A DNA stretch of 64,000 bases from assembly GCA_023133595.1 (NCBI GenBank), contig JAGLWF010000002.1, positions 62,001 to 126,000 on the forward strand, in the 5' to 3' direction. Source of the stretch: Nanobdellota archaeon. GTDB taxonomy: Archaea; Nanobdellota; Nanobdellia; Woesearchaeales; WJKV01. Shown one piece after another: positions 1 to 64,000 of the stretch. Below the pieces are notes generated by a model that was not told the origin of the DNA, searched no databases, and saw only the letters and a list, made by a program, of their open reading frames with translations. Each line of letters begins with the position of its first letter. Position 1 is the stretch's first letter. Made by a program: the position numbers and the translations under genes.

Positions 1-756
1 AGAGACCAGAGACTTCCTGAGATAGGAGACAAGTTTTCATCCCGGCACGGACAGAAAGGTGTTGTGGGTATGCTTTTCCCCCAGACAGATATGCCGTTCA
101 CAGCATCTGGAATTATTCCTGATGTAATATTTTCACCGCATTCCATACCAACTCGTATGACAATCTCGCACCTGATCGAGCTTGTCGCAGGAAAAGTAGG
201 ATGCCTGTCAGGAAGAAACATCGACGCTACTGCGTTCTCTTCTGAGCCAGAGAAAGCCCTGAGAGAGGAACTGAAATCACTAGGATTCCGGGAGAATGGA
301 TCAGAAACATTATACAATGGCCTTACAGGCGAACAATTCAAAGTAAAGATCTTTATCGGAAACCAGTTCTACCTGAAACTAAGACACATGGTCGCGAACA
401 AGATACACAGCAGAGCAACAGGGCCGATTACACTCCTTACACGACAGCCTACAGAAGGCAAGGCAAAAGAGGGTGGACTTCGTCTTGGAGAGATGGAGAA
501 GGACACATTTGTTGCGCACGGCGCAGCATTATTGTTGAAAGAAAGGTTCGACTCTGACAAGACAATTGTACCTGTCTGCGAAGAGTGCGGGATGATGGCT
601 TATGTCGACAAATTCAAGAACAGGCACATCTGTCCTATCTGCGGAGAGACAGCAGAGATCAACCAGGTTGAGATGAGTTACGCTTTCAAGCTATTGCTCG
701 ACGAACTGAAGAGCATGGCAGTATACCCAGAGATAAGACTGGAGGACCAGTACTAA
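1..756 (+). CDS. rpoB: RNA polymerase subunit B, C-terminal part (cut by window edge)
   Basis: This is the 3' part of the second-largest RNA polymerase subunit (beta-like), part of the catalytic core. The reading frame is open from base 1, so the gene starts before the window. The first residues include the GDKFSSRHGQKGVVG signature of the catalytic region. Near the C-terminus a CEECG...CPICG pair forms the expected zinc site. The stop is one base before rpoA1, in the usual archaeal order B-A'-A''. Whether B is split into B' and B'' cannot be seen here. Confidence 0.96.
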   Translation, partial: RDQRLPEIGDKFSSRHGQKGVVGMLFPQTDMPFTASGIIPDVIFSPHSIPTRMTISHLIELVAGKVGCLSGRNIDATAFSSEPEKALREELKSLGFRENGSETLYNGLTGEQFKVKIFIGNQFYLKLRHMVANKIHSRATGPITLLTRQPTEGKAKEGGLRLGEMEKDTFVAHGAALLLKERFDSDKTIVPVCEECGMMAYVDKFKNRHICPICGETAEINQVEMSYAFKLLLDELKSMAVYPEIRLEDQY

Positions 757-757
757 A

Positions 758-3385
758 ATGACAGAATATATCCATAAAAAGGTGCAGAGCATCAAGTTCA
801 GGGTAATGTCACCTAAAATTATCAAGAAGATGTCAGCAGCCAAAGTTGTCACACCAGAACTCTACGACAAGGAAGGTTATCCTGTCGACGGTGGACTGAT
901 GGATATCCGTCTTGGTGTCATTGATCCTGGTCTGACATGCAAGACATGCGGTTCAAAACTGAAAGAATGCCCTGGACACTCGGGATACATCGAGCTTGCA
1001 CGTCCAGTCCTTCACATTCAATTTATCACTACTATCCTTAATCTATTGAGATGCAGCTGCCGGGAATGTGGCAGAATCCTTGCGTCTGAAGCAGAGATCG
1101 GTGCGCAGAAAAGAAAGCTGAAAAAGATTATCGCTGAGCGTGGACTGAAAGAAAAGAACACTGCGATCAAGACTTTCCTGCAGAAAGTAAGGACAGTCAG
1201 CAAGTGTCCGCACTGCAGGTCACGGCAGATACCAGTCACACTGGAAAAACCTACCCGCTACCTTGAGAAAGATAAAAGATTGTCACCTATTGAGATCAGG
1301 AGCAGGCTGGAAAATGTTCCAGACAATGATGTTGAACTGTTCGGCATTGATCCAGCTGCATTAAGACCGGAATGGATGATACTGACTATATTGCCTATTC
1401 CATCTGTAAGCATGAGGCCTTCGATCACACTGCAGTCTGGAGAACGTGCAGAGGATGATCTTACTCATAAGCTTGGCGACATTGTAAGGATTAACCAGAG
1501 ACTGTTCGAGAACATCAATGCAGGCGCGCCAGAAATCATTATCGAGGACCTGTGGGACCTATTGCAATATCACGTTACAACATTCTTCAAGAATGATGTT
1601 GCTCAGCTTCCTCCTGCCCGGCACAGGAGCGGAGAACCATTGAAGACATTGAGCAACCGTATCAAGAGCAAACAAGGACGTATCAGGCATAACCTTGCCG
1701 GTAAGAGGACTAATTACAGTGCGCGTACTGTAATCTCTCCAGACGCAATGCTTAAGATCAACGAGGTCGGTGTTCCGTCACAGATGGCCAGGAAATTAAC
1801 TGTTCCTGAAAGAGTCACATCATGGAACATTGAATACCTTAAATCATTGATCCAGAAAGGCCCTGGTGTTTATCCAGGTGCGAATTATGTTACACGGCCA
1901 GACGGCCGGAGAAAAAGGATCACAGACGAGACAAAAGAGGAGCTGCTTGAAGAGCTTGAGCCAGGATATACTGTAGAGCGACACATCATCGACGGAGATG
2001 TTGCACTTTTCAACAGGCAGCCGTCACTTCACAGGATGAGCATGATGTGCCACAGGGTAAAAGTTCTTGACGGCAAGACCTTCAGGATGAATGTTGCTGT
2101 CTGTAATCCGTACAACGCAGACTTTGACGGTGATGAGATGAACCTGCACATCCCGCAGACAGAAGAGGCAAGGGCAGAAGCAGAAATTCTCATGGAAGTA
2201 CAGACACAATTGATCAGTCCTGCTTATGGATTGTCTGTCATGGGCTGTGTGCAGGACGCTGTCACTGGCAATTATATCCTGACAAGCGGAACAAAGATGT
2301 CGCGCCACGAAGCAATCTCATTATTATACTCACTTGGAATCGATGATTTCACGAAATTAAGAAAGAATGAACTGGATGGCAAGGAAATATTTTCAGCATT
2401 GCTCCCGAACGATTTCAAATTCAATGGAAGGAACAATGCATGCATTGCACCAGGAGACCCGTGCAAGAGCTGTCCAAAATGGAAGAACAACAAATGCCAG
2501 CTTGACGCCCGTATCGATATTGTAGACGGGCAATTGATGAATGGAGTTATCGACAGCAAACAGCTGGCTTCTGGATCCGGGTTATTGCTGAGAAACATCC
2601 ACAAGCAGTACGGTCCAGACATGACAGCAACCATCCTGACAAATCTTTTCAAGCTAGGTATCAAAGTTTTATTGAAGTATGGATTCACAGTCGGTCTTAG
2701 TGATGCTGAATTGACAGATGATGTCGTGGCAGAGATCAAAGAGGAGATCAAGAAGGCATACGAGGAAGTTGAAGAGGTGATCGCGACATACAAAAGCGGA
2801 GACCTGAAAGAGCTTCCAGGACGTACTGCACGGGAAACTTTAGAGAACATGATTCTAGGAATACTGAACAAAGCCAGGAACAAGACAGGTGAGATTGTCG
2901 CAAGGCATGCAAAAGCAGACAATCCAATACTGACAATGGCAAGATGCGGACGTGGAAGAACACTGAATCTTGCAATGATGACTGCATGTGTCGGCCAGCA
3001 GTCGCTGAGAGGCGGACGGATCAGCGGCGGATTCCACGAGAGAAGCTTATCATGCTTCAGGAAGAAAGACCTTGGTGCAGCTGCTCATGGTTTTGTAAAG
3101 AACAGTTTCAAGGACGGATTGTCTCCTGCTGAATTCTTCTTCGGAGCAATCACAGGAAGAGACTCCCTGATGGATACTGCGCTTCGAACACCTAGATCCG
3201 GATATCTTTACAGAAGATTATCTAACGCAATGCAGGATCTTAAGGTTGAATACGACCAGACAGTGCGTGACGCTTCAAAACAGATCATACAGTTCAACTA
3301 TGGTGAAGATGGGATTGATGTTTCAAAATCAGAAAAAGGTACGATCAATGTACAGAAGATCGTAACAAATGTTTGCGGTGAATAA
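758..3385 (+). CDS. rpoA1: RNA polymerase subunit A' (largest subunit, N-terminal part)
   Basis: Catalytic large subunit of archaeal RNA polymerase, 875 residues, the usual size for A'. The metal-binding DFDGD motif inside NADFDGDEMNLH is at about residues 455-459. The N-terminal zinc region (CKTCGSKLKECPGHSGY, about residues 60-80) and a second Cys cluster follow family expectation. The ATG lies one base after the rpoB stop and two bases separate it from rpoA2, so the genes are co-transcribed. No defects were seen. Confidence 0.98.
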   Translation: MTEYIHKKVQSIKFRVMSPKIIKKMSAAKVVTPELYDKEGYPVDGGLMDIRLGVIDPGLTCKTCGSKLKECPGHSGYIELARPVLHIQFITTILNLLRCSCRECGRILASEAEIGAQKRKLKKIIAERGLKEKNTAIKTFLQKVRTVSKCPHCRSRQIPVTLEKPTRYLEKDKRLSPIEIRSRLENVPDNDVELFGIDPAALRPEWMILTILPIPSVSMRPSITLQSGERAEDDLTHKLGDIVRINQRLFENINAGAPEIIIEDLWDLLQYHVTTFFKNDVAQLPPARHRSGEPLKTLSNRIKSKQGRIRHNLAGKRTNYSARTVISPDAMLKINEVGVPSQMARKLTVPERVTSWNIEYLKSLIQKGPGVYPGANYVTRPDGRRKRITDETKEELLEELEPGYTVERHIIDGDVALFNRQPSLHRMSMMCHRVKVLDGKTFRMNVAVCNPYNADFDGDEMNLHIPQTEEARAEAEILMEVQTQLISPAYGLSVMGCVQDAVTGNYILTSGTKMSRHEAISLLYSLGIDDFTKLRKNELDGKEIFSALLPNDFKFNGRNNACIAPGDPCKSCPKWKNNKCQLDARIDIVDGQLMNGVIDSKQLASGSGLLLRNIHKQYGPDMTATILTNLFKLGIKVLLKYGFTVGLSDAELTDDVVAEIKEEIKKAYEEVEEVIATYKSGDLKELPGRTARETLENMILGILNKARNKTGEIVARHAKADNPILTMARCGRGRTLNLAMMTACVGQQSLRGGRISGGFHERSLSCFRKKDLGAAAHGFVKNSFKDGLSPAEFFFGAITGRDSLMDTALRTPRSGYLYRRLSNAMQDLKVEYDQTVRDASKQIIQFNYGEDGIDVSKSEKGTINVQKIVTNVCGE

Positions 3386-3387
3386 AT

Positions 3388-4533
3388 ATGAGTGAAGAAC
3401 TGATAAAAGAATATATAGACGTGATTCCAAACAGCCTACTGGACCAAGTCCGGAAGCATCTTCCTGCAAAAGCAAAGAAAGCTGAGGTCAAGAAGATACT
3501 TGAACTGCTGAGAGAAGAATTCGACAACATGCAGATCGAGGCAGGGGAATGTGTAGGTCTTGTTGCTGCTGAAAGTATCGGCGAGCCTGGTACCCAGATG
3601 ACCCTGAACACAAAACACTTTGGTGGTGTTGCAGAGCTTCAGGTTACTCTAGGTCTTCCTCGATTGATCGAGATTTTCGACGGCAGACAAAATATTTCAA
3701 CACCTATGATGGAGATCTATCTTAAGAATCCTAAATGTTCTGTTGAAGAAGTCACAAAGATCGCTGGTAAGATCAAGGAGACACCATTATCAGAGCTTGC
3801 AAAATCTTTTGAAGTCAATATAGCTGACGCTACCATCGAAGTCGAGCTTGACAAGGAAGCTGTTGCGCAGGCAGGTATCAGGGTTGCAACTATTGTCAAA
3901 AGACTGCAGACCGGGTTGAAGAATGTTAATGTAAAAAATAAGGAAGATATAATATTTATCAAGGTCACCAAAGAAGGAGACGAGCTGAACAAATTATATG
4001 CTGTAAAAGAAACTTCAAAAGGAGTGTTTGTCTCTGGAATCAAAGGAGTGACACAGGTACTTCCTGTAAAGATAGGGGAAGAATATGTCATCAAGACCGC
4101 AGGCTCAAACCTGAAATCAGTCCTGAAGATGGATGAAATTGATACATACAAGACAAGGACAAACGATATCTTTGAGACATGCAAAGTCCTGGGATTAGAG
4201 GCTGCACGTCAGCTTATCATTGATGAAGCGCTTAATGTCCTGGAGACTCAGGGTCTTGATATCAATATAAGACATATCATGCTTGCAGCTGACACAATGA
4301 CAGTTGCTGGAGAGATCCGGGGTATCACACGTTACGGAATTGTCGGACAGAAAAGTTCTGTTCTTGCGCGTGCATCGTTCGAGACTCCGATCAAACATAT
4401 TATTGCAGCAGCTGAGAGAGGAGAGATTGATAAACTAAACAGTGTAATTGAGAATGTCATGATCAACCAGCCAGTACCGATCGGAACTGGACTTCCTGGT
4501 TTAAGAACCAAAGAACAAGGTAAAGGCACATGA
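3388..4533 (+). CDS. rpoA2: RNA polymerase subunit A'' (largest subunit, C-terminal part)
   Basis: C-terminal part of the split archaeal largest subunit, 381 residues. The stretch GLVAAESIGEPGTQMTLNTK at about residues 57-76 is the conserved beta'-type segment next to the bridge helix and trigger loop. It completes the catalytic cleft together with A'. It starts two bases after rpoA1 and its last four bases overlap the start of the next gene, a sign of translational coupling. Length and order are normal for archaea. Confidence 0.97.
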   Translation: MSEELIKEYIDVIPNSLLDQVRKHLPAKAKKAEVKKILELLREEFDNMQIEAGECVGLVAAESIGEPGTQMTLNTKHFGGVAELQVTLGLPRLIEIFDGRQNISTPMMEIYLKNPKCSVEEVTKIAGKIKETPLSELAKSFEVNIADATIEVELDKEAVAQAGIRVATIVKRLQTGLKNVNVKNKEDIIFIKVTKEGDELNKLYAVKETSKGVFVSGIKGVTQVLPVKIGEEYVIKTAGSNLKSVLKMDEIDTYKTRTNDIFETCKVLGLEAARQLIIDEALNVLETQGLDINIRHIMLAADTMTVAGEIRGITRYGIVGQKSSVLARASFETPIKHIIAAAERGEIDKLNSVIENVMINQPVPIGTGLPGLRTKEQGKGT

Positions 4534-4787
4534 TCGAAGATTTAAAAGAAAGGATTGCGAAAAAACTTGTGACAATAGGGACAGAGGCAACTTTAAAGAA
4601 TCTCAGACAAGGAAATCTGGAAAAAGTGTTCATCACAAAGAATTGTCCTGAAAAGGTGCGTGATGACATAAAAGATTTCAAAGAGGATGTCGAGATTGTG
4701 GAACTAGATAAGACAAACGAAGAACTGGGAGTTATGTGCAAGAAACAGTATGCGATATCTGTTTTGGGATTTCTAAAGGAGAAATAA
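4530..4787 (+). CDS. rpl30e: Ribosomal protein eL30
   Basis: An 85-residue protein of the L7Ae/L30e fold placed between rpoA2 and nusA, the standard position of eL30 in archaeal RNA polymerase operons. The pattern of lysine-rich N-terminus, a central VFITKNCPEKVRDDI and a C-terminal segment matches the family. It is shorter than the typical 95-105 residues, mostly at the C-terminus. The ATG overlaps the rpoA2 stop by four bases. The assignment rests on both sequence pattern and gene order. Confidence 0.87.
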   Translation: MIEDLKERIAKKLVTIGTEATLKNLRQGNLEKVFITKNCPEKVRDDIKDFKEDVEIVELDKTNEELGVMCKKQYAISVLGFLKEK

Positions 4788-5201
4788 ATGACCATTAAAT
4801 ATGATATAAGAAGTATGCAACTTATGTCTTCGTTTGAAAAGATCACGAGAAGCAAGCTAAAAGATTTTTTCGAGACCGATGATATGCTTATCTTCATTGT
4901 CCAGCCAATGCAGTTGCGGAGAGCATTAGGCCCGCAGGGAAAGAATGCAAAGTTCCTGCGCAGAAAGTTCAACAAGAACATCAAGATTGTTGAATACAAT
5001 CCTAACAAGATCACATTTATCAAGAATATGATCTATCCGCTGAAAGCTTTGAAAATCACAGAAGAGGACGGTATAGTGACCATAAAAGGCCCGGATAGGG
5101 AGACGAAAGCTTTATTAATAGGGAGAAATGCATCAAATTTGAGGGCATTAGAGGACGCTGTAAGGCGATATTTCGATGTCAAAGAGATAAAAGTTGTATA
5201 A
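4788..5201 (+). CDS. nusA: NusA-like transcription factor (KH domains)
   Basis: A short archaeal NusA of 137 residues containing only the KH-type RNA-binding part. The motif [20 protein letters not shown] (about residues 44-63) carries a GxxG loop of a KH domain, and [14 protein letters not shown] near the C-terminus is the second. It has no S1 or N-terminal polymerase-binding domain, as is normal for archaeal NusA. It abuts eL30 directly and lies one base before the rps12 start. Confidence 0.92.
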
Positions 5202-5202
5202 A

Positions 5203-5640
5203 ATGGGAAAGAAGCCAAGAGGACTGAACGCTGGGAAAAAACTGGTAAAGAGACGTAGGACTGGCAGACGGCTTCATACAAAATACCTGATCCGGCTTCA
5301 CGGTCTTAAAAAAAAAGCTGATCCACTAGAAGGAGCGCACCAGGCAAAAGGTATTGTCCTGGAGAAAGTTGAGCGGGAAGCTAAACAGCCAAACTCTGCT
5401 ATGAGAAAGTGTGTCCGTGTCCAGCTTATTAAAAATGGAAAACAAATCACAGCTTTTGTTCCTGGTGATGGCGCGATCAAGATGGTTGATGAGCACGATG
5501 AAGTCATTGTCGAATGTATCGGTGGAACAAAAGGACGTGCAAAAGGAGATATTCCAGCTGTCAAATGGCAGGTCATCAAAACTAATGCTCAATCTTTGAA
5601 AGCACTGCTTTCTGGAAAACTTGAAAAAGCTAGAAGATAA
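5203..5640 (+). CDS. rps12: Ribosomal protein uS12
   Basis: Small-subunit decoding-centre protein of 145 residues. The diagnostic [15 protein letters not shown] loop is present in the middle, followed by a [15 protein letters not shown]-type segment typical of archaeal uS12. I chose the ATG at 5203 ([13 protein letters not shown]) over an in-frame TTG at 5194, because the ATG gives the usual N-terminus and lies one base after the nusA stop. It is followed two bases later by rps7. Confidence 0.96.
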
Positions 5641-5642
5641 GG

Positions 5643-6239
5643 ATGGAAGCGAAATTATTCAACAAATGGTCATTCGAAGGGATCAAGGTAGACGATCCTG
5701 GACTGCAGAAATATATTTCCCTGAATCCTGTTATCATTCCAAAGACAGGAGCGCACTATGTTGGTGCACGTTTCCACAAATCAGATATAAACATCATTGA
5801 AAGATTCCTGAACAAGATAATGGTTTCCGGGCATAAAGGCAAGAAACATTTCATAAGTTCTGGCAAGAATACAGGAAAAGCTGCAAACGCCCTAGAGATA
5901 ATGGAAAAGACAATGCAGATCATTGAAGAAAGAACAAAACTAAATCCGATCCTTGTCATGGTCAAAGCACTTGAAAATGCTGCTCCGCGCGAAGAGATCA
6001 TCACAATCGAGTATGGTGGCGCGCGTTATCCAAAAGCAGTCGAGTGCGCACCCCAGAGAAGAATTGACATTGTCATCAGATACATGGTGCAGGGCTCTTT
6101 CCAAAAAGCCTTCAACAAAGGAAAGAAAGCACATGAGACATTGGCAGCAGAGATTATTAACGCATACAATCTTTCCAACCAATCATCTGCAATCGCAAAG
6201 AAACAAGAACTGGAAAGACAATCCGATTCCAGCAGATAG
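5643..6239 (+). CDS. rps7: Ribosomal protein uS7
   Basis: Small-subunit head protein of 198 residues. The segment NPILVMVKALENAAPREE and the following RIDIVIRYM...AHETLAAEIINAY helices are the conserved uS7 core. It begins two bases after rps12. In many archaea rps7 is followed by elongation factor genes and rps10; here an unrelated small gene starts one base after the uS7 stop, so the usual operon is interrupted at this point. Confidence 0.96.
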   Translation: MEAKLFNKWSFEGIKVDDPGLQKYISLNPVIIPKTGAHYVGARFHKSDINIIERFLNKIMVSGHKGKKHFISSGKNTGKAANALEIMEKTMQIIEERTKLNPILVMVKALENAAPREEIITIEYGGARYPKAVECAPQRRIDIVIRYMVQGSFQKAFNKGKKAHETLAAEIINAYNLSNQSSAIAKKQELERQSDSSR

Positions 6240-6240
6240 A

Positions 6241-6603
6241 ATGAAATCAATTTTCATTGCAGGGAGCCGGAAATTCTACGACAAAGTTTCAAATCTTATT
6301 GAAGAGATGAAAAAGAATAATATTAAGGCTGACAAAGCTGAGGAATGGGATCAGACACAGGAAGACACACTCGAAAGCGAGAAAAAAGCACTGTTCCTGG
6401 CTTTTGAAAAGATCGATGATGCTGATGTTGTGTATATCTTTGCTGACAACGGATACACTGGAAAAACTGTTGCAATAGAGATTGCCTATGCATATGCAAA
6501 AGGCAAAGAAGTTATTTCTTCTGAGGAGATTGAAGAGTTTTCTGCGCGGGCATTGATCTCTAAAATAATAAAACCAGAAGAGTTGATAGAATACTGCAGA
6601 TAA
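6241..6603 (+). CDS. Nucleoside 2-deoxyribosyltransferase-like small protein
   Basis: A 120-residue Rossmann-like protein. MKSIFIAGSRKFYDKV at the N-terminus, a central DADVVYIFADNGYTGKTVAIE stretch (split around residues 60-80) and KEVISSE towards the end resemble nucleoside 2-deoxyribosyltransferase domains, in which the E of a GxxxxxEI helix is catalytic (here within the VAIEIAYAYAKGK region). The ATG at 6241 is chosen because it follows the uS7 stop by one base; a longer in-frame extension overlaps rps7 and is not coding. The family call is moderate and the substrate is unknown. Confidence 0.55.
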   Translation: MKSIFIAGSRKFYDKVSNLIEEMKKNNIKADKAEEWDQTQEDTLESEKKALFLAFEKIDDADVVYIFADNGYTGKTVAIEIAYAYAKGKEVISSEEIEEFSARALISKIIKPEELIEYCR

Positions 6604-6635
6604 GTTATATAAATTCATGCCATTTCTTCTTACAT

Positions 6636-7415
6636 ATGGGGGCTTTAAATGATCTTGTTGCAATCATAGAAGAGAAGGTAGATCCATTAGACTTCTATAG
6701 AGATGAAGCATATCAAGTGGCTCGCGTATTCAGGAAATGTTTCAAACAGTTAGGCAGGAATGTCGGAGATACAGTCGATGTGATGGAAGCTGTCAATCTT
6801 CGTGGCATGGCTATTTTCAAAGCTACAAATGTGGAAGAAATCCGCAAGAATATTGTAGATAATCATAACTCTCTTGAAAACTGGCCAAAAGCAGGGATAG
6901 TAGAGAAGATTTCCTACGGAGTCTACAGATTGACCGAAGTTTCCAAAAAATGGTACGATCAACTTGTGCAGGCTGGTTTTTATGAAAGAGAAGATGAACG
7001 CCAGAAAGGTAATTTCTGTGAAAAGGATCTTACTGATCTGACAGAACTGGCACAGCTTCTGATGGAAAAGCTTGGCAGTCTGGAAGATATCTTTATGTCC
7101 ATTGGATACCAGATGGCAGCGACTTTGCATTTCGAATTTATAACAAATGAAAATTCTGTCGGCAAGACATTTTCAGAGATTGATCCTGATTTTGATTTCT
7201 ATCGTGTCAGAACCTACGAATATATGGCGCAAGCAGGCATTGTCAAAAGAATATGTTTTAATTGTTATGAATTAACAGAGAAATCAAAAGAATGGTTCGA
7301 AAAGTTTGATACAGAAGGATTCTATGAACATTTGAAAGAAGAGGAAGAAGAAAGAGCTCATATCGGATCTGAAAGAGGAAGTAGTGATATCCCAGATGAA
7401 GATTTTCCTTTCTGA
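6636..7415 (+). CDS. Unknown protein with a duplicated winged-helix-like unit
   Basis: A 259-residue protein I cannot name. It consists of two related halves. The first contains AGIVEKISYGVYRLTEVSKK and ends in GFYERED; the second contains AGIVKRICFNCYELTEKSKE and ends in GFYEHLK. The shape of each unit (helices followed by a short beta hairpin with a final Leu-Thr-helix) is compatible with a winged-helix DNA-binding fold, but this is an inference. An acidic tail follows. A TATA-like box (TTATATAAATT, about 6605-6615) lies about 25 bases before the ATG, so the transcript is probably leaderless and independent of the rps7 operon. Confidence 0.6.
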   Translation: MGALNDLVAIIEEKVDPLDFYRDEAYQVARVFRKCFKQLGRNVGDTVDVMEAVNLRGMAIFKATNVEEIRKNIVDNHNSLENWPKAGIVEKISYGVYRLTEVSKKWYDQLVQAGFYEREDERQKGNFCEKDLTDLTELAQLLMEKLGSLEDIFMSIGYQMAATLHFEFITNENSVGKTFSEIDPDFDFYRVRTYEYMAQAGIVKRICFNCYELTEKSKEWFEKFDTEGFYEHLKEEEEERAHIGSERGSSDIPDEDFPF

Positions 7416-7420
7416 AGAAG

Positions 7421-7645
7421 TCAAGTAGCGGTATTTTTCGTAAAATCTGTTTGCGGCAATGTTCCTTCTCCTGATACTAATTCAAGAGGTGCGCATCCTG
7501 GCGGGCATTCTGCTCCTGGTATTGGTTCTGCACTGGCTTCCATGACAAAATTCTCACCATAGTTCAGGACTAATGCGCCTAAAGCAATTGCAAACGCTAT
7601 AAGAAGTACAGTTGCTAACAATGGAGAGATACCTCTTTTATTCAT
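7421..7645 (-). CDS. Archaeal pilin/archaellin-type protein with class III signal
   Basis: A 74-residue protein with an N-terminal NKRGISPLLATVLLIAFAIA stretch, the class III (type IV pilin-like) signal of archaeal pilins and DUF1628-type proteins: short basic leader, then a hydrophobic helix that would form the filament core. The exposed part is very short and Cys/Pro-rich (CPPGCAP). I take the ATG at 7645 rather than the TTG one codon earlier because an AGGTGA ribosome site lies four bases upstream of the ATG. A TATA box is at about 7676-7685. A minor pilin or surface-anchored peptide is likely. Confidence 0.75.
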   Translation of the reverse strand: MNKRGISPLLATVLLIAFAIALGALVLNYGENFVMEASAEPIPGAECPPGCAPLELVSGEGTLPQTDFTKNTAT

Positions 7646-7703
7646 CAAGTCACCTATTTATATGGATAGTGTTTTGGTATATAAGGTTTACGCTCAGAAG
7701 TAC

Positions 7704-7799
7704 GTGCATAGCACCAAGCGTAGCCCTCCAATAACCAATCAAGTTTACTAGACTCGGCTTCTGACTCATATTTCTGATCTGGCAAAGCGTGCTATGCAC
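7704..7799 (-). repeat. GTGCATAGCAC-type inverted-end repeat, copy 1
   Basis: A 96-base element bounded by an 11-base perfect inverted repeat (GTGCATAGCAC at 7704 and its complement ending at 7799). Relative to the copies at 48091 and 62974 it is inverted. Its interior carries AGAAGCCGAGTCTA (minus strand), shared with the copies at 36205, 38750 and, with one change, 62974. It lies between the pilin and NFACT-R genes and encodes nothing. Confidence 0.85.
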
Positions 7800-7840
7800 T
7801 GTCAGAAAGACTTAAATAGCTTATTCTTATATATAAATTC

Positions 7841-8629
7841 ATGGTAGAGGTCGTGCTTGACATAAGAAAAAATATTGACAAGAATGCTGCAATATATTAC
7901 GAGAAAGCCAAGAAGGCAAAGGGCAAGATAGATGGTGCAAAAAAGATAGTTGCAGAATCAAAGAAAGAGCTGGAAGTAGTGCAGAAGAAAAAAGAAGAGA
8001 TCCTTAAAGAGATGGAGAAAGAAAAAAAGGAAAAAGAAAAGAAGAAAGTGCGGAAAAAAGAGTGGTACGAGAAGTTCAGATGGTTTATTTCTTCTTCAGG
8101 CTTTTTGTGCATTGGCGGAAAAGATGCAACCACAAATGACATTATTGTGAAAAAGCATTGCGACAAAGGTGATTTAGTGTTCCACACAGATATCGCAGGA
8201 TCCCCATTCTTTGTGATAAAAGCAGAAGGTCAGGAGATTGATGACCTGGCAAAAGAGGAAGCTGCTATCGCAACAGCATCATATTCAAGAGCATGGAAAC
8301 TGGGAATATCAACAACAGAAGTATATTGTGTATCACCAGACCAACTGAAGCACGAGATGGGCCTGCCAAAAGGAACATTCATGGTGTACGGAAAAAGGCA
8401 GTACTTCAGCCCTACATTGACGGTTGCAGTCGGGATCACTGAGAAAGGTGTTGCAATGGCTGGTCCTGTGAGCGCAGTCAAAAAGAACTGCAGGAAATAT
8501 GTCAGCATCAAGATAGGAAACCTGAAAAAATCAGAAACTGCAAAGAATATCCAGAAGAAGATAGGCGGAGAAGGTGATGAGATAATGTCGTGCCTTCCAT
8601 CAGGCGGATTCGCAATAATCAAAGATTAG
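7841..8629 (+). CDS. Stand-alone NFACT-R domain protein (RqcH/NEMF C-terminal type)
   Basis: A 262-residue protein with a highly charged coiled coil (about residues 1-75) followed by an NFACT-R domain. The domain is recognised from WFISSSGFLCIGGKDATTND and KGDLVFHTDIAGSPFFVIK (about residues 85-130). In full-length archaeal RqcH/Tae2-type proteins this domain follows an NFACT-N/FbpA module, and the protein binds stalled 60S/50S-peptidyl-tRNA complexes. Here that module is missing and the start is well placed: TATA-like TTAAATA near 7811, leaderless ATG at 7841. Either the gene is split in the genome or this lineage keeps only the RNA/ribosome-binding part. The stop abuts a repeat element. Confidence 0.85.
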   Translation: MVEVVLDIRKNIDKNAAIYYEKAKKAKGKIDGAKKIVAESKKELEVVQKKKEEILKEMEKEKKEKEKKKVRKKEWYEKFRWFISSSGFLCIGGKDATTNDIIVKKHCDKGDLVFHTDIAGSPFFVIKAEGQEIDDLAKEEAAIATASYSRAWKLGISTTEVYCVSPDQLKHEMGLPKGTFMVYGKRQYFSPTLTVAVGITEKGVAMAGPVSAVKKNCRKYVSIKIGNLKKSETAKNIQKKIGGEGDEIMSCLPSGGFAIIKD

Positions 8630-8725
8630 GTGCATAGCACCAAGCGTAGCTATGGAACAAACATACCTGTAACATAAAATCATTTTTATGAGCAATATCA
8701 TGATCTTGCGAAGCGTGCTATGCAC
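8630..8725 (-). repeat. GTGCATAGCAC-type inverted-end repeat, copy 2
   Basis: A 96-base element starting exactly after the NFACT-R stop codon. Its ends are the same 11-base inverted repeat as copy 1. Its interior belongs to a second subtype shared with the copy at 48091 (ATATTGCTCATNAAAA-like core, on the minus strand). It ends about 17 bases before the TATA box of the next gene. Confidence 0.85.
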
Positions 8726-8753
8726 ATACATCAAAGAGTAAAGCTTTTATATC

Positions 8754-10376
8754 ATGCAACACATTTATGATAAAGGTGATAGATTGGCAGAAAAAGAGAC
8801 TTTCAAGGATAAAGTTGAGAAAATAAAGAAGAATAAGAGGATCAAAGATGAGAACAAAAACAAGGAGATCCTCAAGATAATCAACGCCACATTAGCTTCA
8901 CTTGAAAAAAAAGAAGATCAAGAGAAGTTCTTGAAAGAAGTCAAAGAAGCTGATCAGCTGGGCACTTTTATCGGCGATCCTTTGATCAAGTTCAATCTTA
9001 TACATGAAAAATATCAGCAGCAGATCGAGCCGCTGTACTTCTGGTTTCTTGGATTCCTGCGGGATTCAATGAAGATCAAGACCGGTGATATCAAGAAATT
9101 GATTGACACATACTCTGCATCAGAAGCTGCAGCTTTTCACAAACATATGGGTCAGAACATTGGTGCGATACAAGACAGGATATCTAATTCATTGATTACA
9201 ATCAACAGATTAGTAAAACAAGACCTCTTTAAGATGATCCGAGAGATCGGAATTATAACTGACAGGCTGGAGATGATATATTCTGGTGATAAGTTTGGTT
9301 CAGAAAGACCAGGCGGACCCCACAATGCAGCAGAGATCGCTGTAAAAGATATGTATATCAACCTGGTTGAAGGGGGTTCGAAAGCTCCTGGCTCTGTCTA
9401 TGGCCTGGGAAGTCAGGTCGGATTTATCACTTTGCCAGATTTATTTTTGCACACACATATCTTTGATAAAGATAAAGTTGAGAAAATCGTAGGTGGATTA
9501 GGCGGTGTGTCAACAAAAGTCAAAGAAGTTCTTGGTCGTAAATTGAAAGCTTACGCTATCTGGCGTTTTTCATACAAGAAAAATCTCGAGAGAAGGAGAA
9601 AATTCATGCTTACATACCTGAAACAATACTATAATACAATCCAGCTGAACATCCAGTGGATGAAACCGTATCTCCAGCAGATGAGACGGATGCAGATGCG
9701 CATGGATATCAAGGAAACACCGGATATTCTTGCAGCTATCGAGCAGACAGCAATGGAGATTGAATTGTTGGTGAAATTAGGCAAGGAAGAAAGTTACAAC
9801 AAAGTGGTTGTCCTGAACTTTTATTTTCGTACATCTCCTGAGACAGAGTTCTCGCAGAAGTATCAGGCACCAACAACCAAATTCATGGGCCGGATGGAGA
9901 TCACATTGAAAAGCTATGCTTTCACAGACGCGCAGATAAAAGCGTACGAACTTAATGCACAGATAGATGATTATGAATTACTTAATCAAATCGGTGGAGA
10001 TATCCAGGCAGCACTTGATTCTTTTGGAGCTGAGCTGAAGGTCTATCTTGAACAGGCTGACAAGGTTGGATCACAATCGTCAAAAGATGCTGTTACAGAA
10101 GCAAAAACCGCAATGAGAAAAGCAGGACCTCCAGGAGAACTGCCCCTGATTGTTGAGAAAAGAGCATGGTGGCATCCTATCGAACCTTTTGTCATGATTC
10201 CAAAAGGCTTTATCGATATTATCAGCATATTCATACAGCTCCCGAAATTCAAGCGGGAAAAAAAGCCATTAAAATCAGAACTAAAAACACAACTGGACGA
10301 TGTAAAGAGCAGCGCAACAGGAACAGCATGGCTGATCTATAATATCTTCAAGAAGTCTCATCGGATGGTAGCTTGA
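8754..10376 (+). CDS. Conserved unknown helical protein whose 3' end is duplicated downstream
   Basis: A 540-residue, mostly helical, highly charged protein I do not recognise. There is no signal peptide; long amphipathic helices run from about residue 250 to 430. The C-terminal segment FVMIPKGFIDIISIFIQLPKF may touch the membrane. A TATA box (about 8742-8751) leaves little room for the ATG at 8754. A GGTGAT ribosome site at 8775 precedes an in-frame TTG at 8784, so the true start may be ten codons later. Codon use is like the neighbouring core genes. Its last 29 codons recur in the accessory island, marking this gene end as the insertion point. Confidence 0.65.
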   Translation: MQHIYDKGDRLAEKETFKDKVEKIKKNKRIKDENKNKEILKIINATLASLEKKEDQEKFLKEVKEADQLGTFIGDPLIKFNLIHEKYQQQIEPLYFWFLGFLRDSMKIKTGDIKKLIDTYSASEAAAFHKHMGQNIGAIQDRISNSLITINRLVKQDLFKMIREIGIITDRLEMIYSGDKFGSERPGGPHNAAEIAVKDMYINLVEGGSKAPGSVYGLGSQVGFITLPDLFLHTHIFDKDKVEKIVGGLGGVSTKVKEVLGRKLKAYAIWRFSYKKNLERRRKFMLTYLKQYYNTIQLNIQWMKPYLQQMRRMQMRMDIKETPDILAAIEQTAMEIELLVKLGKEESYNKVVVLNFYFRTSPETEFSQKYQAPTTKFMGRMEITLKSYAFTDAQIKAYELNAQIDDYELLNQIGGDIQAALDSFGAELKVYLEQADKVGSQSSKDAVTEAKTAMRKAGPPGELPLIVEKRAWWHPIEPFVMIPKGFIDIISIFIQLPKFKREKKPLKSELKTQLDDVKSSATGTAWLIYNIFKKSHRMVA

Positions 10377-10382
10377 AGCGAA

Positions 10383-10433
10383 AAACTTATATTCTAGAGT
10401 ATATACTTCCCTTTATGGGGGAAGAAAACTAAA
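10383..10433 (+). promoter_or_regulatory. Duplicated promoter region, copy 1
   Basis: ACTTATATT at 10385-10393 is a TATA-like box about 40-50 bases before the ATG of the zinc-ribbon gene. The whole stretch to the start codon, including a G-rich run just before it, is nearly identical to 25971-26025, which precedes another cassette gene. It therefore travels with the gene-end repeat. Confidence 0.6.
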
Positions 10434-10622
10434 ATGGGTAACCAAAAACTAAAATGTCCTAAATGTGGAGCTGAGAATATCATAGATATATTCAAAGCAA
10501 CAGAAGGAAGTAGAGTGCTATGTAAAGGTTGTAACAATTTTATCACATTACATTTTAAGGGTAAAACGCCTAAACAGATCTTAGAAGATGCCAAAAACCA
10601 AATCAGGAGGGCATTTAGATAA
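10434..10622 (+). CDS. Small zinc-ribbon protein
   Basis: A 62-residue protein with two CxxC knuckles (CPKCGAENI... and ...CKGCNN, about residues 8-36) followed by a helical tail. It is the first gene of a four-gene plus-strand operon. Its stop lies one base before the next ATG. Such ribbons bind nucleic acid or act as structural modules; no specific role can be read from the sequence. It starts within the region duplicated from the core gene end. Confidence 0.7.
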   Translation: MGNQKLKCPKCGAENIIDIFKATEGSRVLCKGCNNFITLHFKGKTPKQILEDAKNQIRRAFR

Positions 10623-10623
10623 A

Positions 10624-11364
10624 ATGAAAATAATTGATGCTACTCGGAAACAGATGAAGTTAAAAGGATTAACACCAAACCACGCAGATAATTTAATCAA
10701 AGAATTTGAGTTAATTATTACGGAGGAAAGAGAAGGATTTAAAAATATCAGTAGTAGTGATATTGATACTTTAAAAATTCTAAGAATCTTATTAGAAAAA
10801 TTACAAGATATAGATAAAGATTCCATTTCTTTTGCATCAATGGAGTGGCGTGAAAAGAATCTTAATCTCTCAAAGTTGGAGAAGTTAGTTGAAGAATTAG
10901 AAATGAATGGCATTAGTACTCAATCACTAAAATCATTCGGAGGCCACATATATTTTGAAGTTCTTGATAAAATACAATTTAGAGATTATATATATTTGGC
11001 GATAGATGAGATTATAGCTAAACTCAAATCACCTCAAAAAGAGCCAGAAGAGAAAGGAAGGAAACATCATGTAACTGTTAAGGGCAATGAAAATCTGATA
11101 ATAATAGATTCTAACGAGAATATTATTAACTCAACCGTAATAAATAATTTTAAACTGATCTATGAAATAATAAATAAGTCGAACATTTCCAACAAGGAAG
11201 AAGTTAGGAATAAAGTAACTGAAATCGAATCAGAGATAGAAAAAGAGAATCCGGATGTTAATATAATAAAAAAAGCTTATGATTATATTAAAAAATATGC
11301 GAGCATTATAGTCCCAGTATTACAAATTGTGATACCAGAAGCATTGAAAAGAGGATTTAGTTGA
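10624..11364 (+). CDS. Unknown cytosolic protein with G-N repeat motif, second gene of membrane operon
   Basis: A 246-residue protein with a helical N-terminal half (residues 1-135) and then TVKGNENLIIIDSNENI at about 151-167. This hydrophobic G-N/N-E repeat resembles the short repeats proposed as amyloid signalling motifs in NLR-type and defence proteins. A C-terminal helix (about 215-245) ends in IIVPVLQIVIPEAL. The ATG at 10624 is preceded by GGAGGG at 10606-10611; a longer in-frame start would overlap the zinc-ribbon gene. The next gene begins with a matching motif, suggesting the two proteins interact. The function is unknown and the motif interpretation is an inference. Confidence 0.6.
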   Translation: MKIIDATRKQMKLKGLTPNHADNLIKEFELIITEEREGFKNISSSDIDTLKILRILLEKLQDIDKDSISFASMEWREKNLNLSKLEKLVEELEMNGISTQSLKSFGGHIYFEVLDKIQFRDYIYLAIDEIIAKLKSPQKEPEEKGRKHHVTVKGNENLIIIDSNENIINSTVINNFKLIYEIINKSNISNKEEVRNKVTEIESEIEKENPDVNIIKKAYDYIKKYASIIVPVLQIVIPEALKRGFS

Positions 11365-11366
11365 AA

Positions 11367-11903
11367 ATGGGAGACAATCTTGAAATCAAAGGGGATAAAA
11401 ATACAGTAATCAAAGGGGATGGAAATGTCGTAAATTTACCTCCAAAAGATAATAATTATAATATTCCCGTAAATGATAAGTTAGATCTCTTTGTCTCAAT
11501 AGGAAGATGGTTGCATAATAAAGTTGGGAAGAAAAGGTTTTTGATAATTATGATAGTTCCATTAATACTATCTCTGTTGATTTTTGTGGGGGATATATTA
11601 TGGATTACTGATATTGCAAGATTAGATAATTTTGAACTCAATCACTTTTATATCATAATTATCACTATTCTCATAATTAGCATATGTGGAACATTTTTAC
11701 AGTTGTATAAAACTAGATTATGTCCCAAGTGCAAAAAAGTATTTGCTCTGAGAGAACACAAACCCCAGAAACATTTAGGTCAAGGAGTTTATAAGGGTAA
11801 AATAATACATAACATTAAACAGTTCTTAAAATGTGATTTCTGCAATCATGAACTAGAACACGAATATATTGAAGAGGAAGAAATAAAGAAAAATGAATAT
11901 TGA
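11367..11903 (+). CDS. Two-pass membrane protein with N-terminal G-D-N motif and zinc ribbon
   Basis: A 178-residue protein. Residues 1-23 contain LEIKGDKNTVIKGDGNVV, a twice-repeated IKGDxN unit like that in the upstream protein. Two membrane helices follow at about 57-80 and 94-113, then a C-terminal ribbon C119-xx-C122 ... C156-xx-C159. The arrangement of an N-terminal recruitment motif with a membrane module resembles membrane effectors of abortive-infection systems, but this is inferred from architecture only. A TTG six bases earlier overlaps the previous stop; the ATG with GAGG upstream is preferred. It overlaps the next gene by 11 bases. Confidence 0.62.
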   Translation: MGDNLEIKGDKNTVIKGDGNVVNLPPKDNNYNIPVNDKLDLFVSIGRWLHNKVGKKRFLIIMIVPLILSLLIFVGDILWITDIARLDNFELNHFYIIIITILIISICGTFLQLYKTRLCPKCKKVFALREHKPQKHLGQGVYKGKIIHNIKQFLKCDFCNHELEHEYIEEEEIKKNEY

Positions 11904-12639
11904 TATTAAATCATTTAAAATTGGATCACTTAGACTTAGAAAAATAAGTAATAAATTAAAAGTTTTATTTGTACTCTTATCATACATACTTTTGATTATA
12001 TTTTCAATTTTGCTTATAGTCTCTAAAAACTTTTCTCCTTTAGGTCAAAGTTTATTAGTAGGACTGATTTTAATTCTATTTACATATTTTTTCACTAAAC
12101 ATGTTTTTGAGTTTGAAAAAAGAAGCAGATGGGAAAAAATTCAGAAGAATGCAACATTAAATCTTTGTGAAGAATTTTCAAAAATTTTAAGTGATATTGA
12201 AGATCTATGTAGCCTTACTGAAGCCTCTTCTTTTGATCATGAAGTTTCAGATAACAGATATTGGGAAAAACACAGTAAAATCGTTCTTGCAAAGTTAAAA
12301 AAAGCTGCAGATGCAAGAAATATAAATATAAACCAACATCTAAAGGATTCTTTATTGAATGATGAATTTGAAACTTTTCGTAAAGGAGAGGCCTATATAA
12401 ATCGATTTCAATTAAAATATTGGGATTATTTAGAGGCAGATGTTATAATAAACTTGATTAATATTCAAAAGGCATGTCACAGTATAGACCAACAAATTAA
12501 AATTAGAAATATCGAAACTCAAAATAGGAAAAATGAAGCAAGAGATAAAAAAATATTAAGTGGAATAGAAAAACAACTTCAAATTATTATTAAAGGCATA
12601 CAAGTTCTTATTTGTAAAGGAATTTTAAAATACAGATAA
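11893..12639 (+). CDS. Two-pass membrane protein with helical cytosolic domain
   Basis: A 248-residue protein with membrane segments at about residues 25-45 and 51-70 and a long helical, charged C-terminal part (about 75-245). It starts inside the last codons of the previous gene, so it is translationally coupled to it and ends the operon. It has no recognised family. The neighbours suggest a membrane-associated complex. The codon use is strongly AT-rich, unlike the ribosomal genes upstream. Confidence 0.6.
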   Translation: MNIDIKSFKIGSLRLRKISNKLKVLFVLLSYILLIIFSILLIVSKNFSPLGQSLLVGLILILFTYFFTKHVFEFEKRSRWEKIQKNATLNLCEEFSKILSDIEDLCSLTEASSFDHEVSDNRYWEKHSKIVLAKLKKAADARNININQHLKDSLLNDEFETFRKGEAYINRFQLKYWDYLEADVIINLINIQKACHSIDQQIKIRNIETQNRKNEARDKKILSGIEKQLQIIIKGIQVLICKGILKYR

Positions 12640-12677
12640 AAGCTAAATTTTTTTATTTATCTAAAAGCTCATTTAAC

Positions 12678-12740
12678 TTAATTCAAACTCTCCTCAACAA
12701 TCTTTATCTCATCTTTAGTCAAATCATATAATTTGTAAAC
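12678..12740 (-). pseudogene. Remnant of a VYxLYxLTxxEIxIVE tail
   Basis: In the minus-strand frame starting at 12740 the sequence encodes VYKLYDLTKDEIKIVEESLN and a stop. This tail is typical of the C-terminus of large DNA methyltransferase-type restriction proteins. It is nearly identical to the 26-codon gene at 20420-20500, at both DNA and protein level, but lacks a start codon here. It lies directly downstream of the protease gene at 12745. I read it as a leftover of a recombination or deletion. Confidence 0.55.
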
Positions 12741-12744
12741 CCTT

Positions 12745-13527
12745 TTATTGATTCAATAAATCTATTTCTTTTTCTATTTCTTCATATATATTTAAAATAT
12801 TATCTGGGTTTAAAGATACATTCTTGAGATTATCAAAAATCCTACCTATTTGAACTTTCTCAAAATGAAGCTCTAATTTATTTCTAATCATATTTATTTG
12901 TTCATTTATTTTCTCGGTCTCAATACTATCTTTGTCTATTAAATATAAAAAAGAATATAATTTAAATATGATCTCAAATATTCTATCAAAATTATTATTG
13001 TTTTCTGTCCGTTGCTTCTCATCTTGATTATCACAAATATGCAGAGTAGTCTTATAACTCTCTATGTTGTTTTCAATATTATTTAAATTGCAATCTTTGC
13101 AAAATATACATATCCTTTTGAATAATAAATTCATATCAATTTCCGATAAGAATTTATCCGCCAAATATTCATTGTATTCATCACAAAATATAACGTTTTG
13201 TGAACAAGGCTGATGATATAATATATGACCTAATTCATGGATAAAAATGAAAGTTTGATCTTCGGTAGTTTTGGTAAAAAAAGTATCATTTAGAAGAATA
13301 AATTTGTTATGATAGCATGTTAAAGCGGTGCCCTTATTTTCAATAAAATAAGTTTTATCAATTTGATCAAGTTTATTTAAAAGATCCTCAAAAGGAATAG
13401 AAAAATTTAAAGAGGAAAAACGTCTGGAAATCTCAAGATATTTCCGTTGTAATTCAGAAAATAGTTCATTCAGTTTTTTTTCTTTGTTTTTTGAATTATT
13501 CCTAATCCCTATTTTTATTTCAATCAT
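12745..13527 (-). CDS. HExxH metallopeptidase-like protein (ImmA/IrrE type), paralogue 1
   Basis: A 260-residue protein with HELGH at residues 97-101 and a probable third zinc ligand in EYNEYLAD (E120). This is the gluzincin arrangement seen in ImmA/IrrE-type and other regulatory peptidases. Strands before the HExxH include a cradle for substrate. The C-terminal 120 residues are helical. There is no signal peptide, so it is cytosolic. A close paralogue lies at 26835-27623, and similarity extends into the upstream DNA. It might cleave a repressor or antitoxin, but no partner gene is identifiable beside it. Confidence 0.68.
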   Translation of the reverse strand: MIEIKIGIRNNSKNKEKKLNELFSELQRKYLEISRRFSSLNFSIPFEDLLNKLDQIDKTYFIENKGTALTCYHNKFILLNDTFFTKTTEDQTFIFIHELGHILYHQPCSQNVIFCDEYNEYLADKFLSEIDMNLLFKRICIFCKDCNLNNIENNIESYKTTLHICDNQDEKQRTENNNNFDRIFEIIFKLYSFLYLIDKDSIETEKINEQINMIRNKLELHFEKVQIGRIFDNLKNVSLNPDNILNIYEEIEKEIDLLNQ

Positions 13528-13591
13528 GATAAATTATGTATCAATCTAATTAATTTAATAATCTTTTTTTTTCTTCAATCTTTTGTGCATC

Positions 13592-14206
13592 TTAAATTAT
13601 GATCATTTTATCAGTGTTCCTATAACATCCTTGAAGGATCTTTCTTTTTTTACTTTTAGATGGTTTTATAATAATACTTATCAAACCGAATATAAACGCT
13701 GCGATAATAAATCCCGAACTTACAGTTATTTTATGACTTGTCCTGCTATAATAATACCAATCTTTTAAATCTCCTAATGTCCCTGCATAACAAAAAGCCG
13801 TGGGGTCTTCAGGGTATATTAAAGCGATAGGTTCACTATCTAATCTTAAATAAACAGGATTATCTTTATGAAGAGTTACGTTGGGAGCATTTTCAACTTT
13901 GAAAAGTTTGATCGCAAATAGGTCTCGTTCCCGATCAATACAATTTTGATCGGAGTATTTTTTAATCAGATTATTAAGTTTTCTGCATGCTGGATCTGTG
14001 CTACAATGGCGTACCTCGTCTTGTGGCTGTCTATAGAAGCCTTCTGCCCCCAGTCTCGTGAAAATGATATCATTAAGAAGATCATATCCTCTAAAAGATT
14101 CATATTCTGGAGTACTTTCAATATGATAATTGAAACCTGCCATTAGAACTGGTGCGAGGATTGCTAAAACTCCAAAAATTATTTTCAATGATTTTCTTTT
14201 GCTCAT
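13592..14206 (-). CDS. Unknown protein with two terminal membrane helices
   Basis: A 204-residue protein with a membrane segment near each end (about residues 8-25 and 160-180). A 130-residue region between them is probably outside the cell and contains four cysteines that could pair (CSTDPAC, C of QNCID, FCYAG). The C-terminal tail is very basic. No family was recognised. It follows the protease gene on the same strand and may be transcribed before it from a promoter near 14230. Confidence 0.55.
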   Translation of the reverse strand: MSKRKSLKIIFGVLAILAPVLMAGFNYHIESTPEYESFRGYDLLNDIIFTRLGAEGFYRQPQDEVRHCSTDPACRKLNNLIKKYSDQNCIDRERDLFAIKLFKVENAPNVTLHKDNPVYLRLDSEPIALIYPEDPTAFCYAGTLGDLKDWYYYSRTSHKITVSSGFIIAAFIFGLISIIIKPSKSKKRKILQGCYRNTDKMIII

Positions 14207-14265
14207 TTTATCATCATCTCCACTTCACCAACCCAATAACTCATCCCAATTCTCCGAAATCCAAT

Positions 14266-14679
14266 CTAATACTTTCCAAAAGAAGTATATGAAGAACAAC
14301 TACCTCTAGGGATAACTTTTGTTTTCAATTCTTCGCCTAAAAAAGCTCTAAATTGCTCACACCAACCACATCTGAATTGTCCTGAGATTATTTTTACTTT
14401 ATATTCTTGATCATTTATCTTAGTAATACTTAATTTTGCCATATGCTTAAATCTCCATATTGCCTTTTTAAAGATTGATTCGATTCTCTCAGGATTGAGC
14501 AATTTCTTTGAAGCCTGAATTAGTAACTCGCATTCCAAAGGAGTTTCTTGAGAAATCTGGTTTTTAGTTATTTTAATAGAAGGTTCGGTGTTAAAAATCT
14601 TTTCTTCTTCTTCTCGTCTCTTCAATATACTCTCTGGAAGTTTTAGGTTTCCTTCTTCATCATATTCAGCTTTGATCAT
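14266..14679 (-). CDS. Unknown small protein with CxxC motif
   Basis: A 137-residue cytosolic protein. The N-terminal start MIKAEYDEEGNLKLP resembles small archaeal proteins that begin with a beta hairpin. Near the C-terminus are FRCGWCEQFRAFLGEEL and a Ser-rich CSSYTSF end. CGWC could be a redox-active or metal-binding pair. Its function is unknown. A TATA-like ATTTATAAAA (about 14702-14711) lies upstream of the ATG. Confidence 0.5.
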   Translation of the reverse strand: MIKAEYDEEGNLKLPESILKRREEEEKIFNTEPSIKITKNQISQETPLECELLIQASKKLLNPERIESIFKKAIWRFKHMAKLSITKINDQEYKVKIISGQFRCGWCEQFRAFLGEELKTKVIPRGSCSSYTSFGKY

Positions 14680-14734
14680 TTTTATATGCTATATCTCGGA
14701 GATTTATAAAATCTTCCACCCCACATAACCTCCA

Positions 14735-14752
14735 GGCTCACTTCGTTCGCAG
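14735..14752 (+). repeat. Cassette-boundary site 1 (CTCACTTCGTTCGCAG)
   Basis: Contains the exact core CTCACTTCGTTCGCAG, preceded by GG. The next roughly 90 bases resemble those after site 4 at 27733 (TTATATGG and ATGTTCGTTTA blocks), so these two sites share a longer repeat. Each precedes a plus-strand gene of phage or mobile type. Confidence 0.8.
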
Positions 14753-14896
14753 TAAGATTATCTTTTGGAGTTATATGGGATGTTCGTTTAATAGCAGTGA
14801 AGTTCAGTCATTTTTAGGAGCTAACAAATAGAAAGCAAACTTCTTACAAAAGCTTTAAATATAAAAACTTCTTAAAATTATCAAGGTGACATGAAA

Positions 14897-15268
14897 ATGC
14901 CAAATTGTCGTAAATGTGGGTCATATACAAAATACAATAACGGTTTGTGTTATTCTTGTTATAATAATCGAAATTCTAAAAAGGGCAAAGTGTATTTTGG
15001 AGAGTCAACCAGAAAGGACGGAACTAAAAAGATATACACTGGTCAAACAAAACGTAGTGTTTATGAGCGAGTAGGAGAACATTTGAAAGAAGTTAAAAAG
15101 CCTAAGTCCAAAACATATACTGGAAGAGGAACCGGATTTAAGCTATTAGGAAGTATTTTTTCAAATAATCGTTTTAAAGCAGAAAGATCCATTAAAAAGA
15201 TGTCTCCTGAAGCTAAGAGAAGTTTAGCAAAAAAAGGTGCAAGGAAATATAAGAAGAAAAGAAGTTGA
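14897..15268 (+). CDS. Zinc-finger plus GIY-YIG nuclease-like protein
   Basis: A 123-residue protein. Residues 1-25 hold CRKCGS...CYSCYNN, a zinc knuckle. The rest matches a GIY-YIG domain: VYFGES in place of GIY, KIYTGQTKRSVYERVGEH with the second Tyr-x-Gly and catalytic Arg, and KAERSIKKMSPEAKRSLAKK with the catalytic Glu. GIY-YIG enzymes cut DNA in mobile introns, repair and restriction. The ATG at 14897 lies seven bases after GGTGA; an ATG six bases earlier is too close to that site. A TATA-like TTTAAATATA (about 14862-14871) precedes it. Confidence 0.7.
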   Translation: MPNCRKCGSYTKYNNGLCYSCYNNRNSKKGKVYFGESTRKDGTKKIYTGQTKRSVYERVGEHLKEVKKPKSKTYTGRGTGFKLLGSIFSNNRFKAERSIKKMSPEAKRSLAKKGARKYKKKRS

Positions 15269-15444
15269 TTCTAAGTATTAGAAGTTTACCCTTTATTCTT
15301 GTCGATGAATTTTTCAGTTTCTTACTTATTTCTGTTACAAATATAATTGGATAACTTTTGTAAAATCATTGAATGCAAAAAATCCTTATTAGTTCTATTT
15401 AAAACGATATATTTAAATAGTATATCCTACTAGTAGAAAGCAAT

Positions 15445-15729
15445 ATGATATTTAATGAACAAATTGCTCAACAAAAATTAAATCAAATAGCAGAAAAACA
15501 TTTGTTAAGTCCAATCTTACTACAAAATATAGTGTGGGGGAGATCGCAAGGTTGGTCTCAAACTAGAATTGCTCAAGAATATAACATTAATCCCAACACA
15601 GTTTCAAAGTATTCAAGAATTCTTGAAAGAGAGATGAATGCTAATGAAATTAAAGAATTGCTTATAATTATTGGCTTAATATTGGGAGCTGGTTATATAA
15701 TCAAAGAGTTATTTAGACAAAGGAGGTGA
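15445..15729 (+). CDS. Helix-turn-helix protein with C-terminal membrane helix
   Basis: A 94-residue protein. The segment GWSQTRIAQEYNINPNTVSK (about residues 33-52) is a clear helix-turn-helix. A hydrophobic segment LLIIIGLILGAGYII (about 72-87) would anchor it in the membrane. A TATA-like stretch (ATATATTTAAATAG, about 15407-15420) precedes the ATG. It is followed six bases later by a small membrane protein gene and carries that gene's ribosome site within its last codons. Confidence 0.65.
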   Translation: MIFNEQIAQQKLNQIAEKHLLSPILLQNIVWGRSQGWSQTRIAQEYNINPNTVSKYSRILEREMNANEIKELLIIIGLILGAGYIIKELFRQRR

Positions 15730-15734
15730 ATAAA

Positions 15735-15881
15735 ATGGATAATGTCAGACTTGCGAAAAACCGATTTGAAGTTGATTTTCTTCCACCTTATGGAAAACCA
15801 GAAGTAACTTTAACAGGGGAGATCGCAACAATTGCAGGAATAATTTTTGCAGCAGGACTTGCTTTAACATATTTAGAGTAA
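15735..15881 (+). CDS. Small single-pass membrane protein
   Basis: A 48-residue gene supported by an excellent ribosome site, AGGAGGTGA at 15721-15729, five bases before the ATG. The protein has a polar N-terminus (about 25 residues) and a C-terminal hydrophobic segment with IATIAGIIFAAGLAL, ending LTYLE. It is translationally coupled to the upstream helix-turn-helix membrane protein. Its role is unknown, but a two-component membrane pair is plausible. Confidence 0.6.
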   Translation: MDNVRLAKNRFEVDFLPPYGKPEVTLTGEIATIAGIIFAAGLALTYLE

Positions 15882-15972
15882 GATCATCTTTATTTTTTTA
15901 TTAAAAATAGTTATAGTCCCAAGTCTCAACTTATTTTGTAGAGTGTAACCTTTTATTATTGTTATTAATGTA

Positions 15973-15987
15973 TCACTTCGTTCGCAG
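15973..15987 (+). repeat. Cassette-boundary site 2 (TCACTTCGTTCGCAG)
   Basis: An exact TCACTTCGTTCGCAG. The next 19 bases, GATAAGAAATCAAAGCCCA, are identical to those after site 3 at 25817. It is followed 23 bases later by a short remnant of the core gene 3' end. Confidence 0.8.
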
Positions 15988-16009
15988 GATAAGAAATCAA
16001 AGCCCAACG

Positions 16010-16030
16010 TCACATAGGATGGTTGCTTAA
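16010..16030 (+). pseudogene. Seven-codon remnant of the 540-residue gene's 3' end
   Basis: TCACATAGGATGG then TTGCTTAA reads S-H-R-M-V-A-stop, the exact C-terminus of the protein encoded at 8754-10376. A G-rich TTTGGGGGTA follows, as at the other two copies. It is placed directly after boundary site 2. The match is short, so chance cannot be excluded from this copy alone; position and flanks support it. Confidence 0.55.
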
Positions 16031-16075
16031 TTTGGGGGTAATGTTTAAAAATAAAACGATAACAAACCTACTAAC

Positions 16076-17272
16076 ATGGAAGATAAAAAATCAAAGTTTT
16101 CTGAAAATTTTAGGCTATTTAAGAAATATTACTTTACCAAAAAATTCAAAGTTAAAGATGTTCATTTAGAATTTAATAAAACATCTGAAAAAGGAAAAGT
16201 TGTATTTGATAAAAATGGAAAAGATCTGGTGCTTGAAGGATCAGAACAAGATTTCATGGAATTATGTTTTAAACTTAAAAGCACAATAAGGAATGGGAAA
16301 AATGAGATAGTGGACATTTCTACAACTCCTGCCCATGATACAAATACCTATTATAAAAACATGGAAGTTTTTACTTCTAAAGCTAAAACTGATATAAAGG
16401 AATTAGTAAAAGATTTAGATCAAGGAAAAGGCAAGATCTCTCCTGATGTTGATTTAAAAGAAGGGGTTATATCAATTCTAAAAAAAGATTTTGAAAATAA
16501 GCATGCAAAGGAGATTCTGAGTAATTATTTCGAGTCTATTGCTTTACTAATATTAAGATTAAAACCAATTCATATATTATATGAAAAAATAAAGAAGAAC
16601 TTAGTGAAGAATGAATCGAGATTCAATAAGAACATTCAATTAATTGACCAAATATTTAAACAGGCTCTTAAATCAGATTCTAAAATAACTCCTATTCTGA
16701 TTTTAGATAAGAAGTGTATTGTTGATCTTGAGTTTTTGTTGCGGACTGTATATGAGACAATTAAATCAATAGATCAAAGATGGCAAAAACTATACCCTTC
16801 CACAGGTGGAGTTATGGAAGGAAAGGAAGCTATGAAATTTATTGCTGGAGATTATGAGAAATTGTTTGAAGTGATTAATGATCCATTAAGAGATTTTACC
16901 TGCTTATTGAATAAGAACAATGAAGAAGTGGTTTTGTCATCAGAGGAACAAATACTAAATTTTCTAAAAAGAAAAGGTTTTTCAGACTTAGTTTCTACTG
17001 TTGATAACGATCTAAGGAACGCTTCAGCCCATAACTCAATCGATTTCTCTCAAAAAGGCAAATTATTATTATATGACGGAAAACATAAAAAAAGAAGATT
17101 ACTCAAAGTTTTAAAATATCAACAAGTGTTAGATAAATATGAGAAATTAAGCGATCTTGCTTTAGCTACGATATTTGGTTATATAATGAATTTAGAAGTT
17201 CACTATTTGTTTGCTTTGGATTCTCCTGAATTTAAGTTCTTTGTCGTAGAGAATAAGCCTAAGCAAACATAA
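16076..17272 (+). CDS. Large unknown protein with C-terminal HEPN-like RX4H motif
   Basis: A 398-residue cytosolic helical protein. Near the C-terminus RNASAH (R314, H319) fits the RX4-6H active-site motif of HEPN ribonuclease domains and lies in the expected all-helical context, followed by YGYIMNLEVHYLF-like helices. The N-terminal 120 residues are mixed alpha/beta and may sense a signal. It is flanked by boundary site 2 upstream and the convergent restriction operon downstream. I infer an RNA-cleaving toxin or defence protein; the family is not named with certainty. Confidence 0.55.
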   Translation: MEDKKSKFSENFRLFKKYYFTKKFKVKDVHLEFNKTSEKGKVVFDKNGKDLVLEGSEQDFMELCFKLKSTIRNGKNEIVDISTTPAHDTNTYYKNMEVFTSKAKTDIKELVKDLDQGKGKISPDVDLKEGVISILKKDFENKHAKEILSNYFESIALLILRLKPIHILYEKIKKNLVKNESRFNKNIQLIDQIFKQALKSDSKITPILILDKKCIVDLEFLLRTVYETIKSIDQRWQKLYPSTGGVMEGKEAMKFIAGDYEKLFEVINDPLRDFTCLLNKNNEEVVLSSEEQILNFLKRKGFSDLVSTVDNDLRNASAHNSIDFSQKGKLLLYDGKHKKRRLLKVLKYQQVLDKYEKLSDLALATIFGYIMNLEVHYLFALDSPEFKFFVVENKPKQT

Positions 17273-17348
17273 CAATGTATTTTATTGCTTCTGTTATTTT
17301 TCTGATTACCTAACATTGTTTTTGTCCTTTCTTCTTATTCTTAAAGGA

Positions 17349-18788
17349 TTACCCGATCAACTTCTTCAATTCATCCACTATCCAGACCATTCCTTCTGTG
17401 TCCAGACAGCAGTATTTCAGCAGATGCTCCCTCAATCCTTTATCTGGCAATTTCTCTTTGATATGGCTGTTAAAGTATTGAACAGAAGCTTCTGCTCCGT
17501 TATTGATCTCTAGGTTATCATAGCCTTTGCCAGTGATTGCTGGGAGTACTTTCTTTATTGAATATCTGCCTTTTTGAGATGGACAGTAGTAGTAGAAGTT
17601 TTGGAATGGAAAGGCTAGATCAATAATTCTACCCAAAACATCTTGAATCCAAGCTTTATGTTTTGGAAAATCTTCAGCTAATTTTGTTAAAACCATAATT
17701 TCAAAGGATTTGTTGAAGACAATTACTGAACCAGTACCTTTAATCTCATTCTTTAATTGTTCTAGTAGTTTTATACGAGGATCTTCACTACCATCTGCAA
17801 GATATTCAAAATGTTCTAATTTTCCATCTTCATGCTGGATATGTAAAGAATATTGAAATGGAATCTTCTGATATGGTCTTGATTTATCATAAATAGGTAC
17901 AGCAGTATCAAAAGTTTCAAAATCAAAGTGATAGAGAGGATATTGTAAAGTATTCATAAAATCCTTAATCTTTTCTTTAGACATTACTATTTGACACTTT
18001 AAGACAGCATTTCTAATGACTTCATCTTTAGGTTTTAATTCTGTTTCTTTAGGAATATCCTTAATATCAATGATTCCCTGATGAAAGAAGGTCCAATACT
18101 GCCTCCAGTTAGTAAGATGCAGAACATTATTTGTTGGGAGTGTTCCCCAACAATGTTCTTTTAGTGAGCATGGATAAGGTTTGTTACAATTTGCAGAGAT
18201 TTTCATAGGAGGTTCATCTTCCGCTTTTATGATTTCTAGATATTTATTAGCATTTTCTTCAATATTAGGAACTAATGCCACTTGTTCAGTAACATCTTCT
18301 TTTGTGATTAATTCTTTAGGATTAATTTGTTCTTTTTTTATATAGTCTTTGTTTAGAAATAAAACAAAACATTTGTTTATTTTTAGACCTGCTTTTTCCA
18401 GAACGTATTTCTGAAAAGCTAAATCCGGGAAATGTTGAGGTTTGACTTTAGTTGTAGATTTGATCTCGTAAAGATTCCAACCGTCTTTGTCTGGTTCAAA
18501 AACATCCGCTCTTATGAATAAATCTTGGAATTGAACTCCTGCTTCAAAAATAGTCTTCTTTTGTTTTATGGCTTCTTTAGTCTTATTGATGTTTTCAATT
18601 CCTCTTAGATTGGATAAGTTTACTGCGTTAGGGAATAGATGGTAGACATAGACCTCAAAATCATGCCCCTGATTGAATTTATGCTGATCTGACAAGGACG
18701 GTTTTGGCAGTAGGTGCTTATTTGCACACCATAACAACCTCTGGCACTGCTGTCCTTTCATGTAGTTGGATTTGGTTAGTTGGTTCAT
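17349..18788 (-). CDS. DUF2779 nuclease (RecB-like plus RNase H-like)
   Basis: About 479 residues. The N-terminal YMKGQQCQRLLW...NQGHDFE and a later ADVFEPD...LYEIKSTTKVK (D and E-x-K) form a PD-(D/E)XK, Cas4/RecB-like module with a downstream Cys cluster (CNKPYPCSLKEHCWG). The C-terminal half begins FDFETFDTAVP and ends CCLDTEGMVWI, a DnaQ/RNase H-like exonuclease pattern. This pairing is the DUF2779 family. I choose the ATG at 18788, since a broken paralogue at 37725 begins identically there; a TTG at 18800 is also in frame. It is the last gene of the restriction-HEPN operon, about 15 bases behind the membrane protein gene. Confidence 0.85.
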   Translation of the reverse strand: MNQLTKSNYMKGQQCQRLLWCANKHLLPKPSLSDQHKFNQGHDFEVYVYHLFPNAVNLSNLRGIENINKTKEAIKQKKTIFEAGVQFQDLFIRADVFEPDKDGWNLYEIKSTTKVKPQHFPDLAFQKYVLEKAGLKINKCFVLFLNKDYIKKEQINPKELITKEDVTEQVALVPNIEENANKYLEIIKAEDEPPMKISANCNKPYPCSLKEHCWGTLPTNNVLHLTNWRQYWTFFHQGIIDIKDIPKETELKPKDEVIRNAVLKCQIVMSKEKIKDFMNTLQYPLYHFDFETFDTAVPIYDKSRPYQKIPFQYSLHIQHEDGKLEHFEYLADGSEDPRIKLLEQLKNEIKGTGSVIVFNKSFEIMVLTKLAEDFPKHKAWIQDVLGRIIDLAFPFQNFYYYCPSQKGRYSIKKVLPAITGKGYDNLEINNGAEASVQYFNSHIKEKLPDKGLREHLLKYCCLDTEGMVWIVDELKKLIG

Positions 18789-18802
18789 TTTAGTTAACAA
18801 TT

Positions 18803-19255
18803 TCAGGTATTAATAATGATGGACATATTTCTCATTATAATTGTCCCAAGTAACATCATCGTAGATACGATTAACATTATTATTGTTGTTATTTCTATTC
18901 TTTTTGATGAATTTAACATTTTTTTAGATATTATTTTTGATTCGTGAGTAAATATTCTATTATTTAATTCTTTTATTGATTCAATGAGTGAAGCACGCAC
19001 AATATTAACTTGTTGCCAAAAAATAAAATTCAGTCTCATATAACCATTAGGAGCTGCTTCTGCACAGTCTATTGCAAAACGGTGATATTGAGTATCAAAT
19101 GTACGTAACTGATTCTGAAAACATATTAGCTGCTTCTTGCTTTTTTGGATATCTTTTTCCACATACGGTATTTGGGTATATATTTCGGTCATTAACTGAT
19201 TTCCTTTTCTAACTAAGTCTTCTTTGATTTTTCTCATATCAAATTGTTCTGTCAT
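18803..19255 (-). CDS. Coiled-coil protein with C-terminal membrane anchor
   Basis: A 150-residue protein. Residues 1-115 are helical and coiled-coil-like. A strong hydrophobic segment (about 121-140, IEITTIIMLIVSTMMLLG) anchors it. Its ATG overlaps the stop of the HEPN-like gene at 19252 by four bases, so the two are translationally coupled and likely form one functional unit. No family was recognised. Confidence 0.6.
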   Translation of the reverse strand: MTEQFDMRKIKEDLVRKGNQLMTEIYTQIPYVEKDIQKSKKQLICFQNQLRTFDTQYHRFAIDCAEAAPNGYMRLNFIFWQQVNIVRASLIESIKELNNRIFTHESKIISKKMLNSSKRIEITTIIMLIVSTMMLLGTIIMRNMSIIINT

Positions 19256-19764
19256 TTTTTATTAAACGTTATTTTTAGTTGAATTTTTTCTAATTTACTC
19301 AAGAGATTAATTCCTTTTTCTATTCCTTTTTTAACTTCTTTTTTGGTCACAAATATTTCCGGTTCGTAATAAGTCAAATTATGTGCTATTTGATTTCTCA
19401 AACCTTTTAAATTATTCAAATCCGTATAAATATGTTTTCCAATTAAATCAGTAGAATAGGAAATAAATATAATTGTAGCAAATCTATCTACTTTTTCTGA
19501 AAATATTTCCCACAACCTTTTGAAGTCCCTTTTTTGAGGGTTTTTTTTATGAATCTTTTTCCAATCAACATGAAATTTATTATGAAAATTGGCTTGAAGT
19601 TGGTATTGTAACCGTATTATAATTGAAAAAAACGCTTCAAGTAATTTATCCTCAGATGATAATCTTTGAATTTCTTTAACGTCTTTAACTCCAATCCTCC
19701 CATCTCCATTTTTGATTAATTTAAGCATTTTTGCTCTTGTAGCAGTTTTCTTTTTTAACCTCAT
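19252..19764 (-). CDS. HEPN-like protein (RNQIAH motif)
   Basis: A 170-residue helical protein. LKGLRNQIAHNLTYYEP (R123, H128) fits the RX4H motif of HEPN ribonucleases, and the helix after it (KKGIEKGINLLSKLEKI) is in the usual place. The N-terminus is basic. It sits in the type I restriction operon between another HEPN-like gene and a membrane protein gene with which it overlaps by four bases. Its likely role is RNA cleavage on infection or a structural HEPN role; this is an inference. Confidence 0.6.
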   Translation of the reverse strand: MRLKKKTATRAKMLKLIKNGDGRIGVKDVKEIQRLSSEDKLLEAFFSIIIRLQYQLQANFHNKFHVDWKKIHKKNPQKRDFKRLWEIFSEKVDRFATIIFISYSTDLIGKHIYTDLNNLKGLRNQIAHNLTYYEPEIFVTKKEVKKGIEKGINLLSKLEKIQLKITFNKK

Positions 19765-19796
19765 CTTGAATCAATTCATAAATGTTTTAAATCTCT

Positions 19797-20423
19797 TTAT
19801 CTTATTCTCGATCCGTCTTGATTAATTTTTATAAAATGTTTTGCGCCATCTTTTTCTTCAAATAACTTACAGATCACACTTATTAGCAGATTAATCATAT
19901 CCAATGAGTCTTTTTCTGGATTTAAGATTTTTGTAGGGTGGATATATTGGTTCCTTTTTATCCTTATTTGATCTAACTTACCGTAAGGTTCAGGGTCTAA
20001 TATGCCTACTTTTTCTAAAAGCTTCAATCTATTCTCTTGAGTTTTAAGCATAAATCCTTGTTTGCGTCTATTATCTAATAATTGTCCATTGATTGCGATT
20101 TCTGATGTCTTTAATAGTTCAAATGTAACTTGTTCACCTATCAATCCGCACAAAGTAATTACTGATAAGTCAAATCCATTTACATAACATGAAATACACT
20201 CTTTAAATTTATCCATGAAATCTACCGGGATTTTAATAAAGTTTACCGCTTTTAATTTTATCATTCTATTAACTATAAAATCAGCACTTTTAGAATATTC
20301 TGTTACCAAATGCTTTTGAACTTCTAATTTTATCTTTTCCTTTGCTTTTTGATTTTCTCCATCTTTTAGTTGTCTTAACAAATTAGATACATAATTAAAA
20401 TAGATAGATTTTTTTTCAGTCAT
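19797..20423 (-). CDS. HEPN-like protein (RNQYIH motif)
   Basis: A 208-residue helical protein. IRIKRNQYIHPTK (R157, H162) matches the HEPN RX4H motif with the frequent following Pro. Its ATG overlaps the stop of the 26-codon gene by four bases, which ties it into the hsdRMS operon. It differs in sequence from the second HEPN-like protein but has the same domain pattern. Together they could be a toxic arm activated when the restriction arm fails. The exact subfamily is unknown. Confidence 0.6.
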   Translation of the reverse strand: MTEKKSIYFNYVSNLLRQLKDGENQKAKEKIKLEVQKHLVTEYSKSADFIVNRMIKLKAVNFIKIPVDFMDKFKECISCYVNGFDLSVITLCGLIGEQVTFELLKTSEIAINGQLLDNRRKQGFMLKTQENRLKLLEKVGILDPEPYGKLDQIRIKRNQYIHPTKILNPEKDSLDMINLLISVICKLFEEKDGAKHFIKINQDGSRIR

Positions 20424-20500
20424 TCTAAACTATCCTCAACAATCTTTATCTCTTCTTTAGTCAAACCATATAATTTGTAAACCATCTGATTGATTTCCAT
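20420..20500 (-). CDS. 26-residue peptide gene within the restriction operon
   Basis: A minus-strand ORF of 26 codons starts directly after the hsdS stop and ends overlapping the next ATG by four bases. Its peptide contains QMVYKLYGLTKEEIKIVE, a segment well known as the C-terminal tail of large methyltransferase-type restriction proteins. Here it is separate and precisely fitted between two genes. A start-less copy of the same tail sits at 12678-12740. It may be a real coupled micropeptide or a remnant that preserved operon coupling. Confidence 0.45.
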   Translation of the reverse strand: MEINQMVYKLYGLTKEEIKIVEDSLE

Positions 20501-21823
20501 TTAGGCTTCCACCTCAAATGCTTCTCTCAACACAGAGTTCATCAACGCTTCAGAGTCCTTTTGGTTAGATTTAACCTGGGATTCTAATTGATCACATAGT
20601 TGCATTAACTGGTCAATCTTCTCAACAATTCTTATTTGTTCTTTTAATGGTGGAATTGGAATCAAAGTATTCGATACAATCGATTGGTTAATTTTTGGCA
20701 TTGTTCCAGACGTTCCTGAAGCTTTTTTCATAAAAGACTCACGAACGCTTTTCTCACTTAATACAGCAACAAGATATGAACTTTCAACAAATATAGGCTG
20801 AACTTTAATCATCAAATCCGGATAAATGAATTCAGAATCATTCCCATTAAATATTGCGGTAGTACCCACCAATTCTCTTGAATTGCTTCTTTGAATTAAA
20901 ATATCTCCTTTTTTTAACCATAAATAAGACTCGGACTCTATATGTATATCCACATATTTATAATGTGTGGGAATGAAAAATCCTGAAGATGTTGCAGACA
21001 AAGTTAGATTTTTAACGTTTGTTTTGTAATCAACAGATTTAGGAGAATAACCATTTCTTGGACGATCCACTATTATTTCAGATAACCTTGACCATACCCA
21101 GTTATTAGGTAATTCAAACGGAAACTTATCTTCTGAAAGTGGAGAGAGGATTTTTTCTTTTCTGATTTTATTATCTTTAATCAACCTTCTTTGCTCTGTT
21201 TTTATTTTTTCTAACAATACCATAGCAGGCTCATCATTAGGATCTTGAGGAACAAGCTTTCCTTGAACAGCCTCTGATAGAATTGCTTGGCGGAGTTTGC
21301 TTAATAACTTATCATTCTCATATTGAATGTATATAGTTTCGTTTATCTCATCACTAACTGAATTTAGTCTGTTCCTAATCTCAATTTGTATATCCAAATC
21401 AGGCAGATCAATTTCTAATGGCAGAAACTTTTTTGGTTTGAGTTCAGTCTTTATGCCTCCTTTTATTTGACTATTGATTGCTGACTTGAATGCTTCACTC
21501 TTCAGAAACCACTTGAAGTATTCAACATCTATCTTCTCTTTATCAAATTCATATGAGGAATAATGTATTGTTGCAAGTACATCCTCATCACCTTGATATA
21601 CTGCAACAGCTCCTTTCTCTACATTAATACCTGATATAACAAGATCTCCTTTCTTTACAAGAATCATCCCTGTACGAGTTGGTTTATTTCCATTCAGGTG
21701 TATTTTTCCAGAGAAATTAATCTTTTCAAGTCTCTGTAATCCTAATTCATTAGCTTGATCTGGTTTAATCCTATCTGGTCTTTCTTTCAGAAATGAGCTA
21801 ATCTTTACTCTGTTCCAAACCAT
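20501..21823 (-). CDS. hsdS: Type I restriction system specificity subunit HsdS
   Basis: A 440-residue DNA-recognition subunit with two target-recognition domains separated by helical conserved regions. The first repeat ends near IQIEIRNRLNSV...LSKLRQAILSEAVQGKLVPQ (split around residue 150-215), and the second ends with PPLKEQIRIVEKIDQLM and a coiled coil. It starts at the base after the hsdM stop. The target sequence cannot be predicted. It guides HsdM and HsdR to DNA. Confidence 0.94.
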   Translation of the reverse strand: MVWNRVKISSFLKERPDRIKPDQANELGLQRLEKINFSGKIHLNGNKPTRTGMILVKKGDLVISGINVEKGAVAVYQGDEDVLATIHYSSYEFDKEKIDVEYFKWFLKSEAFKSAINSQIKGGIKTELKPKKFLPLEIDLPDLDIQIEIRNRLNSVSDEINETIYIQYENDKLLSKLRQAILSEAVQGKLVPQDPNDEPAMVLLEKIKTEQRRLIKDNKIRKEKILSPLSEDKFPFELPNNWVWSRLSEIIVDRPRNGYSPKSVDYKTNVKNLTLSATSSGFFIPTHYKYVDIHIESESYLWLKKGDILIQRSNSRELVGTTAIFNGNDSEFIYPDLMIKVQPIFVESSYLVAVLSEKSVRESFMKKASGTSGTMPKINQSIVSNTLIPIPPLKEQIRIVEKIDQLMQLCDQLESQVKSNQKDSEALMNSVLREAFEVEA

Positions 21824-23251
21824 TTAAAATCCCTCTTTGATTTTCTTCAATAGTTCTTTAGTTCTATCAAGATTAGTCGATATTTTATTCATCAATTCAT
21901 CTTTACTCATATGTTCTGTTTCGTCAATATTGTTTGGATTGTTAATATCTAAATTATAGTTTCTCTTCTTGATGTCCCCCGCATAAACTTTCCAGCAGTA
22001 AGGTTTGAATTCTTCATTGTCTCGGTCATTCCACCATTTCTTCTCAAGATCAAATTCCTGAATCCTCATTGGCTTTGTTTTACCATATGATTTATATCCT
22101 TCAGGGAGGGGATGTTCAAAATACCAAATTTCTTCAGTTGGTTTTCCCTTTTCAAAAAATAATAAATTTGTTCTGATTGAGGTATATGGATTGAATACAC
22201 CTTTAGGCAATCTAATAATAGTATGCAGATTAAACTCTTCAAGTAACTTCTCTTTAATTCTTGTTTTTACGCCTTCACCAAACAAGAATCCATCTGGCAA
22301 AACTATTCCGCACCTTCCATCGCTACGAAGAAGTCGCATAATTAGCACTAAAAATAGATCAGCTGTTTCTCTTGTTCTTAATGATGCAGGAAAGTTTGTT
22401 TCAATTCCTACTTCTTCAGCCCCTCCAAAAGGAGGATTTGTCACCACAATATCTACTTTGTCTCCAGGCCCGAGATCTCGAATCGGTCTTGCAAGAGAGT
22501 TATCATGTTTGATATTGGGAATCTCAACATCATGTAGAATCAAATTAGTTGTTGCAAGCAGGTGAGGTAATGGTTTCTTTTCAACTCCCCTAATGCATTC
22601 TTGTAATTTAGATCTTTCATCTACTGTTTTTACAACCTTTTTTAGATTCTCGAGCGCGGAGATGAGAAATCCACCCGTACCACATGCTGGGTCAAGAACA
22701 ATCTCACCAAGTTTTGGATTGATCATATCAACAATAAATTGTGTGACTGCTCTAGGAGTGTAGTATTCTCCTGCGTTTCCTGCACTTTGTAGATCTCTAA
22801 GAATCTGTTCATAAATATCATTGAACATGTGTCTGTCTTTTGTTGTGTGAAAGTCAATTTCATTGAGCTTAGTGATTACTTGTCTGATTAACGCACCATG
22901 TTTCATATAGTTGTGTGTATCAATGAATAATTCTTTTACAAGGATTGCTCTTTTATTGTTAGAATTTGATTCTAGATTTTTTAATTGAGGGAAGAGTTTA
23001 TTGTTGATGAACTCAAGTAGCTCCTCTCCTGTGATTCCTTCTTCATCAGCCGCCCAGTTTCTCCAACGCAACTCTTCAGGGATTGGTGATTTATACGTAT
23101 CATTTTCTAACTCCCATTCTTCTTCTTTTGCATCAAAAACTTTGAGAAAGATCATCCATACTAATTGTGAAATTCTTTGTGCATCTCCATCTACACCTGC
23201 ATCTTTTCGCATTATGTCCTGTATTGATTTTATGATTATAGAGATATTCAT
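21824..23251 (-). CDS. hsdM: Type I restriction system methyltransferase HsdM
   Basis: A 475-residue N6-adenine DNA methyltransferase subunit. The helical N-terminal domain is recognised from RISQLVWMIFLKVFDAKEEE. The SAM-binding motif DPACGTGGFLISALE is at about residue 190, and the catalytic NPPFGG is near residue 275. It abuts hsdS downstream, with two bases separating it from hsdR upstream. It modifies host DNA at the site chosen by HsdS. Confidence 0.96.
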   Translation of the reverse strand: MNISIIIKSIQDIMRKDAGVDGDAQRISQLVWMIFLKVFDAKEEEWELENDTYKSPIPEELRWRNWAADEEGITGEELLEFINNKLFPQLKNLESNSNNKRAILVKELFIDTHNYMKHGALIRQVITKLNEIDFHTTKDRHMFNDIYEQILRDLQSAGNAGEYYTPRAVTQFIVDMINPKLGEIVLDPACGTGGFLISALENLKKVVKTVDERSKLQECIRGVEKKPLPHLLATTNLILHDVEIPNIKHDNSLARPIRDLGPGDKVDIVVTNPPFGGAEEVGIETNFPASLRTRETADLFLVLIMRLLRSDGRCGIVLPDGFLFGEGVKTRIKEKLLEEFNLHTIIRLPKGVFNPYTSIRTNLLFFEKGKPTEEIWYFEHPLPEGYKSYGKTKPMRIQEFDLEKKWWNDRDNEEFKPYCWKVYAGDIKKRNYNLDINNPNNIDETEHMSKDELMNKISTNLDRTKELLKKIKEGF

Positions 23252-23253
23252 AT

Positions 23254-25599
23254 TTAAACCTCGGAGTATAATTGTGATTCTAATTCTTTAATTGCATTTA
23301 GATAGCCTGTTTTTCCACCAAACATGTTTACTATCTCAAATGGTGTTCCAAATTCTCTCAACGGATTAACTTTCAAAACATTCAGACTTTCAAGATCTGG
23401 AATGCCTTCATCAGCATATTTATCAAGTAATGCTTCGATAACAGCCTTTGCCTTCTCACCATACTTTGTGAAGTAATTTCGTTTTTTGACATTCTTTGCT
23501 CTCTCCTGTCTTGTGAGAGGTTTCTTGTCAAATGCAACATGACAGATCAGATCAAATGCATCATAGTCTTTTCCAACTTCATTCCTAAGTTCATCAAGAA
23601 GTACTCCTTGTTCCTCTAATTTCTCAATTATAATAGATTTCTTTTCCGAAGTATTCCACTCTTTCAAGAATTTCTTTATTGTTTTGTATTCTTGAGTTAA
23701 TGTATTTTTAGTATAATCCTGCAATGATTCTGTAACTAATTTTCCATCTTTATCATAGAATAAAATTCTTTGATTAATTACTTTCACAGGAACTCCTTTT
23801 ACATAATACTTCCTTGGCTTTTCAGTAGTGTCTTTGATGAAGACTTGTTCTTGCTTAGTTAATCCAAACTTATTTTCATCTTCCTTGATAGCTTGCTCAA
23901 TAATTATTTCAGTATCAAGAGGAGGCTCATAGATCTGTACTGGCTCCCCATCAAAGTCTGGATCTGCAAAAAGATCAGTCACTTGCCTAAAATCCATAAT
24001 TGTGAAATAATATTTGCCATAATCCTCTCTAATTCTGGTACCTCGACCTATAATCTGTTTAAATTCTGTCATAGACTGAATGTTAGAATCAAGAACAATT
24101 AACTTACATGTTTGAGCATCTATACCTGTGTTCATTAATTTTGATGTAGTTGCAATTACAGGATATTTTGATGCTGGATCAATAAAACTATCAAGTTCTT
24201 TTTTTCCAAGTTCATCATCACCAGTTATCTTCAATATATATTTTGAATTTTTCTTTACAAGATCAGCATTCTCGTTTCGTAGCGCCATCCTCATTCGTTC
24301 AGCATGATCGATATCCACACAAAATACTATTGTTTTCGCAAACCTATCTCCTGAATTTTTCAATAACTCTGATATTTTCTTTGCAACAAGTTGCGTTCTT
24401 TCATCGATTACTAAATTTCTATCGAAGTCTTTGGAGTTATATATCCTATCTTCTACCTCATAGCCATATTTATCTTTCTGTCCCTTTTTTGGTCTCCATC
24501 CCTCGACATCCCTGTCAATAGAAATCTTCACAACCTTGTAGGGTGCTAAAAATCCATCTTCAATACCTTGTTTTAATGAATAGGTATAGATTGGCTCTCC
24601 AAAGTAATCAATATTAGAGACTTCTTTAGTTTCTTTAGGTGTTGCAGTTAAACCTATATGTGTTGCTGATTTGAAGTAGTCAATGATTTCTCTCCATGCA
24701 GAATCTATTCTTGCACTTCCTCTATGACACTCATCAATTACAACCAAATCAAAGAAGTCTTTAGAGAATTGTTTATAGATATTCTTCCAGTCTTCACTGC
24801 CTGTCAACCCTTGATAAAGAGCCATATAAATTTCATATGATTTGTCTACATTTCTGTTTCTTACCTTGGTTATTGCTCCTCTGAATATTTTGAAATCATT
24901 ATTTATGGTTTGATCAATTAGAATATTTCTGTCTGCCAAAAAGAGTATTCTTTTCTTTGTTTTAGATTTCCATAGTTTGTATATGATTTGAGATGCAACA
25001 TAAGTTTTTCCTGTACCTGTTGCCATAACTAATAGAACACGATCTTGCCCTTTTGCAACTTTCTCAACTGTTCTATTTATTGCAATTTCCTGATAATAAC
25101 GTGGAGTCTTTCCTGCCTGTGACGTATGGTAATTATGAGTTATTATTTTTTCATGCTTTTCTTCAATGCCTTTCCATTTCTTGTATCTATCCCATAGTTC
25201 TTTAGGTGTTGGGAATTCATCAAGAGTTAATTCTCTTTCAATCAGATCAGACTTTCCTGTTCTATCGTGTTCAATGAAGCCATCTCCATTTGAACTATAT
25301 ACAAAAGGGATATCAAGAATCCCGCCATATTGGATTCCTTGTTGAAGACCTGCCCCTATAGTATGTCTGTTATCTTTGGCTTCAATTATTGCAATAGGCA
25401 AGTTTGGTTTGAAATAAATAATATAATCTGCTCTTTTTTTCTCTCCTCTGATAATTTTTTTTCCTCTAACAATGATCTTTCCATCAGTAAATGTTTTTTC
25501 TTCACGTATCTGCTTATCTTTATCCCAGCCAGACTTTAAAACAGCAGGTGTGATATACTTTGTACAGATATCCCTTTCAGAAAGATCTTTCTTATTCAT
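23254..25599 (-). CDS. hsdR: Type I restriction system endonuclease/translocase HsdR
   Basis: About 781 residues. The N-terminal nuclease domain is marked by RADYIIYFKPNLPIAIIEAK (D...E-x-K). The helicase core has ATGTGKT (Walker A), IDECHRG (DExH), GLTATPKE and a C-terminal IIGRGTRIRED arginine-finger motif. A C-terminal helical coupling region resembles the EcoEI class. I take the ATG at 25599, which follows GAGGGAG; an in-frame TTG at 25614 is less likely. It overlaps the small regulator gene by eight bases. Confidence 0.95.
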   Translation of the reverse strand: MNKKDLSERDICTKYITPAVLKSGWDKDKQIREEKTFTDGKIIVRGKKIIRGEKKRADYIIYFKPNLPIAIIEAKDNRHTIGAGLQQGIQYGGILDIPFVYSSNGDGFIEHDRTGKSDLIERELTLDEFPTPKELWDRYKKWKGIEEKHEKIITHNYHTSQAGKTPRYYQEIAINRTVEKVAKGQDRVLLVMATGTGKTYVASQIIYKLWKSKTKKRILFLADRNILIDQTINNDFKIFRGAITKVRNRNVDKSYEIYMALYQGLTGSEDWKNIYKQFSKDFFDLVVIDECHRGSARIDSAWREIIDYFKSATHIGLTATPKETKEVSNIDYFGEPIYTYSLKQGIEDGFLAPYKVVKISIDRDVEGWRPKKGQKDKYGYEVEDRIYNSKDFDRNLVIDERTQLVAKKISELLKNSGDRFAKTIVFCVDIDHAERMRMALRNENADLVKKNSKYILKITGDDELGKKELDSFIDPASKYPVIATTSKLMNTGIDAQTCKLIVLDSNIQSMTEFKQIIGRGTRIREDYGKYYFTIMDFRQVTDLFADPDFDGEPVQIYEPPLDTEIIIEQAIKEDENKFGLTKQEQVFIKDTTEKPRKYYVKGVPVKVINQRILFYDKDGKLVTESLQDYTKNTLTQEYKTIKKFLKEWNTSEKKSIIIEKLEEQGVLLDELRNEVGKDYDAFDLICHVAFDKKPLTRQERAKNVKKRNYFTKYGEKAKAVIEALLDKYADEGIPDLESLNVLKVNPLREFGTPFEIVNMFGGKTGYLNAIKELESQLYSEV

Positions 25600-25735
25600 T
25601 ATTCTCTCCCTCAAAATGACCTTCCATTAATTTCTCGAATTGTCTTGAGACTATCCAACCTTCCCTTTTACAAAGCTCTCTATATTTATCATATAATTTA
25701 GAATTTACTTTCAAAGTTATGTTTTTTGAATCCAT
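25592..25735 (-). CDS. Ribbon-helix-helix regulator at the head of the restriction operon
   Basis: A 47-residue protein. A beta strand NITLKVNSKLYDKY is followed by helices with CKREGWIVSRQFEKLME, the ribbon-helix-helix (CopG/Arc) pattern. A GAGGGGG ribosome site (25739-25745) precedes the ATG. It overlaps the hsdR start by eight bases and is the first gene of the operon, so it probably represses its own promoter. Confidence 0.72.
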   Translation of the reverse strand: MDSKNITLKVNSKLYDKYRELCKREGWIVSRQFEKLMEGHFEGENNE

Positions 25736-25763
25736 ATTCCCCCTCACAACAATAAATATTCGC

Positions 25764-25780
25764 ACATATATATAAATGTT
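25764..25780 (-). promoter_or_regulatory. TATA region of the restriction operon
   Basis: On the minus strand the stretch reads AACATTTATATATATGTG, a strong TATA-like box about 30-40 bases before the regulator ATG at 25735. It is the only obvious promoter upstream of the nine-gene minus-strand operon. Confidence 0.55.
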
Positions 25781-25816
25781 GCGCTCTGGTGTGTTTTCTC
25801 GGTCATTGTTCTTGAA

Positions 25817-25834
25817 GGCTCACTTCGTTCGCAG
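25817..25834 (+). repeat. Cassette-boundary site 3 (CTCACTTCGTTCGCAG)
   Basis: An exact core preceded by GG and followed by GATAAGAAATCAAAGCCCA, the same extension as site 2. It leads directly into the second copy of the core gene 3' end. Confidence 0.82.
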
Positions 25835-25851
25835 GATAAGAAATCAAAGCC

Positions 25852-25938
25852 CAGTTAGATGATGTGAAAAGCGGAGCCACAGGAAGTGCATGGCTGATCT
25901 ATAATATTTTCAAGAAGTCTCATAGGATGATTGCTTGA
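25852..25938 (+). pseudogene. Duplicated 3' end of the 540-residue gene (29 codons with stop)
   Basis: The 87 bases translate to QLDDVKSGATGSAWLIYNIF then KKSHRMIA and stop. This differs from the intact C-terminus at 10290-10376 by three residues only, while about 15 of 87 bases differ, mostly at silent positions. Such silent divergence means the copy came from a diverged, once-functional relative rather than from a recent duplication in place. It has no start codon and begins at the end of boundary site 3. Confidence 0.85.
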
Positions 25939-25970
25939 GTTTTCTGTCGACAGAAGAGCTATTTCAAAAC

Positions 25971-26025
25971 GAAAAACTTATATTCTAGAGTATATACTTT
26001 ACTTTGTGGGGGTAGGAAAACTAAG
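25971..26025 (+). promoter_or_regulatory. Duplicated promoter region, copy 2
   Basis: Nearly identical to 10380-10433, including ACTTATATTCTAGAGTATAT and a G-rich run before the ATG of the next gene. ACTTATATT at 25977-25985 is the TATA-like box. It shows that the duplicated unit covers both the gene end and the promoter after it. Confidence 0.6.
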
Positions 26026-26748
26026 ATGAGTGAAAATTTGGCTATATTTATTTACAATATTCTTTCAGGGATTAATTATACTAATTTCATTTCATTAATT
26101 TTATCATTCATAGCTATAGGAATCTCGATCTTAACATTTTATCTTGTACATATGTATAAAGGTAAAGTTAAAATTGCTACCCCTAATTTTATACAAATTA
26201 ATAATGACGGCAATTCTCCCGAACTTATAGGTATTGATGTTCCTTGTGTTTTTATAAATACTGGTGCTAAAACTAAATCTATTTCTTTAGAACCAATAAC
26301 AATCTGTCACAATAATATAGAGTCTATTTATAGACCCAATAACGAATTTTGCAAATTTTCGGGAAAGAAAGAGAACGATATCTTAAATTCAGAATTCTTA
26401 ACAACTTTTGCGCTAAAACCCCATGATATAACTTCAAAAAATATTTCTTTTTTTAGCCAAAATTATTGGGATAAGAACTATCCTCATATATTATATACAA
26501 ACAAAATAGGAAAATATTCGGTTTCAATAAAGGGTAGAATAAATGACGGAAGTAAAATAAATACCCTATGCGAATTTTCTTTTATAATTACAAAAAAAAA
26601 GGCAAAACTTTTAAATATAAAGGGGATAGCCTTTACACAAGTACCTACAAAAAAAGTAGACATACGACGTATTAGAATTCTTAAGAAGATCTTATCAATT
26701 TATATGAATCGAATACATTTTTGGATTAAAAGGGATGTTAGGGGATAG
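26026..26748 (+). CDS. Unknown single-pass membrane protein
   Basis: A 240-residue protein with one long hydrophobic segment (about residues 20-42, ISLILSFIAIGISILTFYLV) followed by a beta-rich domain (about 50-195) and a basic C-terminal helix. The beta-rich part, with INTGAKTKSISLEPI and GKYSVSIKGRI, could be an immunoglobulin-like fold. No family is named. It occupies the same position behind the duplicated promoter as the zinc-ribbon operon in cassette 1. Confidence 0.55.
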   Translation: MSENLAIFIYNILSGINYTNFISLILSFIAIGISILTFYLVHMYKGKVKIATPNFIQINNDGNSPELIGIDVPCVFINTGAKTKSISLEPITICHNNIESIYRPNNEFCKFSGKKENDILNSEFLTTFALKPHDITSKNISFFSQNYWDKNYPHILYTNKIGKYSVSIKGRINDGSKINTLCEFSFIITKKKAKLLNIKGIAFTQVPTKKVDIRRIRILKKILSIYMNRIHFWIKRDVRG

Positions 26749-26834
26749 TTAATTGAAATTGAGAATTTGTGCTTATTTTTGTATAGGGATAGAGAGATTA
26801 ATCTTAGGCCTCTATGTATTATAACGCTTCGAGG

Positions 26835-27623
26835 CTATTTTGTTCCTTGATTCAATAAATCTATTTCTTTTTCTATTTCTTCATATGTGTTTAAAATATT
26901 ATCTGGATTTAAAGATATATTCTTTATATTATCAAAAATCCGACCTATTTTAACTTTATCAAAATTATGTTCTAATTTATTTCTAATCATATCTATCAGT
27001 TTATTTATTTTCTCTATCTCATAACTATCTTTGTCTATTAAATATAGAAAATAATATAACTTAAAAACGATCTCAAATATTCTATCAAAATTATTATTGA
27101 TTTGGTTCCATTGCTCAGGATTTTTATTATTATCAGAATGGGGATAATTCTTATAAATTTTTATATTATTTTCAATATCATTTAAATTACAACCTTTGCA
27201 AAATATATTTATCTTCTTTGATAGTAACTTTTTATCAATTTTCAACAAGAATTTATCTGCCAAATATTCATTATATTCCTTATAAAATGTTGTTCCCAGT
27301 AAAACAGACTGATGATCTAAAATATGACCGAATTCATGGATAAAGATGAAATTTTGATCTTCAGCAGTTTTGGTAAAAAAGGCATCATTTAGAAGAATAA
27401 ATTGGTTATCATAATTTGCTAAAGCTGGGTCCCCATTTTCAGTAAAACGGGTTTGATCAGACCTGTCAAGTTTATCAAATAGGTTTTTAAAAGGAATAGA
27501 AAGATCTAAAGAAGAAAAACGTTTAGAGATATCATTATATTTCCTTAATTCATCAAATAGCTCATTCACTATTTTTTCCTTTTTTTTTGAGTTATTCCTA
27601 ATCCCAACTTTTATTTTAATCAT
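26835..27623 (-). CDS. HExxH metallopeptidase-like protein (ImmA/IrrE type), paralogue 2
   Basis: A 262-residue paralogue of the protein at 12745-13527, with HEFGH in FIFIHEFGHIL and the third-ligand motif EYNEYLADKFL retained. I use the ATG at 27623, which aligns with the first paralogue's start; a longer in-frame start adds six residues only. The DNA upstream is also similar, so a segment of about 0.85 kb was duplicated. Both active-site motifs are intact, so both copies may be functional. Confidence 0.68.
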   Translation of the reverse strand: MIKIKVGIRNNSKKKEKIVNELFDELRKYNDISKRFSSLDLSIPFKNLFDKLDRSDQTRFTENGDPALANYDNQFILLNDAFFTKTAEDQNFIFIHEFGHILDHQSVLLGTTFYKEYNEYLADKFLLKIDKKLLSKKINIFCKGCNLNDIENNIKIYKNYPHSDNNKNPEQWNQINNNFDRIFEIVFKLYYFLYLIDKDSYEIEKINKLIDMIRNKLEHNFDKVKIGRIFDNIKNISLNPDNILNTYEEIEKEIDLLNQGTK

Positions 27624-27732
27624 GATAAATAAGAGTATCAATCTTATTAATTTAAAAAGCTTTCTTTAATATTTAATAGATCTATTAAATTCTCCAAGTC
27701 AAGTTAATGTCTTCTCATCTTCTTTCTCCTAA

Positions 27733-27750
27733 GGTTCACTTCGTTCGCAG
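27733..27750 (+). repeat. Cassette-boundary site 4 (TTCACTTCGTTCGCAG)
   Basis: The core has one change from site 1 (TTCAC for CTCAC). The following roughly 100 bases resemble those behind site 1. It lies between the second protease gene and a phage-type gene. Confidence 0.78.
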
Positions 27751-27903
27751 AAATACCTTTTTGGGGGTTATATGGAATAAAATGTTCGTTTATAGTAGTT
27801 ATATTTAATTGTCGGTAAATACGTCATTTAACGAAAAAGCAAAATGTTTATATAAAAGGGAATTCTTACATTAATATATTAAATTTTTTTAGAGGTAATA
27901 ATT

Positions 27904-28524
27904 ATGGCTTTTGTAAGTGATAAACAAAGAAGATGGTGGTTTGCGAATTTATACCGGAATATCAATTTAAATGCAAACCACAGAACAAAAATAAAACAAC
28001 TAAAAAAATTAATAAAAAGAATAACCTATTTAGTGTATAGGGATGTGACTAGAAAAAAGATTAGGAAAGCAGGTAGGAAAGTAACTAGAAAAGCAATTAG
28101 GAAAGAAAAGGAAAATATTCAAACACTCTTGCTTCGCACCATATATCACGAAAGTGATGGATTAAAAAGCAGAGTACAGTATGATGGAGGACCTGCACGT
28201 GGGATTTCTCAAGTCGAACCAACTACTGCAAAAGATATAGTTAGATATGTGTCAAAAAAACCAGACTTACAAAAAATAATGACTAATATATTTGATATGA
28301 AGTGGGATAAAATTACTAAACTTTCAAGCAAGGAATTAGGTAAAAATTTAGTTAAAAATGATGCTGCTGCCATTCTTATGGCTAGGATTAAATACATAAT
28401 GTACAAGGAGCCAGTACCTGATGCAGATGATAAAAAAGCACAGGCTAAGTATTGGAAAAAATATTATAACCCAGGAGGGAAGGGCAAAGAAGAAGAATTT
28501 ATAGAAAAAACAACAGGAATTTAA
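27904..28524 (+). CDS. Lytic transglycosylase-like, phage-type protein
   Basis: A 206-residue protein. A basic N-terminal part starts FVSDKQRRWWFANL, similar to virion-associated proteins, followed by a second basic stretch rich in Arg and Lys. The C-terminal half has HESDGLKSRVQYDGGPARGI and SQVEPTTA, the SLT-fold pattern with catalytic Glu in HES and the GISQ loop, then KYWKKYYNPGGKGKEEEF. Archaea lack murein, so it probably derives from a virus or acts on another polymer or on bacterial neighbours. A TATA-like TTTATATAAAAG (about 27847-27858) precedes it. Confidence 0.62.
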   Translation: MAFVSDKQRRWWFANLYRNINLNANHRTKIKQLKKLIKRITYLVYRDVTRKKIRKAGRKVTRKAIRKEKENIQTLLLRTIYHESDGLKSRVQYDGGPARGISQVEPTTAKDIVRYVSKKPDLQKIMTNIFDMKWDKITKLSSKELGKNLVKNDAAAILMARIKYIMYKEPVPDADDKKAQAKYWKKYYNPGGKGKEEEFIEKTTGI

Positions 28525-28621
28525 TCTCCAATTAACTCTTCCATAAAAATAATTTCACTACATTCAGACAAACTTTTTGCTTACTTTATAGGCGAGAGAG
28601 GGGGGCGAGAAAACTAAGTAC

Positions 28622-30001
28622 TCATTCTTTAGTCTCAGTAAGTAAAATATTTTTCCATTGCGAAATAGAATTCTTAAGAGCTTCTTCTTTTTTGCGATCT
28701 AAAAACGAGTCGTCAATCATATCGATAAGTTTTTCTTTATCAAAACTAATTAAAGTACAAAGAACTAATGATTCTCTAAGACAATTGAGTATACTTAAAA
28801 GAAAGTTGGATAACTCTCCCACTTTTGATTCAAATTTTTTCTTCTTATCATAATTTAGAGTTTCACCATGTGCAAATAAACTTCTTATGTCATAAGCAGA
28901 ATGGATCATTTTCTTAACTAAGTATGGGTTATGTCCAACAAGAGAAAGAAATTTACTAACTCTCAGTTTTAATCTGTATTTTAACTCTTGATTCTCATTC
29001 AAGAACAAAGCCTCAAGACCCATAACTACATTAGCAATTCTTCTTTCAATAATTCCTGCCTCTAAAAGAGCATCACAATACCTATGATAAGAGATTGTTG
29101 TATAATTTTGGGTTTCAGAATTTTGCCAATAAAAGTTCTTAGGAATATGTTCCTTAAAAATACTTGTGAACCTCTCAAAAATATCCTTTTCTTCCTTTTT
29201 TATTATGTATTTTAGAGGAACAACAATATTCTTACCAGATGTTATAGTTCCCTCAATAAAATTTACTATTGATTTAGAATCCATTGTATAACTAGACCAC
29301 ATTATACTTCCAACTTTGAACAGTCTTAAAATGGATATTATCTTCTCTACTTCTCGCTGAAGCTTCTGTGGATTCTTTTCTATCATCTTTTCAATTTTTA
29401 TGATGGATGAGGGATTTATCATCTGATGTCTTCTTGGTGTAAAAACAGGATGAATTGAAATTTCTTTTTCAATATCCTCTTTACAAACTTTCCTTATTAA
29501 TATGTCATGACCAACATCAATAGAATCATCTTCCAAAATCAAACCGTGAACTTCTATCTCAACCCACGCTCTTAATGGTCTTTTATTCAAGTCAGCTAAA
29601 AAACGAGAAATAAAATTATTTATTGAGTCTTCAGTAAGTGGCACCTTGTCTAAATAGTGGAATGCTGCTTTTCTAACTAACTGAGCCAAGTAGCTACTTG
29701 CTTGTTGTTTCTCCAAACCTTCTTTCTCTAACCCTACTAGAACAGATTTATATTCATCTAACCCTTGAAAAGTTTTTTCAAGATTAATTATTTCTCTCCA
29801 CCAATTTTTCTTTATTATATAATCTCCTTTAGCTGAATGGCTTTCAACACCATTATCAGTATACCTAAATTTGTCTACAACCCATTTAAAATATGCCTCT
29901 TCAATAGGTTTTATCTCATTTTTTTCTAATTTTTCACTTAATATCTTAGAAATATTTAATAACAAATCTTTTAACTTCCAAGTAATTTCTTCTTCATTCA
30001 T
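28622..30001 (-). CDS. Apea-like HEPN protein
   Basis: A 459-residue protein. The C-terminal region has MGLEALFLNENQELKYRL, then VSKFLSLVGHNPY and YDIRSLFAHGET (R373, H378). This order is the Apea-like HEPN signature, a predicted ribonuclease found in defence islands. The N-terminal 200 residues are helical and the middle is alpha/beta (a likely sensor). It is the last of five tightly packed minus-strand genes and overlaps the one before by eight bases. Confidence 0.72.
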   Translation of the reverse strand: MNEEEITWKLKDLLLNISKILSEKLEKNEIKPIEEAYFKWVVDKFRYTDNGVESHSAKGDYIIKKNWWREIINLEKTFQGLDEYKSVLVGLEKEGLEKQQASSYLAQLVRKAAFHYLDKVPLTEDSINNFISRFLADLNKRPLRAWVEIEVHGLILEDDSIDVGHDILIRKVCKEDIEKEISIHPVFTPRRHQMINPSSIIKIEKMIEKNPQKLQREVEKIISILRLFKVGSIMWSSYTMDSKSIVNFIEGTITSGKNIVVPLKYIIKKEEKDIFERFTSIFKEHIPKNFYWQNSETQNYTTISYHRYCDALLEAGIIERRIANVVMGLEALFLNENQELKYRLKLRVSKFLSLVGHNPYLVKKMIHSAYDIRSLFAHGETLNYDKKKKFESKVGELSNFLLSILNCLRESLVLCTLISFDKEKLIDMIDDSFLDRKKEEALKNSISQWKNILLTETKE

Positions 30002-30179
30002 TTTTAAGTTTTTTTAACATCTCGTTATTTTCAATTAAAAGTTCAGTATTCTCTTTCTGTTGAACTTTATCTTTTGTTCCAAAAATTAATTCATCAATCT
30101 GTAGAACCTTTGCTGGCCATCTAACTAAAGATTCCATGAATGCTTGTCTACGCTTAATTGATTTTTTTGTTTTTTTCAT
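29994..30179 (-). CDS. Small basic helical protein
   Basis: A 61-residue protein with a Lys/Arg-rich N-terminus and a C-terminal coiled-coil-like helix (ENTELLIENNEMLKKLKNE). No family was recognised. It overlaps the HEPN gene start by eight bases and begins two bases after the upstream membrane gene, so it belongs to the same operon and may link the membrane and HEPN parts. Confidence 0.5.
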   Translation of the reverse strand: MKKTKKSIKRRQAFMESLVRWPAKVLQIDELIFGTKDKVQQKENTELLIENNEMLKKLKNE

Positions 30180-30181
30180 AT

Positions 30182-30400
30182 TTATAAGACTGATTCAACC
30201 TTTTTGAATAGAAAATGCAAATAAATCGCAGCAATTATAGAGAGTATCACCATTAAAGTCCAAGCAATTATTCTATTTGAATCAAAAAAAATTGATACAA
30301 AGAATATTAAAGTTATCAAAATAATAATAGTTGCAAAGGAAATTAGGAAAGTAATTGCAAAATACTTTAGGAATGTTTTTAGGCTTTTTTTAACTTTCAT
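30182..30400 (-). CDS. Small two-pass membrane protein
   Basis: A 72-residue protein with membrane segments at about residues 11-35 and 42-60 and a basic N-terminus. Its start overlaps the preceding gene by 11 bases. It is one of three consecutive small membrane genes upstream of the Apea-type HEPN gene. Confidence 0.6.
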   Translation of the reverse strand: MKVKKSLKTFLKYFAITFLISFATIIILITLIFFVSIFFDSNRIIAWTLMVILSIIAAIYLHFLFKKVESVL

Positions 30401-30689
30401 TTTTAGTCTTTTTAATAAATTTTTTTAGTTCATAATATTGTTCAATTGTAAATTTTGTCAGAGAAATAAATAAGTATAAAACAAAAAATATTGCACTAAT
30501 ATAAGTTGAGATTTTATTAATCATTAGAACCGTTGCATTATCCTGAAATTGAAACAAATAATAATATAATATAAATGCATATTTCACAGAAACAGCAACC
30601 ATAGCATAGAGTATAAATCCAACAACAGTGTTTATTGCAAACCCATACAGGATCTTCCATGCAAACTTTAATTCTTCTTTTATTGTCAT
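30390..30689 (-). CDS. Small two-pass membrane protein
   Basis: A 99-residue protein with membrane segments at about residues 14-40 and 58-80 and a basic tail. I use the ATG at 30689, one base after the upstream stop; a TTG at 30704 would overlap that gene. It is in the same operon as the HEPN protein. Confidence 0.6.
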   Translation of the reverse strand: MTIKEELKFAWKILYGFAINTVVGFILYAMVAVSVKYAFILYYYLFQFQDNATVLMINKISTYISAIFFVLYLFISLTKFTIEQYYELKKFIKKTKNES

Positions 30690-30690
30690 T

Positions 30691-30855
30691 CTAACATTTT
30701 CCAATTAAAGCTAAGAGTAAACCCATAGCCAGAATCATCATGCCAGCACCACTAACTGATATCGCCCAGGGCATTTTAAATTTTATAGACCCTAATGTTC
30801 CAATTATTACAAAGACCAAACCGATTATTACCAGTAAACTACATAGTGCTACCAT
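30691..30855 (-). CDS. Small two-pass membrane protein at the operon head
   Basis: A 54-residue ORF with two hydrophobic segments (about residues 3-22 and 31-52) around a short KFKMP turn. Its stop is separated by one base from the next ATG, which supports it as a real first gene of the five-gene operon. A TATA-like stretch on the minus strand is at about 30865-30890 (AT-rich TATATTCC region). No family was recognised. Confidence 0.6.
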   Translation of the reverse strand: MVALCSLLVIIGLVFVIIGTLGSIKFKMPWAISVSGAGMMILAMGLLLALIGKC

Positions 30856-30928
30856 TTTAATTTATAAATATGATCGGAATATATAATTCTTTCCACTTTA
30901 CCAATCCACCCATAACATCTGCCCAGAA

Positions 30929-30947
30929 GGCTTCACTTTGTTCGCAG
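30929..30947 (+). repeat. Cassette-boundary site 5 (TTCACTTTGTTCGCAG)
   Basis: The core has two changes (TTCAC and TTTG). It is intergenic, in the same orientation as the others, between the divergent heads of the membrane-HEPN operon and the nucleotidyltransferase gene. Confidence 0.7.
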
Positions 30948-31004
30948 GAAAGGCATCAAAAGGCTTAAATATAGTCCATTTTTAGATATCTAGGAAGTAG
31001 ATAT

Positions 31005-31607
31005 ATGATGGCAAAAAATAATAAACAAGCCCGACTTGATCGTTCAAAACTACAATTAGAAGAAATTTCTCGAGAAATTGTAAAGAGTCTTAACGAAATT
31101 ACCGAGAAGCTTTTGCCTGCTTCCAAAACATTATATCTTGTAGGGGGCTCTCTATATCGAAATTTAGTACGCGAGCTTTATGGTATTAACCATCAATGCT
31201 ATTATGATATTGACTTTTTGGCAGAGGATGTTGAACTTGATAAATTGCCTTCGAATTGGATTGTTGAGAAGTATCGACCTAGAGATTTAGCTGAAGGTTG
31301 TATAGGATATCGAATAAAAACTGGAAAAAGTATTTTCGATTTGAGTCTTTTAAAAAATCATGCTTCTTCAATTATGACTAATTCCTCTCCTTCAATTGGA
31401 ACATATTTGAGGTTTGTTCCATTATCTATTCAGTCTATTGCTTATGATTTTGATAACAAAAGGCTTTTGGGTGATATTGGAATACGATCTATTTTGGATA
31501 AAAAGATTTGGTTCAATAATAACATAGTTCTCGAAATGAATAGAGATTATTGGATAGATAAGATAAATGCAAAAGCTTCAGAATTAGATTTTCAAGTAGA
31601 TTTTTAA
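31005..31607 (+). CDS. Nucleotidyltransferase-fold protein
   Basis: A 200-residue protein. TLYLVGGSLYRNLVRELYG then CYYDIDFLAED (about residues 44-75) fits the G-G-S ... D-x-D pattern of pol-beta-type nucleotidyltransferases, as in AbiEii-like toxins or tRNA nucleotidyltransferase heads. A second ATG is one codon later. It stands alone between boundary sites 5 and 6, a single-gene cassette, with a TATA-like TTAAATATAG (about 30963-30972) upstream. The third catalytic acidic residue may be in KSIFDLSLL. The function as toxin or defence enzyme is inferred. Confidence 0.55.
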   Translation: MMAKNNKQARLDRSKLQLEEISREIVKSLNEITEKLLPASKTLYLVGGSLYRNLVRELYGINHQCYYDIDFLAEDVELDKLPSNWIVEKYRPRDLAEGCIGYRIKTGKSIFDLSLLKNHASSIMTNSSPSIGTYLRFVPLSIQSIAYDFDNKRLLGDIGIRSILDKKIWFNNNIVLEMNRDYWIDKINAKASELDFQVDF

Positions 31608-31623
31608 TTGTGAGAGATCTATT

Positions 31624-31642
31624 CTGTTCGCTTTGTTCGCAG
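31624..31642 (+). repeat. Cassette-boundary site 6 (TTCGCTTTGTTCGCAG)
   Basis: The most divergent copy of the core; TTGTTCGCAG is conserved. It has the same orientation and lies 17 bases after the nucleotidyltransferase stop, just before the convergent Fic gene. Confidence 0.62.
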
Positions 31643-31676
31643 TCCCTTTTTGAAGATAAAAACTGGCTAGAAACAT

Positions 31677-32993
31677 CTAGTTAGTAATAATATTTTTTTT
31701 AATTAGTCTAAAAACAAATTTTTTTTGATCTTTCAGCTTTTCGATATATCCTAACTTTTCTAAATGCAACAAATCATTTCTAGCAGTATCATAAGCAACA
31801 TTATAAGATACCATTATTTCACCGATATCAAAACCTTTTTCTGGTTCTTTAATAAATTCCTTTAATATTTCTGCCTGTCTCAGATTGATATTGTTTATAG
31901 TCTTAATTAAATTCATTGCTTCAGCTTGTTCCTTTTGCTTCTTAGCAATATGTTTTTCCATGTCAGATAAAGACTCTTCAATTGCTTCAAGATTGTAATT
32001 AATAAAATATGTCAAATCATTATTATCAGTTTCAGTATAAAGATAAGCTAGACCATATTTCTTTTTTGATCTTAATATGATCCGAGATACCGACATGAAC
32101 TCAAATAACCAATACCCTCTAGATAATACATACCAATAAAAAATAGTTCTTGCTGTTCTACCATTCCCATCATTAAACGGATGTATGTAACCAATTAAAA
32201 AATGCAATAAAACCCCTTTAATTATTGGGTGGATGAAGGCGTGGCTATCATCATTTGCAAATTCGCAAAATTCTTCAACTAATTTTGGAATTTTCTGATA
32301 ATCTGGAGGCCAATGGTATACTTTTTCTACTTCGAGAGGGTCCCCCACAACAATTTCATCATTATCACGAAATCTACCAGAATCATTTTTATCTTTCAGA
32401 GTATCCGTTGTAATTTCTCTTTGAAGTTCTATTATCAACTGAGGAGTCATCTTTTGATCCTTCATTTTTACTATTTTTTGAATTGTTTTGAATCCATTAA
32501 CAATCATTTGCTCAGAATAGTTTCTTGGTTTCTTTTTCTTTCTCAACAGTTCCTTAGCAATTTTCCTAGTTGTAGCTGCTCCTTCAAGCTGACTGGAAGC
32601 GATAGCTTCCTCCATTAAAGAGCTGATTATGTATCTTTCACGTCCAGAAGTATTCAGAGATTCCAACCCAGTCTCAAGATTACCAGCAGCACCTTTATCT
32701 AATAAATGTAATCTTCTCTGAGACTCATCTGTTAGCATAAACCTAAAATTCCACCCATCAAAACGAAAGGGCTTAAATTGACTATCTCTGAAAAACTTTA
32801 AAAAAACCCAAATATATTCTGGTTTTATGTTATTTGGAATCTTTTTATATCTTAGTTGATCCCAATGAACATAATCCGCATTACATTTATTTATAAATTT
32901 CTGAACAGCGAGATTTTCAACTATCTTGAAAATATTCCCATTATAATCTTTCAATATCTTTTTAATTTTTGGAGGTTTTTCTGGAACTTTCAT
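31677..32993 (-). CDS. Fic-family protein with inhibitory helix and winged helix
   Basis: A 438-residue protein. The Fic active site HPFNDGNGR begins at H271. An N-terminal inhibitory motif SSQLEG (S133...E137-G138) fits class II Fic proteins. The C-terminus (about 375-438) is a winged helix-turn-helix, so the protein may bind DNA. Fic enzymes transfer AMP or other groups onto target proteins. Palindromic CTACCAA/TTGGTAG sites surround its promoter, suggesting self-regulation. Confidence 0.9.
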   Translation of the reverse strand: MKVPEKPPKIKKILKDYNGNIFKIVENLAVQKFINKCNADYVHWDQLRYKKIPNNIKPEYIWVFLKFFRDSQFKPFRFDGWNFRFMLTDESQRRLHLLDKGAAGNLETGLESLNTSGRERYIISSLMEEAIASSQLEGAATTRKIAKELLRKKKKPRNYSEQMIVNGFKTIQKIVKMKDQKMTPQLIIELQREITTDTLKDKNDSGRFRDNDEIVVGDPLEVEKVYHWPPDYQKIPKLVEEFCEFANDDSHAFIHPIIKGVLLHFLIGYIHPFNDGNGRTARTIFYWYVLSRGYWLFEFMSVSRIILRSKKKYGLAYLYTETDNNDLTYFINYNLEAIEESLSDMEKHIAKKQKEQAEAMNLIKTINNINLRQAEILKEFIKEPEKGFDIGEIMVSYNVAYDTARNDLLHLEKLGYIEKLKDQKKFVFRLIKKNIITN

Positions 32994-32997
32994 GCTT

Positions 32998-33110
32998 CTA
33001 CCAATCTCAAAGTAATTGGTAGTATATAAAATTTACTACCAAATTAGGGGATATTGGTAGATATAGGTACTTCCCCCCCCCCCAACTACCAAATTGGTAG
33101 ATATTGGTAG
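32998..33110 (-). promoter_or_regulatory. Promoter with clustered TTGGTAG operators for the Fic gene
   Basis: The region holds CTACCAAT (32998-33005) facing ATTGGTAG (33015-33022), then CTACCAAAT (33036-33044) facing TTGGTAG (33054-33060). It then holds a perfect 7-1-7 palindrome CTACCAA-A-TTGGTAG (33086-33100) and another TTGGTAG (33104-33110). A minus-strand TATA box (TTTTATATACT, about 33021-33031) lies between them, about 30 bases before the ATG. An 11-base C run at 33073-33083 sits in the middle. Confidence 0.65.
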
Positions 33111-33156
33111 ATATCAGTACTTAGCTCAAACTATATCAGAAAATACGAGTAAATAT

Positions 33157-33288
33157 TCAGGAGTATAAATTTTCTTCACCTACAACCTTGTTTAAATCAT
33201 CAAACTCTTCTTTAGCTTCCCCTGTAATAATTACCTTTGTAGGTTTTCCTTTGAACACTAAAAAATCACCCCTTGATTTTTTGTGCAC
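33157..33288 (-). pseudogene. Truncated RelE-like toxin
   Basis: The minus frame from a GTG at 33288 encodes 43 residues with VHKKSRGDFLVFKGKP, then KVIITGEAKEEFDDLNK and VVGEE, and stops. This matches the N-terminal half of archaeal RelE-type mRNA interferases; the remaining half with the catalytic region is absent. An in-frame reading continues upstream without an ATG. It follows a small winged-helix gene that could be the former antitoxin. Confidence 0.5.
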
Positions 33289-33313
33289 CAGAAATTTACA
33301 ATTATTGTTTGCA

Positions 33314-33577
33314 TTATAATTCGATTCCTTCCTTTATTGCTTTATCTAATTTCGGGCTTGGATTGTATATCCACAATATGCCTTTTCTCCCATCTAATAT
33401 TTTTCCACTATCCTCTAAATATTTTAATATCACATTCAAAGTTTGATGCATTACTTTAGTAGGCAACTTTTTCTTTAGCTGTTCTCTTGTCATAAGATCA
33501 TTAGCTTTTTTTAGAACATTCTCTACCATTAATACTGTTTTCAAATTTGGATAATGAATAATTTCTAATTTTTGCAT
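33314..33577 (-). CDS. Small winged-helix protein, possible antitoxin
   Basis: An 87-residue protein. KLEIIHYPNLKTVLMVENVLKK starts the fold and LNVILKYLEDSGKILDGRKG gives the recognition helix and wing. Similar small archaeal proteins often sit before RelE-type genes. Here the presumed partner, 25 bases downstream, is truncated. The upstream region is very AT-rich with repeated TATATG. The antitoxin role is an inference from position. Confidence 0.5.
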   Translation of the reverse strand: MQKLEIIHYPNLKTVLMVENVLKKANDLMTREQLKKKLPTKVMHQTLNVILKYLEDSGKILDGRKGILWIYNPSPKLDKAIKEGIEL

Positions 33578-33679
33578 TTTAATTCAATGTTTATATAAAC
33601 TTATATATATGTATATATGTATTCATATATAAATCTTTCGGAAAAAAGCATAAGAAATTAACTCAATTACATCTAGATT

Positions 33680-33696
33680 GCTCACTTCGTTCGCAG
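33680..33696 (+). repeat. Cassette-boundary site 7 (CTCACTTCGTTCGCAG), right end of island
   Basis: An exact core, 12 bases before the larC stop codon. It is the last copy in the window and coincides with the return to core-type genes, so it probably marks the right island border. GAAATACC follows the core, as at site 4. Confidence 0.82.
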
Positions 33697-33708
33697 AAAT
33701 ACCAATGT

Positions 33709-34464
33709 TTACTCTATCAAGTAGAAAGATATTGGTGGAAGGTTTTTTGTTCCTTGGGTTAAGGTTTTCTTGATTATGCGGCAATCTTCAAAGGCATCTA
33801 TTCTTTTGGCATTACAGCCTGCAAGAATGCATGCCCCTGTTGGTGTGGCCATCTCTTCATTTGTATCTGATTTTTTCCAACTAATATCATATTTATTTAG
33901 TACATACTCGGTTGCTGGTGCAGGCACTTCAAAAACACCATGAGAAAAATTGATAGTCCCATTCCCAACATTAACATGGTCCAGGTAACCTATGCCATTT
34001 ATGCCTAATTCTCTCAAACCTATACTGAAACCAACAATATCAATTAGAATATCTTTGGCTTCGTGAAGAACTGCTTCAGTGTTGTGTTTTCCATGGTTGT
34101 GATGGTGTAACATGTGACGCAATCTTTCATCTGTGCTATGAACATGCCTTTCAGCGTTGCAGAGAGTATCCAAAATCCTTGTAGCAAAGCTTCCATAAAC
34201 ATTACCCATCTTTAGATCAGATATAATTTCAGCCAATAATCCTTTTGCCCGGGATTCATGAAGATGATCATAATCTGTTTCGATCCTGATCTCTAATTTA
34301 ATAGCGTTATTATCATAAATTGGCTTAATTTTTGTTATACCTATATGATTCCCAGCAAATTCCATAGACGAGACCATATGTTTTTCACTAGCTCCCAATC
34401 CGATTAGACCAGCATTTACAATATCACCAGCAATGCCATTTCTTGTGTCTATTATTAATTTCAT
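33709..34464 (-). CDS. larC: LarC-type protein (nickel pincer cofactor synthesis), N-terminal form
   Basis: A 251-residue protein of the DUF111/LarC family. The start KLIIDTRNGIAGDIVNAGLI has the family opening. HEAKDILIDIVGFSIGLREL and HGVFEVPAPATEYVL are the conserved centre, and a His-rich HHHNHGKH loop could bind metal. LarC inserts nickel into the pincer cofactor used by lactate racemase and relatives. Full-length LarC is about 400 residues; this copy ends after the first domain, as in split larC genes. No second part or other lar gene is nearby. Confidence 0.78.
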   Translation of the reverse strand: MKLIIDTRNGIAGDIVNAGLIGLGASEKHMVSSMEFAGNHIGITKIKPIYDNNAIKLEIRIETDYDHLHESRAKGLLAEIISDLKMGNVYGSFATRILDTLCNAERHVHSTDERLRHMLHHHNHGKHNTEAVLHEAKDILIDIVGFSIGLRELGINGIGYLDHVNVGNGTINFSHGVFEVPAPATEYVLNKYDISWKKSDTNEEMATPTGACILAGCNAKRIDAFEDCRIIKKTLTQGTKNLPPISFYLIE

Positions 34465-34493
34465 GATTTTTACCTTCCAGAGGATTCAGAATT

Positions 34494-35195
34494 TTATGCG
34501 GTCTTGCTTCTTTCTAATTTCTTAATCTGTTCGGATTCGTGCTTTGGTTCTAGGTGTGGTTTGGGTGCTTCTTTCTGTGCTGGGTTTGGTGCTTCTGTCA
34601 GGACTTTGTCCTGTCCTTTTTTCTTTTCTAGTTTCTTCTCTTCTTCTTTATCTGTTAGGTCTTCTTGTTTCTCTTTCTTCTCTTCGTCCTTGTTTGCCAG
34701 CTCTTCTAGTTTCTCTGTCTTTTTCACAGGAATCGAAGATTCCTGGGACACAGAAGAGCTTTGCTCTTCTCGTGCTTCGCCTTTCTTTGCTTTCTCTGCT
34801 TTTTCTTCTTTTCTCGCGCCAAGAGCTTTCTCTAGTTTTCCTCTCAGGCCAGGTGCTTTCTCAACCTTGCTTTTTGGTGTGATTGTCTTGAACTCAACAC
34901 CTTCTAGTTCGACTTTTACAGTCTCTTTGTCTTCCAGTGCCTCTTTGATAGCTGTGACCTTGACATGGTGAGGCGGATTTTTTATACCACGTTCCCACAA
35001 TTTCTGGTTTAGTTTAGGACCTACCTTTACATTTGGAAGATCCACTTTCATATGTTTTGCAATAAAGCTCTTTAGACCTGTGACTGCTTTCTTTGCTCTT
35101 CTGTATTTTGGCGACTTAAGCCACTCACTTCTAAGCGGAACATTGTAAACACGTTCAAGTTTCTTTTCAGGTGCTTTTTTCTTTGCCATCTTCAT
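34494..35195 (-). CDS. rpl31e: Ribosomal protein eL31 with long charged tail
   Basis: A 233-residue protein. Residues about 10-100 are eL31 (ERVYNVPLRSEWLKSPKYRR, LNQKLWERGIKNPP). The family usually has 80-95 residues; the extra 130 are Lys/Glu/Ala-rich and probably disordered. Within the tail lies a palindromic coding insert (34723-34778) also present in eS19. The ATG overlaps the eL39 stop by four bases; an in-frame ATG two codons later is also possible. It is part of the eS19-eL39-eL31 operon. Confidence 0.92.
   Translation of the reverse strand: MKMAKKKAPEKKLERVYNVPLRSEWLKSPKYRRAKKAVTGLKSFIAKHMKVDLPNVKVGPKLNQKLWERGIKNPPHHVKVTAIKEALEDKETVKVELEGVEFKTITPKSKVEKAPGLRGKLEKALGARKEEKAEKAKKGEAREEQSSSVSQESSIPVKKTEKLEELANKDEEKKEKQEDLTDKEEEKKLEKKKGQDKVLTEAPNPAQKEAPKPHLEPKHESEQIKKLERSKTA
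34723..34778 (-). repeat. Palindromic in-frame insert in eL31 tail
   Basis: A 56-base unit made of two hairpins, GGAATC-GAA-GATTCC and AGAAGAGC-TTT-GCTCTTCT, joined by TGGGACAC. It encodes EAREEQSSSVSQESSIPVK on the minus strand. The same unit, with an extra 54 bases, is found in the tail of eS19 at 35473-35582. Confidence 0.85.
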
Positions 35196-35365
35196 GCCTT
35201 CATCTTGGTCCTGCGCCAGCTTCTCTTTGAAGTTGTAAGCCTAGCAGGATGTAATCGTCTGTTCATGCTATATTTTCTAAGGACTGCCCAGAACGGAGCC
35301 CATCTGGTTCTCCTTCCACGCTTTATGATCCTTTTCTTTCTTGACGGATGGTTGTATCGTGCCAT
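35192..35365 (-). CDS. rpl39e: Ribosomal protein eL39
   Basis: A 57-residue basic protein. RTRWAPFWAVLRKYSMNRRL then KRSWRRTKMK is the eL39 pattern (Pro/Ala-Trp-Ala core and RWRRTKLK-like end). I use the ATG at 35365, one base after the eS19 stop; a longer in-frame reading lacks support. Its end overlaps eL31 by four bases. It lies in the exit-tunnel wall of the large subunit. Confidence 0.9.
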   Translation of the reverse strand: MARYNHPSRKKRIIKRGRRTRWAPFWAVLRKYSMNRRLHPARLTTSKRSWRRTKMKA

Positions 35366-35366
35366 T

Positions 35367-36101
35367 TTATTCTTTTTTCTCCTCAGCCTTAACTTCTGCC
35401 TTGACAACAGGCTTTATCGCTGATTCTTCTACTGGTTTTGCTATAGGCATTGTCACAGGCTTTAATTTTGATTTCACAGGAATCGAAGATTCCTGGGACA
35501 CAACAAAATCCTTTGGATTTTGTGTGCTAAAAATTCTTTTGGAATTTTTATGCACAGAAGAGCTTTGCTCTTCTCGTGCTTCAACCTTTAGTTCTGGTTT
35601 TAGTTCAGTTAATATTTTTGGCTTTTCTGGTGCTTTTGGTTTTTCTTCCACAAGTTTTTTGATTTTTAGTTGTGGTGCTACCTGTCTTGCTGCATTGTCC
35701 ATCAATTGCTTTCCTTTGCCTGTGATCTGTCTTCCTCTCTTGATTGCTTTTGCTTCAAGATCAACAAGACCTGCGCTCTGCAATTGCTGCAGAATCTTTC
35801 TGATAATAGAACCAGACGCTTTAATAAAATGTTCAGGTCTTCTGTTTTTTGCTCTGTACCTCCGAGCACCGAACTTTGTCCTCAGCTTTGCAGTGCCTAT
35901 AGGTCCTTTAATGTAAATTGCTCTCAGGATAGCAGCTGCCCTTACATGCCACCAATCATTCCGCATTGGAACTTTCTCTTTTCCAGGGGATGTCTTGACA
36001 AAGACTGCCCATTCTGGTGCTTTAATCACTGGAATTTTCTTTAGCTCTCCAGCTGCTTTATCGATAAGTGCGTTTGCATTTGCATCAAATACTGTTACCA
36101 T
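35367..36101 (-). CDS. rps19e: Ribosomal protein eS19 with long tail
   Basis: A 244-residue protein. Residues 1-145 are eS19 (PEWAVFVKTSPGKEKVPMRN, DWWHVRAAAILRAIY, and the ITGKGKQLMDNAA end). The remaining 100 residues are a charged, Pro-rich tail absent from most homologues, carrying an in-frame palindromic insert. It is first in the minus-strand operon with eL39 and eL31. The promoter lies near 36180, inside an AT-rich stretch. Confidence 0.93.
   Translation of the reverse strand: MVTVFDANANALIDKAAGELKKIPVIKAPEWAVFVKTSPGKEKVPMRNDWWHVRAAAILRAIYIKGPIGTAKLRTKFGARRYRAKNRRPEHFIKASGSIIRKILQQLQSAGLVDLEAKAIKRGRQITGKGKQLMDNAARQVAPQLKIKKLVEEKPKAPEKPKILTELKPELKVEAREEQSSSVHKNSKRIFSTQNPKDFVVSQESSIPVKSKLKPVTMPIAKPVEESAIKPVVKAEVKAEEKKE
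35473..35582 (-). repeat. Palindromic in-frame insert in eS19 tail, long version
   Basis: 110 bases: the same two hairpins as in eL31 with a 54-base (18-codon) in-frame addition between them. The addition holds two more hairpins, CAAAATCC-TTT-GGATTTTG and AAAAATTC-TTTTG-GAATTTTT. The four consecutive short-loop hairpins keep the reading frame open. Confidence 0.85.
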
Positions 36102-36204
36102 TTTTCATCAACTCTGACCTTACGGTCAACAACGACACCCGTAGTGCACATAATTCTGTATATAGGAAATTAGAGGGAGTTTATAAAGGTTTTCCTATAA
36201 TATA

Positions 36205-36315
36205 TGCATAGCACGCTTTGCTTGATCAAAGATTGCATTCAGAAGCCGAATCTATATATTATGGGAAATTCAAAGGCTACACTTGGCAGCAATGGCTACA
36301 CAGGATGCTATGCAC
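36205..36315 (+). repeat. GTGCATAGCAC-type inverted-end repeat, long-end subtype
   Basis: 111 bases from TGCATAGCACGCTTTGC to GGATGCTATGCAC. The left half and core (AGAAGCCGAATCTA) match the other copies. The right end has GGCTACACTTGGCAGCAATG followed by a second GGCTACAC block, shared only with the copy at 38750. It lies between eS19 and the MNT gene; the apparent N-terminal extension of that gene across it is not coding. Confidence 0.85.
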
Positions 36316-36371
36316 ATACCAAAAACCGAAATCTTTATATATTAAAGCGTATTTTATATCAAATAAATGAC

Positions 36372-37325
36372 ATGGAGTTTAACTTATTTGAGATGAAATT
36401 GAAATATTTTGAAATTAATAAAACAGGGAACAATGTACTGCAGTTCTTGGTTGGTGAAAGATGGTTTAGGTGGGCCAAGATACAAGAAATGGGCAGAATA
36501 TTCGATAAATCATGGAATACAATATCAAAAGCAGCCAATTCATTAGAAGAAAAAGGTTTGATAACAAATGAGAGAGGCATTGTAAAAATAAAAAAAGATA
36601 ATCCTGCCAATTACTACTTTAAATTCTTTATTGACCATCTTAAAATACAGAACTTGCATGAAAGATTGTCAAGCATCATATCTTACACAAAGGCTAACAC
36701 AGAATCAGTAACTTCTAAGCATGATTTAAAATTTTTCTCATTGCTTGTTTTTGGAAGTGTTGCCTCTGGCCAAGATACGCCTGAAAGCGATATCGATCTC
36801 TTTGTTATAATTGAGGATCCAGGCAGCGAAGAAAAACTGGAAAAAATAAAAAGCGACATAATCACAAAAAAGCACATTGGATTTGATAATATTAATATTA
36901 TTATCATGAGCAATAAGGAATTTGAAAGGGGCTATCTGGAAGCAGATGATTTAATAATAAGCATATTAAGCAACAATTTACTTGTTAAAGATGACGGTTT
37001 CCTGCAGGCATTTATGGAAAGAGAGCTGTTCATACCTTCCCATAAGACAATATTTGCCAGAATAGAAGAGCTGGAGAAAAATAAAGATAAACTTTTAGAA
37101 TTAATTAAGATTGGAGATTTAGACGAGTTAAAAAAAGAATTTCAAAAACAATTGATCAAAGAAGCAAGAGTGGAATTATTAAGCAAAAGAAGAGGCATAG
37201 CAACCACAACTAAAGAAGATGTAATTAAAAAAATCAAATCTGTAAACAATGAGCTTTACAAAGAAATAAAAAACATCGACAAAGGGGATATAAAGCAAAA
37301 GGTGCTGAAATATGTTAATTCCTGA
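36372..37325 (+). CDS. Winged-helix plus MNT-type nucleotidyltransferase
   Basis: A 317-residue protein. The N-terminal 90 residues form a winged helix (WFRWAKIQEMGRIFDKSW...NSLEEKGLITNERG). FSLLVFGSVASGQDTPESDI then DLFVI at about residues 120-145 is the minimal nucleotidyltransferase signature (GSxxxG...SDxD). The start is set at the ATG at 36372, about 30 bases after a TATA box (CTTTATATAT, 36333-36342); the frame further upstream crosses a repeat. It overlaps the HEPN-like gene by 14 bases, the arrangement of MNT-HEPN toxin-antitoxin pairs, in which MNT AMPylates HEPN. Confidence 0.78.
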   Translation: MEFNLFEMKLKYFEINKTGNNVLQFLVGERWFRWAKIQEMGRIFDKSWNTISKAANSLEEKGLITNERGIVKIKKDNPANYYFKFFIDHLKIQNLHERLSSIISYTKANTESVTSKHDLKFFSLLVFGSVASGQDTPESDIDLFVIIEDPGSEEKLEKIKSDIITKKHIGFDNINIIIMSNKEFERGYLEADDLIISILSNNLLVKDDGFLQAFMERELFIPSHKTIFARIEELEKNKDKLLELIKIGDLDELKKEFQKQLIKEARVELLSKRRGIATTTKEDVIKKIKSVNNELYKEIKNIDKGDIKQKVLKYVNS

Positions 37326-37719
37326 AGTTAAAGAAAGGGTAGAAAAACAAATAACTATTGTTAAAAAGAAACTTGAAGACATAGATAGCACTCTCGAGCA
37401 AGGAAAAAAGGATTTGGCAGTATATTGGTTATTTAGCATATACGAGAATATTGCTGAAGCAATACAGGATATTAAAGACAATAAAAAGGAATTTGAACAA
37501 GTAAAGAACCATGCATTAAAAATAAATATTCTTAAGCTATATACAAAAAATGAATATGCAGATTGTTTAGAAAAACTAAACAAAGCTAAAAACATCGGTG
37601 CTTATGGAAGTTATGCTGATAGAAAATATTCTGCTCCAATTACAGACAAAGATGTTACAGACTGTTATAATAAAGCTAAATCTTTATTAGATGAATTAAA
37701 AGAGTTAGTTAAAAAATAA
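37312..37719 (+). CDS. HEPN-like partner of the MNT protein
   Basis: A 135-residue helical protein. The region LNKAKNIGAYGSYADRKYSA then PITDKDV near residue 95-125 resembles small archaeal HEPN/UPF0332 proteins coupled to MNT genes. A classical RX4-6H motif is not obvious, so it may belong to a subgroup without it or be inactive. It overlaps the MNT gene by 14 bases. Confidence 0.58.
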   Translation: MLIPEVKERVEKQITIVKKKLEDIDSTLEQGKKDLAVYWLFSIYENIAEAIQDIKDNKKEFEQVKNHALKINILKLYTKNEYADCLEKLNKAKNIGAYGSYADRKYSAPITDKDVTDCYNKAKSLLDELKELVKK

Positions 37720-37724
37720 AGAAA

Positions 37725-37928
37725 ATGACACAACTAACCAAATCAGCATACATGAAAGGACAGCAGTGCCAGAGGTTATTATGGTTCGCAGATAAAAACC
37801 AACTTCCAAAAGCGTCCTTATCGGATCAGCACAAGTTTGATCAGGGGCATGATTTTGAGAAGTTAAACATTAACATGATAAATAAAGAGCTGTTAAAGCA
37901 GGCAATAAAGATTGGTGGAAGAACATGA
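37725..37928 (+). pseudogene. N-terminal fragment of a DUF2779 nuclease
   Basis: The first 45 residues (QLTKSAYMKGQQCQRLLW and SLSDQHKFDQGHDFE) are nearly identical to the start of the intact DUF2779 protein at 17349-18788. The sequence then changes abruptly to an unrelated 22-residue tail and stops, so the catalytic parts are missing. It lies behind the MNT-HEPN pair, as the intact gene lies behind HEPN genes. Confidence 0.82.
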
Positions 37929-37938
37929 GGGTGAAAAA

Positions 37939-38343
37939 ATGAAAGAATCTCAAAGTATTACTGGCAAAGGGCCAGTAAAAGTCAAATGCAGTTTTTGCGG
38001 AAAGGAAATCGAATGTCCTGAAAATATGATGCATTCCAAGAAGCACATGTGCTATGATTGCTTTCGAAATGCAGGAGAGTTAGCAGAAGGTGAGGACTTG
38101 GAACAGATTCATGTTGATATTCCAATGGACAAAATAAACGAGGTTTTACCTGAAAACATGACAAATTCTTTAGTAAATGAGATTTTTCCTGATGTTTGGA
38201 AAGAAAGAAAGGATAAGTTTAAAGCAATGTCTAAAAGAAAATTAGCTGAAGAGATGTTTGGCGCAGGAGCTTATATTGCGATACAGCAAATGTTAGCTAC
38301 TATGACTGAAGATGAGAAAAATCCTAGGAAACAAGATGGATAA
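37939..38343 (+). CDS. Unknown zinc-finger protein
   Basis: A 134-residue protein. Residues about 15-45 have CSFCGKEIECPENMMHSKKH then MCYDCF, a four-Cys zinc site. The rest is helical with an acidic middle. A GAGGGTGA ribosome site (37926-37933) precedes the ATG at 37939; the frame upstream overlaps the broken nuclease gene and is not used. It overlaps the following OB-fold gene by eight bases, so both are likely made together. Confidence 0.6.
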   Translation: MKESQSITGKGPVKVKCSFCGKEIECPENMMHSKKHMCYDCFRNAGELAEGEDLEQIHVDIPMDKINEVLPENMTNSLVNEIFPDVWKERKDKFKAMSKRKLAEEMFGAGAYIAIQQMLATMTEDEKNPRKQDG

Positions 38344-38671
38344 GACACTAAAAAATATTATCTCGGCATTAGCAAAACAAGAGAAAAAAGTAAAGGAGTT
38401 CAAAAGCCGCACCAGAGTTAAAGGGAAAATCGTAAAGAAAGGAAAGACAAAAAAGGGCAGTATTAAACTGATTGTTCAGAAGGGAGATGACAAATACTAT
38501 TTTGTTGTTGTAAAGGCGCATAAAGAAAATTATGCTCTTGCTGAGATGTTGGATGTCGGCTCTTTTGTTTCTGTGGCAGGTAAAAGCAAATTCAGAGCAA
38601 TTATATGCACACAATTAAAGCAATTACACAAGGTCGATGAGAGCAGGCAGACAATGTTGCCTTTTACGTAA
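38336..38671 (+). CDS. OB-fold-like nucleic-acid-binding protein
   Basis: A 111-residue protein with a basic N-terminal helix and a beta-barrel-like segment (VKGKIVKKGKTKKGSIKLIV, DKYYFVVVK, LDVGSFVSVAGKSKFRAIIC). The C-terminus, ESRQTMLPFT, resembles a short PCNA-interacting (PIP) motif, which would link it to replication or repair; this is tentative. It starts within the last codons of the zinc-finger gene. Confidence 0.52.
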   Translation: MDKTLKNIISALAKQEKKVKEFKSRTRVKGKIVKKGKTKKGSIKLIVQKGDDKYYFVVVKAHKENYALAEMLDVGSFVSVAGKSKFRAIICTQLKQLHKVDESRQTMLPFT

Positions 38672-38749
38672 AGTTGCTTTCTGTAAAATATAAGGATGCG
38701 TGGCATATCTTATCATATCCTTGTCATTATAAGCGTCAAAAACTGTATA

Positions 38750-38952
38750 TGCATAGCACGCTTTGCACGATTATAATATTGATTAGAAGCCGAGTTTATG
38801 TATATATACGAAAAATCCTTAAATTTCGAACAATAATATAAGGATTTTGGTATATACCAAAAGAATTAGGTTCGAACCTAAATCTTTTTAGTATATTATA
38901 GAAAATTCGAAGGCTACACTTGGCAGCAATGGCTACACAGGATGCTATGCGC
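38750..38952 (+). repeat. GTGCATAGCAC-type inverted-end repeat, expanded copy
   Basis: 203 bases with the same left and right ends as the copy at 36205. Extra sequence in the middle contains three palindromic parts. AATCCTTA (from about 38814) pairs with TAAGGATT (about 38839), TTGGTATATACCAA is at about 38847-38860, and TTAGGTTCGAACCTAA is at about 38867-38882. Together these would make a nested hairpin structure within the repeat. Confidence 0.8.
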
Positions 38953-38964
38953 ATACGTCCAATT

Positions 38965-39693
38965 CTATACAGCAGCTGTTTTCCACATTTCTTCAAAGAA
39001 TTCTCTGTATCTATCTGCATTGTTTTTAGAAGTTATTACAAAAGCTGTTGGTTTTTGTCCCCATACAACTGTCATGATATTATTGCCATAGATAAAAATG
39101 CCTGTCGGTAATTTTTGTTTTGTATATTTTACTTTCATCCCCTTAAAAACATGGTATCTGAGGAAGATTTTTTTCATCTTTTCATTTGCAATTAATTTTA
39201 CTTTTATCTTTTTCTCTATCCTTTTTTTATGATAGCCTATAAAAAATCTTTTCAGTTCCTCTGTGCCCAATTCTTCTCCGAGTGTGAATACAAGATATTC
39301 CTCCCCTTTATTCAATGTTGATAAAATCTTGTTGAATGCGGTTTTGACACCTTTAATGCTTTCATAGATTGTTGATTCTTGTATATTTTCTGCAAGATTC
39401 TGTTTTAGTTTTAATTCAGGGATTATTTCTTTTATTTGCTTTTGTTTTTCTTCTAAAAAATTAAGTAACATTTCTGGATCAGAAGCCTGGAAATGCTTGA
39501 TCTTTGATATAATTGTATAACTTGCCAAGCCTTTATTGATCAATTTGTCTAGAGTTTCATAAACTTTACAATTAGGTATCCCGGATTTCTTAACCAGAGG
39601 ACCGGTTGTTGTAGAACCCAGTTCTAAAAGAGCCAGATATACTTTAATCTCTCTTTGAGTCAGGCCAGCTTCTAATAGTAATTGTTCGTTCAT
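38965..39693 (-). CDS. TrmB-family transcription regulator
   Basis: A 242-residue protein with the TrmB N-terminal winged helix (LTQREIKVYLALLELGSTTT and NCKVYETLDKLINKGLAS) and a C-terminal effector-like domain (about 100-240). I take the ATG at 39693: a minus-strand TATA-like ACTTTAAAAAG (about 39718-39728) is placed for a leaderless start there. A longer in-frame start adds 14 residues. It faces the ABC transporter operon across about 100 bases and probably controls it in response to the ligand. Confidence 0.87.
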   Translation of the reverse strand: MNEQLLLEAGLTQREIKVYLALLELGSTTTGPLVKKSGIPNCKVYETLDKLINKGLASYTIISKIKHFQASDPEMLLNFLEEKQKQIKEIIPELKLKQNLAENIQESTIYESIKGVKTAFNKILSTLNKGEEYLVFTLGEELGTEELKRFFIGYHKKRIEKKIKVKLIANEKMKKIFLRYHVFKGMKVKYTKQKLPTGIFIYGNNIMTVVWGQKPTAFVITSKNNADRYREFFEEMWKTAAV

Positions 39694-39741
39694 ATAACTG
39701 TTGAAATGGATGTTCTTTTTAAAGTTTACTCCCAAAGGTAG

Positions 39742-39758
39742 TAAATAAGCTTTATTTA
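39742..39758 (+). promoter_or_regulatory. Inverted repeat overlapping the ABC operon promoter
   Basis: TAAATAA-GCT-TTATTTA, a perfect 7-3-7 palindrome. Its right half doubles as a TATA-like box about 25 bases before an ATG at 39782. Its location between the TrmB gene and the transporter suggests a TrmB operator. Confidence 0.5.
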
Positions 39759-39796
39759 TGGTTCTCCGATATATGTGCCAAATGATAAGGCAAAAA

Positions 39797-40789
39797 ATGA
39801 ATTACAAATATCTTGTCCTGATATGCCTAGTAATTTCTTTGATTGCATTAGCTGGCTGCAGTGATCAAGCCACTGTCCTGGGATCAGAAGAAAAATTGTC
39901 TGTTAGATTGCCAATCCCGATCATTGAATCTGCATTCACACCATTTTACACTGCAATAGATAAAGGATATTATAGTGATGAAGATCTGGATGTTACTTTT
40001 AATCTAGGTTCTCCAGAGACAAATCCAGTAAAAATGGTTGCTTCTGGAACAGATCAATTTGGTGTGATAGGTGGTCCTGATACATTGCTAGTAGCAAGGT
40101 CTAAAGGACAACCCTTGGCTGCAATTGCAATGATCCATAGAGATTCAGATTTTCCAGTAATCCTTACACTGAAAGAATCGAGATTAACAGAATTAGAAGA
40201 TTTGAAGGATAAAAAGATTGGCTTTTTTTACGGACATATCTCAACAGATGTTCTTCATAACCTGTTAAACAAATATAATATCAGACATGAAGAAGTTGAT
40301 GTTGGATTTGATTACAGCCAGTTAATTGCTAAAAAAATAGATGCGCAATGGGCATTCAGAACAACTGCAGGATTAAACCTTCCATCTAAAGGTATTGACA
40401 TTAATGTAATATCACCAAAAGATTATGGAATAAATACACATGGATATACTATCTTTGCAACTGAAGAAACTATTCAAGAGCACCCTGAAATAGTAGAAAG
40501 ATTTCTAAGAGCAACAATTAAAGGAATAAAATACACGCTTGAAAATCCAGATGATGCGTTACTATCTACTTTTGCGCGGGATACTAAGCTAGATCCTATA
40601 TTGGAGAGAAAAAGATTAGGCTTATACATGGAAGTTATGAGCAATTCAGAAGAATATCCAATCGGATATATGGATTATGATATGTTTAAGGAAACCTATG
40701 ATCGATTAAAAGAAGAAAATGTCATAGAAGAAGAATTTGATGTAAATGAAGCATTTACAACAAAGTTCTTGGAAGAAATATATTCCTGA
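39797..40789 (+). CDS. ABC transporter substrate-binding lipoprotein (NMT1/THI5-like)
   Basis: A 330-residue exported protein. The signal YLVLICLVISLIALAGC is a lipobox with Cys as lipid anchor. KLSVRLPIPIIESAFTPFYT and AIDKGYYSDEDLDV are the opening of the NMT1/SsuA/THI5 fold, with LEDLKDKKIGFF later. The ligand may be a thiamine pyrimidine precursor, sulfonate or similar compound; it cannot be fixed from sequence. AAGG precedes the ATG at 39797, and an ATG at 39782 is a leaderless alternative. ATPase and permease genes follow. Confidence 0.85.
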   Translation: MNYKYLVLICLVISLIALAGCSDQATVLGSEEKLSVRLPIPIIESAFTPFYTAIDKGYYSDEDLDVTFNLGSPETNPVKMVASGTDQFGVIGGPDTLLVARSKGQPLAAIAMIHRDSDFPVILTLKESRLTELEDLKDKKIGFFYGHISTDVLHNLLNKYNIRHEEVDVGFDYSQLIAKKIDAQWAFRTTAGLNLPSKGIDINVISPKDYGINTHGYTIFATEETIQEHPEIVERFLRATIKGIKYTLENPDDALLSTFARDTKLDPILERKRLGLYMEVMSNSEEYPIGYMDYDMFKETYDRLKEENVIEEEFDVNEAFTTKFLEEIYS

Positions 40790-40808
40790 TTCTTTTATTA
40801 GATATAAA

Positions 40809-41549
40809 ATGATTGAAATTAAAGAGCTACAGAAGGAATACAGAGGAAGTAAAAAAACACTGACTGCGATAGATAATATTAGTTTGTCCATCAACAAAGG
40901 AGAATTCGTCTCAATCATTGGTCCAAGCGGATGCGGCAAAACCACATTTCTTAAATTGATTGGAGGCCTGTTAAAACAAACAAAAGGCACTATTTCTATT
41001 CACAAAAAATTCATGGATAAAGAAGTAATGAAAAAAATGAGTATTGTCTTTCAGAATCCAGTATTATTGCCTTGGAGAACTGTTCAACAAAATGTAAAAT
41101 TGCCAATTGAACTAAATAACGAGAAAAACAATATAGACAAAATACATGAAGTACTCGAATTAGTTGAATTAAAAGATTTCAAAAATTGCTATCCTAATGA
41201 ATTATCTGGTGGCATGCAGCAAAGGGTTGCAATTGCAAGAGCTTTGATTTTTAATCCAGAATTTTTATTGATGGATGAACCATTCGGAGCTCTGGATGAG
41301 ATAAACAGAAACAAGCTGAATCTTGAACTTCTGAGGATCTGGAGAGGGTTAAGTCTTACTGTACTGTTTGTAACACACTCAATAACAGAAGCCATCTTTC
41401 TTTCTGACAGAGTTATCATCTTATCAAATAGGCCTGCTAAAATTAAAACTATTATTAATATTGATATTCCAAGACCAAGACGCCAAGCTGTAAAAGAATC
41501 TTCACAATTTCAGGAGTATGTAAAATGCATAAGAGAAAAACTCGAATAA
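40809..41549 (+). CDS. ABC transporter ATP-binding protein (NitT/TauT family)
   Basis: A 246-residue ATPase. GPSGCGKTT (Walker A, about residue 38), LSGGMQQRVAIARAL (signature) and FLLMDEPFGALDE (Walker B) are complete. The end IKTIINIDIPRPR is typical of nitrate/taurine/thiamine-precursor importers. I use the ATG at 40809; the longer frame overlaps the lipoprotein gene. Its last 25 bases overlap the permease gene. Confidence 0.93.
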   Translation: MIEIKELQKEYRGSKKTLTAIDNISLSINKGEFVSIIGPSGCGKTTFLKLIGGLLKQTKGTISIHKKFMDKEVMKKMSIVFQNPVLLPWRTVQQNVKLPIELNNEKNNIDKIHEVLELVELKDFKNCYPNELSGGMQQRVAIARALIFNPEFLLMDEPFGALDEINRNKLNLELLRIWRGLSLTVLFVTHSITEAIFLSDRVIILSNRPAKIKTIINIDIPRPRRQAVKESSQFQEYVKCIREKLE

Positions 41550-42289
41550 AAAACTATATATTTCCAGTTATAACATTTATATTAATTTTGATAGTCTGGG
41601 AACTTCTTGATTATATATTTCAAGTAAAAGAAATCATAATACCTAATCCTCATGAAATCTTTTATGCAATAATCAATAATTTTAGTTTACTGCTCAATGA
41701 TACATATATCACAATGCTGGAATCTGTTCTTGGTTTTATTATTGGTTCAGGACTTGGGATTTTGATTGCATTATTATTTACCTATTCAACAACTTCTAAA
41801 AAAGCATTATATCCTTATGCTATTGCATTAAAGGCAACTCCATTATATGCACTTGCTCCTGTCTTGATCATCTGGTTTGGAAACGGAATAATGTCAAAAA
41901 TAGTAATGTCAGGAATGGTTGCATTCTTTCCTGTTCTAGTCAATGCAATCAAAGGATTTACTTCAATTGAACCAGAAAACATTGAGTTATTCAGGTCCTT
42001 GTCAGCATCCAAATGGCAGATATTTGTAAAATTAAGACTTCCAAATGCTTTGCCGTACATATTCCCAGCTTTAAAGATTGCAACAACCCTTGCAGTGGTA
42101 GGGGCAACAATAGCAGAATTCACAGGAGCATCCCAGGGAATAGGGCATCTAATAGTAAACTCCTCTTATTATCTTGAAACAAGCCTGATGTTTGCTGGGA
42201 TCATAATGATCTCACTAGCAGGAATACTCTTCTTTTATCTGATCGATTTTCTAGAAAAGAAGCTTGTCTTCTGGCAGATAAATGAATAA
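41525..42289 (+). CDS. ABC transporter permease (NitT/TauT family)
   Basis: A 254-residue membrane protein with about six hydrophobic segments. The cytoplasmic coupling motif is seen in FRSLSASKWQIFVKLRLPNA then LPYIFPALKIA (EAA-type loop). It belongs to the BinpdP-type permeases paired with the preceding ATPase. It overlaps the ATPase end by 25 bases and closes the operon. Confidence 0.93.
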   Translation: MHKRKTRIKNYIFPVITFILILIVWELLDYIFQVKEIIIPNPHEIFYAIINNFSLLLNDTYITMLESVLGFIIGSGLGILIALLFTYSTTSKKALYPYAIALKATPLYALAPVLIIWFGNGIMSKIVMSGMVAFFPVLVNAIKGFTSIEPENIELFRSLSASKWQIFVKLRLPNALPYIFPALKIATTLAVVGATIAEFTGASQGIGHLIVNSSYYLETSLMFAGIIMISLAGILFFYLIDFLEKKLVFWQINE

Positions 42290-42357
42290 ACTCCCACTGG
42301 CCACTAGACACGTGCGCATAACCTTTATAAGAGAGCGTGGGTATGTTCTATAATATA

Positions 42358-42374
42358 GACAATAGACTATTGTC
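42358..42374 (+). promoter_or_regulatory. 17-base perfect palindrome before lhr
   Basis: GACAATAG-A-CTATTGTC, ten bases before the lhr ATG at 42384 and about 30 bases after a TATA-like CCTTTATAAG (42322-42331). It could be a repressor site at the start of transcription or a hairpin in the leader that affects translation. Confidence 0.55.
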
Positions 42375-42383
42375 TGAAGTAGT

Positions 42384-45365
42384 ATGAATAGGATTAGGTA
42401 TAAACAGAAAGAGAACTCTCAGTCTGAGCTAGTTGAAAATCTCAACCCGATTGTCAAGGAATGGTTCTTCTCAAAATTCAAGGAATTCGCACTTCCGCAG
42501 TTATTTTCTGTCAAAGAAATCCACAACAGAAACAATGTTCTTGTCTCTGCTCCGACTGGGTCAGGAAAAACACTGACAGCTTTTCTTTCTATCTTGAACG
42601 AATTGATAAATCTTGCAGAAGCAGACAATCTCCAGGACAGGATTTATTGCGTCTATATTTCTCCACTAAAAGCATTGAACAATGACATCCAGGTAAATCT
42701 GAAAGAACCTCTAGAAGAGATGAAGAAGATTGCAAAAGAAAAGTTTGGAAAAGATATTGATATTCGTGTCGCAGTAAGGACAGGGGATACAACACCATCA
42801 GAAAAGACAAAGATGCTGAAAAAATCTCCGCACATCCTGATCACAACTCCAGAGTCGCTTGCTATTGTCCTGTCCTCGATAAAATTCAGAGAGCATCTGA
42901 CACAATTATGGTGGGTTGTTATTGACGAGATACACGCGCTTGCAGAGAACAAGCGTGGTGTCCATCTTTCACTCTCGCTCGAGCGTCTTAATCATCTTTC
43001 TGAGTTCACGCGTATCGGATTGAGCGCGACTGTTGCACCGCTTGAAGAAATCGCGCAATTCTTGGTCGGAAGCGACAGAAAATGCAAGATTGTCGATATC
43101 CAGCACATGAAAGATACAGATATCAAGGTTTTGAGTCCAGTGAAAAATATGATCAAGGCACCCTACGAAGTGCGTGAGAATTCCATGTACGAGCTTATCC
43201 ACAAGCTTATCACAGAACATAAGACAACTCTTATTTTTACAAACACGCGTGCCGGCACAGAGCGTGTTGTCTATAATCTTAAAACAAGATATCCACAGCA
43301 TTATACAAAGAATATCCAGACAGAGGAAGCACTTTCACTGATTGGCGCGCACCACGGTTCATTAAGCAAGAAACATCGTCTGAAGATTGAGCAGCAGCTG
43401 CGACAAGGTCTGTTGAAATGCGTCTGCTGCAGCACCAGCCTTGAACTAGGCATTGATATTGGCTACATAGATTTAGTTATCTTATTGGGAAGTCCAAAGT
43501 CTGTTGCGCGTGCATTACAGAGGGTCGGAAGGTCAGGACACAAACTGCACGAGATATCAAAAGGAAGGATCATTGTCATGGAACGTGATGATCTTGTTGA
43601 ATGTTCATTGATATTAAAATCAGCAATAGAAAAAAAGATAGATAAAGTTCATATCCCAAAGAACTGCCTGGATGTCCTTGCCCAGCAGATTTTTGGCATG
43701 GCTATTGCAAATGTATGGCATCTCGATGAATTGTATGATGTTGTGCGGAAAAGCTATTGTTACAAAGATCTAAATAAAAAAGATTTTGATAATGTTGTTG
43801 ATTATCTCGCTGGAAAGTTCGCGCAGCTGGCAGACCGTCATGTCTATGCAAAGATCTGGAAATTAGGCGGACGGATCGGAAAGAAAGGAAGGATGAGCAG
43901 AGTATTATACATGACAAACATAGGCACAATCCCGGACCAGACAGCAGCCTTGGTAAAAGTCGGAGATGAAGTTGTCGGAACAGTGGATGATGGTTTTCTT
44001 GAATCATTGAAAGCAAATGATGTCTTTGTCCTTGGCGGTAATGTATACCAGTTCAGGTATTCAAGAGGCAATGTTGCGCAGGCTGTAGGTGCTTCTGGAA
44101 AATTACCGACTGTACCGTCGTGGGTCTCAGAGATGCTGCCTTTAAGTTTTGATTTGTCACAATCCATCTCAAAATTCAGGCAGTACATGGAAGAGAAGTT
44201 CAAGAAAAAGATGTCGAAAAAAGAGATAATGAGTTTCATCTACAATTATCTGTACGTTGACGAGAATGCTGGAAACTCTATCTATGAATATTTCAAGGAA
44301 CAGTACAATTATGCAAAGATCCCGCACTTCAAGCGGATTCTTGTTGAGAATTATAACGAAGAAGGAAAGATGCATTATATCTTCCATTCATTGTACGGCA
44401 GAAGAGTTAATGATGTCTTGTCGCGTGCGCTTGCATACGCAATTCTTAGACAGCAAAAAAAAGATGCGCGGATCTCGATCACAGATAATGGATTTACAAT
44501 CACGTGCAATGCAAAGATACAGCCGATGCGTGCCTTCTCGCTCCTGAAATCAGATGAACTGCGCCAGGTCATGGAGATCGCTCTGGACAGGAGCCAAGTC
44601 CTGTTAAGGCGATTCAGGCACTGTGCTGGACGAGCACTTATGATTTTGAGAAACTACAAAGGACAGAAGAAGTCAGTTGGAAAACAACAGGTAAGTTCCA
44701 TGATCCTAATGTCAGCTGTGAAGCGGATCAGCAGGAATTTCCCTATCTTGAAGGAAGCAAGAAGAGAAGTTCTTGAAGATTTAATGGATATTGAACACGC
44801 GCAATTCGTCTTGAAACAGATAGAGGAAGGGAACATCAGGATCGAAGAGATTGACACCACACTGCCATCACCATTTGCATTCAACCTTGCACTACACGGT
44901 TACAATGACATCCTGAAGATGGAGGACAAAGTCGAATTCATCAGAAGATTGCACCAGCAGATTATTGCAAAGATTGCCCTGCAAAAAGGAAAGAAAGGTC
45001 TGAAGACAAAAGATGATGAGATTCCAGAAGAGGAATACATAACAAGGGCAGACACTCTCTCGGATTTTTCATACGAAAATATCTGGCAGAAGCAGGAAGA
45101 GAGAAAAGAAGCAGAACTAAAAAAGAGAATGGAAGACGAGGAATACAGAAAACAATTATTGATCATGCAGCTGAAGAGAGCTGCCCGCAAGATATCATTG
45201 GATTCCCGGATAGAATACGAATGTCAAAGACTGATCCTCGGAGAGAGAGAAGGTTTCAAGAAAGATTTCAAGGATTGGCTGGAAGGATTATTATCAGGTG
45301 CAATTCCTCCAGTATGGTCTGATGAATTAGTAAAGTTTTTGCAGAAAGCAAAGAATGAGATTTAA
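42384..45365 (+). CDS. lhr: Lhr-type ATP-dependent helicase
   Basis: A 993-residue superfamily 2 helicase. APTGSGKT is at 56-63, DEIH at 181-184, LSATV near 213, then a second RecA domain with QRVGRSGHK. The C-terminal Lhr region contains winged-helix and HSLYGRRVNDVLSRALA-type segments, and the last 200 residues are coiled and charged. Lhr acts in DNA repair by unwinding branched DNA and RNA-DNA hybrids. The last four bases overlap the convergent gene at 45362. A phosphoesterase gene of the type often linked to Lhr lies 1.4 kb away. Confidence 0.95.
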   Translation: MNRIRYKQKENSQSELVENLNPIVKEWFFSKFKEFALPQLFSVKEIHNRNNVLVSAPTGSGKTLTAFLSILNELINLAEADNLQDRIYCVYISPLKALNNDIQVNLKEPLEEMKKIAKEKFGKDIDIRVAVRTGDTTPSEKTKMLKKSPHILITTPESLAIVLSSIKFREHLTQLWWVVIDEIHALAENKRGVHLSLSLERLNHLSEFTRIGLSATVAPLEEIAQFLVGSDRKCKIVDIQHMKDTDIKVLSPVKNMIKAPYEVRENSMYELIHKLITEHKTTLIFTNTRAGTERVVYNLKTRYPQHYTKNIQTEEALSLIGAHHGSLSKKHRLKIEQQLRQGLLKCVCCSTSLELGIDIGYIDLVILLGSPKSVARALQRVGRSGHKLHEISKGRIIVMERDDLVECSLILKSAIEKKIDKVHIPKNCLDVLAQQIFGMAIANVWHLDELYDVVRKSYCYKDLNKKDFDNVVDYLAGKFAQLADRHVYAKIWKLGGRIGKKGRMSRVLYMTNIGTIPDQTAALVKVGDEVVGTVDDGFLESLKANDVFVLGGNVYQFRYSRGNVAQAVGASGKLPTVPSWVSEMLPLSFDLSQSISKFRQYMEEKFKKKMSKKEIMSFIYNYLYVDENAGNSIYEYFKEQYNYAKIPHFKRILVENYNEEGKMHYIFHSLYGRRVNDVLSRALAYAILRQQKKDARISITDNGFTITCNAKIQPMRAFSLLKSDELRQVMEIALDRSQVLLRRFRHCAGRALMILRNYKGQKKSVGKQQVSSMILMSAVKRISRNFPILKEARREVLEDLMDIEHAQFVLKQIEEGNIRIEEIDTTLPSPFAFNLALHGYNDILKMEDKVEFIRRLHQQIIAKIALQKGKKGLKTKDDEIPEEEYITRADTLSDFSYENIWQKQEERKEAELKKRMEDEEYRKQLLIMQLKRAARKISLDSRIEYECQRLILGEREGFKKDFKDWLEGLLSGAIPPVWSDELVKFLQKAKNEI

Positions 45366-45622
45366 GAAAGTTTCTGTACAATACTACAAAGTGCTTCACA
45401 TGTTGTAAGGACAAGAGCAGCTTCTGTAAGAAGTTTAAATCCTTCAAGTGCTACTAATGCAGAAATATCTTTTTTGCTTAGTTGCTGGGGAATAAAATCA
45501 GAGTCTTCAGGGAAATTAGGGGCTTTACAAACATATACAATTGCATAACCTGGCCATACAAAAGATCTTCTAAGAAATTCTCCTTTTGTTGCTCTATTTG
45601 TTATTCGATATGGATTATACAT
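45362..45622 (-). CDS. Unknown small protein
   Basis: An 86-residue protein with no recognised family. A basic N-terminus (RITNRATKGEFLRRSFVWPG) is followed by a hydrophobic helix towards the C-terminus (KLLTEAALVLTTCEALCSIV) that could be amphipathic or membrane-associated. It begins two bases after the PHP gene ends, so it is probably in the same minus-strand transcript. It overlaps the lhr end by four bases. Confidence 0.5.
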   Translation of the reverse strand: MYNPYRITNRATKGEFLRRSFVWPGYAIVYVCKAPNFPEDSDFIPQQLSKKDISALVALEGFKLLTEAALVLTTCEALCSIVQKLS

Positions 45623-45624
45623 TT

Positions 45625-46716
45625 TTAACCAACTAATTTCTTACCAACATAACCAGTTAAGACTTTGTAAGGATCAGAATATATTTTTCTATGGACAACA
45701 TCATCTTCCTTTCTGCTCAACAATGCATCGCGCACAGCAAGATTGATCGCAAGACCGTCCTGAGCAACTAAAGCATCTCTCAAAAATTCCTTTCGTATCC
45801 AGATTCCTGCTGGAACAACATCAGGCCTGTGAAGGTCAGAGCCTGTGAAGACTGGAACATATGGATGTTTTCTGTGGTATTGTTCTGCCCAGACATTTGT
45901 AAAACCTTGTATCGGTGTGACTCCTCCATTGAAAACTTCCAAGAAGACAGGAACTCTTGCTGACTCTGCAAGCTCTAATGTCTTATCAACATTTGCTTCT
46001 GTCTCAAACGAACCTGGCAGCCAAGGATGATTGATTGTTGCGAATGGATAAGCCTGCTCTAAAAATTCCTGGATCGGCAGGATCCTTGCTCTTCTCATTT
46101 GAGTTATATTGCACGGACGGATCATCTCTAAGTTCAACAACGGAGAGTCGCCTGGTTCCATCACAACATGCTCTTCTTTTGCATTCATTATGTAGATCGG
46201 ACGAAGTCTCGCTCCTCGTTTCCTGAACCATCCTTTCTTAGGCTCTAATCTTATCATCCATTCATCTGAAGAGATGTCAAACCTTTTTGTTATGCTCTTT
46301 GGCGGATCATTCCTCAATGCGATAAAAAAGAAATTATTATCGTGATCAGTCACATACAAGACTTTAGCTCTATATTTTCGCATATGCTTGGCAACTGCAA
46401 GAAACGGGTCTCTCAATCGGACAGCATCCTGTGAAAATGGAAATCCTGAATGATAGTGAGGATTCACAAAATAATGTGTTTTTCTTAATTCCCGTTCCTG
46501 TAATTTTCTTTTTCCGATTTCAATCGGTTTGTACAAGACCCTCATCAGGCCTAGATGTCTTAAATATTCAGGTTTAAGCTTTCTATCTCTCAATGTTTCC
46601 CTGATCTTCTGGTATAATCTCTTTAGATTATTCTGCCATCTTCTCTGCTCTGTTAATTCTGGTGATGCTGTTAATACTGTTGCGATATCTTCCAGGGCTG
46701 CCATGCGTTGTCTCAT
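45625..46716 (-). CDS. PHP-domain phosphoesterase-like protein
   Basis: A 363-residue protein. VLYVTDHDNNFFFIA, FATINHPWLPGSFE and VPVFTGSDLHRPD are three metal-binding motifs of the PHP superfamily (as in histidinol phosphatase and polymerase-associated phosphoesterases). The N-terminal 75 residues are a helical extension. The substrate is unknown. It is divergent from the metallophosphoesterase gene at 46795 with a shared promoter region between them. An in-frame ATG four codons later is possible. Confidence 0.75.
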   Translation of the reverse strand: MRQRMAALEDIATVLTASPELTEQRRWQNNLKRLYQKIRETLRDRKLKPEYLRHLGLMRVLYKPIEIGKRKLQERELRKTHYFVNPHYHSGFPFSQDAVRLRDPFLAVAKHMRKYRAKVLYVTDHDNNFFFIALRNDPPKSITKRFDISSDEWMIRLEPKKGWFRKRGARLRPIYIMNAKEEHVVMEPGDSPLLNLEMIRPCNITQMRRARILPIQEFLEQAYPFATINHPWLPGSFETEANVDKTLELAESARVPVFLEVFNGGVTPIQGFTNVWAEQYHRKHPYVPVFTGSDLHRPDVVPAGIWIRKEFLRDALVAQDGLAINLAVRDALLSRKEDDVVHRKIYSDPYKVLTGYVGKKLVG

Positions 46717-46794
46717 ATTTTTTGATAATGGGGAATAATATTTAAGCTTTTATATCCGCAAACCTTTATAAATCCCATTCTCATTGATATCTCT

Positions 46795-47517
46795 ATGAAA
46801 ATCACTGGCAAAATAGACATCATTGACCTTGCGTTGAAGATAGATAATATACTTATCTTTGCGGATTTTCATGTTGGTTATGAAGAGGCTTTGAACAAGC
46901 AGGGTATTCTTGTTCCACGATTCCAGTTTCAGGATACAATGGATCGGCTGGACAAGGTTTTTGAGAGTGTGAAAGGAGAAGTGGGAACGATTATTATCAA
47001 TGGAGACCTGAAGCACGAGTTCGGCACAATATCAGAGACAGAGTGGAGGCAGGCATTGAAGATTTTTGACTATCTTGCTGAGAGATGCAAAAATATTATT
47101 CTTATCAAGGGAAATCATGATACTGTCCTGGGACCGATTGCAGAGAAACGCAATCTGGAGATTGCAGAATTTGTTGTCATTGATGATGTTCTTGTCTGTC
47201 ATGGACATAAGATAGACAAAGATCTAGAAGAAGCAATAGAAAACAAGAATATCAAGACAATAATAATCGGGCACGAACATCCTGCTGTATCGCTGAGAGA
47301 AGCTGTGCGGAGTGAGAAAGTCAAATGCTATCTTCTTGGGAAGTACAAAAAAAAGACATTAGTTGTACAGCCGTCATTCAATCTGGTCACAGAAGGCACG
47401 GATATTGCCAGAGAAAGATTGCTTTCCCCTTTCCTGAAGCAAGACTTATCCAATTTCAATGTGTTTGTTGTTTCTGACAAAGTCTACGAATTCGGGATGA
47501 TTAAGGATTTAGAGTGA
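46795..47517 (+). CDS. Metallophosphoesterase, Lhr/ligase-associated type
   Basis: A 240-residue enzyme with the calcineurin-like motifs FADFHVGYE (D-x-H), NGDLKHEFG (GD), KGNHDT (GNHD) and GHEHPA (GHxH). This set and length fit the small phosphoesterases often encoded with Lhr-type helicases and thought to act on nucleic acid ends or cyclic nucleotides. A TATA-like CTTTATAAAT (about 46763-46772) points to a leaderless ATG at 46795. Confidence 0.88.
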   Translation: MKITGKIDIIDLALKIDNILIFADFHVGYEEALNKQGILVPRFQFQDTMDRLDKVFESVKGEVGTIIINGDLKHEFGTISETEWRQALKIFDYLAERCKNIILIKGNHDTVLGPIAEKRNLEIAEFVVIDDVLVCHGHKIDKDLEEAIENKNIKTIIIGHEHPAVSLREAVRSEKVKCYLLGKYKKKTLVVQPSFNLVTEGTDIARERLLSPFLKQDLSNFNVFVVSDKVYEFGMIKDLE

Positions 47518-47523
47518 ATTTTT

Positions 47524-48042
47524 TTATTTTAATTTCTCTTTTTTTGCTTTATCAGAAATAATAGCAGAATTTCCGAACGGATCTTCAACAATGACTTTCA
47601 GCTTGGCGTTTCCATCTTTCACATCCAGGATACGGTCGATCATCTTTCGTATCTTCTTTTTCTTTGCCTTGTCTTCTTCACTTTCTTTCTGGAACTCCAG
47701 CACTTTCATGATATCATCCAGCATGCGCTCGATGTTTGCGACATAACCTTCTGCACTGACCCCTGGTTCGATTGTTATCTTCAGGTCAGGCCACCTGACT
47801 GTTGCTTCTGAACTTTTGACAACGCGGATCTTCAGGTCATCTTTATTTTCAATCTCAAGCGTATATTTTGACGGTTCTTTTTTTGCCAGAACTTCTACAT
47901 CTGCTTTCTTGAAACCACAGCTGGAACAATCCATAGAAAAGATAGCAACCTTTCCAAAATAAGGGATCTCTGTCTCATGCTCACGAAGCGTCAGTGTCTT
48001 TTTATGACACATTGCGCAAGTCTCACCTGTCAACTCATCCAT
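47524..48042 (-). CDS. zpr1: ZPR1-type zinc-finger protein
   Basis: A 172-residue protein with one ZPR1 unit. CAMCHKKTLTLREHETEIPY begins the zinc finger and SMDCSSCGFKKADVE ends it; then the A/B domain (SEATVRWPDLKITIEPGVSA) follows. Archaeal ZPR1 has a single unit, unlike the double one of eukaryotes, where it is an EF-1A folding chaperone. A charged helical C-terminus is present. The gene is convergent with the phosphoesterase. Confidence 0.88.
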   Translation of the reverse strand: MDELTGETCAMCHKKTLTLREHETEIPYFGKVAIFSMDCSSCGFKKADVEVLAKKEPSKYTLEIENKDDLKIRVVKSSEATVRWPDLKITIEPGVSAEGYVANIERMLDDIMKVLEFQKESEEDKAKKKKIRKMIDRILDVKDGNAKLKVIVEDPFGNSAIISDKAKKEKLK

Positions 48043-48090
48043 AGTCCTGAAGAGGATTCATATATTTATATATGTTTTGAATTGAAGTAG

Positions 48091-48186
48091 GTGCATAACA
48101 CGCTTCGCAAAATAATAATATTGCTCATTAAAACGATTCTATATTATTGGTATGTTTATTCAAAGGCTACGCTTGGTGCTATACAC
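48091..48186 (+). repeat. GTGCATAGCAC-type inverted-end repeat, copy 5
   Basis: 96 bases with slightly changed ends (GTGCATAACAC and GTGCTATACAC; the two changes keep the arms complementary except at one pair). The interior ATATTGCTCATTAAAA is shared with the copy at 8630. It lies between zpr1 and sepF. Confidence 0.82.
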
Positions 48187-48222
48187 ATTTGAATTGAAAA
48201 GAAAAAATATCAGAAAAAGAAT

Positions 48223-48636
48223 CTATTGTGTAATGTCGTCTTGCTGTGATGGCGGTCTGAAGACTGATGCGAACTCTGGTGTCGCGACAATATAATCCTC
48301 ACCAAATCCTGCAATATCACCGTCAATTGCATCGCAGGTCTTTTTCAGCTTGTTGACTGCCCGTTTCAGCTCGACAATATCCTTCTCTTTCAGAGGTGCG
48401 ATATTGATAAGTGCGATTGTCAGTCCCTGACGTAGCGCATCAAGAATCGGCTTGATATCCTCAAACTCTTCCATGACAAAAGGACGAACTATGATTCTGT
48501 TTCGTTCTGCTCCTGCTATCTCTTGAGCTAGTTCAACATATTCTTCCTCAACAGGCTCTTCGAAATCTGATTGTCTGGAATGCCCTCCAAATTTTCGAGA
48601 TAGTTGATTCTTTATATTTAGAAACGTTTCTTTCAT
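48223..48636 (-). CDS. sepF: Cell division protein SepF
   Basis: A 137-residue protein. RIIVRPFVMEEFEDIKPILD, LRQGLTIALINIAPLKEKDI and AIDGDIAGFGEDYIVATPEF are the SepF core. The N-terminal 15 residues can form the amphipathic helix that tethers SepF to the membrane; a short linker follows. In archaea SepF anchors FtsZ. No ftsZ is in the window. CTCC-rich sequence just upstream on the plus strand (GGAGG on the minus strand) is a good ribosome site. Confidence 0.9.
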   Translation of the reverse strand: MKETFLNIKNQLSRKFGGHSRQSDFEEPVEEEYVELAQEIAGAERNRIIVRPFVMEEFEDIKPILDALRQGLTIALINIAPLKEKDIVELKRAVNKLKKTCDAIDGDIAGFGEDYIVATPEFASVFRPPSQQDDITQ

Positions 48637-48756
48637 CCTCCTATTTAACCTCCTCCCTAGTAAAGAAGAATAATTTCACGCAATATATAAATATTTCGAT
48701 TCATCTATATAGGGCCAACCATAAGGTTTATAAAGAACTCACCAAAATATATAGGT

Positions 48757-48777
48757 ATGGCAAATTCTGATTTCTGA
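48757..48777 (+). other. Leaderless six-codon ORF or start of a small RNA, twin 1
   Basis: ATGGCAAATTCTGATTTCTG then A encodes M-A-N-S-D-F-stop. A TATA-like GGTTTATAAAG (about 48725-48735) lies about 25 bases upstream, so the RNA would start at the ATG. A near-identical unit with its own TATA box is at 54061. Downstream similarity fades after about 34 bases. Confidence 0.4.
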
Positions 48778-48811
48778 GTTAATTATTGCAGATTTGAACA
48801 GCTGTATTCTA

Positions 48812-48855
48812 TTGTAGCCCATAACCCAAAGGTTTAAATAGTTGTAGCCCATAAC
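48812..48855 (+). promoter_or_regulatory. Direct repeats around the TATA box of the Fic-like gene
   Basis: TTGTAGCCCATAAC occurs at 48812-48825 and again at 48842-48855, a 30-base period. The TATA-like GGTTTAAATA (48831-48840) lies between them and the ATG is at 48864. The spacing would place two regulator molecules on the same face of DNA over three helical turns. Confidence 0.5.
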
Positions 48856-48863
48856 TATGTTTT

Positions 48864-49775
48864 ATGGTGTATGTCGAAAAAATCGTGGTTAAGGGAAAAA
48901 CTTATTACAAGCTAGTTCATGCTATGCGAAAAGGAAAAAAAGTAACCCATAGAACTAAATATTTAGGTAAAACTCTTCCTCCAAAAGCACGATTAGAGCA
49001 ATTAAAAAAAGAATTTTTAAAAGAAATACGCGGTCAAAAACACAAATTTTTGTCAGGCAACGATATTGAAAAAATCGAGAAGAAAAAAGATGATTATAGA
49101 AAAGAGATTAAAAGATTAAGCCCTTTAGAAAAGAAAAAGCAATTAAAAGAATTTATTATCCGCTTTACATACGACAGCAGCAAACTATCCGGAGTTGCTG
49201 TAACATTAAGGCAGACTTATTTAATACTTAAAGAAGGAATAATGCCAAAAAATATTCAAGATTTAAGAACAGTCAAAGAACTAGAAAATCATGAAAAAGG
49301 AATCATTACAATAACAAAATACAAAGGAAAATTAGATATAAAATTTATTAAGAAACTCCATAAAATATTATTTATAGGAGTTAATGATTCTGTTGCAGGC
49401 AAATTAAGAGACGAACTTCAAAGAAACGTGAAAATAGCAGGCACATCATATATTCCGCCAAAATGGCAGGAACTAAAAAAAGAATTGATGAATTTCTTCA
49501 AGTGGTATGAATCAGAAAAAAGAAAATTATATCCTCTGGAATTAGCAGCCTTAATACATTTAAAGATTATATCTATTCAACCATTTGTAGACGGCAACAG
49601 CAGACTATCCAGATTATTAATGAACTGGATACTATGGAAAAAACAATACCCTCCAATAGACATCCCCGTAGAAGATTTAGAAAAATATTATAATGTTCTT
49701 GACAGATATCAAATTGAGAAAGAGGAAAAACCATTTATAGAATATGTCAAGAATCTCTTTATTAAGGGTTTGTGA
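48864..49775 (+). CDS. Fic-fold protein with altered active site
   Basis: A 303-residue protein. The first 90 residues are basic and coiled. The Fic core follows, with ISIQPFVDGNSRLSRLLMNW at about 236-255. The invariant catalytic His of HPFxxGNGR is Gln239 and the second Gly is Ser. The inhibitory motif S/T-xxx-E-G is SSKLSG (105-110), where Glu is Ser. Both changes together suggest that AMP transfer and its control were lost, leaving a binding or regulatory protein. The N-terminal unit GKTYYKLVHAMRKGKKVTHR may bind nucleic acid. Confidence 0.8.
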   Translation: MVYVEKIVVKGKTYYKLVHAMRKGKKVTHRTKYLGKTLPPKARLEQLKKEFLKEIRGQKHKFLSGNDIEKIEKKKDDYRKEIKRLSPLEKKKQLKEFIIRFTYDSSKLSGVAVTLRQTYLILKEGIMPKNIQDLRTVKELENHEKGIITITKYKGKLDIKFIKKLHKILFIGVNDSVAGKLRDELQRNVKIAGTSYIPPKWQELKKELMNFFKWYESEKRKLYPLELAALIHLKIISIQPFVDGNSRLSRLLMNWILWKKQYPPIDIPVEDLEKYYNVLDRYQIEKEEKPFIEYVKNLFIKGL

Positions 49776-49939
49776 GATGACAAATAGATCAAGTAACCAG
49801 AGGTTCTTGAGCATGCCAGAAATTATGAAATAACTTCTAAGCATATTAAAAAGAGATATCTAAAAGAAAAAGCGATTTAATGTTTGATAAGGGGAATCTG
49901 ACAATGTCAAGAGTGAGTTTCTTCTGCTATATCTTTGAT

Positions 49940-52900
49940 CTATTTATTCCTCTTATCTAATCCAGAGTAAGTAATAAACAAAATAAGAAATAATGCAACA
50001 AAAATTGCGCTTTTGCTTATATTTTCCTTGTTTAGCTCCATAACTGTTCTTGTTGTTAATTTTTTAAAACCTGCTGGCATGCGCTTAATTTCAGGGACAG
50101 GAGCAATACCTTGCTCAGCAGTTTTAATCGGTTCTTCTTTTGTAGGATCTTTAATCTTTGGAGGTTCACTTTGCTGAGGGACCTCTGTTGTAACAGTGTA
50201 TCTAACTTTATTGCTTTCAATGCCATTGCAAACACCGTACGCGCTCCATGTTCCTGGCTCTACATTAACACTTATTCCAGGACCTCCAATTCTAATAACA
50301 CCATTACCATTATTCCATGTTGTTAATGTTCCTATTTTATTATTCCTTCCAACAACAAGTTTTGCATAAATATCACAAAGAGTGTTAGGCATATTAGTTT
50401 CAACAACATAAATAATTGCATCTCTTCCTGCTAATAATTTTTCATGCGAAAAAGTATATTTATTCATCCTAAAATTCACAGTATATTGCGGAGCAGGCGC
50501 GGCAACAGTTAAAGTCAAAACATTGCTCTCAACATTATTACAAACCGCTTTTGCCTGATATGCTCCTGCAGGATTATTTGCTCTTGCGAATTGAGTTGCA
50601 CCATTGTTATTCGTTGTTGAGGTTCCTGCATTAACCCACGCACCAGAATTAAAGCTATATTTTAAATCGCAAAGAGTGTTTGGTATATTAGATGTTAGGG
50701 TAACTGTTATTGGCTCTACTGTATCATATGAATTTTTAGCTGATCCTATAGTGACAGTTGGTGCTGGGGCAGGAGTCTGGTTCTGCGGTGTTTGATTTTG
50801 CTGAGCAGCAGGCAATATTGTTTTAGTCAATGAAGTTTTAACTTCTCCATAATCTGTAGTCATAATAGCGACTCCTCTTCTCATTCCAGGACAGCACACT
50901 GTTTCCCTTTCTCTCCACATCTCTTTGCTCTCTCCTGCTCTTACAATGCCGGTATAACGAGATCCAGGTTCATAATGAGAAAAATGAAAGTAAGTACCGG
51001 TTTTATGCTCCCAATACATGACATGGTATTTTACATCTATGTCTTTTGTATATTTATTATGAAAAGTATACCAAGCATCTATTACTGTTCCATCTTTAAT
51101 CACACTTGAGGGCTGAATATCAAAAGTCGCATATACATTTATAACTTCAATTGGGATTATTTTCCTTTCTTTATAATGGTCTGGATCTTCAACTTCAAAA
51201 GTCACATTATAAATTCCTGGATTTTTAAAAGTACGATATACTTTTTCATTAGGTATGTTTGATGAATACTCAAATATCCCATCACCGTTAAAATCCCATT
51301 TATACTTTAACACAACATCAAGATTCTCACCATATGGCCTAAAACCAACATTTTCAGCCAGACCACTGAATTGCAATTCCCTGTTTTTCACAGTAATAAA
51401 CCCTTCACTAGGAATAGTGCGCACACCATATTTTTCCTCTTTAGTTATGTTAAGGGGTTTATACATTATCCTGATAATTTTTGACATACCATAACCCCAT
51501 TGCCCATGCTCATCTTTGAATCTTGTGCTTATGCTATAATTTCCCGGCTTATAGAATGTTTTTTTAATTTCAAAAGAATTTCCAGTACCCGTCATATTAT
51601 AAGGCTCTAATATCCATTCAACAGCCTTGCTTCCTTCTTGCTCACTTGCAGAACCATTTATTGTAACAGTTATAGGAATAAACTCTCCATCTTCTGTTTT
51701 ATTAATACATAAATAAGAAGGTATAATTCTTAAATTTGCATGACTCATTGCTTTTTTTACGTAAATTGTTTGTGTATACGCCGGAGACCAAAAATCATGA
51801 TAAGTTCCAACTTTAAAACCAACAGTATAATTTCCTGGTTCAGCATAGCTATACTCTTGTTTTACATGATCTCCAGTACCTGATGTTTGATTACCATCAC
51901 CAAAATCAAGAATCCATTTTGTAACTTCTCCAATACCATCTACTCCAAAACCTTCAAATTCAATAAGTTGATTTGTTTTAATCATATGCAAGTCATAAGG
52001 ATCTTTATTTATTCTTAAATAAGCTCCTGGCGGTGCTGGTTGAACATAAAAATCATGGTGATTTTTCTGTCTGCTTTTTACCTTGTCTTGCACCCAAACA
52101 GGCTTAAAATAAAGCATATTATCAATCTCTATCCACAAATTTGGTTCTTCAGGCAATGGATAATGCAAGCCATCTTTATAATTAAAATTAGTAATACCAT
52201 GCTTTTCCCTAAATAACTCCTTAACATCAAAAATACCTGTATATTTACAGTTCTGCTGGCAGGTTCTTAAATTCAAAGCATAATTTTGAGGATAAATCTC
52301 TGTCTGCTCTAAATTAGTTCTCAAAGGAACAATAAATTCAAAATACCCCAAATGATCTGTTGTTGTTTTATCATTATATGAAGAAGGGTGGCCAGCTATA
52401 GTCATTTCCTGATATCTAATAGGCTGGAGAGTATAAGCATCAGAAACATATCCTACAACTTTACCTTGATATTCTCCTAATGAAGGATCTCCTCCCCCTA
52501 CTGCATTTGGAAACGGCTTCCATTCAACAATCACAGGCACATACGCACCTAAAATAGCAGGAGTGCGAACTTCATCTTGAGAACCAGCTTCACCAACATC
52601 AAACCGCATAGTTATTTTAAAATTTTGAGGAACATACATCTCATCAAAATAAACTGTCTTAGTTACCTGATTTCCTGTTTTTGTATCTGCATCATCTGCA
52701 TATTCTTCATGGATTATTGTATCTCCCTGCAGAGTATATTTTGCAAAACTAGCATCTGTAAATTTAACTCTTGTATCGCCAGCAACCATTCCTGCAGTCA
52801 CATCATTATGAGTAATCTGAACACCATACAAAGCTTTTGGCTTAATGTTTATTTTTAGTTTTTCTAATTTATACACATCAACCTGATGCTGTATTCCTTC

Positions 52901-53173
52901 ATCATCTATGACTAGTAATTTCTGCATGCTTCCATCCACATCTGCTGTCAAGAAAAAATTACCAATATATTGCTTTCCACTAGACCCCTCAACAAAAGGC
53001 ATAGATGCCCCAAATGGGAGGTTAACACCTGCTTCTTCCTTAAGATGCAAAGCAGTTATCAATTTTGCAAATTGAGAATACTTACCTTGCTGACTCAGAA
53101 TCTGAATCCTGCCACAGCCTATGGAAAGTATTAATATTGACAGAATTAATAAAATCATCAAACCTCTTTTCAT
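49940..53173 (-). CDS. Large surface protein with PKD-type domains
   Basis: A 1077-residue exported protein. The signal LMILLILSILILSIGCG ends in a lipobox-like Cys. Residues about 30-380 hold unrecognised beta-rich domains, one like a carboxypeptidase-regulatory fold (GKVVGYVSDAYTLQPIRYQE). PKD-type units follow: WILDFGDGNQTSGTG...YAEPGNYTVGF, an FKDEHGQWG unit and KWDFNGDGIFEYSS...FKNPGIYNVTF. Two tandem repeats with NTLCDLKYSFNSG/NTLCDIYAKLVVG are near the end. A C-terminal helix (AIFVALFLILFITYSGL) plus basic tail anchors it a second time. It is likely an adhesin or cell-envelope protein. Confidence 0.75.
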   Translation of the reverse strand: MKRGLMILLILSILILSIGCGRIQILSQQGKYSQFAKLITALHLKEEAGVNLPFGASMPFVEGSSGKQYIGNFFLTADVDGSMQKLLVIDDEGIQHQVDVYKLEKLKINIKPKALYGVQITHNDVTAGMVAGDTRVKFTDASFAKYTLQGDTIIHEEYADDADTKTGNQVTKTVYFDEMYVPQNFKITMRFDVGEAGSQDEVRTPAILGAYVPVIVEWKPFPNAVGGGDPSLGEYQGKVVGYVSDAYTLQPIRYQEMTIAGHPSSYNDKTTTDHLGYFEFIVPLRTNLEQTEIYPQNYALNLRTCQQNCKYTGIFDVKELFREKHGITNFNYKDGLHYPLPEEPNLWIEIDNMLYFKPVWVQDKVKSRQKNHHDFYVQPAPPGAYLRINKDPYDLHMIKTNQLIEFEGFGVDGIGEVTKWILDFGDGNQTSGTGDHVKQEYSYAEPGNYTVGFKVGTYHDFWSPAYTQTIYVKKAMSHANLRIIPSYLCINKTEDGEFIPITVTINGSASEQEGSKAVEWILEPYNMTGTGNSFEIKKTFYKPGNYSISTRFKDEHGQWGYGMSKIIRIMYKPLNITKEEKYGVRTIPSEGFITVKNRELQFSGLAENVGFRPYGENLDVVLKYKWDFNGDGIFEYSSNIPNEKVYRTFKNPGIYNVTFEVEDPDHYKERKIIPIEVINVYATFDIQPSSVIKDGTVIDAWYTFHNKYTKDIDVKYHVMYWEHKTGTYFHFSHYEPGSRYTGIVRAGESKEMWRERETVCCPGMRRGVAIMTTDYGEVKTSLTKTILPAAQQNQTPQNQTPAPAPTVTIGSAKNSYDTVEPITVTLTSNIPNTLCDLKYSFNSGAWVNAGTSTTNNNGATQFARANNPAGAYQAKAVCNNVESNVLTLTVAAPAPQYTVNFRMNKYTFSHEKLLAGRDAIIYVVETNMPNTLCDIYAKLVVGRNNKIGTLTTWNNGNGVIRIGGPGISVNVEPGTWSAYGVCNGIESNKVRYTVTTEVPQQSEPPKIKDPTKEEPIKTAEQGIAPVPEIKRMPAGFKKLTTRTVMELNKENISKSAIFVALFLILFITYSGLDKRNK

Positions 53174-53253
53174 TATATATAGTCATTTAGTATTTTGGTA
53201 TATAAATGTTTTTATTAGAAAGAGAAATTTGTAAATATATAGATAATAGGCAA

Positions 53254-53955
53254 TTAGTACATAACAAAATCTGCAAGATTTAATCCTGCTTTTTGTTCAA
53301 TAAAATTTAATTTAAGGATTCTTTCTTTTTCGCGTTCCCAAGCATTATCCAGAGAATAACCGTGTTTTTCCTTTAGTTCTTTTATTTTTTCTGGACTATT
53401 TTCATGTATATTATCAAGAGCTGTCTCCAACGCGGTGTAAATGGATTTAGCATTAATTGGCGTGTGTTCTTTTATTTCTTCCAGATTTTTTTCAACACTC
53501 TGAATAAAACAACCCCAAGAACCTCTGCATCCAATATCTCTATGTTTTAAAGCACGCACTTCTTTTTCTCCTAAGACATCTGAAATGTCCATCCCAATCC
53601 TTATTTTTGTCAGATCTTCAATAAGTGCTCTTTGTCTCCCTTCTTTCTTATGATGAAGATATACTTTAAGATATTTATATACTGCCAAAGTTTTATTGAA
53701 ATCTTCTGTCCCCCAGGCCCTCTGCATTAATCTATATACTTGCTGATCTGTTTTAATAAGCTCGCGAATATCTCTAGGACTATACAATGGAATCGAACCA
53801 ACAGTAGTTATGTCGTTTTTTGAAGTAAAACAAACAAATATTCTATCTGTAGCTATAACATCCGCTTCTCTGAGTCGTATAGATACCAACTTTTTATCAT
53901 CAGAAATAAAATTATACTTTTCATCGCTAATGAATTTCAATCCTGATTTTGTCAT
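53254..53955 (-). CDS. Unknown protein
   Basis: A 233-residue cytosolic protein with no recognised family. The N-terminal third is beta-rich (KKLVSIRLREADVIATDRIF). The rest is helical with several Lys/Glu clusters and two Cys (IGCRGSWGCFIQ) that could bind metal. It is the first minus-strand gene before the PKD protein, with about 80 bases between them. Confidence 0.5.
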   Translation of the reverse strand: MTKSGLKFISDEKYNFISDDKKLVSIRLREADVIATDRIFVCFTSKNDITTVGSIPLYSPRDIRELIKTDQQVYRLMQRAWGTEDFNKTLAVYKYLKVYLHHKKEGRQRALIEDLTKIRIGMDISDVLGEKEVRALKHRDIGCRGSWGCFIQSVEKNLEEIKEHTPINAKSIYTALETALDNIHENSPEKIKELKEKHGYSLDNAWEREKERILKLNFIEQKAGLNLADFVMY

Positions 53956-54060
53956 ATATTTAAAATAATTAATCCTGCTTTTTAAAGATTATGCTATTTA
54001 ATAAGTTGGTTATAGAGTGCAAACACAACCTTTATAAATCTCATACTACTATTTTCATCT

Positions 54061-54081
54061 ATGGCAAAATCGGATTTCTGA
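54061..54081 (+). other. Leaderless six-codon ORF or start of a small RNA, twin 2
   Basis: ATGGCAAAATCGGATTTCTG then A encodes M-A-K-S-D-F-stop, differing at only two bases from the twin at 48757 over 21 bases. A TATA box (54030-54039) is placed for transcription to start at the ATG. Conservation of both promoter distance and sequence argues for function. Confidence 0.4.
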
Positions 54082-54362
54082 GCTGTTTATTGTGGGTGGG
54101 AGAGGAAATTCCTTCATAATACAGGATGTGATGGGTTATCTTTTTATCTTAAAATAAATCCATATTAGGAGGTATAAACAAAAATGAAGAAATAAATATT
54201 TTAATAGGTTTATATATTTTCTCTTTGTTTCCACACTAATAATGTAGTGGCACAATTGCTGATTTTTATTGCAGCTAGAAGCAAACTTTATAAAGGGGGG
54301 GCGACCCACTGTACTTAAAATACGAAGAAATAGTGTCTCTAGCTGAAATCGTAAAATTCAAG

Positions 54363-54381
54363 GGTACAGGATATAAAACCT
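54363..54381 (+). promoter_or_regulatory. TATA box of uL16 inside an inverted repeat
   Basis: ACAGGATATAAAACCTGT holds the box GATATAAAA flanked by ACAGG and CCTGT. Transcription would begin close to the ATG at 54400. The symmetry could be an operator over the TATA box. Confidence 0.45.
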
Positions 54382-54399
54382 GTGGGACTAAGTTAAAAA

Positions 54400-54936
54400 A
54401 TGGCAAAACAAAGAAGAGCAGTTGCACATCGTACACTGGAACGGCCTTATACACGGATTTCAAAGTTCACAAAGAAGCAATATACCAGAGGAAATCCTCA
54501 TATTGTGATTTCTCAGTTCGAGATGGGCAACAGGAAAAAACAATTTCCATTTATTGTCGACCTAATCGCAAAGGATAATCTTCAGATAAGGCACATTGCA
54601 ATGGAGAGCGCGAGACAGGCTGCTAACAGGCATCTTGAAAAGAATCTTGGAAAGGAAGGATATCATTTCAAGTACATGATCTATCCGCATCATATTCTAA
54701 GAGAGAATCCTTTGGCATCTGGTGCTGGTGCTGACCGTATGAGCACTGGAATGCAGCGCTCATTTGGAAAGGCAGTCAGCAAAGCTGCGCAAGTGAAGAA
54801 GGGAAAACAGATCATAAAAATCAGTCTTGAAGAGAAAAATATAAAAGTTGCAAAAAAAGCAATGACATTGGCAAAAAATAAATTAGCATGCAGTTATACT
54901 ATCAGAGCATATCCCAATCCATCATACAAGAAATAA
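54400..54936 (+). CDS. rpl10e: Ribosomal protein uL16 (L10e)
   Basis: A 178-residue protein. YTRGNPHIVISQFEMGN, ARQAANRHLEKNLGKEGYHF, MIYPHHILREN and ADRMSTGMQRSFGKAVSKAA are classic uL16 blocks of the archaeal or eukaryotic type. It binds near the peptidyl-transferase centre. A leaderless ATG fits a TATA box about 25 bases upstream. The gene is convergent with the NOG1-type GTPase gene, one base apart. Confidence 0.96.
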   Translation: MAKQRRAVAHRTLERPYTRISKFTKKQYTRGNPHIVISQFEMGNRKKQFPFIVDLIAKDNLQIRHIAMESARQAANRHLEKNLGKEGYHFKYMIYPHHILRENPLASGAGADRMSTGMQRSFGKAVSKAAQVKKGKQIIKISLEEKNIKVAKKAMTLAKNKLACSYTIRAYPNPSYKK

Positions 54937-54937
54937 T

Positions 54938-55933
54938 TCATTTCTTTGATTCTTCTACTATCCTATCTTTCAGTTCTTCTAGATCAATGATAGCTCTGCT
55001 GAATTCCTTGAACTTCTTGTTCTTCCTGAACTTATTGATCTCCTGTTCTCTCTCATCATCATCAAACATGTCTGTCTTTGAGAGATAAATCAAGATAGGT
55101 TTCCTGAAATCTTTTTTCAGGCGGGCGTATAATTTTATCTGGCTCTCTACTGGATAACTGCCCTCTGTCAGGTCAAAGATGTAGAGGATCTGGTGCGAAA
55201 GATATTTTATTGTCAGGAAAGCCTGCTTCTCGATCACATTCATCTTTTCAAAACGATTAAGAGTGCCGGGCGTGTCAACCAATTGTATCTTCTTATGGTC
55301 CTTTATCATGTATCCCATGTTCAATTTCTTTGTTGTGAAAGCATATGCACTGATCTCTGGCTTGCTCGAAGAGATCTTTGAGAGCAGGGTGGATTTTCCA
55401 ACATTTGGAAAGCCTGTGATCGCAACAGTGTACAATTTCATCTTGATAGTCGGGAATCTTTTCATTATCTTCCTGCATTCCTCAAGAAGAAGGAAATCTT
55501 TCTTGACCTGTTTCACAAGAGAGCTTATCCTGCCGGAATAACTTCTTCGTATGACATTGATCTGCCTGAAATCCCTGCACTGTTTGATTTTTTTTGTATA
55601 GACACGGTGCATCTCTGATATTTTTTTTGAACACCAGCCTAATGCACCTAAAGATTTTCTCACATCATCGATCGAGAAAAATAATCTCATCAGATCTTGA
55701 TAGAAGATATGAAGGTTGTCGAATGAAGGGTATGCTTTCTGGATCTGTTCCAGGAAACGTGTCAGCTCTTTCTTGATCACAGTGATACGTTTCAGCTCTA
55801 TCTGCTTGGACTTTTTCAGCCTGTCTCCTTTCGCACCGCTCCGAACCTCTGATGCAGATTTCATAGCTTTTCTGAAAGCCACATCTAAGTAGAAATCCGG
55901 TCTCTCTATCTTGCCCAAGCCTTCTATATCCAT
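54938..55933 (-). CDS. nog1: NOG1-family GTP-binding protein
   Basis: A 331-residue GTPase. An N-terminal helical bundle (about 1-150) is typical of NOG1. G1 is GFPNVGKST (about residue 173), G3 is VDTPGTLNR, and G4 is LSKTDMF (K-x-D). NOG1 acts in large ribosomal subunit assembly. The neighbour, uL16, is itself a late-assembly protein, so the pairing is sensible. The lack of a C-terminal extension is normal for archaea. Confidence 0.88.
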   Translation of the reverse strand: MDIEGLGKIERPDFYLDVAFRKAMKSASEVRSGAKGDRLKKSKQIELKRITVIKKELTRFLEQIQKAYPSFDNLHIFYQDLMRLFFSIDDVRKSLGALGWCSKKISEMHRVYTKKIKQCRDFRQINVIRRSYSGRISSLVKQVKKDFLLLEECRKIMKRFPTIKMKLYTVAITGFPNVGKSTLLSKISSSKPEISAYAFTTKKLNMGYMIKDHKKIQLVDTPGTLNRFEKMNVIEKQAFLTIKYLSHQILYIFDLTEGSYPVESQIKLYARLKKDFRKPILIYLSKTDMFDDDEREQEINKFRKNKKFKEFSRAIIDLEELKDRIVEESKK

Positions 55934-56016
55934 GCAGGATTTCAGTATAGAGGTATTTAAAAGGCTTTGGGGACTTTAGAGAAACCTTTATAAATGCCTT
56001 ATTTTTTTGGGTATGT

Positions 56017-56481
56017 ATGATTGAACTTAAACTTGTGATAGGAACAAAATCTGGAAAATCATATCAGAAAGAATTGAAGAGTCCAGAGGCAGATGTCCTG
56101 TTCGATAAGAAAATAAGAGATAAGATCAGCGGAGATGCGATTGGATTTCCAGGATACGAATTCGAGATAACAGGCGGATCTGACAAGTCTGGTTTTCCTA
56201 TGAGAAGGGATGTTGCAACCGGCCACAGAAAAAAGATTTTCACAACTAGTTCTCACGGAGTATGGATCCCGCAGAAAGGTAAGAAATTAAGAAAGACAGT
56301 TGCAGGAAACATGGTGCATGAGAATACTGCACAGATCAATCTCAAGATTTTGAAGGAAGGCAAAGCACCTCTGGCGCCAGTTGAAGCACGAGAAGAGAAA
56401 AAAGCAAAAGAGAAAACAGAAGCAAAAGCAGAAGAAAAGAAAGAAGCAAAAGAAGCAGCACCTGCAGGAGCAAGTGCATAA
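56017..56481 (+). CDS. rps6e: Ribosomal protein eS6 with charged tail
   Basis: A 154-residue protein. GDAIGFPGYEFEITGGSDKS, GFPMRRDV and KKLRKTVAGNMVHENTAQIN are the eS6 core. The C-terminal 35 residues are Lys/Glu/Ala-rich. The tail starts with EAREE, and the first 15 coding bases, GAAGCACGAGAAGAG, are identical to the start of the palindromic inserts in the eL31 and eS19 tails. A TATA box (CCTTTATAAAT, about 55984-55994) gives a leaderless start. In many archaea rps6e is next to the aIF2-gamma gene; here tnpB lies between. Confidence 0.93.
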   Translation: MIELKLVIGTKSGKSYQKELKSPEADVLFDKKIRDKISGDAIGFPGYEFEITGGSDKSGFPMRRDVATGHRKKIFTTSSHGVWIPQKGKKLRKTVAGNMVHENTAQINLKILKEGKAPLAPVEAREEKKAKEKTEAKAEEKKEAKEAAPAGASA

Positions 56482-56500
56482 ATTTGTGACCTCCTCTCCA

Positions 56501-57871
56501 CTAAAGTGTGAAACTTCCAACGGAAGTTTTTAGAGGTTGTGTACTCATTCCGTGATAGCGGAAATCATCTACATTTCTGGCTTGGTCATCTAAAGCCCCT
56601 CGATTGAAAAGAACCTGCTTCTCAAACAAGCTATTAGCTATATTAACAGCTCCGTTAATATCAGCGTTTAGTATGATGTTGCAATCCATACACTTGAACA
56701 ACGACCAATTATTTTGATAAGGTCTAATAGTATTTGTACTTCCACACTTACTGCATGTTTTTGAAGTACCAAATTCATTGACTTTGATAGCATCAATACC
56801 TTTTTCTTCACTGCTTTGGGTTATATAGTTGATTATTCTACTATACGCCCATTTCTGTAGTTTCTGACGGAGTTTTCGTTTATTATTGCCCTTATACGCA
56901 CCATATTTTAATCGCTTTGGATATCCAATACCAATGAGACAATTCGAACTCACATTAGCTATCTGTTCAGCTAGTTTGCGCTCACTGTCTTCAATAAAAT
57001 TGGCTCTCTTTTGTCGAATATGCTTAAGGGCAATCCATTTTTGTAATCGCTGTAATTTGCCGATCAATTTATCGTATTGTTCAAGTTTATGTTTTTTATA
57101 TCCTTCTTTTATTATCAAAAAACTATCTTTACTTAGGTTTCGCTCAGGAATTAACAACACCGTCGTAGCTGTCCTAGTTATGCCTAAGTCAATAGCTCGA
57201 AGCTTTTTCATTGTTTGAACAGGAACTTGATATTCACATGAAAAATGGACATACCATTTATGATTACGTTTAATCAATTCACAATCAGATATTTTTATCG
57301 CATCTTTAAGCACCTGAAGATGATACTCGGCAGGGTTAAGAGGGATCATCATTTTATCTCGCTTTTTCAATGTTGACACGTGAAGCCAAAGAGAGGATAT
57401 ATCGAGATCTTCCTTGAGTGCTTTAACCATCTTACCTTTAAGTTCTAGATTGGTTTTTAAACTAACAGTTCTAGAATCTAAACGTACTGGAATTTTATTG
57501 ATAGACTTAGAAAAAGGTTCAGACGGTGCTCTCTTAAGAAGTTTGGAATGCCATTTCGTTCCTTTTTTTGCTCTCTTTAACTTGAATTCCCAGCGGCTAT
57601 GTTCTTTTTTGTAACTTTTCCACATCCAAATGGCTTTATCTTTACATTGTTGGATATAACCAGTGCTTAATTTTGTTTTCTTAGCTATTTCTTTCTCATA
57701 TGGTGCTAGCTTTGTTCTACTAACATACCCCATTTGTTTAATTATATCTGAGAAAAGTTTAGTACAATACGTTAATTTAGCAGTTAATTTGTTAAGTTTT
57801 GCTGTTTTGAGTGTAGTGACTCCATAATGGACAGGTACCTTGATAGTTCGCTTATATTTTTGATATCCCAT
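56501..57871 (-). CDS. tnpB: TnpB-type RNA-guided nuclease (IS605 OrfB family), no TnpA
   Basis: A 456-residue protein. The RuvC-I Asp is in RAIDLGITRTATTVLL. The zinc finger is CSKCGST...FKCMDCN, and the RuvC-III Asp is in NADINGAVNIAN. At the RuvC-II position, where many TnpB proteins have a Glu, this one has LIGIGYPKRLKYG. A Glu is found instead in VNEFGTSKTCSKCG, as in TnpB groups with a rearranged active site. A minus-strand TATA box (CGTTTATAAAG, about 57895-57905) gives a leaderless start. It sits between rps6e and the aIF2-gamma gene. No tnpA was seen. Confidence 0.9.
   Translation of the reverse strand: MGYQKYKRTIKVPVHYGVTTLKTAKLNKLTAKLTYCTKLFSDIIKQMGYVSRTKLAPYEKEIAKKTKLSTGYIQQCKDKAIWMWKSYKKEHSRWEFKLKRAKKGTKWHSKLLKRAPSEPFSKSINKIPVRLDSRTVSLKTNLELKGKMVKALKEDLDISSLWLHVSTLKKRDKMMIPLNPAEYHLQVLKDAIKISDCELIKRNHKWYVHFSCEYQVPVQTMKKLRAIDLGITRTATTVLLIPERNLSKDSFLIIKEGYKKHKLEQYDKLIGKLQRLQKWIALKHIRQKRANFIEDSERKLAEQIANVSSNCLIGIGYPKRLKYGAYKGNNKRKLRQKLQKWAYSRIINYITQSSEEKGIDAIKVNEFGTSKTCSKCGSTNTIRPYQNNWSLFKCMDCNIILNADINGAVNIANSLFEKQVLFNRGALDDQARNVDDFRYHGMSTQPLKTSVGSFTL
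56511..56529. other. Hairpin at the tnpB 3' end (possible element end or guide RNA scaffold)
   Basis: AAACTTCC-AAC-GGAAGTTT is a perfect 8-base stem with a three-base loop, just inside the tnpB stop. In IS200/IS605-type elements the right end carries a subterminal hairpin, and the omega RNA overlaps this region. The element would end near 56480-56500, next to the eS6 stop. Confidence 0.45.
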
Positions 57872-58083
57872 TACTTATTATCGAGACTTTTTACTTTATA
57901 AACGCTACGCACATCTGTCCAGTGACCAGTGCATATCGAAATTGCTAAAAACTTAGAAAATTGACAAATCTAATCATATTGGTTGATGAGGTCTTAAAAT
58001 TCAGCATAGCTATAGCTCAAAAATATATCCTAATCAAAACAAAAACATGTTATAGAATAAGCATTTTTTTACAAAATATTGAC

Positions 58084-58149
58084 AACTTTTATAAATAACT
58101 CTTTTATCTAGTATAAAAAGTAGGTTGATAGATTACTTGGTGGAATAAG
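58084..58149 (+). promoter_or_regulatory. Promoter and leader of the aIF2-gamma gene
   Basis: Two TATA-like boxes are present: ACTTTTATAAATA (58085-58097) and TATAAAAAG (58112-58120). The second would start transcription near 58140-58145. GGTGG at 58139-58143 is a ribosome site six bases before an ATC codon at 58150. A three-codon reading frame GTG-GAA-TAA (58140-58148) ends one base before that ATC. Confidence 0.5.
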
Positions 58150-59403
58150 ATCGCTGCGAAAAAAACCAAAACAAAAAAAACAGAAGCAAAAGACACACAG
58201 CCAGAGATAAATATAGGCTTGATCGGCCATGTTGACCACGGCAAAACAACACTGACAGAAAAATTGAGCGGAAGATGGACAGACACGCACAGCGAAGAGC
58301 TGAAGCGTGGGATCACTATCCGTCTTGGTTATGCTGACGCTATATTCTACAAATGCAAGAAATGCAAGAAATTCGGTATCAAGTCAAAGTGCAAGTGCGG
58401 GAGCGATGCTGACAAAGTAAAGACAGTAAGTTTTGTTGACGCTCCTGGCCACGAGACACTGATGGCAACAATGTTGTGCGGAGCAACAATAATGGACGGT
58501 GCGATCCTGTTGATCGCTGCGAACGAGGAATGTCCGCAGCCGCAGACACGAGAGCATCTCATGGCACTCCAGATCGCAGGAATAAAAAACATAGTCATTG
58601 TCCAGAACAAGATAGATCTTGTCTCAGAAGAAGAGGCAGTGAACAACTACAACAACATCAAGAAATTTCTGAAAGATACTGATTACAAAGATGCACCGAT
58701 CATCCCGATGAGCGCATTGCACAGCACAAATGTCGACATGCTCATCTCTGCAATACTGGAGAATATCCCGACACCAAAACGGGATCCAAAACTTGCTCCG
58801 ATGATGTATGTTGCACGATCATTTGATATCAACAAGCCAGGATCCAATCCAGTAAAGATAAAAGGCGGGATTCTTGGCGGAAGCCTTAAGCAGGGGACAT
58901 TGAAAGTTGGTGACGAGGTCGAGATCCGGCCAGGAAGAAGGATACAAAAACAGAACAAATTTGTATGCCAGCCGCTGAAGACAAAGATTGTAGGGCTGAT
59001 GACAGGAGGAACACCTGTTGACGAGATAAAACCAGGAGGATCTGTCGCAATATTGACAGACCTTGATCCTTCTATAGTCGGTGCTGACAACCTTGTCGGC
59101 AGTATTGTAGGAGATCCTGACAAGCTCCCTCCGATCTGGGACGAATTAAAGTTCAAGACACATCTCCTGGACAGGGTCGTCGGAGCAAAGGATGATCTTG
59201 TTGTCAAACCTCTTGCAGAGAACGAGGTTCTTATGCTTAATGTCAACAGTGCTGCAACTGTCGGTGTGATCAAGGACCTGAAAAAAGGTATAGCAACGTG
59301 CACTTTGAAGCTGCCAGTATGCGCAGAGCCAGGAAGCAAAGTCACTATCTCACGTTCACTAGGCAATAGATGGCGTCTTATCGGATACGGAATCATTCAG
59401 TAA
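58150..59403 (+). CDS. eif2g: Translation initiation factor aIF2 subunit gamma, probable ATC start
   Basis: The GTPase subunit that brings initiator tRNA to the ribosome; about 417 residues, the family's normal length, from ATC at 58150. G1 is IGHVDHGKT (residues 25-33), followed by the zinc knuckle CKKCKKFGIKSKCKCG, G3 VDAPGHE and G4 QNKIDL. The first canonical start in frame, TTG at 58219, falls inside the G1 strand and would destroy it. Between it and the upstream stop at 58129 there is no ATG, GTG or TTG in frame. ATC follows GGTGG by six bases and precedes GCT-GCG-AAA, an ordinary second codon context. Confidence 0.9.
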   Translation: MAAKKTKTKKTEAKDTQPEINIGLIGHVDHGKTTLTEKLSGRWTDTHSEELKRGITIRLGYADAIFYKCKKCKKFGIKSKCKCGSDADKVKTVSFVDAPGHETLMATMLCGATIMDGAILLIAANEECPQPQTREHLMALQIAGIKNIVIVQNKIDLVSEEEAVNNYNNIKKFLKDTDYKDAPIIPMSALHSTNVDMLISAILENIPTPKRDPKLAPMMYVARSFDINKPGSNPVKIKGGILGGSLKQGTLKVGDEVEIRPGRRIQKQNKFVCQPLKTKIVGLMTGGTPVDEIKPGGSVAILTDLDPSIVGADNLVGSIVGDPDKLPPIWDELKFKTHLLDRVVGAKDDLVVKPLAENEVLMLNVNSAATVGVIKDLKKGIATCTLKLPVCAEPGSKVTISRSLGNRWRLIGYGIIQ

Positions 59404-59424
59404 GACACTTAAAAAAGAGGGATT

Positions 59425-59955
59425 ATGGCAAAAAAGAAAAAAAAGGTTAGGTTTTTCTGGCATGAATATTTCTTACCAGCTCTTATCGCAGGAATCGGAG
59501 TTGCAATTGTTGCTTATTTGTTTGAGATGAACAGTGCAAATCTTCTGATGTTCGCGAGTGTCGGTGCCTCTGCTGTGACAATCACGCACAAGTACAGGCA
59601 TCATCTTACAACATTAAGGACAACAATACTTGCATATATTGTCGGCTGCATAATAAGCCTTTTTATCGGGATGATCGGAGTCAATCTGAATTTAGCAATG
59701 CCCATTCAGGTATTTCTTGTCGTTGCCTGCGTATCATTCGCAATTCTGTACTTCAACATATTCCATCCTCCAGCTGTGAGTGCGAGTGTAAGTTTTATCG
59801 TATTCCATAGGAATCCTAACGATCTGGTCTTTCTTCTTACAAGCGTAATCTTGCTTTTCATTGTGATCCGATTCTTCATCTATGTATGGTACGAGCATCT
59901 CTCTCTCAAGGATTTCATCCACGAATTCACGCACATGAAAATGCACAAGCGTTGA
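59425..59955 (+). CDS. HPP-family membrane protein
   Basis: A 176-residue membrane protein with four to five hydrophobic segments. NLLMFASVGASAVTI and FHPPAVSASVSFIVF (with the name-giving HPP) are the HPP-family motifs. Related proteins transport nitrite or have unknown roles. The basic N-terminus (AKKKKKVRFF) faces the cytosol. A GAGGG ribosome site precedes the ATG, and only 21 bases separate it from aIF2-gamma, so it may be cotranscribed. Confidence 0.82.
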   Translation: MAKKKKKVRFFWHEYFLPALIAGIGVAIVAYLFEMNSANLLMFASVGASAVTITHKYRHHLTTLRTTILAYIVGCIISLFIGMIGVNLNLAMPIQVFLVVACVSFAILYFNIFHPPAVSASVSFIVFHRNPNDLVFLLTSVILLFIVIRFFIYVWYEHLSLKDFIHEFTHMKMHKR

Positions 59956-60235
59956 GGATATTATTTAGTTCTTCTAGAAACAAGCAAGACTGTTATAATC
60001 CCTAAGCGAAAAACAACTTAGATTAGATGATCTCCCACAAACTGTTATGTTGAAGGTGGGAAGCGGGGGGTGTGTGTGTCTTATGATCTATCTTTTTGAA
60101 GATATTTCAAGAAGGTCTGAAAATATTCTATTGAGATGCTTTTTGCAAAACAAAGATTTCGAATCATTACAAACCTGGGCGAATAATAAATCGAAACATT
60201 TAAATATTTAAACTACTAAAGAGTAGTATGAAAGC

Positions 60236-61678
60236 ATGGTTGAAGAAAAAGCTATATTAAATATTTTAGAAAAAATTCAAGATAGGAAAGCAAATGAATA
60301 TAGAGATGAATCAAAAGAGGGTTATTTTAAAGAATTAATGTTAACTGAAGAAGAAAGATTATTCTTAGACCATATAGATAAAAAATTTATATCTGTTGAA
60401 AAGATAAATGATATAAAAGACAGATTAAATTTAGATGATTTAATAAAATATGTAGATTCTGCCTTTTTTAGACCTGTTCAGCAGTTATCACCAATTGAGT
60501 TTTTAATAACCCTTGCAAAAAATCCACCAAACTTTTCAGAAAAAATGTATGAAATACCCTATAGGTACGAACATCAATGTAGGCATACAAACCTAGCTAA
60601 AAAAGTAGATCCAATATTGCATCCAATCAGATCCAGATGGCATAAGATTTGGACAAGCCAAGAAGTATTTGAACAAGAAAAATTAGAATATGAAGAACTA
60701 AATTTATTAATACAAAACTTGAGAATTTTGAGAGATATGGGGGGAGTTTGTTATTATGTCGCTCCTGATACTATAATCAAATCAGAAAAAAATATACCCC
60801 TCTCAATTTTAAGACAGTGCGAGGGACAAGATATAGCTGATAAAATCGATGCATATGAATCATTTCTTTTATATAGGGAAAAAACAAAAGCAATTATGAC
60901 GAGGCCTAAGATAGAACATATTTTTCCTGATATTTATAATTATTCTAGAAGGGTTGGTTTTAACAAGGCATTAAATAATTATTGTAGAATAGAAAACGAA
61001 TTGAATTCTGGGGTAAATAACTTAGAATTTTCTGATGAACCCATAGTCTTATTTAGGATGTTATTTTTAAGTAACATTCGCGGGGCCGAAGAATCTGATG
61101 AAATTTTTATTGATAAAGTAATAGCTAAATATCGCAAAATAAAAGAATCAAACAAAGACTATGCAATGTACATCCTCGGAGAGTTATTTTTAAGAAATAT
61201 AGACTTTCACGATAAAGAACCCGAAAAAGATTTTATTGCCGAGGTGATGGATAAATACTCTGCAATTAAAAATTTGTATCCCTATCATGGTGAAAATGAA
61301 TATTATCCTCCACATGATAATGCTAGGTATATATTCGGGGAATTATTTTTAAGAAATATGTGTGAAAGTAAAGAAAAAATTATAAAGGGAATAAATATCT
61401 ATGAAAGCTTACTAAATAAAATACGTGAGGTGCTTGATGAAATACAATATTTACGATTTGAACCTCTTCCCCAATTCAAATTAGGAGAAGCGATAGAAGC
61501 AGTAGAAAAATACGGTGATTTTAAAGTAGAACCCCAACCTGCAGAAACACATACTATATGGGAAACAGAATATCTTGAATGGGAGAATCCTCTCGGAGGC
61601 GCAGCGGCAACAGCATCACGAAATGTGCCTATAGTCGTTGTCCATAAACCAGAAAAATTAATTATCCTGCCACCATAA
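60236..61678 (+). CDS. Unknown helical protein with internal repeats
   Basis: A 480-residue AT-rich gene without a recognised family. Two related helical units, YAMYILGELFLRNIDFHDKE and NARYIFGELFLRNMCESKEK (about residues 305-325 and 360-380), suggest TPR- or HEAT-like repeats. The last 60 residues, including ETEYLEWENPLGG, are different. A TATA-like ATTTAAATATTTAAA (about 60198-60212) points to a leaderless start. Its base composition resembles the accessory island, so it may be acquired. Confidence 0.55.
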   Translation: MVEEKAILNILEKIQDRKANEYRDESKEGYFKELMLTEEERLFLDHIDKKFISVEKINDIKDRLNLDDLIKYVDSAFFRPVQQLSPIEFLITLAKNPPNFSEKMYEIPYRYEHQCRHTNLAKKVDPILHPIRSRWHKIWTSQEVFEQEKLEYEELNLLIQNLRILRDMGGVCYYVAPDTIIKSEKNIPLSILRQCEGQDIADKIDAYESFLLYREKTKAIMTRPKIEHIFPDIYNYSRRVGFNKALNNYCRIENELNSGVNNLEFSDEPIVLFRMLFLSNIRGAEESDEIFIDKVIAKYRKIKESNKDYAMYILGELFLRNIDFHDKEPEKDFIAEVMDKYSAIKNLYPYHGENEYYPPHDNARYIFGELFLRNMCESKEKIIKGINIYESLLNKIREVLDEIQYLRFEPLPQFKLGEAIEAVEKYGDFKVEPQPAETHTIWETEYLEWENPLGGAAATASRNVPIVVVHKPEKLIILPP

Positions 61679-61844
61679 ATGGATAAGAAAAGTTATAGCT
61701 TAATTTTTATAACCAATAACTAAACAAATAATTGAATGAATATTGATAAGAATGGACTCTACACTATCTCAAATCCCAAGAGAGGCATTGTTGTTTCTTT
61801 CTATACAACTTTAGTTTATATAGATAAGATTCCATAATATATGC

Positions 61845-62366
61845 ATGGCAAGACTAGATGATATTATAATCACGTCAAGGACAGATAATCTGTTTTCCCA
61901 GAAACAGGGAACTTTATTCTGGGCACATACATATACCTACGAAAGCTCCAGCGGCCTGAAATTAAGATCAAGAGAAGAGTGCGACTGGCATTATGTTCTT
62001 TCAAAAAATGGGATATATCACACGTATGAGCCGAATCTTTCTGATACAGGATATCGTCCGGATTTCGGGATTGGAAATAATTTTCTGCTCGAGATCTGCG
62101 GAATGGTAGAATCTCCTGCTCCAAAAAAAGAAGAAGGAAAAAGAAGAAGAGAGTATAAGATAAAGATGGCTGAAAAAAGAAAGATATTCAACAGTTTAGG
62201 CTACAATCTTATTGAGATTTACCAAAAAGCGCTTGTTGTGAACGGGATGGTCATAAAAAATGTTCCAGTTATTCCCTTCATCCTGAAAGTTATCAAAAGA
62301 TATAATCCATCCGGCTGCCAGTGCAATCCAGCACATGTTCGTTTCTATAAACCGCTTGCTGCCTAA
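61845..62366 (+). CDS. PD-(D/E)XK nuclease-like protein
   Basis: A 173-residue protein. LRSREECDWHYVLSKNGIYH then TYEP...GYRPDFGIGNNFLLEICGM fits a restriction-endonuclease-like core: Glu in an early helix, P-D-F, then E-I-x-G. The following helix (KIKMAEKRKIFNSLGYNLIE) and strand match the Vsr/homing-type fold. The C-terminus has a Cys pair (GCQCNP). The role may be repair or restriction. A TATA-like TTTATATAG (about 61814-61822) lies about 25 bases before the ATG. Confidence 0.55.
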   Translation: MARLDDIIITSRTDNLFSQKQGTLFWAHTYTYESSSGLKLRSREECDWHYVLSKNGIYHTYEPNLSDTGYRPDFGIGNNFLLEICGMVESPAPKKEEGKRRREYKIKMAEKRKIFNSLGYNLIEIYQKALVVNGMVIKNVPVIPFILKVIKRYNPSGCQCNPAHVRFYKPLAA

Positions 62367-62427
62367 CACTTCTATGCTGGGACAGTAAAACTTTAAATAA
62401 AATATTACATTCATTCTGTGATAAGGG

Positions 62428-62958
62428 GTGATAACCATCAAAAAAACGATTTTCATTACCGGAATTATCTTATTATTTCTATTAAGCAGTTTTGCACAGG
62501 CAGAGACAAGAAGTCTGGGGCAAAGCATGATGTCAGGAGATCCAGTGATCTGTGATTTTGATATTGACAGCCAGGAGTTTCTGCTTTTTGCAAGAAACAA
62601 TATGGCAAGGATAGAGACATGGCGGACTATAGATTTTGTAAATACCAAAACAATAAGCATCTACAGATATAATAAAGTCTACAAATGGACAGAGCCGGGA
62701 TTAAGAGAGGGAAGTGTAATTGACGTGTCTACAATCAGAGATCTCATGATTGACAGAAGTGTAGCACCAAAAAAGTACGGATACTATTCTAAAGGATATC
62801 TGATAGAAAATGCGAACAATGCAGACTGCAGATTGTCAAGTTTTGGAAATCATATGTTCCAGCTTCCAGAAAATTATGCATGGAAAGATCTGTCAAAGAG
62901 ATACTGGCAGATGAATGGGATTGACAGATATCCTACACTAAGAATGTCTTTTAGATAA
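62428..62958 (+). CDS. Secreted unknown protein, start GTG or ATC
   Basis: About 173-176 residues. A cleavable signal peptide (KKTIFITGIILLFLLSSFAQ, then A) is followed by a mixed domain with three Cys, perhaps paired. Two starts compete. GTG at 62428 would be near the 5' end of a leaderless transcript (TATA-like CTTTAAATA at 62391-62399). ATC at 62437 lies four bases after a strong GGGGTGAT ribosome site and gives the typical signal start I/M-K-K-T. No ATG is in frame nearby. The family is not recognised. Confidence 0.55.
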   Translation: MITIKKTIFITGIILLFLLSSFAQAETRSLGQSMMSGDPVICDFDIDSQEFLLFARNNMARIETWRTIDFVNTKTISIYRYNKVYKWTEPGLREGSVIDVSTIRDLMIDRSVAPKKYGYYSKGYLIENANNADCRLSSFGNHMFQLPENYAWKDLSKRYWQMNGIDRYPTLRMSFR

Positions 62959-62973
62959 TAAGAAAAAGGCACA

Positions 62974-63067
62974 TGCATAGCACGCTTCGCCAGATAAGAA
63001 ATCTAAGTTAGAAGACGAGTCTAGGAAACTTGACTGTTTTATCGAAAGCTACGCTTGGTGCTATGCA
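62974..63067 (+). repeat. GTGCATAGCAC-type inverted-end repeat, copy 6
   Basis: 94 bases with the interior AGAAGACGAGTCTA and AAACTTGACTG closely matching copy 1 at 7704 (inverted there). It starts 16 bases after the secreted protein stop and ends 34 bases before the convergent lipoprotein gene. Confidence 0.85.
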
Positions 63068-63100
63068 TATAAATTATAATAAAAAGAAAAAAAAGAAACT

Positions 63101-63931
63101 TTAATTATATATCCACGGTTCTTTCTCTAGGGTAAATCCTGTTGCTTCAAACTCAGTGTCCGTCATCATACCAGTCTCGAAACCCGGCTTGATTTCATCG
63201 ATGATTTGAGTGTATTTCACAACACCGTTTGGATTTAACACATACTCTTTTGTCTGCGAAACCCGAACTTTCTTCTCAATGCTCTGTGCAAGATCAAGCT
63301 CGAATGCGATTGCCAGAGTCTGTCCTGGTTCTACAATCCGGTCAAGTTCTTTGTAGAAATCAAAAGTAAAGTCTGCTTCGTACTCTTCACCATCCACTGT
63401 CACGTACGCCTCTTCGTGATCAGTGAACACTTTAAGCTGGACATAAGCTGTAGGATCTATCAATTTCTTTGCCAATCTGATCTTCATCCCAGACATAAGG
63501 TCAATCTCCTTGCGTCCTGTAAACAGTACTTCCTTATCTCCGCGGAATGTGGATAATTCAATACCAGTGATGTAGAACTTTGCTCTCTCTGCTCCGCTAG
63601 GCGGGGCGATCAGGAATATATCAGCTGCACTGTCACCACCATAGATGTCTTCTTCTACTTTTTCTTCTGCGGATTTTTCTTCTGACTTGAATTTGCCTGA
63701 GACAGATTCAACCTGTGGGGAATCATCGACTTCGTCTTCAGGTTCTGGCTCTTTGTCTGCTGCTGGTTCTGGTTCAGTATCATCGACCTCACCGATTTCC
63801 TGAATATCTTGGTCTTCTGTTATATCATCAGCTTCTGCAGGCAGGTCTTCTGTAAGCTCTGTCTTCTGGCAGCCTGTCGCAAGAATAGAAATAACTAGAA
63901 GGAAAAACAATATTTTTGTTATATTTTTCAT
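63101..63931 (-). CDS. Acidic lipoprotein, DUF4382-like
   Basis: A 276-residue exported lipoprotein. The signal ILFFLLVISILATGC has a lipobox. Residues 25-100 are a very acidic Pro/Glu/Asp linker that would extend the domain away from the membrane. The C-terminal domain (about 105-276), with KFYITGIELSTFRGDKE and a beta-rich pattern, resembles DUF4382-type domains. A GAGGAGG ribosome site precedes the ATG. The function is unknown, probably at the cell surface. Confidence 0.7.
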   Translation of the reverse strand: MKNITKILFFLLVISILATGCQKTELTEDLPAEADDITEDQDIQEIGEVDDTEPEPAADKEPEPEDEVDDSPQVESVSGKFKSEEKSAEEKVEEDIYGGDSAADIFLIAPPSGAERAKFYITGIELSTFRGDKEVLFTGRKEIDLMSGMKIRLAKKLIDPTAYVQLKVFTDHEEAYVTVDGEEYEADFTFDFYKELDRIVEPGQTLAIAFELDLAQSIEKKVRVSQTKEYVLNPNGVVKYTQIIDEIKPGFETGMMTDTEFEATGFTLEKEPWIYN

Positions 63932-64000
63932 ATTAACAACCTCCTCTCATATATGATATAGAATTCATAGCTAGTGGTATATAAAAATGTTTCTACTTCA

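Follow-up and report, generated by a model that had tools for sequence, protein, structure and literature searches.

A probable family of short two-hairpin insertion elements in genes and intergenic DNA of a DPANN archaeal order

To our knowledge, palindromic elements residing in coding sequence have been described mainly in Rickettsia and Wolbachia. A first-pass annotation of a 64-kb stretch of archaeal DNA (hereafter the window, meaning the whole stretch analysed) had proposed that chains of short hairpins lie in frame in the C-terminal tails of two ribosomal proteins, eL31 and eS19. An archaeal family of this kind allows a direct question, namely, how essential genes can take in a selfish hairpin and stay intact. 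The chains are real. The unit common to both genes comprises 57 nt (GAAGCACGAGAAGAGCAAAGCTCTTCTGTGTCCCAGGAATCTTCGATTCCTGTGAAA) and forms two perfect 8-bp stems with 3-nt loops, while the eS19 gene holds an extra 54 nt with two further hairpins, located between the two hairpins of the unit. The features are as follows, with hairpin sequences given on the coding strand.

34494..35195, minus strand: ribosomal protein eL31 gene (Pfam Ribosomal_L31e, E=2.7e-12, residues 30-89), with a two-hairpin element in its C-terminal tail
34719..34778, minus strand: two-hairpin element of eL31 (60-nt match to covariance model R1, 90.2 bits), encoding EAREEQSSSVSQESSIPVKK
34752..34770, minus strand: hairpin A of the eL31 element, AGAAGAGC-AAA-GCTCTTCT, perfect 8-bp stem
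34727..34745, minus strand: hairpin B of the eL31 element, CAGGAATC-TTC-GATTCCTG, perfect 8-bp stem
35367..36101, minus strand: ribosomal protein eS19 gene (Pfam Ribosomal_S19e, E=3e-43, residues 3-142), with a four-hairpin chain in its C-terminal tail
35469..35582, minus strand: four-hairpin chain of eS19, a 60-nt unit split by 54 nt (R1 matches 35469-35530 and 35543-35582)
35556..35574, minus strand: hairpin A of the eS19 chain, with the same sequence as its eL31 counterpart
35502..35555, minus strand: extra 54 nt (18 codons) of eS19 with two further hairpins, as delimited by the eL31/eS19 alignment
35528..35550, minus strand: extra hairpin of eS19, TAAAAATTC-CAAAA-GAATTTTTA, 9-bp stem and 5-nt loop
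35503..35523, minus strand: extra hairpin of eS19, ACAAAATCC-AAA-GGATTTTGT, 9-bp stem and 3-nt loop
35477..35495, minus strand: hairpin B of the eS19 chain, with the same sequence as its eL31 counterpart

The eL31 and eS19 copies, about 750 nt apart, are identical in alignment over the shared 57 nt. Read in frame, the window elements yield the peptides EAREEQSSSVSQESSIPVK and EAREEQSSSVHKNSKRIFSTQNPKDFVVSQESSIPVK, and the eL31 copy the stretch EEQSSSVSQESSIPVK. Such hairpins exceed chance expectation: the window contains 10 perfect 8-bp stems with 3-nt loops, compared with a mean of 2.3 and a maximum of 6 in 60 dinucleotide shuffles, and two tandem stem pairs, compared with none in 60 such shuffles. 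The eS19 hairpin at 35503..35523 recurs in a different genome, where it belongs to a chain lying between genes (L075).

The unit is also found elsewhere in the source genome. A 111-nt query matches two further contigs, C37 and C38 (E=9e-10 each), and the covariance model R1, built from five copies and yielding only rough E-values, finds strong matches on C12 (eL31, and eS19 in two parts), C37, C38, and C17. The C38 copy constitutes the tail of an ScpB protein (KKKARKERSSFVSQESSIPVKKK), and the C37 copy lies inside a small membrane protein (EARKERSSFVSQESSIPVKKKEK). The copy on C17 is diverged (EQSPFVSQEPEVLV); its second stem is altered on both sides and still pairs perfectly, and it stands closer to the copies of another lineage, the metagenome-assembled genome (MAG) G043. 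This diverged copy is probably older than the others. All five copies of the source genome are on the coding strand, in open reading frames, and in one shared frame.

The first-pass annotation had further linked the unit to the tail of eS6, for which the following stretch was considered.

56383..56401, plus strand: part of the eS6 tail that has GAAGCACGAGAAGAG in common with the unit (19 nt, 95% identity, E=0.07 in the source genome, no hairpin)

The shared letters are literally there, as a 15-nt match; given its E-value and the missing hairpin, we rejected the stretch as a relic or copy of the element in this genome. The eS6 gene of G043 does hold a full copy.

The family is spread across one archaeal order. 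A specific pattern, RCACGNRAA-N11-TTYNGTGTCCYNRRAA, searched across 257 Gb of GTDB contigs, matches 53 stretches; 2.9 million viral contigs yield none. Nearly all of the 53 stretches are labelled as Woesearchaeota, Nanoarchaeota, or Nanoarchaeia MAGs, with the exception of one Aenigmatarchaeota contig, one Omnitrophica contig, and the G043 bin, labelled Aminicenantes. That bin, AB_1215_Bin_51 (Candidatus Aminicenantes bacterium; L122 and other JAFCCF01 contigs), encodes archaeal eS1, eS6, eS24, and Spt5. The Omnitrophica-labelled contig (L160, MHFY01000096.1) bears a perfect copy at 1618-1677 with flanks CGCTC/GAGCG, and represents either a misbinned contig or wider spread. Outside the source genome's own family, strong R1 copies occur elsewhere in its order, most of all in G043 (14 copies at E<=0.001) and also in G012. 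Across 281 genomes of the class, 20 have an R1 match at E<=1e-6, 15 of which, the source genome included, belong to its own order. At the looser threshold of E<=1, 71 of 99 genomes have a match, which was not accepted as family membership because hairpin chains of other kinds are also picked up by a two-hairpin model; we relied on the pattern and the E<=1e-6 matches, in relatives that are MAGs of varying quality. Identity among the four recent copies of the source genome is 95.8%, that within G043 95.1%, and that between the two genomes 81.8%, so that the expansions in the two are separate.

The copies share a layout of constant ends and variable stems. The unit, CACG-hairpin-GTGTCC-hairpin-TGA, measures about 50-60 nt and is extended into chains of up to about 110 nt; its consensus reads RAAACACG-stem A-GTG-TCCY-stem B-NTGA, in which CAC pairs with GTG around a bulged G and TC pairs with GA. 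The feet (CACG-stem-GTG, followed by TCC-stem-TGA or GGA) and the linker are constant, the stems covary, and the loops are free. Among pattern matches, which were chosen regardless of pairing, 97.6% of cells at the free pairs of stem A are paired versus 75.2% in shuffles (maximum 82%), and stem B reaches at least 7 bp in 76% of copies versus 29% with halves swapped. Longer chains alternate as (CAC..GTG)(TCC..GGA)(CAC..GTG), for example in L130 and L156, and in modified form in eS19. At the C-terminus of an aspartokinase (L252 1501-1580, G237:C38), a further hairpin is nested within the loop of hairpin A, an element-in-element arrangement like that of eS19, and similar nesting is seen in L245 and L254. 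In L138, L161, and L167 (genomes RS_12_52 and RS_10_27), the element is enclosed by the longer inverted repeat GTTCATAAAGT...ACTTTATGAAC, which may mark where a larger mobile element ends.

Roughly 20 copies lie within genes, all in frame 0 and on the sense strand. Stops usually occupy only one or two of the element's six frames, and frame 0 has the highest hydrophilicity (GRAVY about -1.0 to -1.3) together with the lowest content of Cys/Trp/Phe/Leu/Ile/Met. Its peptide, E(T/A)RKEQSSFVSQKPxVSVKP, adds about 20 residues, mostly to disordered or flexible tails. Hosts, identified by Pfam or clear sequence, comprise eL31, eS19, and ScpB in the source genome; uL22, eS24, eS1, eS6, Spt5, FtsY, and an eL14-like protein (called on a sub-threshold KOW match) in G043, where the element encodes SSFVSQKPEVSVK; and eS1, TBP, topoisomerase VI B, and a cupredoxin-like protein in G012. 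Thus, eS1 holds the element in two lineages. Elsewhere, the hosts are MsrB (with the element before the SelR domain), a pilin-like N-terminus, the aspartokinase C-terminus, and a methyltransferase; in all hosts except the methyltransferase, the elements lie outside recognised domains.

Some tRNA-like genes carry comparable structures. In two genomes of one genus, G237 and G037 (L253 and L239, 1501 to ~1554, minus strand), a double hairpin occupies the T-loop (GGTTCRAA-[element]-TCCGGG) of a tRNA-Glu-like (TTC anticodon) and a tRNA-Tyr-like gene, neither of which ARAGORN reported at these two loci; the element could be a T-loop intron, or the tRNA could be dead. In another order of the same class, L214 (~1480-1590) has a similar hairpin pair in the apparent anticodon-loop intron of a tRNA-Arg-like gene.

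The methyltransferase provides evidence of insertion. In G237 (L204), this protein, fused to a kinase-like domain, has 36 extra in-frame codons (MSETQSVSESQKPSVSDDARKLKLPTHAQNRRGGFD) immediately before TIIFNPPY, corresponding to a 108-nt hairpin chain set directly before the NPPY motif and flanked by the 7-nt direct repeat TGTCAAA. Its counterpart in G037 (IPKQKFDTIIFNPPY) has nothing between (IPKQKFD-TIIFNPPY), and the region is otherwise collinear. As read from the two sequences, the pair represents an exact empty site, indicating insertion rather than ancestry; it is the only such site. A second attempt, with L252, found no orthologous region in G037, and the C37 host protein has no orthologues in 99 relatives and hence no empty site. 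The comparison of tails with those of relatives, suggested at the outset as a check, was drawn for eS19, because a motif scan did not recover the eL31 tails of relatives: the eS19 tails of 16 relatives, including G001 of the same family, are without a 7-bp hairpin, whereas the tail in the window has four.

We favour, with a probability of roughly 80%, a family of short, non-autonomous, inserted two-hairpin elements that multiplied separately in many genomes of one DPANN (Woesearchaeota-like) order. Such elements would settle both between and within genes, and the genic survivors would be only those insertions with lengths divisible by three and a hydrophilic peptide in the sense frame, so that the host protein, mostly in a disordered tail, would gain length without being broken. 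One of the copies in the window would have entered the eL31 tail, and the copy in the eS19 tail would itself have received another two-hairpin unit; the two copies may be donor and recipient of each other. The element peptide is presumably translated, and probably tolerated rather than selected. Spread would proceed by a transposition-like reaction on a folded single strand, with an enzyme acting in trans. A single-strand mechanism is favoured by the conserved unpaired feet and the want of a constant target duplication. A bolder reading, which we regard as possible though less likely than not, is that this order possesses its own hairpin-chain mobile system, moved by a not-yet-recognised recombination enzyme, and that the disordered tails of core proteins, ribosomal ones among them, and even tRNA T-loops have been used repeatedly and independently as landing sites, thereby generating new protein tails.

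A narrower form of the preferred reading, which we regard as possible if rather doubtful, makes the elements miniature relatives of IS200/IS605 or REP sequences, moved single-stranded and in trans by a Y1 (HUH) tyrosine transposase such as RAYT. The layout resembles HUH ends in its hairpin pair, conserved unpaired feet, and inconsistent target duplications, and copy number correlates weakly with the number of Y1_Tnp genes (rho 0.26, p=0.009), which are present in 34 of 99 relatives. However, the foot is not GTAG, Y1_Tnp is absent from both the source genome and G043, and 15 of the 27 element-rich genomes are without it. No element stands beside the Y1 gene at 27 of 28 Y1 loci, so the notion that the elements are IS200/IS605 transposon ends is not supported. 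The sole association is an element inside the start of a broken Y1 (IS200-type) gene (L098 2296-2355, G076:C35:43195-43254), with the 7-nt TGATATT on both sides. Over 65 copies, flanking direct repeats of at least 7 nt were seen once against 0.55 expected, not above chance. The three cases of 7-nt flanking repeats (L204, L118, and L098) are suggestive only, and flanking inverted or direct repeats, only slightly above control, were rejected as a general insertion signature.

It is improbable that the hairpins are instead RNA signals for processing, termination, or stability that spread by duplication, with the coding copies being read-through captures. About three quarters of pattern matches are indeed intergenic, many copies lie near gene ends, and some are inside longer inverted repeats. 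Yet no T run was seen after the stems, copies also occur at N-termini and within a domain, and an Rfam scan of the window returned no family at gathering score; moreover, this account would explain a possible use and not dispersal.

Far less credible is the proposal that the peptide is a functional short linear motif, whose codons happen to produce the DNA hairpins. Genic copies, often situated in the tails of ribosomal proteins, do keep frame and peptide highly constant, but the same hairpins stand in intergenic DNA without a reading frame, by which this proposal is largely refuted. In addition, hairpin A comes in two subtypes in the source genome, separated by a G-C to A-T exchange that preserves the stem and alters both residues (Glu to Lys, Ser to Phe), and the host proteins, among them ribosomal proteins, MsrB, a signal-peptide protein, and a methyltransferase core, are mutually unrelated. 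Finally, a single local event copying the unit from one to the other of eL31 and eS19, which the proximity and identity of the two copies might suggest, had been named at the outset as what would refute dispersal. As the whole explanation it is itself refuted by the near-identical in-frame copies on C37 and C38, the diverged one on C17, and the many in other genomes.

A seemingly unrelated archaeal family behaves like the coding palindromes of Rickettsia and Wolbachia, with subtypes expanding separately by lineage and one exact empty site. Hairpin insertion offers one way in which ribosomal proteins of DPANN archaea could acquire long disordered tails. As for the presumed novelty of such elements in these archaea, the open-access papers searched, outside of which most subscription journals lie, contain no description of the family.

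Among known systems, MITEs, including those of archaea such as Sulfolobus and Haloquadratum, are likewise small, non-autonomous, multicopy, and insertional; the present elements have no terminal inverted repeats of a known transposon, and a target duplication of the fixed length expected of classical (DDE) MITEs seems not to be consistent over 65 copies, the 7-nt cases of L204, L118, and L098 notwithstanding. MITE-gene fusions are known (PMC10969869). Borg tandem repeats create new disordered regions in archaeal proteins (PMC9879509); they are tandem direct repeats of extrachromosomal elements, in contrast to the dispersed palindromic units in binned genomes described here. REP elements are short hairpins with constant feet (GTAG or CGTC) and variable stems, arranged in pairs or arrays and mostly intergenic, the GTAG type being tied to RAYT (PMC3733652). 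The archaeal elements share the short hairpins, constant feet, and variable stems of REPs and REPtrons, as well as their grouping in pairs and arrays and their largely intergenic placement, but lack the GTAG foot and an adjacent RAYT/Y1 gene, and are frequently found as in-frame coding copies.

The closest parallel remains the palindromic elements of Rickettsia (RPE), 100-150 bp repeats that enter reading frames non-destructively at surface-exposed places (PMC3767692) and provide many in-frame fusions (PMC10969869). The resemblance proposed at first sight is borne out: as with RPE and the Wolbachia elements (WPE), palindromes are dispersed, here over an archaeal order, both in intergenic DNA and in frame within unrelated genes, and an orthologue without the insert exists (G237 versus G037). 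Unlike the bacterial RPE, the archaeal family often resides in ribosomal protein tails and in chains, has a shorter unit of two hairpins, and has feet of CACG and GTGTCC/TGA in place of the CGTC tag reported for R. conorii (PMC3733652). The family works like RPE yet, judging by its unit length and end tag, is no member.
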